A stretch of DNA of 43,877 bases. It comes from a virus. Below are positions 1-43,877 of this stretch, piece by piece. The position numbers were made by a program, and so were the translations under genes. Location: positions 1 through 43,877 of IMG/VR virus record IMGVR_UViG_3300022214_000010. The stretch is one strand, 5' to 3'. The notes under the pieces are model-generated. The model had not been told where the DNA came from. It saw only the letters and a program-made list of their open reading frames with translations, and did no database searches. How positions within the stretch are numbered: the first letter of the stretch is position 1; the number at the start of each line of letters is the position of its first letter.

Positions 1-807
1 ATTGAGCGGGTGCTTGGCGGAGACGTACAGGCCGCGCGGGGAGCGCAGGTAGAACGCGATGACGTCGGGGGCTTCGGCCTCGGGCATGGACTTGGAGAAC
101 CGGGAGCAGAACGAATTCGCCGCGGCGTTGCGCGCGGGCGCCACGCCCCAGCGCATGCGGTAGGCGGCGACGTAGGCCTCCCACACGAGCGCGCCGGCTG
201 TGGGCTCACCCTGGCCGTTGGGCTTGGCTTTGGTGGCGGGCAGCGTCGACTCAGCCTTCGGTCTGTGGGGAGCCGCCGCTGGCTTGGCCCCCGATCCCTC
301 GGGTACGGACGACGTGCCCGCCGTTGATTTGGAGGCAGGAACAGGTCGGGTTCCGTTATCGTCGGTCTGGCGTGATTGCCTTCCCGATTCCTGTCCTGCC
401 GTTGATTGGGCCGGCCCGCCCTTTTCCTTGGCGCGCCGCTCGGCCATGTAGTTGCGCATGTACTCGTTTTTCGCCTCGGCGTCGCGCTTGGCGCGGTAGA
501 ACTCCCACTGGGGGACGAAATACTGGAAGGCGTGCTGGTGCACAAGGCGCCGGCCCTCGTGCTCAATGCCCCTTGAGTCCGGGTCGGGCGAGGATAGAAA
601 CTCGATCGCCTCGCGGATTTTTTCGACCTCCCCGCCGATCACCCCGGCGAGCAGCTTCGGGTTCAGTTCCACCAACCCCGGAGCTTGCGTCTTGGCGATC
701 ACGTACGACCACACCGCAAACACAGTCGGCCCGGAGCCCACCATCGAACCCTCGAACAACGACTCGAAGATCTTGCCCCACCCCCCAAACCCACGCACCC
801 CGGCCAC
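1..807 (-). CDS. Replication-initiator-like phage protein (partial, runs off left edge)
   Basis: 269 codons are visible and no stop is reached. Residues about 8-105 look like a winged-helix region with the marks VFAVWSYVIAKTQAPG, IEFLSSPDPDSR and HEGRRL, followed by a charged helix (FYRAKRDAEAKNEYMRNYM). This pattern is familiar from the N-terminus of replication proteins in many Gram-negative phages. A Ser/Pro/Ala-rich linker then leads to a second helical domain (WEAYVAAYRMRWG, FYLRSPRGLYVSAKHPL) that also recurs in phage replication proteins. The GTG at 807 is preceded by GGAGGA lying inside the upstream stop, so translation is probably coupled. The role, opening an origin and recruiting a helicase, is inferred. 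A helicase or loader would be expected just outside the window. Confidence 0.72.
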   Translation of the reverse strand, partial: MAGVRGFGGWGKIFESLFEGSMVGSGPTVFAVWSYVIAKTQAPGLVELNPKLLAGVIGGEVEKIREAIEFLSSPDPDSRGIEHEGRRLVHQHAFQYFVPQWEFYRAKRDAEAKNEYMRNYMAERRAKEKGGPAQSTAGQESGRQSRQTDDNGTRPVPASKSTAGTSSVPEGSGAKPAAAPHRPKAESTLPATKAKPNGQGEPTAGALVWEAYVAAYRMRWGVAPARNAAANSFCSRFSKSMPEAEAPDVIAFYLRSPRGLYVSAKHPLN

Positions 808-811
808 GCGG

Positions 812-1021
812 CTATTCCTCCGTCTCCGTACTCACCGGGGAACGCCCCGCCAGCAAATCACGCATGATCCGAGTCCGCGCCGCAGCACGCTCGATCGTGC
901 AGTGCACGCACGACCCGCTCGAGGTGTGCCTCACCCCTCCCGCATCAGGATGCCTCGGGCACACCGCACCCATATACCGCTTCTCCCGCGCCCTCGCCGC
1001 CGCCATCCGATTCGTCTCCAT
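812..1021 (-). CDS. 69-aa Cys/His mini-protein
   Basis: A short basic protein with a compact metal-binding pattern: CPRHPDAGGVRHTSSGSCVHC, which puts Cys-X2-His and Cys-X2-Cys pairs about 17 residues apart, followed by a basic helix ERAAARTRIMRDLLAG. Small Cys/His proteins of this kind are common beside phage replication genes, but I know no tested function. The ATG at 1021 has an AGAGG ribosome site ten bases upstream. Its stop lies in the ribosome site of the replication-like gene, so the two form one unit, first in line behind the direct repeats at 1077-1105. It could be a zinc-binding DNA-contact protein; this is inference. Confidence 0.72.
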   Translation of the reverse strand: METNRMAAARAREKRYMGAVCPRHPDAGGVRHTSSGSCVHCTIERAAARTRIMRDLLAGRSPVSTETEE

Positions 1022-1576
1022 CCCCCAATCCTCTCAGAGATAAATAAAAAGAACAAGCCACATATCGAAACGGTTATTGTTAGACCTTGTTAGACGTTGT
1101 TAGACATCAGTTGGCGTCCGGTAGGGGTAGTTGGCCCAAGCAGAAGCAGGAACAGAAGGAGATCCAGATGCTTCTACTGAACTACCGCCTTAGCCAGTAA
1201 CAAAGCCCGCACTGAATCTACCACTCCCGCGGGACAAGCCCGCGGGCGTGTCAACCACGTCAAGACCTGTCCAAAATGCTCGAGATCCGGAAAAACACCA
1301 CGAAAAAAAATGGACGGTACTCCCTCGAAGGCCAGGGGGAGAAACCGGGAAAATACAACGGCCCAGGGGCCAGTACGGTACTGAATCGCGCGGCCGGGCG
1401 GGCGGGGGTGGGGGGCGACTGGCCCCACCCCCCCCCGCGGGCGTGCGTCGGCGCAGCGTGAGCAGCAGCAGCAGCAGACTTGACATAATGCAGAATGATG
1501 TTCCCGCAGCGCACCAACTCAAACAAATCAGCAGCATGCGACGGTGTGCTCATACGCTGCGCTAGCCTGTGGGCTC
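1022..1576. other. Intergenic region with hairpins and a G-rich stem; no gene supported
   Basis: Several open frames cross this stretch on both strands, but none has a good ribosome site together with a protein-like composition, and they mirror each other. What can be seen is structural. A hairpin at 1226-1246 is made of two copies of the palindrome CCCGCGGG around ACAAG. An inverted repeat has GGGGGTGGGG (1404-1413) pairing with CCCCACCCCC (1423-1432). The 12-mer CCCGCGGGCGTG occurs at both 1239-1250 and 1434-1445. A run of CAG triplets lies near 1461-1477. Lying between the small-terminase-like gene and the replication unit, it may hold an origin, a terminator for the gene to its right and the promoter for the genes to its left. 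Confidence 0.5.
1077..1105. repeat. Three direct repeats of TTGTTAGAC at exact 10-bp spacing
   Basis: TTGTTAGAC occurs at 1077-1085, 1087-1095 and 1097-1105, each copy separated by one base, so all copies face the same side of the helix. On the strand of the downstream genes the unit reads GTCTAACAA. The array sits about 55 bases upstream of the 69-aa and replication-like genes. Helically phased short repeats next to a replication gene are typical of iterons or of a cooperative operator. Which of the two applies cannot be told from sequence alone. Confidence 0.7.
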
Positions 1577-2374
1577 TTACTGCTCGAGGATCCGGCCAGG
1601 CGCACCAGGCGCCGGCAGGGCAGGCTTGCCCCGCTCGGCCACCGCTCGCATGAGCTCGCGCACGTCCTGCGACACGTCATGCACGACCCGCTTGCCGAAC
1701 ATACCCGCTTGATTCCCCAGCAATTCGAGGCAGCGCGCCGCGGTGGCGCCGTCGAATCGATACTCGCCGGTCGGCTCGCCGCGGCGGTCCAAGACGGCCA
1801 CGGAACGCGAGGCGCGCCGGTACAATTCGACCAGCTGAGTAAGTATCCACTCACGGGACGCGCCACAACTGGCGGCCAGTTCTCGGACCAGGTAGGCGGC
1901 GGCTTCGTGCACGGCTGGCGGGCAGGCGTTGCGCACGTTGGCGCGCCTGGAGATTCCGAGCTCGGTCAGGGCGTCGGTGTAGGTGCGGCCGGCGGCCATG
2001 AGCCAGGCGGTGCGCTGCTCGCGTGGGTTGAGGCGCTGGGCGAGGAAGGGCGGCAGCTGTGGCAGCTGTGCGGGATCTGGTCGCAGTGCGGAGAGGGAGG
2101 CGAGCTCAGGGGGAGGGGCGAGGGGGTCGGCTGGGATGGTCGAGGACGTTTCCCCGGATTTGCGGGTAGGGCTGGCCTGTGGCGTGCCTGGGAGCGGCGC
2201 GCCGGGCGCGGCCTGGGCTTGGTCGACAGGTGCAGCTGGTGCAGCTGGCGCGGCCTGTGGCGCCGCCTGGGCCCGCTGCGCGCCGTTCTGGCGCTTACGC
2301 TTGCGCCTTGGGCTCGAGCTCGCGCTCGAGGGCGGCGGGCTCGGTGGGGGTTGGAACTTGGGCGGGCTGGCCAT
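1577..2374 (-). CDS. Small-terminase-like DNA-binding protein
   Basis: A 265-aa protein in two parts. Residues 1-115 are low-complexity Pro/Ala/Gln with a basic patch (RRKRKRQ). Residues about 116-150 look like a helix-turn-helix (REQRTAWLMAAGRTYTDAL, then LGISRRANVR). Residues 175-230 carry WILTQLVELYRRA, DRRGEPTGEYRFDG and CLELLGNQAGMFGKR, a tail typical of small terminase subunits, which mark the packaging site on phage DNA. The start at 2374 is chosen for a GGAG site ten bases upstream; it overlaps the gene before it by 80 bases. No large terminase lies next to it, which is unusual, so another DNA-binding role remains possible. The long low-complexity N-terminus is also odd for the family. 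Confidence 0.62.
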   Translation of the reverse strand: MASPPKFQPPPSPPPSSASSSPRRKRKRQNGAQRAQAAPQAAPAAPAAPVDQAQAAPGAPLPGTPQASPTRKSGETSSTIPADPLAPPPELASLSALRPDPAQLPQLPPFLAQRLNPREQRTAWLMAAGRTYTDALTELGISRRANVRNACPPAVHEAAAYLVRELAASCGASREWILTQLVELYRRASRSVAVLDRRGEPTGEYRFDGATAARCLELLGNQAGMFGKRVVHDVSQDVRELMRAVAERGKPALPAPGAPGRILEQ

Positions 2375-2690
2375 CGGGCGGGATCTCCAGGGAATCGGAC
2401 AGTGCATCCAGGCCGGCGGCGAGCTCGCGCAGCGCGCGGGCGACGTCTCGGCCCTTGGCGCTCCTGGTCAGGTCCAGGTTGAGGCCGGCGCCCTGGTCGC
2501 CGATCCCGGTACGGAATGCCAGCGTGAAGCGCCAGGCCTCGGGCAGTGCGTTGCGATCAGGGCGGATGCGCACCAGGACGACGCCGGCCAGCTGGGGGAA
2601 TGGCGCGGCCTGGGCGCGGGCGAGCTCGGGCCGCGCCGCCTGTGCTCCGAGCGGTTGACCGTTCGCGCCGACGAGCGGCGCGGCGCTCAC
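2295..2690 (-). CDS. 131-aa protein of unknown function
   Basis: The start is GTG at 2690, overlapping the stop of the 71-aa gene as GTGA. The middle reads as a soluble domain (VVLVRIRPDRNALPEAWRF, TGIGDQGAGLNLDL), followed by a helix (DVARALRELAAGLDALSDSL) and a Pro/Glu-rich tail. I do not recognise a family. It is the second of three coupled genes (71-aa, this, small-terminase-like) and its last 80 bases overlap the next gene. A role in DNA handling or packaging is suggested only by position. An upstream extension of the frame exists but would run through the whole 71-aa gene and is rejected. Confidence 0.6.
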   Translation of the reverse strand: MSAAPLVGANGQPLGAQAARPELARAQAAPFPQLAGVVLVRIRPDRNALPEAWRFTLAFRTGIGDQGAGLNLDLTRSAKGRDVARALRELAAGLDALSDSLEIPPDGQPAQVPTPTEPAALERELEPKAQA

Positions 2691-2902
2691 CGGCGCGGGG
2701 TCAGGCTGTTGCGGGTCTGGGACTTGGCGAAGCCGCGGCCGGGCTGTTGCGCGCCCTTGGGCGGGTCCATGCGCGCGCCGCGCTCGCTCGAGCCGCCGCC
2801 CTGGTTGACGGTGCTCGGGCTGTTCCTGGTCTGGCTGTTGCTGAGGCCTTTGCCCGGTTGCTGCGCGCCCTTGGGCGGGGCGTATCCCTTTCCGGCTGGC
2901 AT
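2687..2902 (-). CDS. 71-aa protein with two copies of a 20-residue repeat
   Basis: A small, basic, Gly/Gln/Ser-rich protein with no hydrophobic core, probably disordered. It contains two copies of the unit PPKGAQQPG[KR]G followed by [LF][SA][NK]SQTRNS, at residues 9-28 and 47-66. The repeat is also visible in the DNA. The ATG at 2902 has an AGGAG site nine bases upstream. It is the first gene after the palindrome-rich control region, and its stop overlaps the GTG of the next gene. I do not know the family. A peptide that binds DNA, RNA or a partner repeatedly is one guess, with no direct evidence. Confidence 0.62.
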   Translation of the reverse strand: MPAGKGYAPPKGAQQPGKGLSNSQTRNSPSTVNQGGGSSERGARMDPPKGAQQPGRGFAKSQTRNSLTPRR

Positions 2903-2973
2903 GGTCGCGTCTCCTGGTTGATTTGACGAATTGCCCGCGAAGCGTACGCCGACGCGACGCGCCGCGCAAATCC

Positions 2974-3040
2974 GCGCGAGCTCACACCGGTTTTGGGCCC
3001 TTTGCGGGCTTTCAGGCCTGAAAACCGCGTGAGCTCACGC
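2974..3040. promoter_or_regulatory. Cluster of palindromes upstream of the 2902 gene
   Basis: Two perfect 14-bp palindromes lie three bases apart: TTTCAGGCCTGAAA at 3010-3023 and GCGTGAGCTCACGC at 3027-3040. A near copy of the second, GCGCGAGCTCACAC, lies at 2974-2987, with its centre 53 bp (five turns) away. They fall in a 215-bp gene-free gap, just downstream of the terminator of the genes to the right and upstream of the leftward unit starting at 2902. That is where an operator should be. No clear -35/-10 pair was found. Confidence 0.5.
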
Positions 3041-3077
3041 AAAAAAAGGCCCGCCACCGAGGGAGCGATGGCGGGCC
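3041..3077 (-). terminator. Rho-independent terminator of the 6390-3118 unit
   Basis: Read on the minus strand, GGCCCGCCA and TGGCGGGCC form a perfect 9-bp GC-rich stem (3069-3077 with 3048-3056) around a 12-base loop, followed at once by seven T (3047-3041). It lies 41 bases past the stop of the 132-aa gene and ends the unit that starts at 6390. Confidence 0.88.
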
Positions 3078-3117
3078 GAAGCTGCGCGCCCAAGGGGGCG
3101 GGCGCGCAGGGGCAGCG

Positions 3118-3516
3118 CTAGGTCGGCGCCCGGCGCTCGAGGCGCGCCAGCTGCGCGCGCCACCAGGCCACCAGGTAGAGCACCCAGCGCGGAACTTGAT
3201 TCAGCTGCGCCTGGGAGAGCGTCGCCTGCGCCGCGTAGTGGCCGGCGCGGCGCTCGGCGCAGGCGAGCTCATGCAGCGCCTGGAGGGTTTCCGCCTGGGC
3301 GCGATCGCGCGCGCGCAGCGCCTCGAGCTCATCCGCGGCCGAAACAAGGCGCCCTTGCTTGTACGCATTGCGCTCGGCGGCGCGAAGATTAAACAACACC
3401 AGCTCGAGCTCGCGCGCCTCGCGCGCGTAGCGCCTTGCCAGCTTGCGCCAGTAGCGCGCCACGTACGCGAGCTCGGCGCGCGTGGCGCCCGTCCTGATCA
3501 TCGGGCTAGAGCTCAT
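3118..3516 (-). CDS. 132-aa helical protein with C-terminal membrane-facing segment
   Basis: The protein is almost entirely helical and charged. Residues about 20-100 form a likely coiled coil (RREARELELV-like heptads, QAETLQALHELACAERR), and the end carries a short aromatic/hydrophobic patch (PRWVLYLVAWWRAQLARL) that could lie in or on a membrane. The ATG at 3516 overlaps the stop of the 48-aa gene as ATGA, so translation is coupled. It closes the ATPase-containing unit, with the terminator 41 bases beyond. I know no family. An association with the membrane mini-protein before it is suggested by coupling only. A longer upstream frame exists but would cover two well-formed genes. Confidence 0.65.
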   Translation of the reverse strand: MSSSPMIRTGATRAELAYVARYWRKLARRYAREARELELVLFNLRAAERNAYKQGRLVSAADELEALRARDRAQAETLQALHELACAERRAGHYAAQATLSQAQLNQVPRWVLYLVAWWRAQLARLERRAPT

Positions 3517-3659
3517 CGGCGCCACCAGGCGGCGACAGCGACCACGAGCACGACCAGGAGCGCGAGCTCGCCGTGCGCGTGCATGAGCTCGACCCCGTGC
3601 CCAGGGTGCGCCCAGGCGAGCCCGGGCGCAAAAGTGAGTGCAGCTGCAACGGTTTTCAT
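3513..3659 (-). CDS. 48-aa secreted/membrane mini-protein with HPGHG motif
   Basis: The start ATG lies three bases past the stop of the 267-aa gene, and its TGA overlaps the next ATG. Residues 1-17 look like a signal peptide ending in AWA, followed by HPGHGVELMHAHGE, which has four His in 13 residues, and then a membrane span (LALLVVLVVAVAAWW) with a basic end. If residues 1-17 were cut, the His-rich loop would face the periplasm. Small phage proteins with an AHPGHG start are familiar, but no function is established. Metal binding through the His cluster or a small lysis or exclusion role are both possible. Confidence 0.72.
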   Translation of the reverse strand: MKTVAAALTFAPGLAWAHPGHGVELMHAHGELALLVVLVVAVAAWWRR

Positions 3660-3661
3660 GG

Positions 3662-4465
3662 CTAGGCCTCGAGGTCAAAGGGGAGTGTGGCCGCCGACAT
3701 TGGCGGGGCGAACTTCTCACCAGCTGGCGGCAGATCCAGGCCGCGCGCCGGCGCCGCGATCGATTCCACGGGCTGGCCGTTCGCGTCCAGGTCAAGAAAG
3801 GCAAAGCGCGCCCTCTCGATCGCCTCGACGTTGCACTGCGCGACCACCACCGCGGCCTGCTCGCCCGCGTTCTGCACGCGCTTCACGAGCTCGCGCGCCA
3901 CCTTGCGCGCCTGGGCGATCGCCTCGGACACCTTGCGGCCTGCATCCTCGGACAGCATGCCGCCGATCGCGCGCGCCTTGGTGGCCGCCTCGCGAATCGC
4001 CTCGGGATCCGCGGCCTTGATTCCCGCCTGCATGGACTCCATGAGCTCACGCAGCTCGGCGCCGATCGCGCGCGCCGCCTCGACGTCATTGTCGGCAACG
4101 CGACCCATGAGCACGAACACTTGCACGCGCGCGCGCCGCGCCGACATGTTGAAATCGTTCACGATGCGTTGCGCATCCGTGAGCGCGGCCTGGAGCTCGG
4201 CCTCTTTGTCGCTCGGGCACAGCAACCCGAAGGACGACGAGCAGCACACGGACACGACCGCGGAGCGCGCCAAGCCGCGCGCCTTGGTCGCCCGATCAAA
4301 TTCCAGGGGGTCCGGTATGTTGCGCAGCGTCTCCCAGCGCGCGACCTTGGAACCGTCCGCCGTCACGTGCTCGGCCTCGAGCTCGGTGCGCTCGTAATCC
4401 ACCGCGCCGGAAACGGTAGTCTTCAACGACACCAGCAGACCCGGCTTTAGAACGGAAACTCGCAT
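3662..4465 (-). CDS. 267-aa helical partner of the AAA+ ATPase
   Basis: The first 60 residues look like a small beta-rich region (VSVLKPGLLVSLKTTVSG, YERTELEAEHVT). Residues about 85-235 are long amphipathic helices rich in Ala, Glu and Arg (EAARAIGAELRELMESM, KVSEAIAQARKVARELVKR). The C-terminus is Pro-rich. I recognise it only as a conserved phage protein that sits beside an AAA+ ATPase. It starts at an ATG with a strong GAGGAGG site, 15 bases after the ATPase stop. The steady pairing suggests a substrate adaptor or structural partner of the ATPase, but this is inference from position and helical make-up. Confidence 0.72.
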   Translation of the reverse strand: MRVSVLKPGLLVSLKTTVSGAVDYERTELEAEHVTADGSKVARWETLRNIPDPLEFDRATKARGLARSAVVSVCCSSSFGLLCPSDKEAELQAALTDAQRIVNDFNMSARRARVQVFVLMGRVADNDVEAARAIGAELRELMESMQAGIKAADPEAIREAATKARAIGGMLSEDAGRKVSEAIAQARKVARELVKRVQNAGEQAAVVVAQCNVEAIERARFAFLDLDANGQPVESIAAPARGLDLPPAGEKFAPPMSAATLPFDLEA

Positions 4466-4480
4466 GACAATCCTCCTCGA

Positions 4481-6052
4481 TTAAACGTCAAGACGCGGCG
4501 CGCGATTGCTCGCGCTCACGTCGGGGGTTGTGGCAGGGCGCGCGCGGCCTTTCGCCCACTTGCGCAGCGCGCTGATTTTCTCCGCTGCAGTCTGAGCCAG
4601 GGGAACGGTTGCGCGCGCTGCGACGATCAGATCCTCGGCGACCAGGGCGCGCTCCTCCTCGGCGAATGCAGCAAAGAGCCCCTCGGGCACCAGCGCGGCG
4701 ATTTCCGCGCCCGTGAATCCGTCGCACACTTTCGCCACCTTGTAGATTGACTCCAGATCAAGGTTGCGATTGTGGGTGCGCAGTGTCGCGGCGATGATTT
4801 CGGCGCGCTCTTCGTTGTCCGGCAGATCGACGAAGAAAAGCTCATCGAATCGCCCCTTGCGCAGAAGCTCGGGCGGAAGCGCGCTCACGTCGTTCGACGT
4901 TGCCACGACGAACACGGAGCCCGCGCGGTCCTGCATCCAGCTGAGCACGGTTCCCAGCGCGTCGGCGCTCGTGCCACCGTCGGCCGCGCCCTGCGTTGCG
5001 CCGGCGAGCGCCTTTTCAATCTCATCCAGCCAGAGCACGCACGGCGCGACAGCTTCGGCCACGCGCAGCGCCTTGCGAATGTTGCCCTCTGACTCGCCGA
5101 CATACTTCGATTTCAACGCGCCCATGTCCAGGCGCAGGAGCGGCATCGCCCACGCTGTGGCGATCGCCTTGGCGGTGAGCGACTTCCCGCAGCCCGGCAC
5201 GCCCACGAGCAAGCACCCTTTCGGCGCCGGCAGCCCGTACGCCCTCGCCTTGGGCGAGAACGCGGCGCGACGTGCGCCGAGCCAGGCTTTCAGCGCGTCC
5301 AGCCCGCCGACTGCATCAAGCCCGCCCGGCAGGGGGTCAAACCATTCGAGCACCTTTTCCCGGGCGATTACGCGGCGCTTTTCTCCCGACACGGTTGCCG
5401 GGTCGATTCGCCGCGTCGACACGAGCGATTTCGCGAAACACGCTTGCGCCTCTTCGGCGGTGAGCCCGACTGCAGCGTCGATCGCCTGGTCGCGCGTGCC
5501 ATTGGGCGCGGCATCCTTGCGCATATCCTCGGGCAAAGCGGCGATCGCCCCGTCCAGAATCGCGGCGACCTCGGAGCGATCCGGGAGCGGCCATTCGATG
5601 ACGATCGCGTGTCCGGCAAGCTCGGGCGGAATGTCCGACTGCGGGGTCAGCACGATGACGGCGCGCGCCTCTTCGCGCGGCGCCATTGGCAAGGCTCGCG
5701 CCAACGAGCGCAACGAGCGCAGCACGCTGGGGTCGCGCAACCATGCGGGAATATCGCGCAGCACCCACACTTGCCGCGCCGTGCTTTCCCGAATCTCGGT
5801 GAGCACGGCCGCCGGATCCGTGAGCCTTTCGCCACCCTCGCGCGGCTCGCCGGCGAAGTTTGTCACCCCCGTGGCGCAGTCCCAGAAGCGCGGCTCATAG
5901 CTGGCGGCCTGGGCCGCTTCGACGATCAGCCGCTCGACGCGCGCCTCTTCGCGCGTCACGATCCACAGCAGAGGATTGCGAGCGCGCAGCAGTGCCGACA
6001 CGTCGGCGGCGGCGCGCGATCCCTTCGATTGATTCACGTTTTCCATGTTCAT
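4481..6052 (-). CDS. AAA+ ATPase (Ycf46-like / spastin-type core)
   Basis: A 523-aa protein with an N-terminal domain of about 235 residues that lacks a P-loop (RNPLLWIVTREEARVERL, VWVLRDIPAWLRD) and a C-terminal AAA+ core. Walker A is GVPGCGKS near residue 283, Walker B is VLWLDEIEKAL near 338, sensor 1 is VFVVATSND near 377, and RKGRFDELFF near 400 carries the probable arginine finger. All key residues are present, so it should hydrolyse ATP as a ring. The layout matches phage and bacterial proteins related to Ycf46. The start at 6052 (MNMENVNQ) follows GAGGGG; a frame running further upstream would overlap the 110-aa gene. Unfolding or remodelling of a phage or host protein is the general role; the target is unknown. 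Confidence 0.88.
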   Translation of the reverse strand: MNMENVNQSKGSRAAADVSALLRARNPLLWIVTREEARVERLIVEAAQAASYEPRFWDCATGVTNFAGEPREGGERLTDPAAVLTEIRESTARQVWVLRDIPAWLRDPSVLRSLRSLARALPMAPREEARAVIVLTPQSDIPPELAGHAIVIEWPLPDRSEVAAILDGAIAALPEDMRKDAAPNGTRDQAIDAAVGLTAEEAQACFAKSLVSTRRIDPATVSGEKRRVIAREKVLEWFDPLPGGLDAVGGLDALKAWLGARRAAFSPKARAYGLPAPKGCLLVGVPGCGKSLTAKAIATAWAMPLLRLDMGALKSKYVGESEGNIRKALRVAEAVAPCVLWLDEIEKALAGATQGAADGGTSADALGTVLSWMQDRAGSVFVVATSNDVSALPPELLRKGRFDELFFVDLPDNEERAEIIAATLRTHNRNLDLESIYKVAKVCDGFTGAEIAALVPEGLFAAFAEEERALVAEDLIVAARATVPLAQTAAEKISALRKWAKGRARPATTPDVSASNRAPRLDV

Positions 6053-6057
6053 TCCCC

Positions 6058-6390
6058 TCAGTGATTGCCCCACGATTGGCCGCCGTCGTGACTGTGCACG
6101 CCTTGAGCGACCGCTTTTTCGTTGACCTTGACCCCGCCGATTGCTTCGGCGCGCGCGAGCGCGCGGCGCAGCGCCGGCGAGTTTTCCGCCCGCAGTCGCC
6201 GGTAGGCGCACAGATCCGTGAGCCCGGCGCGCTCAGCTGCGCGCCAGTTGCGGAATGCCACCGACCCCTGCGGCCCCACCACGAGCGACACCGACCCCGC
6301 GGCGAGCGCGGCCTCGAGTCGCTTTGTTGCCTCTGCAAGCTTGCGCTTGCCCTGCTCGGTCATGCTTTCCGGTTGCGTATCGCATGGCAT
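6058..6390 (-). CDS. 110-aa conserved phage protein
   Basis: A small mixed helix/strand protein with the recurring phage pattern LEAALAAGSVSLVVGPQGSV, AFRNW, DLCAYRRL, NSPALRRALARAEAI, GVHSHDGGQSW. I have seen this type often in phages of beta-proteobacteria, without a known role. The ATG at 6390 follows AGGGG at a good distance, and a second Met at residue 10 is less likely. It is the first gene of the leftward ATPase unit. Its promoter region is shared with the divergent rightward genes, so it should be controlled through the 17-bp inverted repeat. A DNA-associated role is only a guess. Confidence 0.78.
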   Translation of the reverse strand: MPCDTQPESMTEQGKRKLAEATKRLEAALAAGSVSLVVGPQGSVAFRNWRAAERAGLTDLCAYRRLRAENSPALRRALARAEAIGGVKVNEKAVAQGVHSHDGGQSWGNH

Positions 6391-6553
6391 TGTGTGCCCC
6401 TTTTCGCGTTGAAATTACAGTAAACGCTTTGCCCTGCAATCGGTTGACACGCCCAGTAATTGCCTGCGTTAGTGGACGCTCACAAACACAAATAATCCTT
6501 GCAAAGCGTTTACTGTATCGTTTACTCTTGCCGAACACAACCAGGAGGCCCGA
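6391..6553. promoter_or_regulatory. Divergent promoter/operator region with perfect 17-bp inverted repeat
   Basis: The arm at 6416-6432 and the arm at 6501-6517 (GCAAAGCGTTTACTGTA on the plus strand) are exact reverse complements, separated by 68 bp. Each arm sits at a similar place in front of one of the two divergent genes (6390 leftward, 6554 rightward). A further CGTTTACT at 6519-6526 repeats the core of the right arm 12 bp on. TTGACA at 6444-6449 is a possible -35 for rightward transcription. On the minus strand TGTAAT overlaps the left arm as a possible -10. One regulator binding both arms, perhaps by looping, would control both units. Confidence 0.75.
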
Positions 6554-7402
6554 ATGGACACCCTTGAAGCTCTGCCGATCCTGCGCCGCATGGCGGAGGG
6601 AATGCACCCAACGAACGGCGAGCGGCTCGCCGACACCGACGCATGCCAGGACGTCACCGCGGTGCGCGCGCTGCACGTCGCGATCGCGACGCTAGAACAG
6701 CAGCAGCGCCGCAGGCGGCAAGCCGGAGCGGCGCCCGCCAAGCAGGGCACGCCGTGGACCGAAGAGGACGACCGCAAGCTGCTGTCGCGCTTCGATGCTG
6801 GCGACACCATCCCCGCGCTCATGGCGCTGATGGAACGCACCGCGAGCGGCGTGCGCGCGCGGCTGCTCAAGTACGGGCGCCTGGCCGCTACCCTCGCCGC
6901 GCTAGCACTGGGCGCCGTGATCGCCCCGCAGGACGCGCGCGCCGAGCCCTACGCGGCGCTAAGCATGCTGGACTTGACGCCGGAGCTCGCCGCCGGCTAC
7001 CGCTGGCGCCACGTCGAAGCCGAGCTCGCGCACTTCGGCGAGCTTCAGTACAGCGAGAACCTGAACGAGATAACCAGGGTGCAGGACTGGACGATCCGCG
7101 GCGACAGACTCACGCTGCGCGGATTGCTGCCTGTAAACGAATGGCTGACGCTCACCGCCAGCGCGAGCATGTATCGAGTGACGTACAAGTACACCGACAG
7201 CGCCGGCCCGTCGCACGAAGTTAAAGGCACGAGCCAGGGCTACGGCATCGGCGCGCAATTCAGCGTTGGCCGGCGCGCGCACGTGCACTTCGAAATGCTC
7301 CGCATTAAGCGTGCGAACGAAGTCGACCAGCTGCCGCAGCCTGGATACTTCGACCTCGGCGACCCAGAGCAGTGGCGCATCGGCTTTGCCTACCGGTTCT
7401 AG
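6554..7402 (+). CDS. Fusion: phage DNA-binding (Myb/SANT-like) domain plus outer-membrane beta-barrel
   Basis: 282 aa in one open frame. Residues 1-55 are helical. Residues about 66-108 (GTPWTEEDDRKLLSRFDAG, then ERTASGVRARLLKYGR) match the Trp-led helix-turn-helix common in small phage proteins, which normally stop here. The frame continues into LAATLAALALGAVIAPQDARA, a signal-peptide-like segment with a cleavage site after ARA (130), and then alternating strands that end in AYRF, the terminal Phe typical of outer-membrane barrels. The ATG at 6554 has an AGGAGG site. Internal starts at M90, M93 or GTG at V100 would yield a normal exported barrel. One nested gene, a recent fusion or a true two-part protein are all open. 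The barrel could alter the cell surface against superinfection; this is inference. Confidence 0.75.
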   Translation: MDTLEALPILRRMAEGMHPTNGERLADTDACQDVTAVRALHVAIATLEQQQRRRRQAGAAPAKQGTPWTEEDDRKLLSRFDAGDTIPALMALMERTASGVRARLLKYGRLAATLAALALGAVIAPQDARAEPYAALSMLDLTPELAAGYRWRHVEAELAHFGELQYSENLNEITRVQDWTIRGDRLTLRGLLPVNEWLTLTASASMYRVTYKYTDSAGPSHEVKGTSQGYGIGAQFSVGRRAHVHFEMLRIKRANEVDQLPQPGYFDLGDPEQWRIGFAYRF

Positions 7403-7404
7403 CC

Positions 7405-7644
7405 GTGCTCTATATCGAGCTCCGCAAAAAGCACGCCCGCCGCCCGACTGTGATTGAGACGTCGCGCACCGAGCCCGGCGCCAAGCGCATGGCGCGCGCG
7501 CTCGCGCGCCAGCGCTTCGGCGATCCGTTCTTTGTGGTCGAGCGCAGCGCCAAGGGAGGCGGGCACTGGCAGGAGAGGGCGACGGACGGCGAGACGACCG
7601 GCGAAGAAATCCACATCACCGGCAACCAGGACGACACCCAATGA
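7405..7644 (+). CDS. 79-aa hypothetical phage protein
   Basis: The start is taken as GTG at 7405, two bases after the preceding stop. Its stop overlaps the next ATG (ATGA). The protein is basic at the start (YIELRKKHARRP) and has a compact region RFGDPFFVVERSAKGGGHW followed by an acidic tail rich in Thr and Glu. I do not recognise a family. A longer upstream frame would overlap the barrel gene and lacks support. It is the second gene of the rightward early unit, and tight coupling on both sides argues that it is real. No regulatory or catalytic motif is visible. Confidence 0.6.
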   Translation: MLYIELRKKHARRPTVIETSRTEPGAKRMARALARQRFGDPFFVVERSAKGGGHWQERATDGETTGEEIHITGNQDDTQ

Positions 7645-7829
7645 AACGCGAAGATGCGCTCACGCTCGCCAAGGTGGCGGGTTACCACAACGACAGCCGC
7701 AGCTTTACGCGCCTCATCATCGAGCAGCGCGTCAACCGCGCAACGATGAATCGCGCATGGCACGCAGGCACCAACGCGCGCGCCGCTGGCGTCCTGTGCG
7801 ATTGTCGCGAATGCAGGCCGACCCCATGA
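7641..7829 (+). CDS. 62-aa hypothetical protein with C-terminal Cys pair
   Basis: It starts at an ATGA overlap with the previous gene and ends by overlapping the next start in the same way. The sequence reads as a small helical protein (EDALTLAKVAGYHNDSRSFT, LIIEQRVNRATMNRAW) whose end carries CDCREC, two CXC-spaced cysteines that could bind a metal or form disulfides. A resemblance to short phage DNA-binding proteins is possible but weak. No function can be given. Position within an unbroken chain of overlapping genes is the main support for it. Confidence 0.65.
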   Translation: MKREDALTLAKVAGYHNDSRSFTRLIIEQRVNRATMNRAWHAGTNARAAGVLCDCRECRPTP

Positions 7830-8380
7830 CCCCCGAGGAGCGCGCCAACAGAATCGGCGACAAGGACACCGTGCGGCGCATCCTGTTTTGGGCCGTGCCG
7901 CATGTGCCGCGCGCCGCACGCATGCCGCTGGCGCAAAGGCACGAGCAGCTGCGCCAGCTGGCCGACACCGCGGCGGCGGCGATCGCGCCCGAGACGCCAT
8001 GCAAGAAAGGCTGCGCGGCTTGCTGCCACCAGGCGGTGGGGATTGGCTGGGACGACGCGCAGCGCATCGGCGCCGCGATTGGGCGCGCCCCTGTGCGCCT
8101 GACGGCGTTGACGGATCCACGCGAGAACATCGACCGCTATGCCGGCAAGCCCTGTCCGTTCCTGGTCGAGAACCTGTGCACCGTCTACGACGTGCGCCCC
8201 CTGGCTTGCCGCTTGCACCATTCGCTAGAGAACGACGCCGCGCCGTGCGACAGCACGACGAACCCCGGCGCGAGGGCGGGCATGCTGAACCTGGCCCCGT
8301 TCTACATGGCCGCCGCTGAATTGATGATGGGCGAGCCAGCGGGCGACATACGCGAATTTTTCCCAAGAGAGCAACCATGA
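7826..8380 (+). CDS. YkgJ-family cysteine-cluster protein
   Basis: A 184-aa protein with the family mark CXXXCXXCC at C59, C63, C66, C67 (CKKGCAACC), followed by C110, C118, C128 and C141 in the context GKPCPFLVENLC, YDVRPLACRLHHS. This cluster defines the YkgJ zinc- or iron-chelating group, whose exact role is unsettled; some members are linked to Fe-S or metal handling. The start at 7826 overlaps the previous stop as ATGA, and an in-frame ATG at 7811 is the alternative. The stop overlaps the next start. In a phage it may tune the host metal state or act as a metal-dependent modifier; that is inference. Confidence 0.85.
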   Translation: MTPEERANRIGDKDTVRRILFWAVPHVPRAARMPLAQRHEQLRQLADTAAAAIAPETPCKKGCAACCHQAVGIGWDDAQRIGAAIGRAPVRLTALTDPRENIDRYAGKPCPFLVENLCTVYDVRPLACRLHHSLENDAAPCDSTTNPGARAGMLNLAPFYMAAAELMMGEPAGDIREFFPREQP

Positions 8381-8964
8381 CCACAGCACGAGAAGTAGCC
8401 GCAGCGTTGAATGCCGAAGTCAGCAGCGAGGCACCAATGGAGCGAGGCCTGCCGGATAGATTCTTAACCACCCTGCAGCGCATCCCCTTCCACATGTCCG
8501 AGCGTGACGGGCGCATCACCATCAGCCCGCTCTGGCCGCACCGAGTCCGCCCAAACGGGGGCACGGCCTACATGGGGGCGCGTGATTGGGGCGTGATCAA
8601 ACACGACGAGCACCCGCCGAGCGCGACGGCCAGCGCCGCGCGCAGCGCCGAGAGCATCGCCAAGGAATTCGACCGGCGCTTCATGGCGAAATATATACCC
8701 ATGTTCCAAGCGTGCCTCGCCAAGCGCAAGCAGATCGCGGAGAACGACGAGCGCGCGATGCAGCTGGCGACGCAGATGGCGGCAAGCCTGGGGATCGCGA
8801 AGCCGGGCGTGGAGTACCGCGACGGCGAAGCGCACTTCTGGCACCCGAACGCGCGCGTCGTGCGGATCTGGTGCGGCGAGCAGGAGCCGCGCGCGCGCAT
8901 CGAATCCTTGACCACCAGCGCCGCGAAGATGCAGCGCATTCTCGAAATCCTGGGGACCAACTAG
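8377..8964 (+). CDS. 195-aa hypothetical phage protein
   Basis: The ATG overlaps the stop of the YkgJ-type gene. The protein has an N-terminal helix, a short strand-rich region (RIPFHMSERDGRITISPL), a long helical middle with many charged residues (FDRRFMAKYIPMFQACLAKR, ENDERAMQLATQMA) and a compact C-terminal region (RDGEAHFWHPNARVVRIWCG). The whole looks like a conserved phage early protein, but I cannot name the family. Ten bases separate it from the next gene, which has its own strong ribosome site. A nucleic-acid or host-takeover role is possible but nothing in the sequence proves it. Confidence 0.72.
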   Translation: MTTAREVAAALNAEVSSEAPMERGLPDRFLTTLQRIPFHMSERDGRITISPLWPHRVRPNGGTAYMGARDWGVIKHDEHPPSATASAARSAESIAKEFDRRFMAKYIPMFQACLAKRKQIAENDERAMQLATQMAASLGIAKPGVEYRDGEAHFWHPNARVVRIWCGEQEPRARIESLTTSAAKMQRILEILGTN

Positions 8965-8973
8965 GAGGCCGCC

Positions 8974-9192
8974 ATGCCGCAGTACGAGTACCAATTTAGC
9001 GTGATCTTCACGCGCAACCGCGCCGACGATCTGGAGTGTGCCAAAGCGCGGTATCCGCACATCACCAACGAGCGCCAGCTGCTCATGCTCCAGCTGCGTG
9101 ACGAGTTGCAGGAGAGCTACGACGAGGGCGGAATGGCGGGAAGCTTCGACATTCAACCCGACACGTACAAGGATCTTGAGGGGGCGCCGTGA
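8974..9192 (+). CDS. 72-aa hypothetical protein
   Basis: A good ribosome site (AGGAGG) lies just upstream of the ATG. The protein starts with strands (QYEYQFSVIFTRNRAD), has an acidic helix (ERQLLMLQLRDELQESYDEG) and ends FDIQPDTYKDLEGAP. Its length and acidic character resemble many phage early proteins that bind host enzymes, but no family is recognised. The stop overlaps the next GTG, so the following gene is translated through coupling. Confidence 0.68.
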   Translation: MPQYEYQFSVIFTRNRADDLECAKARYPHITNERQLLMLQLRDELQESYDEGGMAGSFDIQPDTYKDLEGAP

Positions 9193-9416
9193 ACATCACC
9201 ATTGAGGGCGCACGGTTCGATGATGTGGTGGCCGCGCTGGTCGCTTCCGGGGTCGCGTGCACGGTCGAGGAGCGCGACGAGTCCGGCACCATCGTGCACC
9301 GCGCGCAGAAGATCGCACCGCTGCCGCTGGGGATCCGGTGCTACGTCAGGCCCAACGGCTGCGACATCAAGGCAAGCGACGTCGACGCGGTATTCCGTCA
9401 GATACTCGCCCTATGA
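9189..9416 (+). CDS. 75-aa hypothetical protein
   Basis: It starts with GTG in a GTGA overlap and ends in an ATGA overlap. It looks like a small alpha/beta fold: ITIEGARFDDVVAALVASG, a strand VACTVEERDE, and GIRCYVRPNGCDI with two Cys, closing with DVDAVFRQILAL. I know no family. The compact fold and position in the chain of coupled genes support it as real. It may work with the 72-aa and 82-aa proteins on either side. Confidence 0.68.
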   Translation: MNITIEGARFDDVVAALVASGVACTVEERDESGTIVHRAQKIAPLPLGIRCYVRPNGCDIKASDVDAVFRQILAL

Positions 9417-9661
9417 TCGCCCGGGATAAGTTTAAGGTCGGCCAGCGCGTGAAGCTCAGCGCCAAAGGCATCAGGGCGCTGGGCCGCGAGCAGCAAGCCC
9501 CCAGCCAGGCCGCGCCCTACGACGCCCAGCTGCGCGGCTACGTCGCCGGGTTCATGCGCTCGCCTAGCGCCGTGACGATCGAGCGCGAGGGCGCAAGCAC
9601 ACCCGAGGGCTACCACATGGACTTCTGGGAGGAAGCCGCCGATGGCGAGCCCGACAGATAG
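9413..9661 (+). CDS. 82-aa phage protein, KOW/SH3-like fold likely
   Basis: It starts at ATGA overlapping the previous stop. The pattern KVGQRVKLSAKGIRAL, then GYVAGFMRSPSAVTIEREG, then PEGYHMDFWEEA recurs in small phage proteins. It looks like a short barrel of the SH3/KOW kind, in which a first strand VGQRVKLS and a second GYVAGF frame a loop. Proteins of this shape often bind nucleic acid or other proteins. No direct evidence of partners is seen. An in-frame extension upstream to 9257 is rejected because it would cover the previous gene. Confidence 0.7.
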   Translation: MIARDKFKVGQRVKLSAKGIRALGREQQAPSQAAPYDAQLRGYVAGFMRSPSAVTIEREGASTPEGYHMDFWEEAADGEPDR

Positions 9662-9836
9662 GGCGGGCGGCCGGCGTCGCTACCAGAGCGTCTACGACAA
9701 GGCCACGGGCCTTTGGCACTGCGTGAAGATGGATTCCAGAGGAAACGAGCTTAGCCGATCGCCGGGCGGCAACGCGATTGACGCTGAGCGCTACGAAGAC
9801 ACAATGAGGAGGTACGGAGCATGGCAAAAAAGCTGA
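9642..9836 (+). CDS. 64-aa hypothetical protein
   Basis: It overlaps the end of the 82-aa gene by 20 bases and the start of the next gene by 16. A GAGGAAG site lies before the ATG. The sequence is small, basic and aromatic (RRRYQSVYDKATGLWHCVKM, then DAERYEDTMRRYG). A short strand pair with a YDKATGLWHC turn is likely. I do not recognise it. The AGGAGG used by the following gene lies within its last codons, which ties the two together. Confidence 0.65.
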   Translation: MASPTDRAGGRRRYQSVYDKATGLWHCVKMDSRGNELSRSPGGNAIDAERYEDTMRRYGAWQKS

Positions 9837-10081
9837 CCGATCTACCAATCGAGGTACGCCGCCAGCTGGTCGACACGGCGCTCAACCTGACGCGGCTACG
9901 CAAGAAAGCGCGCCGCGCGGTGCTGGCCGTGCTCGTCGACGACAAGCGCCAGGTCGACGTGGCGAAGGAACTGCGTTGCGCCAAGCAATTCGTCAACACG
10001 GCGCTGCGCGTCGTGAAGCCCAAGCTGAAAGAGGTCGAGAGCTATTTCAACAGCTTGAGCGACGATGCGCCTACGGTGTAA
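9821..10081 (+). CDS. KorA/TrfB-like helix-turn-helix protein
   Basis: An 86-aa basic protein. Residues about 25-65 (KKARRAVLAVLVDDKRQVDV, AKELRCAKQFVNTALRVVK) have the spacing of a helix-turn-helix of the TrfB/KorA type, in which a helix with VLVDxK precedes the recognition pair. KorA-type proteins repress plasmid and phage promoters through short palindromes. The ATG has an AGGAGG site. It is the only clear single-domain HTH protein in the rightward unit, so it is a candidate regulator for the inverted repeat at 6416-6517 or the palindromes at 10227-10266. The link is inference. Confidence 0.65.
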   Translation: MAKKLTDLPIEVRRQLVDTALNLTRLRKKARRAVLAVLVDDKRQVDVAKELRCAKQFVNTALRVVKPKLKEVESYFNSLSDDAPTV

Positions 10082-10220
10082 TCGCTGCCGCCGCCCGATG
10101 CGCGGCACCACCGCTTACGATGGCGCCTGCGAGTGCGGTGGGCTGATCGAGAAGGCACGAAATCGCAAACGCCCGAAAATGCCACCAAGCACTTTTTTCT
10201 CGGGGCATCGCGTTCCGTAA
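10065..10220 (+). CDS. 51-aa zinc-ribbon mini-protein
   Basis: The ATG at 10065 lies inside the end of the HTH gene (17-base overlap). The protein begins MRLRCNRCRRPM and continues to ACECGG, giving two Cys pairs (C5, C8 and C22, C24) 14 residues apart, which is a minimal zinc ribbon, with a basic tail (KARNRKRPKMPP). Such phage mini-proteins resemble transcription-factor zinc ribbons or Com-like RNA-binding proteins of Mu-type phages. No SD is clear, so coupling is likely. The frame is short enough to be missed by length-limited gene callers. Confidence 0.6.
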   Translation: MRLRCNRCRRPMRGTTAYDGACECGGLIEKARNRKRPKMPPSTFFSGHRVP

Positions 10221-10226
10221 GTCATT

Positions 10227-10274
10227 GATCGTTCGTTCAGAAACGACCGATCGCAAAAACCGGTTTGATAAAAT
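10227..10274 (+). promoter_or_regulatory. Operator-like palindromes with -10-like box
   Basis: At 10227-10252 two 5-bp steps (GATCG/CGATC and TCGTT/AACGA), with one mismatch between them, form a near-perfect 26-bp dyad with a CAGA centre. AAACCGGTTT (10257-10266) is a perfect 10-bp palindrome directly after it. TAAAAT at 10269-10274 could be a -10 box; no good -35 is seen. The arrangement is that of a repressed promoter for the short leader and the gene at 10352. Confidence 0.5.
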
Positions 10275-10280
10275 GGGGGT

Positions 10281-10334
10281 GCAGCATCGCGCTGCAACCC
10301 GCCGCGGCTGACACCGCGGCGGGGCTCTTTTACA
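10281..10334 (+). terminator. Leader hairpins with intrinsic terminator before the 10352 gene
   Basis: GCAGC (10281-10285) and GCTGC (10291-10295) form a small hairpin. CCCGCCGCGG (10298-10307) then pairs with CCGCGGCGGG (10314-10323) over 10 bp around CTGACA, and is followed by GCTCTTTTA. The second is a strong rho-independent terminator only 20 bases before the start codon at 10352. It may end the upstream unit or act as an attenuator on a transcript that starts near 10280. Confidence 0.75.
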
Positions 10335-10351
10335 ACTCGAGAGGATTCATT

Positions 10352-10720
10352 ATGGACCAAGAGGCCCACAAAGTCACGGCTGCGCGCGCATCCGACCCGT
10401 TCGACAAGCTGCTCTCCAGCATGATCGGGCTACCGAATGGGGCGCACACGCAGCCAACCGTCGTGCAGCATATCGACTTCTACGGCAACGCGACGTCGTT
10501 CATGATCCAGACGGTGCGAACCGAAGAGGGCATCACGGCGTTCGTTACACAGGTCAACGCCCAAGGCTCGGCGCGCTCGATCCTGCCGCAGACCGTGCTA
10601 GCGGTCATCGACCGGCAGCGCGCAGCGATCACCACGAAGCTGCGGCGCCGGCATGGACGGCGCATTGCAGAGGAGCGGATGGCGGCGGGGATTCAGCCCG
10701 GCTTCATGAAGAAGAAGTAG
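10352..10720 (+). CDS. 122-aa conserved phage protein
   Basis: The ATG at 10352 follows GAGAGGA; an in-frame start at 10265 would run through the terminator stem and is rejected. The N-terminus is helical (ASDPFDKLLSSMIGLPNG). The middle is strand-rich (VVQHIDFYGNATSFMIQTVR, GITAFVTQVN) and the end is strongly basic (KLRRRHGRRIAEERM, FMKKK). I recognise the pattern only as a phage protein of unknown role. The basic C-terminus suggests nucleic-acid contact. It stands alone between an attenuator-like leader and a terminator, so it is probably expressed as a single gene under its own control. Confidence 0.72.
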   Translation: MDQEAHKVTAARASDPFDKLLSSMIGLPNGAHTQPTVVQHIDFYGNATSFMIQTVRTEEGITAFVTQVNAQGSARSILPQTVLAVIDRQRAAITTKLRRRHGRRIAEERMAAGIQPGFMKKK

Positions 10721-10725
10721 CGCTC

Positions 10726-10759
10726 GCCCGGCTGGGGCAACTCAGCCGGGCTTTTCTTT
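10726..10759 (+). terminator. Rho-independent terminator after the 10352 gene
   Basis: GCCCGGCTG (10726-10734) pairs perfectly with CAGCCGGGC (10743-10751) around GGGCAACT, followed by TTTTCTTT. It starts five bases past the stop. It would end the rightward early unit, and the leftward operon converges on it from the right. Confidence 0.9.
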
Positions 10760-10834
10760 GGGCGAGGGCAGGAGGTTGGCCGCCGCCGCCGCGTCCAGTA
10801 CGCGGCGCCCATCCGTTCAGCGGCGTCGGTGTAG

Positions 10835-11179
10835 TCACCGCGACGCCGCGCGCTCGTTCGCGTTGATTGTGCGCCACGCCTCGAACTGCATGTCGATCAG
10901 CTTGAGCTCGTACTCGGCCAGCGCCTCCTCCTCCACCGCCTTGATCAGCCTGGTGACGATGGCGCGGTACGTGGGGTGCGAGTAGGCGAAGCGCTCCTGC
11001 TTGGTGATCGTGCGCACGTCTTCGGCCTCGGCGACGTTCATCAGCTCGTTCTTGGTGATCTTGCGCTCCTCCTCCAAGCCGGTGCGCTCGGCTTTGCGGC
11101 GCGCGTAGACCTTTCCCTTCGTGTCCAGGTTGTCGAGGAGCGATTGGACGAACTCGTCGGGTAACCGCGAGAGGCTCAC
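10835..11179 (-). CDS. 114-aa conserved helical phage protein
   Basis: The start is GTG at 11179 in a GTGA overlap with the 62-aa gene. The protein is helical and charged, with PDEFVQSLLDNLDTKGKVYA, ITKNELMNVAEAEDVRTI and a C-terminal FEAWRTINANERAASR that recurs in phage proteins near recombination genes. The function is unknown. It is the last gene of the leftward recombination operon, and about 75 bases of unassigned sequence separate it from the terminator of the opposing unit. A possible further small frame beyond it lacks a ribosome site. Confidence 0.7.
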   Translation of the reverse strand: MSLSRLPDEFVQSLLDNLDTKGKVYARRKAERTGLEEERKITKNELMNVAEAEDVRTITKQERFAYSHPTYRAIVTRLIKAVEEEALAEYELKLIDMQFEAWRTINANERAASR

Positions 11180-11364
11180 GGAGTGGCCTTGTACTGCGTA
11201 CACACCACGGCGATCGTCTCGAACACGCGGATAAACGAGGTAGGCGACGAGCTCGGCTGGTTGACGTCCACCATGTGCAGATTCGTATCCCTGATCGCGT
11301 GATCCACCGCCCGGTAGAACACGCACAGCGAAAGATGTTCACAGGTATGGCAGGTGCGGGTCAC
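11176..11364 (-). CDS. 62-aa Cys mini-protein
   Basis: The start is GTG in a GTGA overlap with the nuclease gene, and the stop overlaps the next GTG. The N-terminus RTCHTCEHLSLC has three Cys (CXXC then C) that could form a half zinc site, and the rest is a short alpha/beta region (FYRAVDHAIRD, FIRVFETIAVVCTQYK). Many phages carry such CXXC-start proteins beside recombination genes. I do not know the role. Coupling to the endonuclease gene suggests it could be an accessory factor. Confidence 0.66.
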   Translation of the reverse strand: MTRTCHTCEHLSLCVFYRAVDHAIRDTNLHMVDVNQPSSSPTSFIRVFETIAVVCTQYKATP

Positions 11365-11666
11365 TTGAGGATCCTTTCCAGAAGGGCGATCGACTCGCCG
11401 GCACGGATCATGCTACCGGTCAAACGGTAGACTCGCCAGCCAGCATCGAGCAGATCATTGCTGCGCCGGCAGTCGTGCTCGAACTGGCTCTTGATTCGGT
11501 GCACCATGCCCTCGCATTCCACGGCCAGCTTCTTTTCGGGCCAGGCAAAGTCAAGACGGTATTTGCGGCCGGGGATCGGGTAGTACTGGCGCCACCCTCG
11601 GGGGAGCTTGAGCGCGCGCAGCTGGAGCTCGACAGCGGCCTCGAGGGGGCTGGCAACGGATTTCAT
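11361..11666 (-). CDS. DUF559/Vsr-like PD-(D/E)XK endonuclease
   Basis: A 101-aa protein, close to the usual size of a minimal nuclease domain. YRLDFAWPEKKLAVECEGMVH gives D39 and E50-C-E52, the acidic core expected for a Vsr/DUF559-type PD-(D/E)XK fold. It is followed by FEHDCRRSNDLLDAGWRVYR and LTGSMI, the C-terminal part also typical of the family. The ATG at 11666 overlaps the previous stop as ATGA. In a phage recombination operon such an enzyme may resolve junctions or nick mismatched or modified DNA. Substrate is not shown by sequence, but the catalytic residues appear intact. Confidence 0.8.
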   Translation of the reverse strand: MKSVASPLEAAVELQLRALKLPRGWRQYYPIPGRKYRLDFAWPEKKLAVECEGMVHRIKSQFEHDCRRSNDLLDAGWRVYRLTGSMIRAGESIALLERILK

Positions 11667-11842
11667 GAAACAAATCGCTTGAAGAACATGGGCTCATGAA
11701 AACGTCGCAGCGCCACTTCTCTTTGCGCTCGCCAAAGTTCGTGTTGCATGCGGGCAACCGCAGCGCGCTCTGCCCTGTCTAGTTCGCGCTCGATTCTCTG
11801 CAATCGGCGCCATGGCATCAGAAGCTCGATCAGCCAGTCCAT
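11663..11842 (-). CDS. 59-aa membrane-anchored helical protein
   Basis: The start at 11842 follows AAGGGGGGGG, a strong if unusual ribosome site. The first 11 residues are hydrophobic (MDWLIELLMPW), followed by one long charged helix (RIERELDRAERAAVARMQHE, LWRAQREVALRRF). It could lie on the inner membrane with a cytoplasmic coiled coil. No family is recognised. Upstream in-frame starts would overlap the preceding gene out of phase and have no SD. Its TGA overlaps the ATG of the nuclease gene. Confidence 0.65.
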   Translation of the reverse strand: MDWLIELLMPWRRLQRIERELDRAERAAVARMQHELWRAQREVALRRFHEPMFFKRFVS

Positions 11843-11859
11843 ACCACCCCCCCCTTCTA

Positions 11860-12162
11860 TCATCGCGCTTCCCACATGCGCCCAATACTCCCGCATGGGC
11901 CGTCCACGAGTTGATGGATCGGCTGCCAGCCCCCGGGCGCGGCCGGGGGCGACGGTGACCATCCGATCACCGCCGAGCGAGAGCGTGCTTGATCGCAAGG
12001 CATGCCATCAGGGCCGAACCTACGGCAGAGCGAGTCACGCAAAACGCTTTCATCCTTGGTGATCCACCAACCGAAGATTCGCAAGCCAGTAGTAACTGGC
12101 GTCTCGCGCAATTCGTACCACCGACAAGTTTTGCATGATCTTGAATCTGTCACCCTGTCCAT
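11860..12162 (-). CDS. 100-aa Cys-rich phage protein
   Basis: The start ATG at 12162 has GGAGG nine bases upstream, inside the end of the HNH-like gene (13-base overlap). The N-terminal half has CKTCRWYEL and later DSLCRRFGP, a CXXC-plus-C arrangement seen in small phage metal-binding proteins, with an aromatic middle (LRIFGWWITKDESV). The C-terminal half is Pro/Gly-rich and less ordered. Function is unknown. The operon places it between an HNH-like protein and a small membrane protein. Confidence 0.68.
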   Translation of the reverse strand: MDRVTDSRSCKTCRWYELRETPVTTGLRIFGWWITKDESVLRDSLCRRFGPDGMPCDQARSRSAVIGWSPSPPAAPGGWQPIHQLVDGPCGSIGRMWEAR

Positions 12163-12497
12163 ACAAATCTTCCCTCCCAAAACGCCTGCACCAGATGCAT
12201 CAGAGCGGCGCGCAGCCGCTCCTCCTGTCCTGCCGGATCCGCGCCGCGGTCCTCGTATTCGTTGTGGCACTTCCGGCACTCGGGGACGGAAAACAGATCA
12301 GCGCTCTTCGTCCCCATACCCTTGATGCCGTTGTAGTGGCTCGGGTCGATCGGGCGCATCGGGTCGCCAGGTGCGTACCCGCAGCGCCAGCAGTTTTTGG
12401 TCTTGAGCCACTGCAGGTACGGCCGGCACAGGATCTTTCCGGTGTAGCCAGCCACGAGCGCCTGCTCGAAGCTCAGGTGCGGGGGGATGATCTTCAC
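12150..12497 (-). CDS. HNH-like zinc-binding protein (DUF968/DUF1364 type)
   Basis: A 115-aa protein with two Cys pairs, CWRCG and CRKC, flanking PSHYNGIKGMGTKSADLFSV and leading into HNEYEDRG. This spacing matches the DUF968/DUF1364 group of phage HNH-like proteins, whose usual core is CXXCG...H...GMGxKxxDxxxxPLCxxHHxxxH. The final C-H-N motif stands for the metal-finger of the nuclease. The start is GTG at 12497 in a GTGA overlap. Members sit in phage recombination or nin-type regions and may nick or resolve DNA. One usual His is replaced by Cys, so activity is uncertain. Confidence 0.72.
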   Translation of the reverse strand: MKIIPPHLSFEQALVAGYTGKILCRPYLQWLKTKNCWRCGYAPGDPMRPIDPSHYNGIKGMGTKSADLFSVPECRKCHNEYEDRGADPAGQEERLRAALMHLVQAFWEGRFVWTG

Positions 12498-13198
12498 GGC
12501 GTGCAGTCATCCTCGCAGCTGCACTCGCCGCACGCCAGCGAGTCGGCCGCAATCTCGAAGCCGCAGCCGCGGCAAAAGTTCGGCTCCGTGATGGCGTACG
12601 GGCCGCCGCCCAGGTCGTAGGGCAGGTACAAGATGTGCACTGGGGCGCCGGACGCGGTGAACCGGAGCGCTTGCGGCGTGACCTTCGCGGTGGCCATCAG
12701 CAAGCGCAGGACGTCCTTGGAGCGCGCCGGCGAGCAGTGGGCACCCCAGGCGCAGATCACCAGCCCGTGGCTTGCGCGCACGTCCTGTGCAGCCTTCACG
12801 ATCGACGCATCGTTGTCCGGGCCGATCAGATCCTTGCCCGCCTTGAGCAGCTTCTTGACCTCCAGTGAGTTGGTTTCGGTCCAGGCGTATGCGTTGGTGA
12901 AGATCACGCCCCCAATGTCGTGCGGCGGCTTGGTGGCGAATTCCTTCCAGCGCCGCGCGCGGACGCACGCCCGCGTGAACGTCTGGTCCGAAGTCAATTC
13001 CCCGGGATTGGCTGGGTCGGGCCGGCCGGCCGTGCTCGGGTTGAGCAGCACGAAGTTCAGCAACGGGAGATTCGGCTCCCAGATTTCCTCGAGCCGGTAG
13101 CGGTAGTGCCCGCAGTCCGACCACCACGCCTTTCGCTTCGGCTTGAACATGCGGTCGAAGCTTTTGTTGACCATGCCTAGCCCCAGCTGCTCGCCCAT
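12494..13198 (-). CDS. DUF1643 protein with C-terminal zinc ribbon
   Basis: A 234-aa protein. Residues about 25-200 show the DUF1643 pattern: YRYRLEEIWEPNLPLLNFVL, LNPSTA, DQTFTRACVRARRW, GVIFTNAYAWTETN, VICAWGAH. The end adds CRGCGFEIAADSLACGECSC, a short zinc-ribbon-like Cys cluster that is not part of the basic domain. DUF1643 proteins are common in phages and plasmids and have no proven activity. The start ATG at 13198 follows GAGGCACTG, a modest site. It is coupled to the HNH-like gene by a GTGA overlap. The added Cys tail suggests a DNA- or RNA-bound form; this is inference. Confidence 0.82.
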   Translation of the reverse strand: MGEQLGLGMVNKSFDRMFKPKRKAWWSDCGHYRYRLEEIWEPNLPLLNFVLLNPSTAGRPDPANPGELTSDQTFTRACVRARRWKEFATKPPHDIGGVIFTNAYAWTETNSLEVKKLLKAGKDLIGPDNDASIVKAAQDVRASHGLVICAWGAHCSPARSKDVLRLLMATAKVTPQALRFTASGAPVHILYLPYDLGGGPYAITEPNFCRGCGFEIAADSLACGECSCEDDCTP

Positions 13199-13199
13199 G

Positions 13200-13457
13200 T
13201 CAGTGCCTCGCTTGTTTGTCTTGCGGATCTACCTCGCTAGCGACGAGGAGCATCTTGTTCAGCACATCGACGGTGCGCTCGTTGCCCAGCGCCGCTACGG
13301 ACAGGCCTACGAGCGTGCCGAACACGGATTGGAGGTAGGCCTGCGCTGCGATGGGCTCGGCATCGGCGATCGTCTCGGTGACGTAGCGCCCGAACTGCAG
13401 GGCCGCATCCATGCCAGCGGTGGCCATTTCGTTCGGGTCGTTGATGTTTACCTTCAC
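13200..13457 (-). CDS. 85-aa hypothetical protein
   Basis: The start is GTG at 13457 in a GTGA overlap with the Gp37/Gp68-like gene. The protein is small and helical (MATAGMDAALQFGRYVTETI, EPIAAQAYLQSVFGTLVGLS) and ends with NERTVDVLNKMLLVASEVD. One helix (FGTLVGLSVAAL) is fairly hydrophobic but short for a membrane span. No family is recognised. Tight coupling on its upstream side and a two-base gap to the next gene support it. Confidence 0.66.
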   Translation of the reverse strand: MKVNINDPNEMATAGMDAALQFGRYVTETIADAEPIAAQAYLQSVFGTLVGLSVAALGNERTVDVLNKMLLVASEVDPQDKQARH

Positions 13458-14263
13458 TCCGGGAAGTCCTGCACGCGCAGATCCTCGGGCCACTCGGCGG
13501 GGTCGGCGCCATGGCGATCCTTGAAGTGCTTGAGCATTGCCGGGTTGCATGGACTGGAGCCAAGTTGCTTCACGAACACAGGCACGCGCCCACGCTTGCA
13601 CTGCTCGATCGTGCTGCGCGCCCAGGCAAGATTGAATGGCCGCGCTACGACGCCGCCTTGCGAGGACTCGCCGCCGACGATGATCCAGTCCAGTTGATCT
13701 AGCGCGTACTTGTTGAACTTGGAATCAGCGCCTACGCACTTGATCTTCGACCAATCCACCGGCCCCAAAGCTGGCTCATAGCTCACGAAGCGCACAGCTG
13801 CCGGCGTGGCGAGCAGCTTCGGAATATCTCGGTCGGCCTCCTCCTGGTTCACCACGGACGCGCCAAGCCACACGTTCGGGTAGTCGCCGCCTGGGTGCAT
13901 CTTCGCCACGTTGCCGATGCGCTTGGTGAGCAGGAGCCAAGTCAGGTTCGGCGTCGCGCGGATCAGCGCCCACAGCCGATCACGCTGCGTCTGCTCGACC
14001 TCGTTGTCGAACACGTCGGCCATGCTCGCGCAGAACACCAGATGGCGTTTCCCGGTCGCGCCCGCGGCCTTGTTCCAGCGCAGCGGCTCGTTCCAGTGTT
14101 TGTCGCCGAAGTAGCGCCGCGGCGCGCCCTGACCCCATCCGTAGCCGAACCGCTTGGCGAGCTCGCGTGCGTAGCAGTTGTCGCACCCAGGCGAGACTTC
14201 CATGCAACCCCACCACGGATTGAACGTGCTATCGGTCCACGCGATGCCGGTTTTCTCAGACAC
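13454..14263 (-). CDS. Phage Gp37/Gp68-family protein (DUF5131, radical-SAM-like)
   Basis: A 269-aa protein beginning TGIAWTDSTFNPWWGC and SPGCDNCYA, which gives C20, C27 and C30, the cysteine cluster of the DUF5131 (Gp37/Gp68) family. Later marks are HLVFCASMADVFD, WLLLTKRIGN, NVWLGASVVNQEEAD, RFVSYEPALGPVD and WIIVGGESSQGG, in the order usual for this family. The fold is thought to be related to radical-SAM or TIM-barrel enzymes, but the reaction is unknown. The gene sits in many phages beside recombination genes. Length is normal. An ATG start is used, and the 3' end overlaps the next GTG. It may modify nucleic acid or a host factor; no direct evidence. Confidence 0.88.
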   Translation of the reverse strand: MSEKTGIAWTDSTFNPWWGCMEVSPGCDNCYARELAKRFGYGWGQGAPRRYFGDKHWNEPLRWNKAAGATGKRHLVFCASMADVFDNEVEQTQRDRLWALIRATPNLTWLLLTKRIGNVAKMHPGGDYPNVWLGASVVNQEEADRDIPKLLATPAAVRFVSYEPALGPVDWSKIKCVGADSKFNKYALDQLDWIIVGGESSQGGVVARPFNLAWARSTIEQCKRGRVPVFVKQLGSSPCNPAMLKHFKDRHGADPAEWPEDLRVQDFPE

Positions 14264-14274
14264 GGCGCGCGCGA

Positions 14275-15501
14275 CTACGCGGCATCGAATTTCTCCCGTG
14301 CCTCGGTGTACGCACTGTAGATCTTGCCGCGCTGCTCGTTGGACCAGCCGCGCTTGTTCTCGCGATCGGCGATCAGGTCCAGGGTTTCGGGATCCTTCGC
14401 GCCCTTGAGCTCGTCTATCACCTTCTGGGCATCTTCCTCGCTGGGCGCGGCGGGCTTGGCCGGAGCCGCCTGGAACCCTGGCTTGGGCTCTGCCGGTTTC
14501 TCGACGATTTTTGCGGCGGCTGGCGGCTTCGCGGCTGTGGGCTTGGCCTGGGCTGCTGTCTGCGGCTTGCCGGCGAATGCGTCGGGCACGGCGGGATCCG
14601 CGCCCACGTTCTTGAACGAGAGCACGCGCGCATTCCAGTCGCGCATGATCTGTTCGCGCTGCGGGCTGGCCGGGAGCGCTTGGATATGAGGAAGCAGCGC
14701 GTGTAGCTCGTCCTCGACCTCGGTGTCCGCGATCGTTTTCTCGATTGTGGCGGACGACATGGGTTTCGACTTCGCCGCGGTCGCTACTTTCGGGTCGCCC
14801 ACGACCTCGGCGTCGGTGACGTTGCGTGCGCGCGCCGCCAGATCCGCCGCAAGGCCATCAGTGCGCGTCATGACTTCGCCCTCGGCTTGGCGATCGCCGG
14901 GCTGCGGTGGCGTGACAACCCCACCGCCAGCATCGACGATGCGCTGCGCTTCGTCCTCATCGTAGATCCCGCTGAACCCGAAGGCGAGGCGCGCCGACTG
15001 GATTAGCGCCTTGTGCCGGTGCATACGCTTGGGGTGCGACTGCCACGGACCGTTGTAGCCGCCGCGTGGATCCTGATAAACCTCATCGAAGTGCTCGCGC
15101 ACCGTGACCGGATGCGTCCTGTTCTTGTGGTGCATCGTGCACTCGATCCACTGGAAGCCTTTCTTGCCACCGTGGGGCACGTCGAGCTCGGGCCCGTAGG
15201 TGAAGTCCAGGCCGTCGAAGTCCTTGTGGTCGTTGATGATGCGCGCCCAACCGTCCACGCTCACCACCGGGACCACGCCCTTGCGCTTGTCCTCGAACGC
15301 GAAGATTTCCTTGGTGAATGGATTCAGCCCGTACTGATCCGCCACCACCATGAGCGCGGCCATCTGCTCATTGGATACTTCTCCCTGCGACACCTTGAAA
15401 GCCGTCGCCTTCAAGATGCTCATGAGCCTGCCGGGCTCGATGCTGTAGCGATTGGCGAACTTCTCGACCAGGCTTTGGCGAACTGCCGGTGCGTTGTCCA
15501 T
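14275..15501 (-). CDS. bet: Bet/RecT-family single-strand annealing protein
   Basis: A 408-aa protein. Residues about 1-200 carry the Redbeta/RecT pattern: EQMAALMVVADQYGLNPFTK, EIFAFEDKRKGVVPVVSVDG, WARIINDHKDFDGLDF, ECTMHHKNRTHPVTV and HRHKALIQSARLAFGFSGIY. The rest (about 210-408) is an Ala/Pro/Lys-rich linker and a helical end, longer than the usual 260-residue protein. It anneals complementary single strands made by the partner exonuclease during phage recombination. The start at 15501 has GGAGGAG and overlaps the exonuclease stop as TAATG. The long tail may bind a single-strand-binding protein; no separate SSB gene is seen in the window. Confidence 0.9.
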   Translation of the reverse strand: MDNAPAVRQSLVEKFANRYSIEPGRLMSILKATAFKVSQGEVSNEQMAALMVVADQYGLNPFTKEIFAFEDKRKGVVPVVSVDGWARIINDHKDFDGLDFTYGPELDVPHGGKKGFQWIECTMHHKNRTHPVTVREHFDEVYQDPRGGYNGPWQSHPKRMHRHKALIQSARLAFGFSGIYDEDEAQRIVDAGGGVVTPPQPGDRQAEGEVMTRTDGLAADLAARARNVTDAEVVGDPKVATAAKSKPMSSATIEKTIADTEVEDELHALLPHIQALPASPQREQIMRDWNARVLSFKNVGADPAVPDAFAGKPQTAAQAKPTAAKPPAAAKIVEKPAEPKPGFQAAPAKPAAPSEEDAQKVIDELKGAKDPETLDLIADRENKRGWSNEQRGKIYSAYTEAREKFDAA

Positions 15502-16421
15502 TACTCCTCCTTTTTGGTGCGCGGCTTGACTAGGCGCGTTTCGATGTACTCGGTGGAATCTACCGTATAGCCGGCGCGCGCCACAAGCTTGCGCTGCCAC
15601 TTCCTGCCATCGGATAGCAAAGCGATTTCGGTGTTGCCCATCAGGTGGACGATATGGTTCTTGAGGCCATCCTCCAGTGTCGCGATCCGAAGGCGCTCGG
15701 CCTTCGCCTGCTCGAATGCCTTAGTCCAGTGTTCCAGATCCGGCCGGCTCTCGATGGTGCCCTGGATCTTCTTGAAGGCGCGGCCCAGCGCGTCGGACGT
15801 GGACCGGTGCTCCCAGTCGGGCTCTGGGAGCAAACCCTCCATGGCGCGCTTGTAGAACTCAAGCTCGATTTCCTGCAGCGCGTCGATCAGGCTGGCATTA
15901 CGCGGCACGACGAATTGCTGGTAGACGTTGCCGCCGTAGCACCGCACGACGTGGAACATCTGGATCAGGGGGTCGATCATCATGGCGTGCTGGCACTGCA
16001 GGATCACGCGCTCGGGCACCTGGTCGGTGCCTGGCGAACCCCACGATTCGAGAATCGGCGTCCCCGCGGCCTGGAATTTCTGCCCGGTGTTCTTCATTTC
16101 GAGCGCGAGCGCCGGGTTGCCCTCGATGCGCCGGTCAATGTTCACGGCGAGGAAAGGGTGCTTCTCGTGGACCATCGTATCTGGCTCGACGAGCTTGACC
16201 TTGTTCTTGCGCTCGTAGATGCGCGCCAGCACGCCCTCCATTTCGTTGCCGAACAAGATCTGATCGGCGTCCTCGAGAGATTTATCGGCCTCCATTTCTC
16301 CACGGATCCGCATGGCGACTTCCCACGCGGTGCGGTACGGATCCTTGCCGACGATCGCCGCGGCGTCGCTGCCGCCGATGCGCCTCGTACGCTCGGCCAG
16401 TTGTTTTGGTGTCAGGGCCAT
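15501..16421 (-). CDS. YqaJ-type 5'-3' exonuclease
   Basis: A 306-aa protein of normal length. RIGGSDAAAIVGKDPYRTAW opens the domain, E60/E62 lie in FGNEMEG, D96 in AVNIDRR and E108-M-K110 in ALEMKNTG. These match the acidic and Lys residues of the YqaJ (lambda-exonuclease-like PD-(D/E)XK) family. VILQCQHAMMI supplies the conserved Gln-His. The enzyme degrades one strand of double-stranded ends and hands 3' single strands to the Bet protein encoded next. GGGAGG precedes the ATG, and the stop overlaps the bet start as TAATG, ensuring paired synthesis. No key residue appears to be missing. Confidence 0.92.
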   Translation of the reverse strand: MALTPKQLAERTRRIGGSDAAAIVGKDPYRTAWEVAMRIRGEMEADKSLEDADQILFGNEMEGVLARIYERKNKVKLVEPDTMVHEKHPFLAVNIDRRIEGNPALALEMKNTGQKFQAAGTPILESWGSPGTDQVPERVILQCQHAMMIDPLIQMFHVVRCYGGNVYQQFVVPRNASLIDALQEIELEFYKRAMEGLLPEPDWEHRSTSDALGRAFKKIQGTIESRPDLEHWTKAFEQAKAERLRIATLEDGLKNHIVHLMGNTEIALLSDGRKWQRKLVARAGYTVDSTEYIETRLVKPRTKKEE

Positions 16422-16425
16422 CTAG

Positions 16426-16797
16426 TTACCTCCCTCGGTAAATGCTGCCCGGCTGCCCAGGCTCGTTGCTGCCGGTGCACGGGAGTTGATGGTCGGACGC
16501 CTTGGGGCATCGCTTATTTCCGCACTGCGGGCACACGATCATCTTGGTGGCAAGGGTCGGCCAGCCAGTCACCGAATCATTATGGCCCGCGAGACACTCG
16601 TGGCAATTCATGCAGTTGTCTGTTCCTTTCCGCAGGGGTGCGGTGCGCACCAAACCCGCGTCTAGCGCCTCGTTCCAACCCCTGTCGTCGATCAGCTTTC
16701 GCTTTTTCGACAGCTTGGCGAGTGGGCCCGTGATCAGAAACCGGATCAGCAGGAATCCGATCCCGACGCCCACCAGAAACGATACTAGCGATTCCAT
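16426..16797 (-). CDS. 123-aa membrane-anchored Cys-rich phage protein
   Basis: Residues 1-25 form a membrane span (LVSFLVGVGIGFLLIRFLI). A soluble part follows with CMNCHEC, then CPQCGNKRCPKASDHQLPC and TGSNEPGQPGSIY. The second half is a recurring motif in phage proteins found near recombination genes, and it binds a metal by appearance (four Cys plus His). The ATG at 16797 overlaps the previous stop as TGATG. Joining the motif to a membrane anchor is not the usual form as far as I recall. It stands immediately before the exonuclease gene. The role is unknown. Confidence 0.75.
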   Translation of the reverse strand: MESLVSFLVGVGIGFLLIRFLITGPLAKLSKKRKLIDDRGWNEALDAGLVRTAPLRKGTDNCMNCHECLAGHNDSVTGWPTLATKMIVCPQCGNKRCPKASDHQLPCTGSNEPGQPGSIYRGR

Positions 16798-17699
16798 CAC
16801 CCCTCCTTGCTCTGCTCGCTGGATGGCGCGGCGGCAAACCATTCGTTGATCAGGCGCTCCATTTCGACGGCTTCCATCTTGGCGTCTACGTAGCCGTTGA
16901 TGATGTACCCGCACCGCAGTTTGAGGCTTGATAGAACCTCCGGCACCTTCGCCGCGCCTGCGCGGAGAGCGGCGAGTTCGTCTTGCAGCTTGAATTTCTG
17001 TGCGCGAAGGTTCTGCACAGCTTCCTCCAGTTGTTCGCGCGTGGCGCTCTTGAGCAACAATGGCTCTAGCATCCCGGTTATTTCTATCTTCCCCGCCCCC
17101 TGCGCATTACCGGCTGCTGGCACGGAAGGCTGCGCCGCTGCATAGAGTGGCACAATTGCCGTGCCCGGCGGCATCGCCAAAGCTTTTGAGAGTGCGACGT
17201 TTGCACGCGACTCGCATGGCCCGGTATGGCATCCCGGCGCGATGAGGCAATAAGTTAACGGCTCGTGCCCCGGACTAGCGGGCTGCGCCGCTGCGGGCAG
17301 GGTAGCGGCAACTTGAGCAACTATTGCCCGCGCCTTCCATAGACCGTGCAGGTAGTACTGCTCATCACTGCGGCAAGCATTTGCTGCCTCGCTCAACACA
17401 CTGTCGATCTTCTCAGCGACCGCCCTCTCGCTCCCCGCGCTGGTGGGGGTGGCAGATGGGGTGAAGGCGGCGCGGATCATGTCGATGTCGGCTTGCTCAA
17501 GCTCCCAAGGCGTCGCTACTTCAGAACCCCCGGCATCGCACGCATCCTCAATCGTGATGTACGAGACACGACGGCTATAGCCTTGCCCAGGCGGAGACTT
17601 GAGCGCGTCCTCCACTTCATCGAGGAACTTCAGGAACTCGGTGCGTTGCTCTGCCTCCCTGCCTTCGTCGGGTGCAGCCATCTTGCGCGGATCGGTCAT
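16797..17699 (-). CDS. 300-aa mosaic phage protein of unknown function
   Basis: The start ATG at 17699 overlaps the previous stop as ATGA and has an AGGA site. The protein looks built from parts. An acidic N-terminus (FLKFLDEVEDALKSPP), a middle segment with EADIDMIRAAFTP-like helices, a segment ending in PPGTAIVPLYAAAQPS that recurs in many phage hypothetical proteins, and a C-terminal coiled coil (EQLEEAVQNLRAQKFKLQDE, LAALRAG) with a final helix. I know no activity. It may be a scaffold or regulator, and its place ahead of the exonuclease suggests early expression. Confidence 0.72.
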   Translation of the reverse strand: MTDPRKMAAPDEGREAEQRTEFLKFLDEVEDALKSPPGQGYSRRVSYITIEDACDAGGSEVATPWELEQADIDMIRAAFTPSATPTSAGSERAVAEKIDSVLSEAANACRSDEQYYLHGLWKARAIVAQVAATLPAAAQPASPGHEPLTYCLIAPGCHTGPCESRANVALSKALAMPPGTAIVPLYAAAQPSVPAAGNAQGAGKIEITGMLEPLLLKSATREQLEEAVQNLRAQKFKLQDELAALRAGAAKVPEVLSSLKLRCGYIINGYVDAKMEAVEMERLINEWFAAAPSSEQSKEG

Positions 17700-17860
17700 A
17701 GGTAGATCCTCATTGCTGCGAGTTTCCAAGCGATGACGACTGATCTAGCTTGGCCTATCACGTCGCCACCCGCGCCTTTGGTGTAGACGTACCAGCCATC
17801 GGCAAACAAACAGGAGACTGCTTTCGGGTATTTCTTTAGCACCCGCTGCTTCGGCGTCAT
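17696..17860 (-). CDS. 54-aa hypothetical phage protein
   Basis: The start is taken as ATG at 17860 because family-like proteins begin MTPKQRVLKKYP. A GTG at 17887 would add nine residues and overlap the zinc-ribbon gene. The sequence MTPKQRVLKKYPKAVSCLFA, DGWYVYTK and AWKLAAMRIYL resembles short phage proteins that seem to display an alpha/beta fold with a 'gene-position' pattern (helix, strand, helix). Function is not known. The stop overlaps the next start. No clear ribosome site is visible for either start. Confidence 0.6.
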   Translation of the reverse strand: MTPKQRVLKKYPKAVSCLFADGWYVYTKGAGGDVIGQARSVVIAWKLAAMRIYL

Positions 17861-17873
17861 CGCTGCGTGCGCT

Positions 17874-18047
17874 TTACTCTTTGGCACGGCGCCGTCTACG
17901 CGGTGTATTCCAGTACGGTGACTTGCAGGATGGGCAACGGACCGGCTTGCCGTTCTTTCGTGGGATCCAGCGATGGAGACAGCGGATGCACTTCCACTGC
18001 GGAAGCGCCCCGCTGTTCCGTGTTGCCTTGGGCTCAGCTCTCGGCAA
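17874..18047 (-). CDS. 57-aa zinc-ribbon mini-protein with TTG start
   Basis: Two CXXC pairs, WKCIRCLHRW and RCPSCKSPYW, separated by 15 residues with the basic link IPRKNGKPV, followed by a run of Arg (TPRRRRRAKE). This is a classic small zinc ribbon, and the pattern of Trp/Pro/Arg between the pairs is familiar in phage proteins at the head of early operons. No ATG or GTG fits. TTG at 18047 has a perfect GGAGG six bases upstream, so it is chosen. It is the first gene downstream of the promoter at 18102-18130. It could bind nucleic acid or RNA polymerase; this is inference. Confidence 0.65.
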   Translation of the reverse strand: MPRAEPKATRNSGALPQWKCIRCLHRWIPRKNGKPVRCPSCKSPYWNTPRRRRRAKE

Positions 18048-18101
18048 GCATCGCCTCCAGCTTCGCCAGCACGACTACTCCGTCCTTCATGACGGCGCGA
18101 A

Positions 18102-18130
18102 GTCTAAGGTGCCCTTATGGGGGTTGTCAA
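18102..18130 (-). promoter_or_regulatory. Probable promoter of the leftward recombination operon
   Basis: On the minus strand a perfect TTGACA (18130-18125) is followed after exactly 17 bases by TTAGAC (18107-18102), a weak -10. The predicted start near 18095 is about 48 bases ahead of the TTG start of the zinc-ribbon gene. All genes from 18047 down to 10835 run in the same direction with overlaps, so one promoter could serve them all. The weak -10 suggests need for an activator or a lower rate. Confidence 0.55.
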
Positions 18131-18150
18131 CAATCTTTTGCAGGACTAGG

Positions 18151-18621
18151 ATGCCGCCCATGCACATCACGATCCCACACGTCCCCGGCATACAGACCGG
18201 CGATCACATCATGCTGGCTGATCCCAGGACACGGTGGCGTCGTCTCGCAGATTTTTTCCTGATGCGTAAGTTCATCAGGCATTTCATCGTTGTTCGCATA
18301 GGTGACCGAGTGCTTTACGTGGAGGGGGCCAATGATCGTCGTTTGCGATTTGGATGGGACGCTAGCCGACAGCCGGCACCGGGAGCATCACTTGAAGAAG
18401 ACGCCCGCCGACTGGGACGCTTTTTTCAGCGCTTGCGAGCAGGATCTCCCGATCGAGCAAGTGCTGCGCCTGGTGCACAGCCTTTGGATGGCGGGCCATC
18501 GCATCGTAGTGGTGACAGGGCGCCCGGAGCGCCTGCGCTCGCAAACGACGATCTGGCTGGACGAGCACGGGATCCCGGCCGAGAAGCTTCTCATGCGGCC
18601 GAACGAAAGCCGCGTGCGTAG
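18151..18621 (+). CDS. 156-aa frame; N-terminal ~65 residues look real, C-terminal part overlaps the HAD gene
   Basis: The ATG at 18151 has AGGACTAGG upstream. The first 65 residues look like a normal small protein: ITIPHVPGIQTGDHIMLADP, RTRWRRLADFFLMRKFIRHF, IVVRIGDRVLYVEGA. From about residue 62 the frame runs under the HAD phosphatase gene for 290 bases, and its Pro/Arg/Ala composition there is that of a shadow. I think the gene once ended just before the HAD start and lost its stop, or that a short frameshift is present. The N-terminal part may bind a ligand, but no family is recognised. The end of the protein is therefore uncertain. Confidence 0.45.
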   Translation: MPPMHITIPHVPGIQTGDHIMLADPRTRWRRLADFFLMRKFIRHFIVVRIGDRVLYVEGANDRRLRFGWDASRQPAPGASLEEDARRLGRFFQRLRAGSPDRASAAPGAQPLDGGPSHRSGDRAPGAPALANDDLAGRARDPGREASHAAERKPRA

Positions 18622-18772
18622 CTGCGATTTCAAGCGCGCCCTCGTGCACGAGGCGGTGATGCGCAATCGCACTCCTTCGGACATTGTGCTTGCGCTGGAC
18701 AATAGCGAGGAAGATTGCGCCGCCTACAGGTCGCTTGGGATCCTGTCGCTGCACGTCGCGCTGCCGACCTAG
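18332..18772 (+). CDS. HAD-family phosphatase (polynucleotide 3'-phosphatase type)
   Basis: A 146-aa protein starting MIVVCDLDGTLADS, motif I DXDGT with D6 and D8. VVVTGRPERLRSQT gives motif II with T62, and IVLALDNSEEDCAAY carries the acidic motif III. Between them lies EHHLKKTPADWDAFFSA and HGIPAEKLLMRPN, as in the phosphatase half of T4-type polynucleotide kinase and its stand-alone phage relatives. It would remove a 3' phosphate from DNA or RNA, helping repair of ends. GGAGGG precedes the ATG. A frame of the upstream gene overlaps it by 290 bases. The strand is opposite to the flanking operons, so it forms its own short unit. Confidence 0.85.
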   Translation: MIVVCDLDGTLADSRHREHHLKKTPADWDAFFSACEQDLPIEQVLRLVHSLWMAGHRIVVVTGRPERLRSQTTIWLDEHGIPAEKLLMRPNESRVRSCDFKRALVHEAVMRNRTPSDIVLALDNSEEDCAAYRSLGILSLHVALPT

Positions 18773-18879
18773 CTAGGGCATACTGGCCACGATTTTTGAA
18801 GGAGGGCATGCCATGAAGACCTAGCCGATCCACCATTTCCGGGAACCAGCATTTTCGGAAAACCAAGAAAGCGCGAGTA

Positions 18880-18914
18880 GAGGCCCGGCCGGTAAAGCCG
18901 GGCCTCTTTCGTTT
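18880..18914. terminator. Terminator between converging units
   Basis: GAGGCCCGGC (18880-18889) pairs perfectly with GCCGGGCCTC (18897-18906) over 10 bp around CGGTAAA, followed on the plus strand by TTTCGTTTC. It ends the HAD unit, and since the hairpin is symmetric it may also slow the late transcript from the right, whose last stop codon begins nine bases away. The minus-strand T run is poor, so termination in that direction is less sure. Confidence 0.82.
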
Positions 18915-21900
18915 CTAGGGCGCCGCGCGCTCCTCGAATCGCTTATTGAAGCCCATCATCGCCTGCCGGATGCGCCCCTGCAGCTGCTCGATCTGCTTGG
19001 TGCGCTGGTCGTCGGTAAGCCGGTCGTTCTTGCGGACCCGCCAGACCTCTTTGCGCAGGACGCCGATCTGACGCTCGACGGCCTGGGCTTCGGCGTACAT
19101 GGACCGCTCGCCGCGGAATTCGCTGGCGTAGGCGCGAGCCTTGTCCTGCTGGCCGCGCTCGAAGGCACGCTGGACCTCGAAGTGCGCCGTCTCCGCTGCG
19201 TTCAGGTTCTCGTAGAAGCGATGCGAGAGCTCGAAGTCCTTGGGCTGGTAGTAGAAGCGCCGCAGGAACGGAATGTCCCGGACCTCGGGCTCCGCCCCGA
19301 CTGCCTTGCCGTGCACGAACTCGGCCGTGCGCGCATAGAAGGCGCCGGCGCCGCCGAAGATCGAGCGCGTCCAGTGCTCGAGCATGTTCGGGGCAATGTC
19401 CAGGATCCCGGAGCGCACTTCATTTCCACCGGTTGCCTCGTTCAGCCAGGCCGTGACATCGACGTAGCCCTGCGGCGTGCCAGCGTAGTAGGTCGCGCTC
19501 TTCGCCTGCGGCGGCGCGGTGCGCGGGCGCTCTGGCACGATGCTGCGGTCGAACCAATTCCGGTTCGTCATGGCCTGCGCGAACGGATCGAAGAAGGTAG
19601 GACTGATCAGCTGCAGCGCGCCCAGCGCGCTCTCGGGGCTTTGTCCGAACGGGTTGAAGGCATTGATCATCGTCACGAGCATGTCGCCCGCGGCGTCGAG
19701 CGGCGTCTTCGCCCCCTGCATGACCGACATGGCATGCACGCCGGCGACGTAGAACACGTTGAAACCGAAGGGCAGCGGCACGGTAATCGCGTCTTCGCCG
19801 TCCGGCGTCATGAGGATGAAGTTGCGCTCCTTGATGGCGTCGTTGATGTTGTCGTAGACCTTGCGGCCGTCCGGCTCGGTCGCGCTTTCTCGGCGGTTCC
19901 ACCAATCGAACCCCATACCCAACAGGAACAGCATCAGCGCCAGGGCTTGAATCGCCCGGTGGTTCGCCACGGAGCGGAACAGCAGCGCCGAGCCCTGAAT
20001 GTTGGCGTTGAAGAACATGTAGTAGGCGCCGATCAGCGTGCCGGCATTGCCCTTGAGGTTGAAGTCCACGGTCACGTTGCGCGCGAGGAAGGCGGCGTCC
20101 TTCTCGTTCCACCCGGACTCGACCGCGTTCTTGAAGGTCGACAGGCGCAGCGCGTTTTCCACGGCGCCGTTGGCGTTGATGATGAGATTGGCGAAGAACT
20201 TTACGCCGGCGACTTTCGCCACACGATGCGCGCGCAGCCGCGTTTTCGTCAGCCCAGCGACGGCCTCGGGCATGATCCCGCTGTCGGCGAGCGTGGTCAG
20301 GAAGTCCTTGTGTTGGGTTTCCACGTCCTGCAGGCCGCGGTAGGCGACGTGCCCGCCGGCCTCGATGTAGCGCCTGTACCAGCGGTGCCAGTCGCCAGAG
20401 TCCGGCTTCAGTTGGCCCTTCGCGTGCAGCCCGGCGAATGCGCCCCAGAGCGCCCCAGGGACGTCCTTCGCCACCTTGAGCGCGAGGCCGGGATTCTGCT
20501 CCCCGGAAATGCGGATTACCGCCTGCTGGAAGTCGCGCATCAGGTTCGTGACTACGAATTCCGGGTTCGCCGCGGTTGCCATCAGCGCATAGAAGCGCGT
20601 GATAGTCCCGATCATCTGGGTGAATTCGCTCACTGGCTGGCCGCTCGTCTTGTATGCCTGGGCCATGCGCTCGTCGGCCATCATGATGATCACGCGCTCG
20701 CCGTTGACGGGGACGCTGATTGCGCGCCCGCCGTACTTGGCGTCGATCAGCACCGAGCGCGGCGCGTACTGGACTTGCCCGGTGTCCTGGTCGATATAGG
20801 GCTTCCACACGTGCTTCTGGATCCGCCACACGCCGGGATTCGGGGCGAATTCGACTTGGCGCAGGAGGGAGCGCAGCACCGCCGCGTTCTCACCTGCCGA
20901 GATAGTGCCTTTGGCCTGGGCGATGAGCGCCGGCAGGATGAACTCGGACTGCGCTTCGGTGAACCGGCCGAAGGCGGTGTTGATCAGCCGTCCCACCTGG
21001 TAGCCGCCGCCGACCTCGGTTTGCACGTGCTCATCCGTCGCCATTTCCTTGAGCGGCACGTAGTTCGGGTACTTTTGCTGCAGGAGCGCCACCGCTTCCA
21101 TTTTGGCGAGGCCCTTGTCGATCATGACGTCTTCGCGGAATCGGCTGATGCGATTGGCGAGGGCGCCGATCTGCTCCATGGCGGCGAAGCGCGCGCCCAG
21201 CCGATCGCGTAGCCCCTGCATCATCTGCGCCGCGCGCTCGGTGGTGATACCCGACCCGGCCTTGTTGTCCGGGTTGATGGACTCGATCGCCGCATTGCGC
21301 TCGGGGGCGTGGCGCGCGTACAGGTAGTCGCCAACGTCTCTGAGAGTGAAGCGATTGGCCTTCATCAGGTCGATGATCGGCTCGCTGTGGTCGTGGTCGA
21401 AGTCGGCGATCTTGCCGGCCGCGCGCGGATGCGCGATGCGCGCCTCGCGGTGAGCCTTGGCCGACTCGGGGATCGCGCCCACTTGCGCCGCGATCGTGCG
21501 CTCGTAGAGCTCGGGCAGGAGCAACCTGTTCTGGAAGTAGATCACGGCGCGACGCAGGTACGAATCGGCTTTGGGCGCCACCCAATCCCGATCGAACAGA
21601 GACGAATCGGGCACCGGGAGATTGCGGGGCTTGATCACGTTCAACTCCAGCCCTTCCCGGTTGAACATGCGATTGACTTCGTTCAGGCTCGCAGCCTGGT
21701 CGCGACGGAACTGCCCCCGGGCGAACATGTTCTCGTTCGTGCCGTTAGCCAGGTACACGTCCCAGATCCCGGCGTTACCACGCTTCACGGCCATGCCGAG
21801 CAGCCGGCCATCCTTGACCCCGTAGACCTCGCGCACGCCCACCGGCTCGCGTAGGGAGAAGCGCGTGCGGCGCGCAGCGCGGGCCAGGTGCGCGGCGTAG

Positions 21901-24900
21901 GCGTCCCGGGCGGCCTCGATCAGCTGCTCGTCGCTGCCCGCCCTCCCGCTTGGCGTCCCCGATACGATGTGGCGCAGCCGGTCAGCCAACTCGGTCCGCG
22001 TTTCGATCTTCATGCCGGAAGGAACGTCGCCCATGAAGCGCCAGTAGGAATCCCGGAATTGCTCCTCCACCGTGCTGTAGTCCGCGGCGTCCTCGGCGTC
22101 CTGCTCGACCTCGAGCTCGCCTTCCAGTTGCTCCAAGGTGCTGGAGTAGCGAACGCGCAACTGGGCCAGCTCGGCGTCCAGGTCTTCGGCGTTCTTCTGG
22201 CCGCGCCGATAGGCCTGGTCGACGCGCCGGCCCAGCGCGCGCATCTGATCCGCCATGCGCGACACGTCGTCGCGCAGGCTGAACATCGGCAGGCCGCGCA
22301 GCGCCGCATCGCGCATGGCTGGGGTGATGTCGAAGCCGAGTTGCGTCATTACAACAACACTGGTAGGACGTGGGGACGGGCTCAATGTTTCAAGTTTGGC
22401 TAGCGCATCGCCGGCCAACTCTCTCGTTCTGTAAGAGCCATAGCTGGTGCCGTCAGCGTAGAACACATCAAAGTGAGAGGCGCGCGCTGTGCTGGGTCGA
22501 ATGTAATTACCTTGTGCTGTACGGATCTCGGCGATGCCGACTTCCACAACGCGCCCGCCGCCGACCTTCTTCAACACGTTGTTGGCGACGATGGGGACGA
22601 TCTTGTCGTAGAACTCGATCATGGCCTTCCCGCCGATGCGTAGCTCCTGCCGCAGCGTGCGTGCGCGCGTCATGCTCGGCGCGAGGCGTTCGGCCTCGGC
22701 CTTGGTCGGCGCGTCGCCAAGGTAAACACCATGACGGGTGACCTGGAAGTGCGACTGCGTAGCGTTCCTGTAGCGCGCCTCGGTAATCAGGGCGTCGGCC
22801 TCACCTTCGCCGGCGATGATCCGTTTGGCTAGATCCTCGCCCACCACGTCGGGCAGGAGGGCGGCGGTGTAGTAGCCAAGGTCAACTCGGCGGCCGCGCG
22901 TGTCCTTTCCGGTGATCCGATACTTCGACTGCCCATCGCCCGGGGGCTCGTAGCTCACCTCGCTGACGCGCGTGCCGATGCCATAGCGGTCATTCTGCTG
23001 ATCGCCGGTGGTCCACGCGACGCGCTCGAAGCCGTTCTCGGCGGCGTAGCGGATGACGCGCTTCAGCAATAGAGCGGTCCACTGTTCGGTCTTGCCGACG
23101 AAGGGGGCGCGCGGAATGGCAGTAGCATCAAAATGTGCGACAGCCTCCGCCCTGGTCGGCCTGGATCCGCCGATGCGAGCCCCATCCCCCTCCCGCACAA
23201 CGACAAACATGCCGTCACCACGTTGCTCTACATGATGGCCACTCGGCAACTGCCCACGGAACCCTCTCTTGCGCCCCTGCTCGGCCCAATCGCTTTGAAA
23301 CTCCTCGACGAACAGGACGCGCTTGCCCTCGGCGTCGGTGCGCTCGTCGAAGCGCACGTGGGCGAACAGGTTGAGCGTGTCGAAGTGCGGCGGGGTGAAC
23401 GCATCGGCGCGCGCGTATGGCGGCACCACGGATGGCGCCGCCGGTGGCGGTAACGTCAGCAAGAGCTCTCGATAGTTGCGTCCACCTGGAAGCGCCCACT
23501 TCTCATAGCGCGTTACCGACAAACCAACGAAGTTGTCGTCTCCATGCCACGCTGTAGTAGGCGCGATCTCCCGTAGCCGATCCACCGCTTGGCGCAGGGT
23601 GCCGCCAACACCTTCCACAGATACATTCGAGTCCGGCAGTGCCGCGTACGGCTCTTCGCCGAGCAAGTGTCGGCCAGGCTCATCCTCTCGACGTGGGACG
23701 CGATTCGGATCCGCGAGGTAGAAGGCGTCGTTGTTCCTGTCGATCACTCCCCACAGCTTGCCTTCCTCGTCGTACTCGACATCGAAGCCGTGGGCGTCGA
23801 GGGCAACCTGCAGGTTGTCGCGCTCACGCAGGAGGTTGCGCATCTCGTTTTCGTCAGTGATGCCAGCGGGCGTGATGTAGTTCGGCTCGCCAAGGATTCG
23901 TTCCTCGATCTGCACGCCGTGATCCGTGAGGAATTCCAGCACGTTGTCCTTGGGCAGAATCGTCGTCTCTTTATCGGCATCCAGGGCATCGAACCACTCA
24001 CGAAGGCCGGTCCACTCAATCTCGTCCGGCTTCACGCCCTTCTGCAGCAGGCCGCCGACGAACTTGCGCCACTCCGCGGTGGTGGCGCGCTTCGGCCCGA
24101 GCTCGCGCACCCGGTCCATCAGAGTCGAGCGCCAGATCGGTCTGGGCGCCGCAAGCTGCCATGCAGGCGAGCCGTTGTACGTGGTGTTGCCGCCGTTGAT
24201 CACGGCCAGCCTGCTCTGGCGCAGCATCATCAGAATGTCGCTTTCGCTCCACTCTTTCACGAAGCCGTTCTCGCGCAGCCACAGGCGCACCATGGCGACG
24301 AAGCGCTGCCACAGATTCGCCTCCTCGCCGCGCTCGGCCCGGTGCGCCAGCCACTCGCTCGCGGCGTGGATCTGGTGCTCGGGCTTTCGGAAATCGAAGT
24401 TGTAATTCCGCAGAGGGCCGGTCCGCGCTTCGGCTTGAATGTCGCCTGCGCGAGAGCGGTAGACGTCGAGCATGAAATCGACGTACTTCTCGCCGAGGAT
24501 CTGGTCCATGCCATAGTGCCCGACGAACTCGTGCAGGATGGTCGTACTGGCTTCGCCCGGTTGCAGGTTCGAGGCGACCAGGTAGACCTTGCCTTGCACC
24601 GGGCTCCAGGCGCCGCTCACCTTGGCGATCCCGCCGATCGCCATGAGCTCGTCGATCATGTGCTGCGGCAGCTGGTATGGATTGTCAACGTACTCGATGC
24701 GGCTGCGGAAGGCTTGAGCGATGGGGTTGCTCATCAACTCTTCCTGCACCTTCGGCACGGTCATGTCGCTCCAGCGACCGGACAGGCTGTAGAACGGCTG
24801 CAGCGCCGTCGAGCGCCCGCGCTCGGCGAACGAAGCGAGACTGGGCAGGCCTTGGGCCGATCCGACGTCTACGGGCGTGAAAGCGTCGAGCATTCTCACG

Positions 24901-27900
24901 TCCGCGCCAGCGAGCGCGCCGCCCACGTTGCTCACGGCGCGCTGTATTTCCGGGGAATAGGCCTCGCCCGGGAAGTACGCCACCGCCGCCGCTGGATTGT
25001 TGCGCCCCACCTGGCGCATCAGCTTGGCAAAGCCGCTCGTGAGCTCGTGCGTGCGCAGCTTCGACATTTCCTCCTTCGCCATGTAGTAGAAGGCGATCGG
25101 CCGATGCTGCGCATCCATGAGGAGCAGGCCGCTACGCTCTGGCTTGATACGGCCAAGGTACTCGCGCATGGCGCCGGGCGACTGCAGCGCGACGCCGCGG
25201 TCCTGCTCGAGCTTGACGACACGCTCGCGCACGGGGATTTCCTTCCCCTGCGCCACCACTTGAGGAAGCGGCTGCGTGCCCAGCCCCATTGCGTGGAAGT
25301 TCTGCCCCGCGATAATGATGTGGCCCTTGAATTCGATGCCCAGGTCGCGAGTCAGGCCGGCCGAGAGGCTGTCGTTCAGGAGCTCATCAGCGTTCGAAGG
25401 GCTCGCCAAGCCGCTCGGATGATTGTGGGCCAACCAGACCTTACGTACTTCCGGGGTCTGGTAAAGAGCAAGCCATACCTCGCGTGGATAGACGCTCGTT
25501 TGCGTGAGCGTGCCGGCGAACAGGTCGTAGTAGGCAATCGGCTCGTCGCGCTCGTTCAGGCCGAGCATGTGGAAGCGCTCGCGCGGCGACTTCACCAGCT
25601 GCGTGAACGCGCTGGCGGCGTCTACGTGGTCCCGAATTACTGTCGAGGGCAACCGGACGGATCCGGTGCGCTCGGATTCGACTACGATTTTTTCGAAGAG
25701 GACGCCCGGCGTACCCGGTACGGGGGTCTGGGAGAATAGGTCGAGTTGCGGCGTGGCCGCACCTTCGTCTCGATCCTTTCTTTGGGAAGCGGGTACTTCA
25801 CCCCCCAACGATACCATCGCCTCGAACTTCTTCGCGAGCGACGTCGACAGCGGCCCGCCCTTCGGCCCCTTACCGCCCTTGGTCTGCGCCCACTGCGTGA
25901 ACGCCTTGAAGGACATGGGGATGATGGAGTCCAGGCCGTCCCAGTTTGCCGCGTAGTTGCGCAAATAGCCCTCGCGCGCGTCGGCGAGGTCGCCGTAGCC
26001 GAGCATCACCTTGTGCTCATCGAAGCCGCCGACCACCTGGTTGACGACGAATACGAGCCCGCCGAAGTCGTCCCGCGTCCCCGGCTTCACGAACACGTCC
26101 AGGTGATCCTTGTCGAATCCGATCGTCCCCTTGATGTAGCCGTAGTGATCTTTCAGCGGCGGCCATTCCGGGCGGCGCTTCTCTCCTTCTGGCGTCTCGA
26201 TCGAGATATCGAGTTGGTGACCTTTAGGCCCGACGATCCAGTGGCCCTTCGAGTAGTTGCCAGCTTCGGCCTGCGCCTGACTCTCGGGCGTCTCGGCTTG
26301 CTTCGCGGCGTAGTCGACAGTGCGCTGGAACAGCTTGAGTTGCTGCGTCGGAACTTTCTGCTCGTCCACCGACTTCGGCGGCGCCGTGCCCTCGGGCGTC
26401 GTGAGTAGGGGCGGCTCGGGGCCGGTGAGCTTGGGCTGCGGGGCTTCGGTGGGCTTCGAGAACAGGTCGCCACCGCGCTCCGGTGGCTTCTCCTTCGCGA
26501 TCGTTCGCAGCCGCTCCCAGGGCTGCAGCTTGCCCGGCGCTGGGATGCCCTTCGGGTTGCGGTTTGCGTTGCGGATCAGGCTGACGCTCTTTGTGCGCTC
26601 CCACTTGACCTCGACGCTCTGCTCGCCACCAACTTTCTCGGCCTTGATGATTTCGCCCTTGTCGCCCTTTTCGTTCTCAACGCGATCGCCTACGGCAAAT
26701 TCAGTCGGCTTGGTGAGAGCCCGGCCTTCGTCCTCCGGCAGTTCGGCCTCGCCCCAGCTGCGTTCGTCGGCCTCGCGCTCGGCGATTTCGCTCTGCGACA
26801 ACTCACCCAGCAAGTCGGGTTGCGGCGCGCGCTCGGCCATGAGCGCCTGCATGTCGTCTCGCCACTTCTCGTAGGTAAAGCTATCGTCGTGCGCGTAGCT
26901 GGCGTGCGTGACCTCGCCGAAGTCCATCGCACGCGCATCGAGTAGCGGCTCAGACTCGGGGCCAGAACGCCCGTAAAGGAACGTGCGAATGTGGAATCGG
27001 GTTGGCGTGATCTTCTCGATCTTCCCGAACGTGCCTGACACATACGCGCTCGCGCCGTCCACCGTGTCCGCGATCACCGCGTGGATCTGCACGGTATCGC
27101 CGACGCTGAAAGTCTCCCTGTAGTCTTTCTCCTGCTGTCTCCAGTGTGCTTCGGCCTTGGCGCGATCATCGGCTTGCACTTGCGCTTTCGATTTGCCGGC
27201 GACGTACTTGCCCTTGGGCTGCTTGACCTTGGAGCGCTCATCGAACACGGCACGGCGCATTTGCGCGACTAGCTCTCGGCGTGAGGCGAGCACCCAGTCG
27301 TAGGTGCCCCGGATTGCGTTCTCTCCGGGGATCGGGCGCTCGGCAATGTTGCGCTCGACCTGCTCTATAACTCTCTCGGCAACGAGTAGCCAGCCATCGC
27401 CATAACGCTTCTTGATCCGCGCGACCCATTGCGCGCCATCCTCGTTGCCGTACGCCGCGCGCGCCTGCTCCGCAACGAGGCGCGTGCCGCGTCCGCCGCG
27501 CTCGGTCTTGACCTCGGGATCCTTGGTGTGCCCATCGAAAGCGATGGCCTTTGCTTCGTCGAACGACTGCGCCACGCCCTTGTTGCGCAACTGGCCCATG
27601 GAGCCGCTGACCACGACGTGCCACGGGCGCATGTCGGGCACCGGCTTGAGGATGATAGCGCGGCGCCCGTTGATGTCCGCGGCAAAGTAGTCCAGGTACT
27701 CGTTCCAGTTGACGTCTTCTGGCGTTTTAGCAACCGGCGCGCCCTCGTCGATCTCGCGCGGGCCGAACGCCTTGAGCCTGTTCTTGCGCGCCTCGACCGC
27801 AGCTTGGTCCACCGGCACATCACGCGCGTGCTCTGCGGCGTCGCGCGCCGTTTCCACGAGCTCCTTGGGCGCCGTCTTTATTGCCTGGTCGCTGAACAAC

Positions 27901-30900
27901 CAGGTCATGAATTCCGCCTTTTGGACACGGACGCGCGTGCCCCCGGGCGGATAGGTCCAGAGCGCGCCGTCGTCGTTCAGCTTCGCGTTCTTGTCGAAGG
28001 CCGCTATCAGCTTGGGCATGTCGCTGGCCGCGTGCTCGGCCACCGCATCGAAGTGCGGCCCGATCGCGCGCCCCTTGAGCTCGGTGCCATCGGGCAGCGT
28101 GAACGCAGCTACTTGAGCGGCTTCGCCTTCAGCGGCCTCACTGTCGACAATTTTGGTGACTTTGTAGCGCGGCGGCGGGCGTTGGCGAGTTTGGCGATCT
28201 CCATCACCTTCTTCATCTCGTTCGGTGTCATAGGGCTTCTCCAGTTCGCGGCGCAGGGCCACGATCAATTCTTCGTCGGGGGCTTCGGCGTACTGAATCG
28301 AGAACCGCTCGCGCGTGTCTTCGTCCAACTGGCTCATCAGATCAGTGATCACCATTTTCGAGGCATCCGCCGTCAGGCCGCGCTCGGCCAACTCCTCGGG
28401 CGGAATGTCGAATTGCAGCGGTATGTCGCCGGCAAGCGCCTCGGCTTCGTCGGCTAGTTCCCGGTCTGGATCCTCTGACAGTTCGGCCTTGGCGCGCTCG
28501 TCTGCGGCGAGCGCCCGATCGCTGCGCTGCATCGACCAATGCTTGGGAACGACCGTGTTGTTCGGCCCGATCTCGTCCCTGATGCGCTCGGCGATCACGG
28601 TCAGATCGCCGCGCTCCTCCTCGTTGAGATAGCCCATTTCGTAGAGCTTCTCGGCCATGCCGTCGAGGGACTCGCCTTCGGCATTGAACAAGGCGCCGAG
28701 AAAGGGGATTTTCGGGTTCGACCCCTTGGTGTCCCCGGTGATGTCGAGGCGCTCGATCGGCCCGATGCCGCCCAGCTTGATGACCGCCGACACGATGCTG
28801 TCAGTGTCGGTGTTGACCTGCGCGCGCCGCGCGCGGGCCTCGCGCATCTTGCGCAGCGCCTCCTCGGTCGGGGGCTTCTTGGGCTTTTTCACCAGGTCGA
28901 TGAGCTGCTGGCGCAGTGGTGCGCGATCTGGATCGTTGACGGCCAGGCGCCCCATCTGATCGAGCACGGCCTTGACCTCGGCTGCCGCCTCGTCGTCGAT
29001 CGCTTTCCAGAGCCGGCCCAGCGCGCGCCCATCGTTGAGCTCTACGGTATCGGCGTCGACCAGCTTGCCGTCCTTGCCTACGTAAAAGCTGGACACTATG
29101 CCGCTCGGGCTGCGTTTCTCGAGCATCACGGCGCCGCCCGCGCTCTTGACCCTCGAAACCCGGTACTTGGAGCCCTTCTCTGGTCCTGCACGGAACCCAT
29201 TTGGCAGCTCGGCGCCAGGCTCACTCGGCGTCGGCGTGACGGCCTGCGGCGGACGAACTGCCTCCGGCGAAACATCACTCGGCGGCGCAACGGCGGCTGA
29301 ACGAGAACCAGGAGGAGGAGAAGGTTCAACGGCAGCCGCCGCCGGCCGCCTTTCAGGAGCGGGCTTGCGGCCCACTGTTTTTCTGGTCATGCCCAGGAGC
29401 GCTTTGGCGTCCTCACCGAGCGATGCGAATTCCGTCAACGGTACTTCCTGCCCATCGGCAAGGCGCGCGGTGCCAATTTCCTGCCCAGGCCCTGTGATCT
29501 GGACCTCGTAGCCGACACCGTTGACGGTCCATTCGGCGTTCGCCTCGGGCTTCTTGACGGGCTCGGCGCGATCGGCCTCGACCAGATCGCCCTCGTCGGT
29601 TTCCCACACCCCGCGCACCGGTTTTCCCTGTTCGGCGCGCGCGCGCACGGGGGTGCCGTCCTCGAGGCGGTGCGTGGCTGGGCCGCGCGCCTCACGCTGC
29701 GCCACGGCGGCCTTGGCGGCGGCCTCGGTCACCTGTTTGAACTGTTCCACCCCTTCCCGGAACTTCTGCAGGATCGCGGCTTGCTGCTCCGCCGCATCTG
29801 CCTCACGGCCGCGCAGCGCGCGCACCGCGCCAGCCTGCGCGCCCGCGGCGAGCGGCGTGCTGGTGATGGTGAGCAGGAGCTCCTCGGCGTACTCGTCCCA
29901 GGTCATTTCCGGACGCACGCTCACTTTGTCGACGGCATTCTGCAGGCCGGTGGCCAGGAGCTCCTGGCCGACCTCCTTGGACAGGAAGTTGAGGAACCAT
30001 TGCAGGGTGCCCTTCCCGGCGCCGGCGAACAGCTGCTTGACCGGGGCGTACTCGGTCCCGCCCTCGATGACGGCATGCAGCATGGCGTAGACGCCAGCCT
30101 GGCCGGGAGACAGCCCCTCTTCCCGGCCCTCGCCGTACGCGATCGCGCCTGTCTCAGCCGACATCAAACCGATGACCGCCAGCGGCGAGCGCGTGATCAG
30201 CCCGGCGCCCAGCGCCGGCCCCATGATTGCGAGGCTCTGGATCGCCATGCCCACGGACTGGGCGCCCAAGCCCGGCCGCAGATCCTTGGTGAGCTCTTTC
30301 TCGCGCTCCTCGCCCATCTTGACCAGGGTGCGACCCAAGGTCGCCATCTGCTCGCGTTCCTGATCCGTCAGGTCCGGTGTCAGCGGCCCTTCGGCGCCCT
30401 GCTCGGGCGTTTCTGCCCGGTAAATGGGGGCTTCGGCCATCCCCATCATGACGCCGCCCAGCATCTTCCGGTACAGGGGGTCGATCCCCTTCACGCTGGC
30501 TTCCACGTTGCGCCAGAAGTCGCTCATGGCGACGTCGCGCGCGCGCTGCGCCTCGCCCTGCACCCTGCGCTCGACCTCGCTCAGCGCGTTGGCCGGAAGC
30601 TGCTGGCGTTCCAGATTGGCGATCTGGGCTTCTGGATACGGGCGCGGTCGGCCTTCCCGGTCGGCCTCGATGTTCGCGATGCGCATCCGAGAGGATTCAA
30701 CCCGCAGGCCAGGCTCGGCGGCGCTGCCCAATGCCCCGGCGCGCTGCCGCGCGATCACGTCGCGCTGGGTCTGGTTCAGACCATCTTGCGCTGCATCAAT
30801 CCTCTGTTGCTGGCGCCTGCGGTCCTCGGGTCCGCTTGGGCGCAGGAGGTTCGACACCCAGTCGATTCCACGGTCAACTGCAGACTTGACTGAATCGAGC

Positions 30901-31280
30901 ACGCCATCGTCGGCGGGAGCGGCCTTGGCGCCAAACTGCTGCAGAAACTCCGCCCCCAGTTCGGCGTCGGACTTCTCCCCGACCGGCGCGCCACGGCGCG
31001 GCCCCGCGATGGCCGCCTCGCGCTCGTCGAAGCGCAGTGTGTCCGCGTCGTAGGCTTCCCGGAGGATCTGTCGGCGCGCTGGATCTGGTTGTCTCTCGAT
31101 GGCGCGGCGATGCTCCTGCCGCTGCGTAGGTTGCGACTCGTAAGCGTCGCTCGCCTCACGCTCGCCTTCGGACATCAGCTGCGCGCGGCGGTTCTCCAGC
31201 GCACGCATCGACGGGCCTTGCCGCCCGTTTGGCGGCTCCAGCTCGTCGAGGATCGCCTTGAAATCGTCGTAACCACTCAC
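18915..31280 (-). CDS. Giant polyvalent virion protein (4121 aa)
   Basis: A single open frame of 12.4 kb, starting GTG at 31280 in a GTGA overlap. Regions, approximate residues: 1-340 coiled/charged; 345-500 hydrophobic helices (VGMAIQSLAIMGPALGAGLI); 560-650 linkers; 1390-1570 two small-barrel segments (VGDRVENEKGDKGEII); 1670-1800 an inorganic-pyrophosphatase-like domain of the polyvalent type (GNYSKGHWIVGPKG, HYGYIKGT, FDKDHLDVFV); 1875-2000 a RadC/JAB metalloprotease-like domain with H1952, H1954 and D1965 (HNHPSG); about 2250 HEFVGHYG; 2655-2670 EEFQSDWAEQGRKRGF; 2880-2900 GGKAMIEFYDKIVP; about 3565 ATAANPEFVVTNLMRDFQQ (LPD38-like); 3775-3795 a membrane-like helix; charged C-terminus. 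Such proteins are packed in podovirus virions and thought to enter the cell with DNA, protecting or modifying it. The individual activities are inferred. Confidence 0.9.
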   Translation of the reverse strand: MSGYDDFKAILDELEPPNGRQGPSMRALENRRAQLMSEGEREASDAYESQPTQRQEHRRAIERQPDPARRQILREAYDADTLRFDEREAAIAGPRRGAPVGEKSDAELGAEFLQQFGAKAAPADDGVLDSVKSAVDRGIDWVSNLLRPSGPEDRRRQQQRIDAAQDGLNQTQRDVIARQRAGALGSAAEPGLRVESSRMRIANIEADREGRPRPYPEAQIANLERQQLPANALSEVERRVQGEAQRARDVAMSDFWRNVEASVKGIDPLYRKMLGGVMMGMAEAPIYRAETPEQGAEGPLTPDLTDQEREQMATLGRTLVKMGEEREKELTKDLRPGLGAQSVGMAIQSLAIMGPALGAGLITRSPLAVIGLMSAETGAIAYGEGREEGLSPGQAGVYAMLHAVIEGGTEYAPVKQLFAGAGKGTLQWFLNFLSKEVGQELLATGLQNAVDKVSVRPEMTWDEYAEELLLTITSTPLAAGAQAGAVRALRGREADAAEQQAAILQKFREGVEQFKQVTEAAAKAAVAQREARGPATHRLEDGTPVRARAEQGKPVRGVWETDEGDLVEADRAEPVKKPEANAEWTVNGVGYEVQITGPGQEIGTARLADGQEVPLTEFASLGEDAKALLGMTRKTVGRKPAPERRPAAAAVEPSPPPGSRSAAVAPPSDVSPEAVRPPQAVTPTPSEPGAELPNGFRAGPEKGSKYRVSRVKSAGGAVMLEKRSPSGIVSSFYVGKDGKLVDADTVELNDGRALGRLWKAIDDEAAAEVKAVLDQMGRLAVNDPDRAPLRQQLIDLVKKPKKPPTEEALRKMREARARRAQVNTDTDSIVSAVIKLGGIGPIERLDITGDTKGSNPKIPFLGALFNAEGESLDGMAEKLYEMGYLNEEERGDLTVIAERIRDEIGPNNTVVPKHWSMQRSDRALAADERAKAELSEDPDRELADEAEALAGDIPLQFDIPPEELAERGLTADASKMVITDLMSQLDEDTRERFSIQYAEAPDEELIVALRRELEKPYDTERDEEGDGDRQTRQRPPPRYKVTKIVDSEAAEGEAAQVAAFTLPDGTELKGRAIGPHFDAVAEHAASDMPKLIAAFDKNAKLNDDGALWTYPPGGTRVRVQKAEFMTWLFSDQAIKTAPKELVETARDAAEHARDVPVDQAAVEARKNRLKAFGPREIDEGAPVAKTPEDVNWNEYLDYFAADINGRRAIILKPVPDMRPWHVVVSGSMGQLRNKGVAQSFDEAKAIAFDGHTKDPEVKTERGGRGTRLVAEQARAAYGNEDGAQWVARIKKRYGDGWLLVAERVIEQVERNIAERPIPGENAIRGTYDWVLASRRELVAQMRRAVFDERSKVKQPKGKYVAGKSKAQVQADDRAKAEAHWRQQEKDYRETFSVGDTVQIHAVIADTVDGASAYVSGTFGKIEKITPTRFHIRTFLYGRSGPESEPLLDARAMDFGEVTHASYAHDDSFTYEKWRDDMQALMAERAPQPDLLGELSQSEIAEREADERSWGEAELPEDEGRALTKPTEFAVGDRVENEKGDKGEIIKAEKVGGEQSVEVKWERTKSVSLIRNANRNPKGIPAPGKLQPWERLRTIAKEKPPERGGDLFSKPTEAPQPKLTGPEPPLLTTPEGTAPPKSVDEQKVPTQQLKLFQRTVDYAAKQAETPESQAQAEAGNYSKGHWIVGPKGHQLDISIETPEGEKRRPEWPPLKDHYGYIKGTIGFDKDHLDVFVKPGTRDDFGGLVFVVNQVVGGFDEHKVMLGYGDLADAREGYLRNYAANWDGLDSIIPMSFKAFTQWAQTKGGKGPKGGPLSTSLAKKFEAMVSLGGEVPASQRKDRDEGAATPQLDLFSQTPVPGTPGVLFEKIVVESERTGSVRLPSTVIRDHVDAASAFTQLVKSPRERFHMLGLNERDEPIAYYDLFAGTLTQTSVYPREVWLALYQTPEVRKVWLAHNHPSGLASPSNADELLNDSLSAGLTRDLGIEFKGHIIIAGQNFHAMGLGTQPLPQVVAQGKEIPVRERVVKLEQDRGVALQSPGAMREYLGRIKPERSGLLLMDAQHRPIAFYYMAKEEMSKLRTHELTSGFAKLMRQVGRNNPAAAVAYFPGEAYSPEIQRAVSNVGGALAGADVRMLDAFTPVDVGSAQGLPSLASFAERGRSTALQPFYSLSGRWSDMTVPKVQEELMSNPIAQAFRSRIEYVDNPYQLPQHMIDELMAIGGIAKVSGAWSPVQGKVYLVASNLQPGEASTTILHEFVGHYGMDQILGEKYVDFMLDVYRSRAGDIQAEARTGPLRNYNFDFRKPEHQIHAASEWLAHRAERGEEANLWQRFVAMVRLWLRENGFVKEWSESDILMMLRQSRLAVINGGNTTYNGSPAWQLAAPRPIWRSTLMDRVRELGPKRATTAEWRKFVGGLLQKGVKPDEIEWTGLREWFDALDADKETTILPKDNVLEFLTDHGVQIEERILGEPNYITPAGITDENEMRNLLRERDNLQVALDAHGFDVEYDEEGKLWGVIDRNNDAFYLADPNRVPRREDEPGRHLLGEEPYAALPDSNVSVEGVGGTLRQAVDRLREIAPTTAWHGDDNFVGLSVTRYEKWALPGGRNYRELLLTLPPPAAPSVVPPYARADAFTPPHFDTLNLFAHVRFDERTDAEGKRVLFVEEFQSDWAEQGRKRGFRGQLPSGHHVEQRGDGMFVVVREGDGARIGGSRPTRAEAVAHFDATAIPRAPFVGKTEQWTALLLKRVIRYAAENGFERVAWTTGDQQNDRYGIGTRVSEVSYEPPGDGQSKYRITGKDTRGRRVDLGYYTAALLPDVVGEDLAKRIIAGEGEADALITEARYRNATQSHFQVTRHGVYLGDAPTKAEAERLAPSMTRARTLRQELRIGGKAMIEFYDKIVPIVANNVLKKVGGGRVVEVGIAEIRTAQGNYIRPSTARASHFDVFYADGTSYGSYRTRELAGDALAKLETLSPSPRPTSVVVMTQLGFDITPAMRDAALRGLPMFSLRDDVSRMADQMRALGRRVDQAYRRGQKNAEDLDAELAQLRVRYSSTLEQLEGELEVEQDAEDAADYSTVEEQFRDSYWRFMGDVPSGMKIETRTELADRLRHIVSGTPSGRAGSDEQLIEAARDAYAAHLARAARRTRFSLREPVGVREVYGVKDGRLLGMAVKRGNAGIWDVYLANGTNENMFARGQFRRDQAASLNEVNRMFNREGLELNVIKPRNLPVPDSSLFDRDWVAPKADSYLRRAVIYFQNRLLLPELYERTIAAQVGAIPESAKAHREARIAHPRAAGKIADFDHDHSEPIIDLMKANRFTLRDVGDYLYARHAPERNAAIESINPDNKAGSGITTERAAQMMQGLRDRLGARFAAMEQIGALANRISRFREDVMIDKGLAKMEAVALLQQKYPNYVPLKEMATDEHVQTEVGGGYQVGRLINTAFGRFTEAQSEFILPALIAQAKGTISAGENAAVLRSLLRQVEFAPNPGVWRIQKHVWKPYIDQDTGQVQYAPRSVLIDAKYGGRAISVPVNGERVIIMMADERMAQAYKTSGQPVSEFTQMIGTITRFYALMATAANPEFVVTNLMRDFQQAVIRISGEQNPGLALKVAKDVPGALWGAFAGLHAKGQLKPDSGDWHRWYRRYIEAGGHVAYRGLQDVETQHKDFLTTLADSGIMPEAVAGLTKTRLRAHRVAKVAGVKFFANLIINANGAVENALRLSTFKNAVESGWNEKDAAFLARNVTVDFNLKGNAGTLIGAYYMFFNANIQGSALLFRSVANHRAIQALALMLFLLGMGFDWWNRRESATEPDGRKVYDNINDAIKERNFILMTPDGEDAITVPLPFGFNVFYVAGVHAMSVMQGAKTPLDAAGDMLVTMINAFNPFGQSPESALGALQLISPTFFDPFAQAMTNRNWFDRSIVPERPRTAPPQAKSATYYAGTPQGYVDVTAWLNEATGGNEVRSGILDIAPNMLEHWTRSIFGGAGAFYARTAEFVHGKAVGAEPEVRDIPFLRRFYYQPKDFELSHRFYENLNAAETAHFEVQRAFERGQQDKARAYASEFRGERSMYAEAQAVERQIGVLRKEVWRVRKNDRLTDDQRTKQIEQLQGRIRQAMMGFNKRFEERAAP

Positions 31281-32407
31281 CTACGCTTCCCCGGGATCTG
31301 ATCAAACAGATAGCGCGCGACATCATCGCCGTATGCCCTGCGGATACGCCCGATCGCCTGCATGAGCGCCTGGGCTGCTTTGTCGCCATTTTTGGCGGCA
31401 CGCGACACGCCTTCCGCGTCCTTCGGGTCGACCTTGGACTTTCCGAGCGCGGTGGCCGCATCCAGCGCCTCGCGTTTGGCGCCGGCGAATTCGGTCCGAG
31501 TTTCGGTGATGGCCTTCTTCGCTGCCTCTTCGGGCTTCTCGCCATTGCGCACGAGCTCGCCCATCTTGGTGTAGATGTGCGGCACCATTTTCGCGTCGTC
31601 CTCGCTCGAATACACGTTGGCGAAATGCCCCGGGATGGAGGTCGTTTTCAAGCCCGAGTCAACGAACGATTTCCCCAGCTTGATGCCACGATCATCAGCA
31701 ACGGCTTGCGCGCTTGCCGCCCTCGTGGTCGCGACTGCTTCGCGTGATTCAGCTGCGATGCGCGCGCGCTCTGCGGCAGCGTCAGCTTTGACCTGTTCTT
31801 TCTCGAGCCCGTAGTCTGCTTCCAGGCGTTTTTTCAGAACTTCGACCGGGTTGTACAGCTTGTAGGCCATCATGCCCAACTCCTCGTCGGGCGAATACTG
31901 GCGGCCATCCTTGGTCTTGCCGCCCTTGAGCACGCGCTCGCCACCCTGCGGGCTGGTCAGGATGATCGAACCGGAGTCAGTGCGCACCGCCTTGAATTGG
32001 TGCGTGCCGCCCTCTCCACCGCCCGCCATTTCCGGGAACATCTGGGCGAAGGCATTGGCGACGTGCTGCGGGTCACCAGTGGAATGGAATTGGCCGAGCC
32101 CCATCTTGAGGATCTTCTCTTTGGCCTGCGCTTCGCTGAGCGCCCTCTCCTCGCGCTCCATACCGCCCTTTTTCAATTTCGCGATGTCGAGATTCAGGTC
32201 GGTGATCCGTAGCTCGCGATCGCCTTTCTCGATCCCCTGCGTCAGCGCGCGTCGACGTAGCGGTTGCAGCTCGCGCTCCTGCGACATGCGCTCGTCCTGC
32301 CGCGCTTCGTCCTTTCGAAAACGCTCCTCCTCGAGGTCGAAGCGCCGCTCATCCTGAATGGCGCGCGCGGCGCCGTAGATGGCACTACCGAAAGTTCCGC
32401 TCGCCAT
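31277..32407 (-). CDS. 376-aa coiled-coil internal virion protein candidate
   Basis: The ATG follows GGGAGGTAG, and the end overlaps the giant gene's GTG. The N-terminal 110 residues are a long charged helix (IQDERRFDLEEERFRKDEAR, LRITDLNLDIAKLKK). A small compact part follows (LGQFHSTGDPQHVANAFAQM, HQFKAVRTDSGSIILTSPQG), then more coiled helix and a short C-terminal region (ALMQAIGRIRRAYGDDVARYL) that looks folded. Its place immediately before the giant gene suggests that it is an internal or ejection protein forming a complex with it, as in short-tailed phages. I know no enzymatic motif here. Confidence 0.76.
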   Translation of the reverse strand: MASGTFGSAIYGAARAIQDERRFDLEEERFRKDEARQDERMSQERELQPLRRRALTQGIEKGDRELRITDLNLDIAKLKKGGMEREERALSEAQAKEKILKMGLGQFHSTGDPQHVANAFAQMFPEMAGGGEGGTHQFKAVRTDSGSIILTSPQGGERVLKGGKTKDGRQYSPDEELGMMAYKLYNPVEVLKKRLEADYGLEKEQVKADAAAERARIAAESREAVATTRAASAQAVADDRGIKLGKSFVDSGLKTTSIPGHFANVYSSEDDAKMVPHIYTKMGELVRNGEKPEEAAKKAITETRTEFAGAKREALDAATALGKSKVDPKDAEGVSRAAKNGDKAAQALMQAIGRIRRAYGDDVARYLFDQIPGKRR

Positions 32408-32409
32408 GA

Positions 32410-33486
32410 CTACCTCCCTCTCCGAGTGCTCAGCGCCTCGCGCGGTAGCGATACGAAGATTGCGTCCTCGACGTCAGCCGGCAATCCGCGGCGTTGCAGC
32501 ACGCCCCCGTTAGCCATGCCAGCGCGCTCGCGCTCCGGCGCCGGCCGGTGGTACTTCTGCAGCATCTTGTCGAAGAACTCCTGGCCTTTCTTGCGCACAA
32601 CGTCGGCCGGGATCACGTACTCCCCGCTCGACAGCTGCACGCGCTTTCGGCCATCGACAACGGCAGGGACGCTATCGCTCGTGCCAGTCCCGGGACCATC
32701 GATCCTGCCACCGTGTTTCAACTGCAGTTGGCTGTAGTCCTGCGATACACCTGGTTGGTTGAACCCGACGTCGTAGACGCTGCCCGCCGCGCCGCCGTCG
32801 AACGTAGACCCACCAGGTTGTCCACCAGGTTGATTGAACCAGCGGCGCGCAGCATTGGCGATCGCCACGCTGCCATAGGCCGATTGTGACGCTTGCTGCT
32901 GAGCGAGTTGCTGCTGCCCAAGGCTCATCGCACCTGCAGTCTGCGCCGACCTTCCGGCGATCGCGCCCGCAGACGCCGCCGAGGCACTCGCATCTTGTGG
33001 AAGCCGCTGGAACGCCTGTACCGTTTGCAAGGTACGGGCCCAGTCGCGATCATCCACGGTACGACGCGCATCGGTAATCGCCTTGCTGACCGCGCCCGCC
33101 TCGTCGATGTACGTCGGCGCCATGAGCGCCGCATAGCCCTGGTCGCCGGGATTACGCTGGCGGCCAATGGCGCGCTCCAACTGCTGCCTGGCTTGGCCGA
33201 AGGCGGCCTTCGTCTCGCCGGCAACCTGCGCTTGCTCCTGCTCTACCGTGATCGGGCTGCGCTTGTCGACCAGAGACTTCAGGAGCGGCACCGCCTCAGT
33301 TTTGTAGAGATCCCATTCCTCCTGGGACATGTCCACCAGCTGGCGCTGGATGGCGTTGGCCTCGAACTGAGCCTCGGCTTGCAACTGCGCGGACGTCATT
33401 GAAGCTCGCGACGCGGCTCTGGACGCCGAAGCGCTGTTTAGCGAACCTATCACCGCGACTCCCGCGGCCACCCATCCCATGCTCAT
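32410..33486 (-). CDS. 358-aa structural/internal virion protein with GPGTGTSD region
   Basis: It starts with a hydrophobic N-terminus (WVAAGVAVIGSLNSASASRA) and a helical/Gln-rich middle. The C-terminal part carries GRIDGPGTGTSDSVPAVVDG, LSSGEYVIPADVVRKKGQEF and FDKMLQKYH, a motif seen at the end of many phage virion-associated proteins with glycine-rich repeats. ATG follows GGAGAAAA, in an ATGA overlap with the cupin-like gene. Its position before the two internal protein genes points to a role in the tail or ejection assembly. A transglycosylase fold was looked for but I do not see one. Confidence 0.76.
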   Translation of the reverse strand: MSMGWVAAGVAVIGSLNSASASRAASRASMTSAQLQAEAQFEANAIQRQLVDMSQEEWDLYKTEAVPLLKSLVDKRSPITVEQEQAQVAGETKAAFGQARQQLERAIGRQRNPGDQGYAALMAPTYIDEAGAVSKAITDARRTVDDRDWARTLQTVQAFQRLPQDASASAASAGAIAGRSAQTAGAMSLGQQQLAQQQASQSAYGSVAIANAARRWFNQPGGQPGGSTFDGGAAGSVYDVGFNQPGVSQDYSQLQLKHGGRIDGPGTGTSDSVPAVVDGRKRVQLSSGEYVIPADVVRKKGQEFFDKMLQKYHRPAPERERAGMANGGVLQRRGLPADVEDAIFVSLPREALSTRRGR

Positions 33487-33977
33487 GGGTTTTCTCCTTT
33501 TTCTTCGATCATTCTACGGAACTCCAGGTATTCCTCGGTCGTTTCGGCTGTGAAGTCCCGTTCGATCTTGTCGGGGTCGGTTTCGTCGGTGCCAATCAGG
33601 GTCAGCCACACCGTGTCCTCATTGGCAAAGGCAAGTCGCTTTGTGCCTGCTGGTGAGAGCACGATGAAGGGCGGCGTGACGCGCTTCGGACCGGCCTCGG
33701 TAAGCACGGTCAGATCGCCCGAGACGAGCACGTTGATCTGCGGGTACTTGTGGATCTTGCCGCTCAGAAAGCAGTCCTTCGGGATGAAGATTGCGCGCCC
33801 GTAGACGCCGCGCGCGAAGTAGTGCTCCAGGTGAAAGGCGCCCGGATCTGGCAACTTCGCCATCAGCTGGTCGCACAACTCCACTTGCCGCCGGAGCTCG
33901 TCCTGCCGTGCCGGCGGTGGCGGCGCGAAGTGCATCACTTCGTCGCGATACTTGAGTTGGCGCTCGACCGGGATCAT
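33483..33977 (-). CDS. 164-aa cupin-like virion-associated protein
   Basis: Residues about 45-140 have the strand pattern of a cupin: HLEHYFARGVYGRAIFIPKD, FLSGKIHKYPQINVLVSGDL, VLTEAGPKRVTPPFIVLSPA and GTKRLAFANEDTVWLTLIGT. This combination is familiar in podophage morphogenesis clusters and is often called a 'cupin domain' phage protein. Single His residues of the metal site are visible (HLEH, KIHK), but the full set is incomplete, so catalysis is doubtful. A structural role, for instance at the tail or portal, fits better. It starts at ATG overlapping no gene on its left and ends in ATGA. Confidence 0.75.
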   Translation of the reverse strand: MIPVERQLKYRDEVMHFAPPPPARQDELRRQVELCDQLMAKLPDPGAFHLEHYFARGVYGRAIFIPKDCFLSGKIHKYPQINVLVSGDLTVLTEAGPKRVTPPFIVLSPAGTKRLAFANEDTVWLTLIGTDETDPDKIERDFTAETTEEYLEFRRMIEEKGENP

Positions 33978-34180
33978 TCGATCACCCCGTCGTTCACGAC
34001 CGCTGCATCCACGAGATCCTGGATCGTGACAAAGCGGCTGTTCGTGCGGGCGGCCACGCGCCCCTCGCGCACGTCCAGCGAATAGATGATGCTCTCCAGA
34101 AGGTCGCGCATCGGCTTCGGCGTATCCGGCGGAATATCGCCGAGCGCTGGCACCTTGATCTTGCGTCCGATGCTAGGCAT
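33974..34180 (-). CDS. 68-aa small structural-cluster protein
   Basis: The ATG at 34180 follows GGAGG and overlaps the stop of the 621-aa gene by one base (TGATG); a TTG one codon upstream is the alternative. The protein has a Pro-rich start (KVPALGDIPPDTPKPM) and a helix (RDLLESIIYSLDVREGR) followed by FVTIQDLVDAAVVNDG. Small proteins of this kind sit between tail genes of short-tailed phages and are likely virion or chaperone components. No motif reveals more. Confidence 0.7.
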   Translation of the reverse strand: MPSIGRKIKVPALGDIPPDTPKPMRDLLESIIYSLDVREGRVAARTNSRFVTIQDLVDAAVVNDGVIE

Positions 34181-36045
34181 CAAACCTCCGACAACTCTTC
34201 CGCCGAGCTCGCCAGCGTTACCTGCGTCACTTCAACCGACCCGCTGAGCTCGAATTGGTGCGTCTCCGGCAGGATCCCGGCCGGCATCGGGAATGGCTCC
34301 TTGGACCCGACGTCCACCGTGAGCACGAGCAGACCGTCAGCCCAATACTTGAACGTCACTATGCCAGTGATGTAGTCGGTGTCCACGGGATCACGCAGAT
34401 AGGTATCGCCGTTGATCGGCGCCCCGCCGTTGATTTCGAAGCCATGCAGATCGCTCGCGTCGCCGTTCCCGTTGATCGGGCCGTCCGTGTCCGGCTGGGC
34501 AGTGTTGAAGGCGATGATCGCCGCGACCTGGGCTTCAATGGCCGCGATTTCCTCGGCACTCAAGCCGGCGCCGAAGTCGGCGATGATCTGCCCGAATGCC
34601 ATGTTGTCCAAGCCGTTCGCCACGAAAACCTTGGATTTCCACTCGTACGCCTTCGGATTTGTAGGATCCTCGTCCCACTCGAAGACGTAGTTCACGTTCC
34701 CGGCCAAGATGTACTTCGTGGCGACGAATAGTTTCTCGTCGACCGGGCTGTCGTACGCGGCATACATATACTCGCCCAGCTTGACCAGGAAGGCACGCTC
34801 GGCACGATCAAGGATGAACCCGCCACCGCTCTTGTTGCCGTTGCCGTCCAGCTGGCCGTTCTCGAACCATCCGTAGTAGCGGCCCTCGTGGAATGTGGCG
34901 TGAATCGTGGCCGGATAAAACTGCGGTTGCCACTCGTCGCGCGTGACGAACTCCTGCGTGGCGTTCACGACGCTCACGCCATCGAACAGCGCAACCCCGA
35001 AAGGCGTGGCCCACAGCACACCAATCGGCCCGGACGCAATGCTGCGCTTCGACGCCCCGGGGAACAGCCCGGGATGGCGCCGGAACGAATACGCCGCTGG
35101 ATCCACGCCGCGGCCGATGAACGGATACGCCTCGGTCACCACCACGATGGTCGTCTCAACCAGGCCCAAGCCGACAATCGGCCAGTTGACCGCATAGCGA
35201 TTGACCAGCGGATAGGCATGCGGCTTGTAGGGCTCGGACAAGTAAATCTCGTTGCCCTTGAATCCGGCCGTGATGCCATTGGGTAGCGCGATCAATCCGA
35301 TCAGGCCGTCCGGTGGCGGAAGGTAGTTGATGCTCTCGATCAAATCGCCCAGGGCGACGGTCGCCACGTTGTCTCCGGTCGGGCTGGTGCCGATGGCAAC
35401 CTGCGACACAAACAAGTAGCCCGAGCCCTCGTTGCGGTAAAGGTTCTTGTGCGTGATGCCGTAATCAGCCGGCGTGGCCATGGCGCCATTGGGCAAAGTC
35501 ACGCTCGCTTGCTGATTGACCAGCGTGAGGCTATTGGACACCGGGCTGGGCGGGCCCTCTTCTTCGGTCCCGTCAGAGAACTTGCGCACGAACGTGAATA
35601 CCCATGTCGCGGTGGCGTTGAGCGCGCCCGCGCCGTTGAGCGAGGCGACGGGCGCCGTGTTCGGCGCCGGGATCCCGAGAATGTAGCTATCGGGCGGCCG
35701 GAAGGTGCCGGTCGTGCCAGCGTCGAAAATGTCATTCGTTGTGACGCGCGGCGTGTCGGTGCCCGTGAAATAGAGCTTCTCGAGCGCATCGCCCGCGATG
35801 GGGCCAGGAACGACGTTGACGTCCTGCGTCCAAGCGAGCCAGTCAGCGCCGCCGTTGTAGAGGTAGAGCGTTCTGATGTCGCCGCTTTTCGCGAGCTGCA
35901 CCACTGGTAGATCGCCGTCGAACGGACGCAGCTTTTGCGACCACAGTTTCGCGTTGCTGGCCTCGACGGCCTGCCGATCGTCAAGCACGGTATCGCCCAT
36001 TTTGGGGGCGATACCGAGAAAACGATTGACGTGGATGCGGCTCAC
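34180..36045 (-). CDS. 621-aa tail/virion protein with beta-rich domains
   Basis: The start is GTG at 36045, overlapping the stop of the 65-aa gene by one base. The sequence is strand-rich throughout. The start (FLGIAPKMGDTVLDDRQAVE, ASNAKLWSQKLRPFDGDLPV) is a typical N-terminus of phage proteins of this size. The middle contains a fibronectin-like stretch (WVFTFVRKFSDGTEEEGPPS). YAVNWPIVGLGLVETTIVVV, YSFRRHPGLFPGASKRSIAS and VLWATPFGVALFDG look like blades of a propeller. It fits the large beta-structured tail-tube or nozzle-like protein of podophages. The exact place in the tail is inferred from gene order. Confidence 0.76.
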   Translation of the reverse strand: MSRIHVNRFLGIAPKMGDTVLDDRQAVEASNAKLWSQKLRPFDGDLPVVQLAKSGDIRTLYLYNGGADWLAWTQDVNVVPGPIAGDALEKLYFTGTDTPRVTTNDIFDAGTTGTFRPPDSYILGIPAPNTAPVASLNGAGALNATATWVFTFVRKFSDGTEEEGPPSPVSNSLTLVNQQASVTLPNGAMATPADYGITHKNLYRNEGSGYLFVSQVAIGTSPTGDNVATVALGDLIESINYLPPPDGLIGLIALPNGITAGFKGNEIYLSEPYKPHAYPLVNRYAVNWPIVGLGLVETTIVVVTEAYPFIGRGVDPAAYSFRRHPGLFPGASKRSIASGPIGVLWATPFGVALFDGVSVVNATQEFVTRDEWQPQFYPATIHATFHEGRYYGWFENGQLDGNGNKSGGGFILDRAERAFLVKLGEYMYAAYDSPVDEKLFVATKYILAGNVNYVFEWDEDPTNPKAYEWKSKVFVANGLDNMAFGQIIADFGAGLSAEEIAAIEAQVAAIIAFNTAQPDTDGPINGNGDASDLHGFEINGGAPINGDTYLRDPVDTDYITGIVTFKYWADGLLVLTVDVGSKEPFPMPAGILPETHQFELSGSVEVTQVTLASSAEELSEV

Positions 36046-36242
36046 TAGGTCGCTTTGTCGATCTTGTCCTGCGCCTCGGTTTCTGACGCGATGCGCTTGG
36101 CCTCCAGCGCATCGGTGATCTGATCCGGAGTTGCGCCCTCTGACTCCATCGTACGCACGTCGTGAACCAGCGCCTCCCGCTCGATGCCGGCGAGCGCCGC
36201 CGTGATCAGGAAGTCAGCCAGTCTTGCGAGTCCACCGTTCAT
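36045..36242 (-). CDS. 65-aa small helical protein
   Basis: The ATG at 36242 has an AGGAG site. The protein is helical: LARLADFLITAALAGIEREA, then EGATPDQITDALEAKRIASE. The first helix is hydrophobic enough to touch a membrane but is short. It lies between the holin-like gene and the 621-aa tail gene, and its TAG overlaps the next GTG. Function is unknown. A chaperone or small tail component is possible. Confidence 0.66.
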   Translation of the reverse strand: MNGGLARLADFLITAALAGIEREALVHDVRTMESEGATPDQITDALEAKRIASETEAQDKIDKAT

Positions 36243-36271
36243 ATTTGTCTCCTTGCGTTCTGGTTGAAGGG

Positions 36272-36850
36272 CTACGGCTTACGAGCTTCGGCCGCGATGC
36301 GTTTCTGAATCGCCAGGATCACCCTTCGGATCGCCTCGGCCTGGGTCTGGGCGTCAACGACCAAGCCGGCGCGTAGCAGCTCGCGCGCTTCGCCCACCTT
36401 CTTGCCGGCCGCCTTGGTTTCGTCGAGCCAGCCCTGCGCCTGCGCCTTGGTCCAGACGCCAGCCGCCGCGTTGTCGCCGATCACCTTGTTCACCGACGCG
36501 AGAAGCACATTCGCCTCGTCGATGGCATTGCGCGCTGCGGCGACGGCCTTCGACTCGGTGCTGGTTACGCCGTGCACTGGCTCAGTGAAAGACTTGCATG
36601 CCGGCAGCGTCAGGATCATCGACATAGCCGCAACGAGGGCGAGCAACTCTAGGCGGACGAACCCGCCTTGGCTCGATGCACCGTCGCTGGGCGCGTTGCG
36701 TACCTGGTACACCCCGAATGCTGTAAGCGCTGCGAGGATGAGGTCGACGATTGGAGCGGCCTGCCCCGTCAGATCCACACCGAAATTCTGGTGCAGAAGC
36801 ATCAACGCCAGGCCTACTAGGGACGTAATCAGCTTGCTGTACTGGGTCAT
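36272..36850 (-). CDS. Holin-like protein fused to a lipobox-bearing domain
   Basis: A 192-aa protein. Residues about 7-24 (LITSLVGLALMLLHQ) and 33-51 (IVDLILAALTAFGVYQV) form two spans, as in short class II-type holins. After a link (RNAPSDGASSQGGF) a third hydrophobic stretch, LELLALVAAMSMILTLPAC, ends in a lipobox with C85, followed by a soluble helical region (SKAVAAARNAIDEANVLL, EARELLRAGLVVDAQTQ). The second half has the form of an outer-membrane lipoprotein, so an internal start near residue 65-69 would give a separate product. AGGAGG precedes the ATG. It lies with the endolysin and a membrane protein. Holin assignment fits; the fusion is odd. Confidence 0.7.
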   Translation of the reverse strand: MTQYSKLITSLVGLALMLLHQNFGVDLTGQAAPIVDLILAALTAFGVYQVRNAPSDGASSQGGFVRLELLALVAAMSMILTLPACKSFTEPVHGVTSTESKAVAAARNAIDEANVLLASVNKVIGDNAAAGVWTKAQAQGWLDETKAAGKKVGEARELLRAGLVVDAQTQAEAIRRVILAIQKRIAAEARKP

Positions 36851-36858
36851 GCGTCCTC

Positions 36859-37290
36859 CTATGGATAAAAAGTGCGTTTGCCGGATCCCGGCGCGCGCGT
36901 GGTCAGGTGACACCAGCCCGGAGTCACGCTGGGGTGCTCTCGGTAAAGCCCGTACTCGGCGAGCTTCGAATTGCCGCCGTTTGGTGTGTCGAACTGATCC
37001 AGCCACGTGTCGAACTCATTGCGCGGATCGTAATCGTCGACCGCCCTGGCGTCCCTGTGGGGAGAGAGCGGCGCGCCCGTGCGCGTGCCCGGCGTGCGAA
37101 AGCTGCCATCACCATCCCCGCCAGCGCTGCCCGAGATCTCCGATCCGGTGTCCGGGTCTATCTCGCACGCTTTTCCGGTCGCGGCGCTCCACTCGGCACG
37201 CAGCCGATTGCGCCGCTCGAGCACGTCGGCCGCGTTCGCAGCGTGCTGGAGAGTGTGCGGCTTGCGAAAGTACTGTTCCAGCGTGATCAT
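36859..37290 (-). CDS. M15-type peptidase endolysin
   Basis: A 143-aa protein without a signal peptide. SPHRDARAVDDYDP gives H78 and D85 in the SXHXXGXXXD arrangement of M15 (VanY-like) peptidases, and EHPSVTPGWCHLTTRAPGS adds H128. These three are the zinc ligands. The final GSGKRTFYP is typical of phage members with this fold. It would cleave peptide links in peptidoglycan, reaching the wall through the holin. GGAG lies before the ATG. It is short for a full endolysin, but no second domain is expected in this group. Usual Gly after His is replaced by Ala. Confidence 0.82.
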   Translation of the reverse strand: MITLEQYFRKPHTLQHAANAADVLERRNRLRAEWSAATGKACEIDPDTGSEISGSAGGDGDGSFRTPGTRTGAPLSPHRDARAVDDYDPRNEFDTWLDQFDTPNGGNSKLAEYGLYREHPSVTPGWCHLTTRAPGSGKRTFYP

Positions 37291-37294
37291 GGAC

Positions 37295-37669
37295 CTACTC
37301 CCCTTCGAGCTTGCCAGCTAGCCGACGGCAGAACTGCTCCTGATTCTTGCGCTCCTTCGGGTCGAAGCGCTGCAGGCATGTCTGCTCGCGCGCCTCGATG
37401 AGGATTGCTTTCAGCAACCGCTCCTGACTGTCCCCGCGCGAGTTAAGCGCGCCGACCGTGGCTTTGTTAGCGTCCTCGATTGACCTCTTGATGCTCTTCG
37501 CGTCGTCGTTCGCTTCGACTGTGTGCTGCCATAAGCCAAAGCCGAGAGCGCCAGACACGATCAGGCTCGCCGTGGTGATGATTTCGAGCGCTCGCTTTGC
37601 GGGAAGCCGCACGGTGAGCCCGAACGCACTGAATTCCAATCGCTGAATTTCACCATTGCCGTCAGTCAT
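37295..37669 (-). CDS. 124-aa single-span membrane protein in lysis cluster (spanin candidate)
   Basis: The ATG at 37669 overlaps the preceding fibre gene by 8 bases and has no strong ribosome site, so it is translated by coupling. Residues 28-48 (ALEIITTASLIVSGALGFGL) form one span, followed by a charged helix (NDDAKSIKRSIEDANKATVG, ERLLKAILIEAREQTC) and two Cys near the end (TCLQRF, QFCRRLAGK). A short cytoplasmic N-terminus, one span and a long periplasmic helix are what an inner-membrane spanin looks like. The lipobox product of the neighbouring 36272-36850 gene could be its outer partner. This pairing is inference. Confidence 0.66.
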   Translation of the reverse strand: MTDGNGEIQRLEFSAFGLTVRLPAKRALEIITTASLIVSGALGFGLWQHTVEANDDAKSIKRSIEDANKATVGALNSRGDSQERLLKAILIEAREQTCLQRFDPKERKNQEQFCRRLAGKLEGE

Positions 37670-38189
37670 CGGTTGCGGCCTCTGTGGTGATAAAAAGCGT
37701 AACGGACGAGAGCCAGGCATCGACTCCATCGAGCGTGTCGGACGCATGCGCGCCGTCGCGGAAGACCTCGAAAAATACCAAGTCACCCTCTGCTGGCGAG
37801 CCAGCAATCGTGCACGGGCCGGTTTCCCCAGACAGCGAAAAGTTCGCCGTCGTCGTTTTGGCGTCGTCTACGACCGTGGCATCGCTGCCGAAGTTCACCA
37901 CTGGCGTGTCATTGTCGGAGACGGCCACGGCCCGGATCCCCCAGACGACGTTCGCCGCCCCGGATCCCGAGGCACGGCGCCACGCGAAGGCGGCCGAGAC
38001 TGCCCCACGATTCCACCCCTTTGGCATCTGAATGAGGAAACCCGCAAATTCCTTGGCCGCGCCATCGAACGGCAGATAAGGCACGTCCGGCTGGCCGGCG
38101 GCGCCTACCGACGTCAATAGCACGCCGCAGCCCGAAGTCTGGCGCGGGTTCATCGCCATCGCTGGGACGGGCACCGCCTGCTTGCCGGT
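37662..38189 (-). repeat. Duplicated fibre C-terminal domain, copy A
   Basis: Encodes residues 202-376 of the 376-aa fibre plus the stop codon. About 71% of residues (124/175, counted by eye without gaps) match copy B at 40097-40624. Identical stretches include QPDVPYL, FDGAAKE, NVVWGIR, VAVSDN and GDLVFFEVFRDGA. A gene-internal duplication or exchange between fibres is the simplest origin. Confidence 0.9.
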
Positions 38190-38792
38190 CGGTGGCTTCG
38201 ACAGGATGATGAAGTCGTTCGCGCTCACGCGCACCAAACGCACATGCGAAAACGGCGGGATGACGTACGGCGCGCCAGCGCTGCCGCCATCGATAGAATC
38301 CCCGCCCCCGGGGAGGAACCGCACAAGGGCAGACGTCAGGCTCTTGACATCGATCAGATCGTTGTTCGCCAAGGCACTCGCCGCAGGCAGGGTCAGGTCG
38401 GCGGCTGCGGTCACGCGCTTGGTGCTCGGGAAGTCCTGCGCCGTAAAAGACGTGTTGCCCGTGACGGTGGCGAGCTCGCCACGCTGCTGCCACCACTCCA
38501 TCGAGCCCTTTGTCATTCGCGCTTCGACTCGATCGTTTGAACTCAGAACAAGCGCGCTCGTGCCCTCCTGCGCGCGCACGATGGTGGTGAAGCTGTCACC
38601 GGACCGAGCCGTGCACTTGCATACCTCGATGTTGCCGTCCGCCTTGATGAACGTGAACATGAACCAATCGCCGTTCGTCGGGTTCGGGAAGAGCGCCCCT
38701 TGGCCACCGCCCAGGGTGCAGGCAGTATCGCCGGCGCCAATGCCGGCGTTCAGCCGGCCCTTGGCGTTGTTCGAATAAAGTTGCCGTCCCAT
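37662..38792 (-). CDS. Second tail fibre / receptor-binding protein (376 aa)
   Basis: It begins GRQLYSNNAKGRLNAGIGAG, an N-terminal pattern seen in phage fibres, followed by beta-strand segments (FPNPTNGDWFMFTFIKADGN, TARSGDSFTTIVRAQEGTSA) and a collar-like part (TVTGNTSFTAQDFPSTKRV). Residues 202-376 are nearly a copy (124 of 175 identical by eye) of the C-terminus of the 1078-aa fibre, so both fibres probably show the same head domain. That domain, with WGIRAVAVSDNDTP and GDLVFFEVFRDG, is known from the tips of many phage fibres. ATG follows GGAGAG. Receptor binding is inferred. Confidence 0.8.
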   Translation of the reverse strand: MGRQLYSNNAKGRLNAGIGAGDTACTLGGGQGALFPNPTNGDWFMFTFIKADGNIEVCKCTARSGDSFTTIVRAQEGTSALVLSSNDRVEARMTKGSMEWWQQRGELATVTGNTSFTAQDFPSTKRVTAAADLTLPAASALANNDLIDVKSLTSALVRFLPGGGDSIDGGSAGAPYVIPPFSHVRLVRVSANDFIILSKPPTGKQAVPVPAMAMNPRQTSGCGVLLTSVGAAGQPDVPYLPFDGAAKEFAGFLIQMPKGWNRGAVSAAFAWRRASGSGAANVVWGIRAVAVSDNDTPVVNFGSDATVVDDAKTTTANFSLSGETGPCTIAGSPAEGDLVFFEVFRDGAHASDTLDGVDAWLSSVTLFITTEAATDD

Positions 38793-38804
38793 GGGGCGCT
38801 CTCC

Positions 38805-39257
38805 TTATTGCGCTGCCGCCGCCGGCCTGTCGCGTTCGACAGCCGCCTCGTTGAAAAGCTCATTGATCCGGTAGTAGACGACCGGCGACGCGTACGCCTT
38901 CTCGATGGCCTTGAGGATGATCTCCTTTTCCTTCTCGGAGATTTCCACAGGCTCCTTATCCAGCAGCTTGAGGGCAAGGCGCATCCGGTCGACCCGTTCG
39001 GCGCCCATCATTGCCTGGTCCGGCAGCTGCAGAGCCGCCATGCACGCGGACTGCGCAGTGAGGATCGTTTCCTTCGGATCGCCGCCGGTGCCCCAGAAGC
39101 CGCGCAGGATCGCGATCGCTTGATCCAGCATCATATCGGCGATCCCGGCCTCGCGCATCGCGGCGCGCACGGACTCGATTCCAGCTCGTTCCTTCAGGGG
39201 CTCGCCCTGTAGGTTCATCAGATCCACCGCAAACTGCACCTTCATCGTTTTGCTCAC
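38805..39257 (-). CDS. 150-aa conserved phage protein
   Basis: GTG at 39257 is preceded by GGAGGAG at the right distance; an ATG four codons later is possible. The protein is mostly helical: MKVQFAVDLMNLQGEPLKER, REAGIADMMLDQAIAILRGF, ERVDRMRLALKLLDKEPVEI and EKEIILKAIEKAYASPVVYY. The pattern recurs beside tail fibre genes, and the acidic helices suggest a fibre-assembly chaperone. There is no direct proof. It lies between the glycine-rich adhesin and the second fibre, and all three may be co-translated. Confidence 0.68.
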   Translation of the reverse strand: MSKTMKVQFAVDLMNLQGEPLKERAGIESVRAAMREAGIADMMLDQAIAILRGFWGTGGDPKETILTAQSACMAALQLPDQAMMGAERVDRMRLALKLLDKEPVEISEKEKEIILKAIEKAYASPVVYYRINELFNEAAVERDRPAAAAQ

Positions 39258-39273
39258 AGCCTCCTCCTTTCGT

Positions 39274-40104
39274 TTATCCAGTCCTGCTACCGAGAATAGT
39301 ACCGACTACCTTGAAATTGATCTTCGAGTCTCCCAGCGTCGCTGCGCCGGCGGCAGCGCCAGAGCCATACGGAGCGCCATTCGACAGACCGTTGGTCCCA
39401 GCGGCGGCGAAGTCACCTCCATTGCCGCCGGAGTCGTTGGTATTTGGATGGTTGCCCCCGACGCCTCCAATGCCGGCGACGGACGGCGTGCCAGAGCCGC
39501 CAGCGACGCCGGGGATGTTGAGCGGGCTACCGTTCGCTGCGCCGCCCGCGCCGCCCGTCGTAGTGGTTCTCCCGCGCCCCGACCCGCCACCGCCACCACC
39601 AAAGCTGAACGTTCCTGGGGAGCATCCAGCGCCACCATATCCCCCGCCGCCTCCGGCGCCGGCGATGGTGCCGTTGTTGTAGAAGTCGAGCATGCCGGTA
39701 CTCGGAAGCCCGGTCGCGTCGACGGCAGGGCCGCCTACGCCCGCGGCGACGGGGGCAATCGGCGTGCACCCGCTCGCGCCCTCGCCTTGGCCGCCCTTAC
39801 CGCCTTTACCCATGATCGTGCCGCCATTGACGATCTGGATCTTCGAGCCGGAATTCCAACCGCTGCCGAGAACCAGGCCGGCTGTAGCTGTGCTCGTGCT
39901 CCCTAGCTCGATTCCGGGCGCAATGGTAAGGACGACATTCACGCGCCCGCTCGGTGAGCCGGCCGCCGTGAACAAGTTGAAGTCGTCGGTGCTCGCGCCG
40001 ATCGTGATGTTGATGGTCGGCGCACCCGAGAACCCGATGCTCGGAATCAAGCGCATGAATCCCAGCTGCAGCTTGCGCAGTGCAATTTTCGGGACTCTAA
40101 GCAT
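39274..40104 (-). CDS. Glycine-rich tail-tip adhesin (276 aa)
   Basis: The ATG at 40104 overlaps the 1078-aa fibre by 8 bases; an ATG at 40116 would add four residues. The first 100 residues look folded (LGFMRLIPSIGFSGAPTINI, DDFNLFTAAGSPSGRVNVVL). From about residue 100 the sequence turns into Gly-rich motifs (GKGGKGGQGEG, GAGGGGGYGGAGC, GGGGGGSGRG, GGVGGNHPN) separated by short variable loops. Such Gly-rich stretches form polyglycine-II sandwiches in the gp38-type adhesins of T-even-like phages, where variable loops touch the receptor. Receptor binding is inferred from that likeness. Confidence 0.72.
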   Translation of the reverse strand: MLRVPKIALRKLQLGFMRLIPSIGFSGAPTINITIGASTDDFNLFTAAGSPSGRVNVVLTIAPGIELGSTSTATAGLVLGSGWNSGSKIQIVNGGTIMGKGGKGGQGEGASGCTPIAPVAAGVGGPAVDATGLPSTGMLDFYNNGTIAGAGGGGGYGGAGCSPGTFSFGGGGGGSGRGRTTTTGGAGGAANGSPLNIPGVAGGSGTPSVAGIGGVGGNHPNTNDSGGNGGDFAAAGTNGLSNGAPYGSGAAAGAATLGDSKINFKVVGTILGSRTG

Positions 40105-40624
40105 CGTTCGGCGCATCCGTGGTGAGGAATAAGGTCACTTCGGTGAGCCAGGCATCGACCGCATCGAGCGTGTCGCCGCCAGCTGCGCCGTCCCGGAATA
40201 CTTCGAAGAACACCAGATCACCCTCGGCGGGCGTGCCGCCGATCGTGCACGCGCTCGTCTCGCCCGATACGTTCATGTTGGCCGTCGTGGTGCTCGCCGC
40301 GTCCGTCACCGTGGCATCCGAACCGAACGTAGCCACCGGAGTCTCGTTGTCGGATACCGCGACGCCACGAATACCCCAGACCACGTTCGCTGCGCTGGTG
40401 CCCGAAGCGCGCCGCCAGCTGAATGCGGCCGTCACCGTGCCTTCGTTCCAGCCCTTGGGCATGCGCATCAGGAAACCGGCGTACTCTTTCGCGGCGCCGT
40501 CGAATGCCAGGTAGGGCACGTCCGGCTGATTCGCTGCGCCAGTCGTCGTGACGATGAACGCACAACCGTTCGTCTGGCGCGGTGCCATGGAGGCCGCGGA
40601 AATCGGGATCGCGTTCTTGCCGGC
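40097..40624 (-). repeat. Duplicated fibre C-terminal domain, copy B
   Basis: Encodes residues 904-1078 of the large fibre plus the stop codon. It is the counterpart of copy A at 37662-38189, and differs mostly at surface-type positions while keeping the FDGAAKE, MPKGWN and FRDGA motifs. Confidence 0.9.
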
Positions 40625-43333
40625 GAGAACCACGGCCGCCGCGCCGGTGCCGCGCAACACGCCAGTGCCTTTCGGGGTGAGCGTCAGGCTCACATTGGCG
40701 TCGCTTCCTTCGGCCGAGATTGTGACCGTGTTGCCAGTGGCCCCGCCTGCAACCTGCACATAGTTCACTGCGCTAGCGACGTGCGCGATACGCGCCTGCT
40801 CAGAGGCGCCTGCCGCGGTGAAGAAGCGAATGGTGCCCGTGCCCTTGCTTATCATCGCGAGCGCGACGTTGGTATCGGACCCCGCCGCCTGCACTGTGGG
40901 CGCGTTGGTGGTCGTATTCCCGGTGAGGAGGACGTAATTCACCGCGCTCGACACATGACCGATGCGCGCCTGCTCGAACGCATCAGTGCCGAGCCGCCCG
41001 GTGTAGAGCGACATGGCCGTGGCCGCGGCGCCGCTGGCGATTGAAAGGGCGTTGAGGCCGCCGGCAAGCCATGCGTAGCGAGGCCGATTCGCGCCAGAGG
41101 CGCCGATGTCAAGCGTGTTATCGGTCTGAGCAATGAAATGACCGGAAGAATTGATGTTCCAACGGTCTGCGCCATTGGTATTCAGGAGGACGCTATTGGC
41201 GCCAGCAGCTTTGATCCTAACGATACGCGCCGTGCCTGTACCGCCTATCTCGGACCCAATCTCCAGAATGTTAGAAGCCCACGCTGCTACGCCTCGCTCG
41301 AAGTTGCTGGCATCGGTGAAGGTGTTGTAGATACGAACAGTCTGAGCACCACCGCCATTGTTGAATTCCGAGATATTGGACGCAGCCCTGAAAGTGATGT
41401 TTTGCGGAGTCCCCGTGCCAGCGAACTCGCTGCCAACGACAAAACCGAGCGTGGCATCGGCCTGAATACGAAAGCGCTCGAAGTTCGAGCTATCGGTGAA
41501 GGTCTTGTAGACGCGGAAGGTCTGGCCATTCGCCGCATTCCTGAGTGCGAGGACATTGGCGGCGTCGCGCTGCAGGATGGTGTCCTTGGCGTTGGTTTCC
41601 AGGCCGGAGGTCCAGCCGAGAAGTACGGTCGACGCCAACGTCAAGCCGTTCGATGCCGACATCGTGATCGACGCAGTGCTGTCCCGGTTGCCCCAGCCCA
41701 TTTCCCACGAACCCGCGTTGTCGTAGAAGTAGACCGAGCCGGTAGCGCGCCGATGGAAGCCCAAGGCGGTTTGGGAAGCGAACGCGAAAGTGGGCGCCGC
41801 GAAAGAACCGTTCGGCCCGAGAGCCTGCGTTCCCCAGTAGATTGAACGCGGGCGATTGGCGCCGGAAGCGCCGATGTCGAGTGTGTTGTCTGTGTTCCAA
41901 ATCAGATGCCCAGAGGCGGTAAATTGTGCTCGATCTAAGTTTGTCGTCCTGAACTGAAGAAACGACGCACCGGCAGGTCCCAAATAGATATTGCGCGCCG
42001 TTCCTGTACCAGCAAACTCGTCCTGAAGGATATAGTTGGACGCATCGGACTGGATGCGAAAGCGCGAGTAGTTGGAGGCATCGGTGAACGTCGCGTATAG
42101 ATTGAACCTCTGCGCGTTCGTGCCATTGCGCTGCGCGAGGGTGTTTGCGGCGTCGCGCCGAAGAACTAGATCAACAGGATCGGTGATTGCCGCGGAAGTC
42201 CACCCGAATGGGTGATCCCCACGAATGGTCAAGCCGGTGTTGGAATCAGAGATACGAACTATGTCCGTTCCGGCCACTGAGAACCAAATGTTCGCTCCAC
42301 CGCCATGGATTCCGCTGTTTGTGCCGGTAGCAAAAGCGAGCGACGGAACAGAAGCGCTGCCGTCAGGCACCAGCAGTGCCCCGCCGAATGTCGTGAGGCT
42401 GGTGACCGGATCGAATTGAAGGTTCGTGATCGCGTCTGTAGTGTTTCTGATCCTGAAAACACCCGTGCCGCCGTAGGTCGGTCCGGCGCCCAAGTCATAG
42501 CGCTTGCCACCGCCTACGCTCAGGATGAAGCGGATGGATCCGTCTTGGAGGATCTGGCCGAGCATGCCGAAGGTGCCGGTCGGCGTGTAGTCGACGCGGT
42601 ATTCGACGGACTTGGCGGGATCTGTCTCGACGAGCGTTACCGCGTGGGTCGGCGCGCTCGTGCCGATGCCGAGCCTGCTGTTTGTGTTGTCCCAGACCAG
42701 CTTGCTCGTATCGGTAAGCGCGCCGGCGGGCCCCACGTACGGCACGCGTCCTGCCGTCAACCCGGCGATCGCGATGCTCGCGGCCGTGAGCACACCGACT
42801 ACGGTGAGGGCAGCGAAAGTCGGGCTCGCGCCGGGATGAATGTCCTGCGGCAAGCTCAGCGTCAGGCTTTCATTTTCAGCGCCGGAGGCATTGATCTGGT
42901 TCGCGGTGCCGTTGATGGCGCGCGCCACATAGTTCTGGTCGGCCTTCTTGAACAGGAAGCCGGGCCCGACGACCTGGTTGATCCCGGGCACCAACGGGAA
43001 ATCTCCGTCTGCCATCGCATTTCCAACGATGTCGGCGAAGTTCACGTCCGTGTCCGGCATGCGGATGACCGATTTCATGATCGCCCGATTGGTGACCGGG
43101 TGCCGGATCTTGATGACGTAGACGGTGTTGCGCGTTCCCAGCACGTTCGGGAACAAGTTGAGGGAGGCTTGCCCGTTCACGTCGGTGATCGCCTGCTCGA
43201 TCACACGATCGACGATCTCCTCCTGATAGATATCGCTGACGTTCAGCTGCGCCGTGATGACGGCGCCCTGAATCGGTGAAGCGTCCGATTCGTTTACATC
43301 GAAGGACAGGACGCGGGTTGGGACGACGGCCAT
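40097..43333 (-). CDS. Large modular tail fibre (1078 aa)
   Basis: It starts at TGATG overlapping the upstream structural gene. The N-terminus (RVLSFDVNESDASPIQGAVI, VDRVIEQAITDVNGQASLN) looks like a virion-attachment domain with a carboxypeptidase-like Ig fold. The shaft is built of repeated beta modules. Residues about 375-590 contain three copies of a 'FTDASNYSRFRIQ...EFAGTGTARNI' unit, two copies of DNTLDIGASGANRPR and two copies of an EQARIGHVSSAVNYV block. The last 175 residues match the second fibre. The whole is a typical trimeric fibre for host recognition. A chaperone or adhesin follows in the next genes. Confidence 0.86.
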   Translation of the reverse strand: MAVVPTRVLSFDVNESDASPIQGAVITAQLNVSDIYQEEIVDRVIEQAITDVNGQASLNLFPNVLGTRNTVYVIKIRHPVTNRAIMKSVIRMPDTDVNFADIVGNAMADGDFPLVPGINQVVGPGFLFKKADQNYVARAINGTANQINASGAENESLTLSLPQDIHPGASPTFAALTVVGVLTAASIAIAGLTAGRVPYVGPAGALTDTSKLVWDNTNSRLGIGTSAPTHAVTLVETDPAKSVEYRVDYTPTGTFGMLGQILQDGSIRFILSVGGGKRYDLGAGPTYGGTGVFRIRNTTDAITNLQFDPVTSLTTFGGALLVPDGSASVPSLAFATGTNSGIHGGGANIWFSVAGTDIVRISDSNTGLTIRGDHPFGWTSAAITDPVDLVLRRDAANTLAQRNGTNAQRFNLYATFTDASNYSRFRIQSDASNYILQDEFAGTGTARNIYLGPAGASFLQFRTTNLDRAQFTASGHLIWNTDNTLDIGASGANRPRSIYWGTQALGPNGSFAAPTFAFASQTALGFHRRATGSVYFYDNAGSWEMGWGNRDSTASITMSASNGLTLASTVLLGWTSGLETNAKDTILQRDAANVLALRNAANGQTFRVYKTFTDSSNFERFRIQADATLGFVVGSEFAGTGTPQNITFRAASNISEFNNGGGAQTVRIYNTFTDASNFERGVAAWASNILEIGSEIGGTGTARIVRIKAAGANSVLLNTNGADRWNINSSGHFIAQTDNTLDIGASGANRPRYAWLAGGLNALSIASGAAATAMSLYTGRLGTDAFEQARIGHVSSAVNYVLLTGNTTTNAPTVQAAGSDTNVALAMISKGTGTIRFFTAAGASEQARIAHVASAVNYVQVAGGATGNTVTISAEGSDANVSLTLTPKGTGVLRGTGAAAVVLAGKNAIPISAASMAPRQTNGCAFIVTTTGAANQPDVPYLAFDGAAKEYAGFLMRMPKGWNEGTVTAAFSWRRASGTSAANVVWGIRGVAVSDNETPVATFGSDATVTDAASTTTANMNVSGETSACTIGGTPAEGDLVFFEVFRDGAAGGDTLDAVDAWLTEVTLFLTTDAPNDA

Positions 43334-43877
43334 CAGGCGAACTTAGGCGCGATCACGCGCTGGTTGGCGTTGCCGTAGGAGCGATTGACGCGCAACCGCG
43401 CGCGCGAGCGCTCGGCGCGGTACATGCCCATCAGGAACACCGAGCGCGTTTGCCGGTGCCAGGGCTTGCCGTCCATCGCCATCAGATGCGCTTTGGTGCC
43501 CACTTCCAGCGCCTCTTGCCACTCCTCCATGAAGGTTTCGTCGATGGTGGTCGAGTCCAGCTTTGGCTTGAGGCTGACGCGATAGTGCAGCCCGCCCACT
43601 GTGCCATTGACCGTAGGCACGCAGGGGAAGGTGATCGCGAGCGGCTGGATCTGCGTGAAGAAGCGAAAGTCGTCGGCGCTGCGCTCGCGCCAGTTGTTCC
43701 CGATGAATTGCTGGATCCAACTCAGATCCTTGAACTCGCTTTCCACGCCGTCCACGCTCAGGTACTCGACCGAAATCGGCTGCACCTGGGCGCTCGGCAC
43801 TTCGATGTCGTAGTCGCTGACCAGCTGGAGGATCGACTCGTCGGTGACCTCGAATTGATAGGCGCGCGAGTGATGGC
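43333..43877 (-). CDS. Structural protein (partial, runs off right edge)
   Basis: 181 codons are visible; the frame is open to the edge, so the start lies outside. The GTG at 43800 is an internal Val and not a start, because the preceding sequence (AYQFEVTDESILQLVSDYDI) is clearly part of the protein. Later marks are WRERSADDFRFFTQIQPLAI, TVGGLHYRVSLKPKLDSTTI, FMEEWQEALEVGTKAHLMAM and RVNRSYGNANQRVIAPKF. It looks like a phage virion protein preceding the fibres. The family could not be named. Its TGA overlaps the fibre ATG. Confidence 0.75.
   Translation of the reverse strand, partial: HHSRAYQFEVTDESILQLVSDYDIEVPSAQVQPISVEYLSVDGVESEFKDLSWIQQFIGNNWRERSADDFRFFTQIQPLAITFPCVPTVNGTVGGLHYRVSLKPKLDSTTIDETFMEEWQEALEVGTKAHLMAMDGKPWHRQTRSVFLMGMYRAERSRARLRVNRSYGNANQRVIAPKFA

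Follow-up and report, generated by a model that had tools for sequence, protein, structure and literature searches.

The FbcH cytochrome b/c1 precursor of Bradyrhizobium is a single chain that signal peptidase splits at an internal signal sequence, and each part is a respiratory protein of the membrane or the periplasm. In regulators of the ToxR/CadC type, a DNA-binding domain, a membrane segment and an exported domain follow one another in this order (PMC8517210). The signal for assembly of outer-membrane barrels, the BAM beta-signal, has the form zeta-x-G-x-x-[Omega/Phi]-x-[Omega/Phi] (PMC10945584). The window analysed in this study is the whole of an IMG/VR virus record of 43,877 bases, and its open reading frame 6554-7402 appears, from its sequence, to join two known types of protein in a real in-frame fusion that is so far unique. 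As in FbcH, one chain would be divided by signal peptidase at an internal signal, but one of the parts is a predicted DNA-binding protein instead of a respiratory one. The order of parts is also that of the ToxR/CadC-type regulators, whereas these have an uncleaved anchor, a periplasmic sensor and a winged helix of another family.

The open reading frame has no internal stop across its 282 codons upon translation. GC3 is 0.87 in the N half, 0.85 in the signal segment and 0.84 in the barrel half, and the codon adaptation index (CAI) in frame is 0.74, 0.73 and 0.69 for the same three parts, compared with 0.31-0.68 in the other two frames. Thus, all three parts carry the codon bias of the phage and the frame is coding throughout, which confirms the single open frame that a preliminary description of this DNA had proposed. 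An AGGAGG is placed at the right distance from ATG 6554. The gene leads the first rightward unit, as that description had also stated, and the GTG at 7405 lies only two bases past its stop, a spacing that is expected in a normal, working packed operon. On the divergent side, the listed GTG start of the ATPase gene overlaps its neighbour, so the true start is probably further in (near 6046). The coordinates of the features are collected in Table 1.

Table 1. Features of the fusion gene and its surroundings in the window.
Feature	Position	Strand	Remarks
AAA-type ATPase, phrog_8638	4481..6211	-	75% identical in L009
Divergent neighbour, phrog_11784	6058..6390	-	syntenic in L009
Operator-like arm 1, perfect 17-nt inverted repeat	6416..6432	-	TACAGTAAACGCTTTGC on + strand; conserved in L009
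Operator-like arm 2 (GCAAAGCGTTTACTGTA)	6501..6517	+	another CGTTTACT copy follows, to 6526
Shine-Dalgarno region (CCAGGAGG) of ATG 6554	6542..6549	+	annealing -10.3 kcal/mol
Fusion ORF, 282 aa	6554..7402	+	start ATG, stop TAG
Residues 1-110, complete Myb/HTH-like family member	6554..6883	+	HTH helices: residues 70-81, 86-93, 97-106
Signal-peptide-like segment, residues 110-130	6881..6943	+	h-region LAATLAALALGAVIA; predicted cut between ARA and EP
Putative OMP_b-brl-type beta-barrel, residues 131-282	6944..7399	+	PF13505 match, strand pattern
C-terminal beta-signal RIGFAYRF	7376..7399	+	motif from PMC10945584
Next gene of rightward unit	7405..7644	+	GTG start; homologue in L009

Residues 1-110 belong to a widespread family whose members are about 103-118 aa long. 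A tblastn search with these residues found full-length stand-alone ORFs on plasmids of Burkholderia, Paraburkholderia and Vibrio (E 9e-12 to 1e-6). The hypothetical proteins of the Burkholderia and Paraburkholderia plasmids (113-118 aa; e.g. WP_165189844.1 and WP_012211054.1) match residues 1-110 over the whole length with 30-36% identity and keep the same invariant residues, but unlike the fusion they end at the domain and have neither a signal peptide nor a barrel. Scanning of GTDB contigs with the family gave 19 loci, including Bacteroidota, Firmicutes and Proteobacteria, and 369 genomes from the class to which the Paraburkholderia genome G046 belongs gave nine matches, including one copy that was already known. 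Full-length members end 1-22 aa past the domain or carry further HTH repeats; two clostridial loci, for example, have two extra repeats past the Myb-like domain. Neither a signal peptide nor a barrel was present in any relative found outside the window, and the window protein is the only family member that continues into both. At five Pedobacter loci, several full and broken Myb-like copies adjoin each other, as if they were multiplying or mobile.

The N-terminal family motif G-x-x-P-x-x-G-E and the W...R...L of the HTH part are both present in residues 1-110. With 12 relatives, AlphaFold2 modelled residues 1-50 and 71-110 at a block-mean pLDDT of 85-97 and a linker at residues 51-70 at 70-76. 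The model has a helical N part followed by a three-helix HTH at residues 70-106, with block means of 90-97 over residues 71-110. A Pfam search with the N half alone did not return any family at a significant score. The best sequence match of the family profile in the PDB was c-Myb R2R3, which is weak (E 0.0045-0.0068). Together with the three-helix model, this makes the label Myb/SANT-like given in the preliminary description a fair one. Its proposal that a DNA-binding domain is complete at about residue 108-110 is supported as well, since the relatives stop there; DNA binding itself is predicted from the sequence. The HTH part also occurs in phages of Xanthomonas, Stenotrophomonas and Variovorax, in a hypothetical protein of about 315 aa in the two annotated cases that were viewed.

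The Pfam profile PF13505 (OMP_b-brl) matched residues 146-282 with an E-value of 8.5e-5, or 2.4e-5 when the N domain was removed, at a score of 23.2-25.0 bits that is below the curated cut-off of 28.7. The protein ends in RIGFAYRF, eight residues that conform to the BAM beta-signal. Such a C-terminal signal is found in 1 of the 408 ORFs of the window, the fusion ORF only, and in 12 of 15,803 ORFs of the window and related loci. Seven amphipathic strand-like stretches were counted, against 2.4 ± 1.3 in shuffled sequences (fraction 0.0035). Residues 131-282 therefore look like a small outer-membrane barrel of the PF13505 type, and the three observations support the barrel ending in Phe that had been described earlier. 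The barrel half could not be modelled with confidence because there is effectively one sequence for it. Prediction from the single sequence gave a pLDDT of 43, and with the relatives of the N half most of the barrel half stayed below 60. A Foldseek search with the full model did not find anything at E≤0.001, and a cupin and other matches were at chance level because the barrel half was not modelled.

Searches of phages, plasmids, IMG/VR and GTDB contigs with the barrel half returned no match at useful E-values. A sample of 321 genomes from the class of G046 gave five matches (E 7e-5 to 5e-3); three of these, from betaproteobacteria, look like usual OmpA-type barrels behind ordinary signal peptides. 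PF13505, applied to 43 related viral records, identified two barrels, each with its own signal peptide and neither at the leader locus. The C half thus has the profile match, the strand pattern and the terminal beta-signal in common with small PF13505 and OmpA-type barrels; yet the barrels that were found start with their own signal peptide, and none has an N-terminal DNA-binding domain. The profiles of phage Lom/Ail (PF06316) and PagP (PF07017) did not give any match to the fusion ORF at E≤1, and superinfection exclusion, the role suggested in the preliminary description, is a guess.

The joint between the two halves is placed exactly at the natural C-terminus of the Myb/HTH-like family, whose C-terminal residues L-x-x-x-GR-x fall at positions 104-110. 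Directly thereafter, residues 110-124 (LAATLAALALGAVIA) form the 15-residue stretch of highest hydrophobicity in the protein, with a mean Kyte-Doolittle value of 2.36, and are followed by PQDARA and EPY, between which the cleavage site was read by eye. The stretch RARLLKYGR closes the last HTH helix and is at the same time suitable as a charged n-region. The location of the joint therefore suggests a signal peptide that lacks a start codon and an n-region of its own, with the end of the HTH as their substitute. A signal-peptide-like segment after the DNA-binding domain, as seen in the earlier reading, is in agreement with these data.

A scan with the ATPase encoded next to the fusion locus yielded 55 loci. 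One of them, L009 (IMGVR_UViG_3300031576_000233, a contig of 30.5 kb), shares with the window the genes that flank the leader position on either side. The divergent promoter regions of the window and L009 aligned with a score of 90, compared with 43 ± 6.3 in shuffles, and the promoter elements GTAAACGCTTT and GTTTACT-N4-CGTTTACT are kept in L009. When viral contigs were scanned for GTTTACT-N4-CGTTTACT, the L009 record was the only one besides the window that had the locus in common, and the other matches look like chance. In the window, these promoter elements make up the perfect 17-nt inverted repeat (6416-6432 and 6501-6517), which is expected 0.04 times by chance, and the region 6416-6526 between the divergent units is a candidate operator.

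At the leader position, L009 has an ORF of 29 aa (MKRHALIIAGLLSAGVVNAQPYVGLSVSF; 5506-5595, minus strand) with its own Shine-Dalgarno sequence under the conserved divergent promoter. It consists of an ordinary signal peptide and the ten residues QPYVGLSVSF, the end of which fits the BAM beta-signal. Position, homologous divergent promoter, signal peptide and beta-signal-like end are as in the window, whereas the ORF is much shorter than the fusion and has neither a DNA-binding domain nor a barrel. At the DNA level, the peptide region and the signal segment of the window did not show significant similarity (40 against 36.7 ± 4.7), so the orthology that is suggested for the 29-aa ORF and the barrel gene is based on where the ORF lies, on its promoter and on the rare motif at its C-terminus. 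Because the L009 leader combines an ordinary signal peptide with a beta-signal-like end, the position probably once held a normal gene for an exported barrel. The simplest history is that such a leader gene was reduced in L009, while in the window it was fused with a Myb-like gene. The 29-aa ORF may be what is left of a barrel gene, or it may encode a secreted mini-peptide. In vitro, peptides with a beta-signal are able to inhibit the assembly of outer-membrane proteins (PMC10945584), and a function as an assembly-blocking peptide is therefore conceivable.

A second copy of the fusion was not found in the phage, plasmid, viral-contig and genome collections searched. In everything found outside the window contig the halves occur apart. 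The preliminary description had held that homologues with the halves always as separate genes would speak against a fusion, yet this separation only makes the fusion unique and does not disprove it. Because it was seen in a single contig, the joint may stem from a wrong base or a chimera, or the fusion may lack a function. The explanation that we prefer, with a confidence somewhat short of even, is a lineage-specific in-frame fusion in a temperate-type podophage, translated as a single chain with an internal signal that is perhaps cut by signal peptidase. It is supported by the open coding frame, the complete N domain with the joint at its natural end, the signal-like segment, the beta-signal, the syntenic promoter and flanking genes, the leader ORF of L009, the closely spaced next gene and a Shine-Dalgarno sequence at 6554 only. 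Against it count the single contig, the L009 peptide region that is not significantly similar in DNA, and a barrel half without a close homologue, without a confident AlphaFold2 barrel and with a Pfam score below the cut-off. Internal signal sequences after a folded 108-residue domain are, furthermore, rare in bacteria.

In this explanation, the leader of the rightward early unit would ancestrally have encoded an exported barrel, from a start codon of its own and with a signal peptide. A separate gene for a stand-alone Myb/HTH-like regulator would then have arrived between the promoter and the barrel gene, and its 3' end would have replaced the start codon and the positively charged n-region of the latter. 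Translation would initiate at ATG 6554; RARLLKYGR from the last HTH helix would supply the charged n-region of an internal Sec signal, and residues 110-124 would be its h-region. Provided that such a signal is accepted by Sec, signal peptidase would cut after ARA-130, the barrel would reach the outer membrane via BAM and the DNA-binding part would stay cytoplasmic, perhaps tethered to the inner membrane. Export, cleavage, DNA binding and any function of the barrel are what we infer here. Rather doubtful is the extension of this scheme to a phage "polyprotein" that the host signal peptidase splits into a cytoplasmic or membrane-tethered DNA-binding regulator and a barrel in a fixed 1:1 ratio; regulation could then be coupled to barrel export. 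Should the full chain be produced and exported, a phage would provide a case of an internal signal sequence after a folded DNA-binding domain, one that would test how strictly bacterial Sec requires signal peptides to be N-terminal. One gene would then join control of transcription and a change of the surface.

An unlikely alternative is a recent accidental fusion in which one half is non-functional: either the barrel and its export are dead and the Myb-like regulator carries a useless tail, or the reverse. This would fit a fusion observed once, and L009, which retains just a signal peptide and ten residues at the leader position, indicates that the barrel is dispensable in the lineage. However, the signal segment, the strands, the C-terminal beta-signal and the codon bias are all intact, so any loss would need to be recent.

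Less probable is the production of two proteins from one frame. ATG 6554 would then give the full-length, cytoplasmic DNA-binding protein, and M90, M93 or GTG100 would start a barrel precursor with an n-region that overlaps the HTH. A good n- and h-region does follow shortly after these three in-frame start codons. However, the annealing energies of the 20 nt upstream of each start to the anti-Shine-Dalgarno sequence are -0.3 kcal/mol for M90, -1.5 for M93 and -3.3 for GTG100, compared with the -10.3 of ATG 6554. All three codons are within the conserved HTH and thus give no sign of selection as starts, and the full-length chain would still include the barrel. The internal starts put forward in the preliminary description therefore did not gain support, although initiation without a Shine-Dalgarno sequence is conceivable.

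Still more doubtful is an error of sequencing or assembly, in which the N gene really stops and the barrel has its own start, or in which two phage genomes were joined. The contig is a single metagenomic one, and a shift of one base anywhere in 6875-6902 would stop the N protein at residue 116, the usual family length. However, stops are frequent in the shifted frame (11 in 283 codons), and one at so short a distance would turn up in about a third of cases; the tail encoded in this frame is also unlike the family end (VEH/IER). There is no run of four or more equal bases at the joint, and after the shift the barrel would still lack a start supported by a Shine-Dalgarno sequence. Hence, a sequencing error at the joint is possible but not favoured. 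The promoter side and the downstream side both match L009 in the same order, which speaks against a chimera.

A ToxR-like one-component transmembrane regulator, with a cytoplasmic HTH, an uncleaved single membrane segment and a periplasmic sensor, is very improbable in spite of the same order of an N-terminal DNA-binding domain, one hydrophobic segment and an exported C-terminal domain, as the hydrophobic stretch of 15 residues is short for an anchor and is followed by a predicted signal-peptidase site (ARA before E), the C-terminal part resembles an outer-membrane barrel with a beta-signal and not a periplasmic sensor, and the HTH is Myb-like and not a ToxR/OmpR winged helix.

The internal virion protein of the window is about 30% identical to its counterparts in the Bcep22-like podophages BcepIL02, DC1 and JC1, and no near relative of it was found in IMG/VR. 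The window also contains an ORF of 4,121 aa (18915-31280, minus strand), which places it in the size class of the giant protein known from Bcep22-like phages; in phage Parlo, a protein of 3,764 residues is assumed to be a DarB homologue (PMC6606913). BcepIL02 gp22 (13661-14104 of locus L089) is PagP, another outer-membrane barrel in a Bcep22-like phage, and surface-changing barrels thus recur in this phage group.
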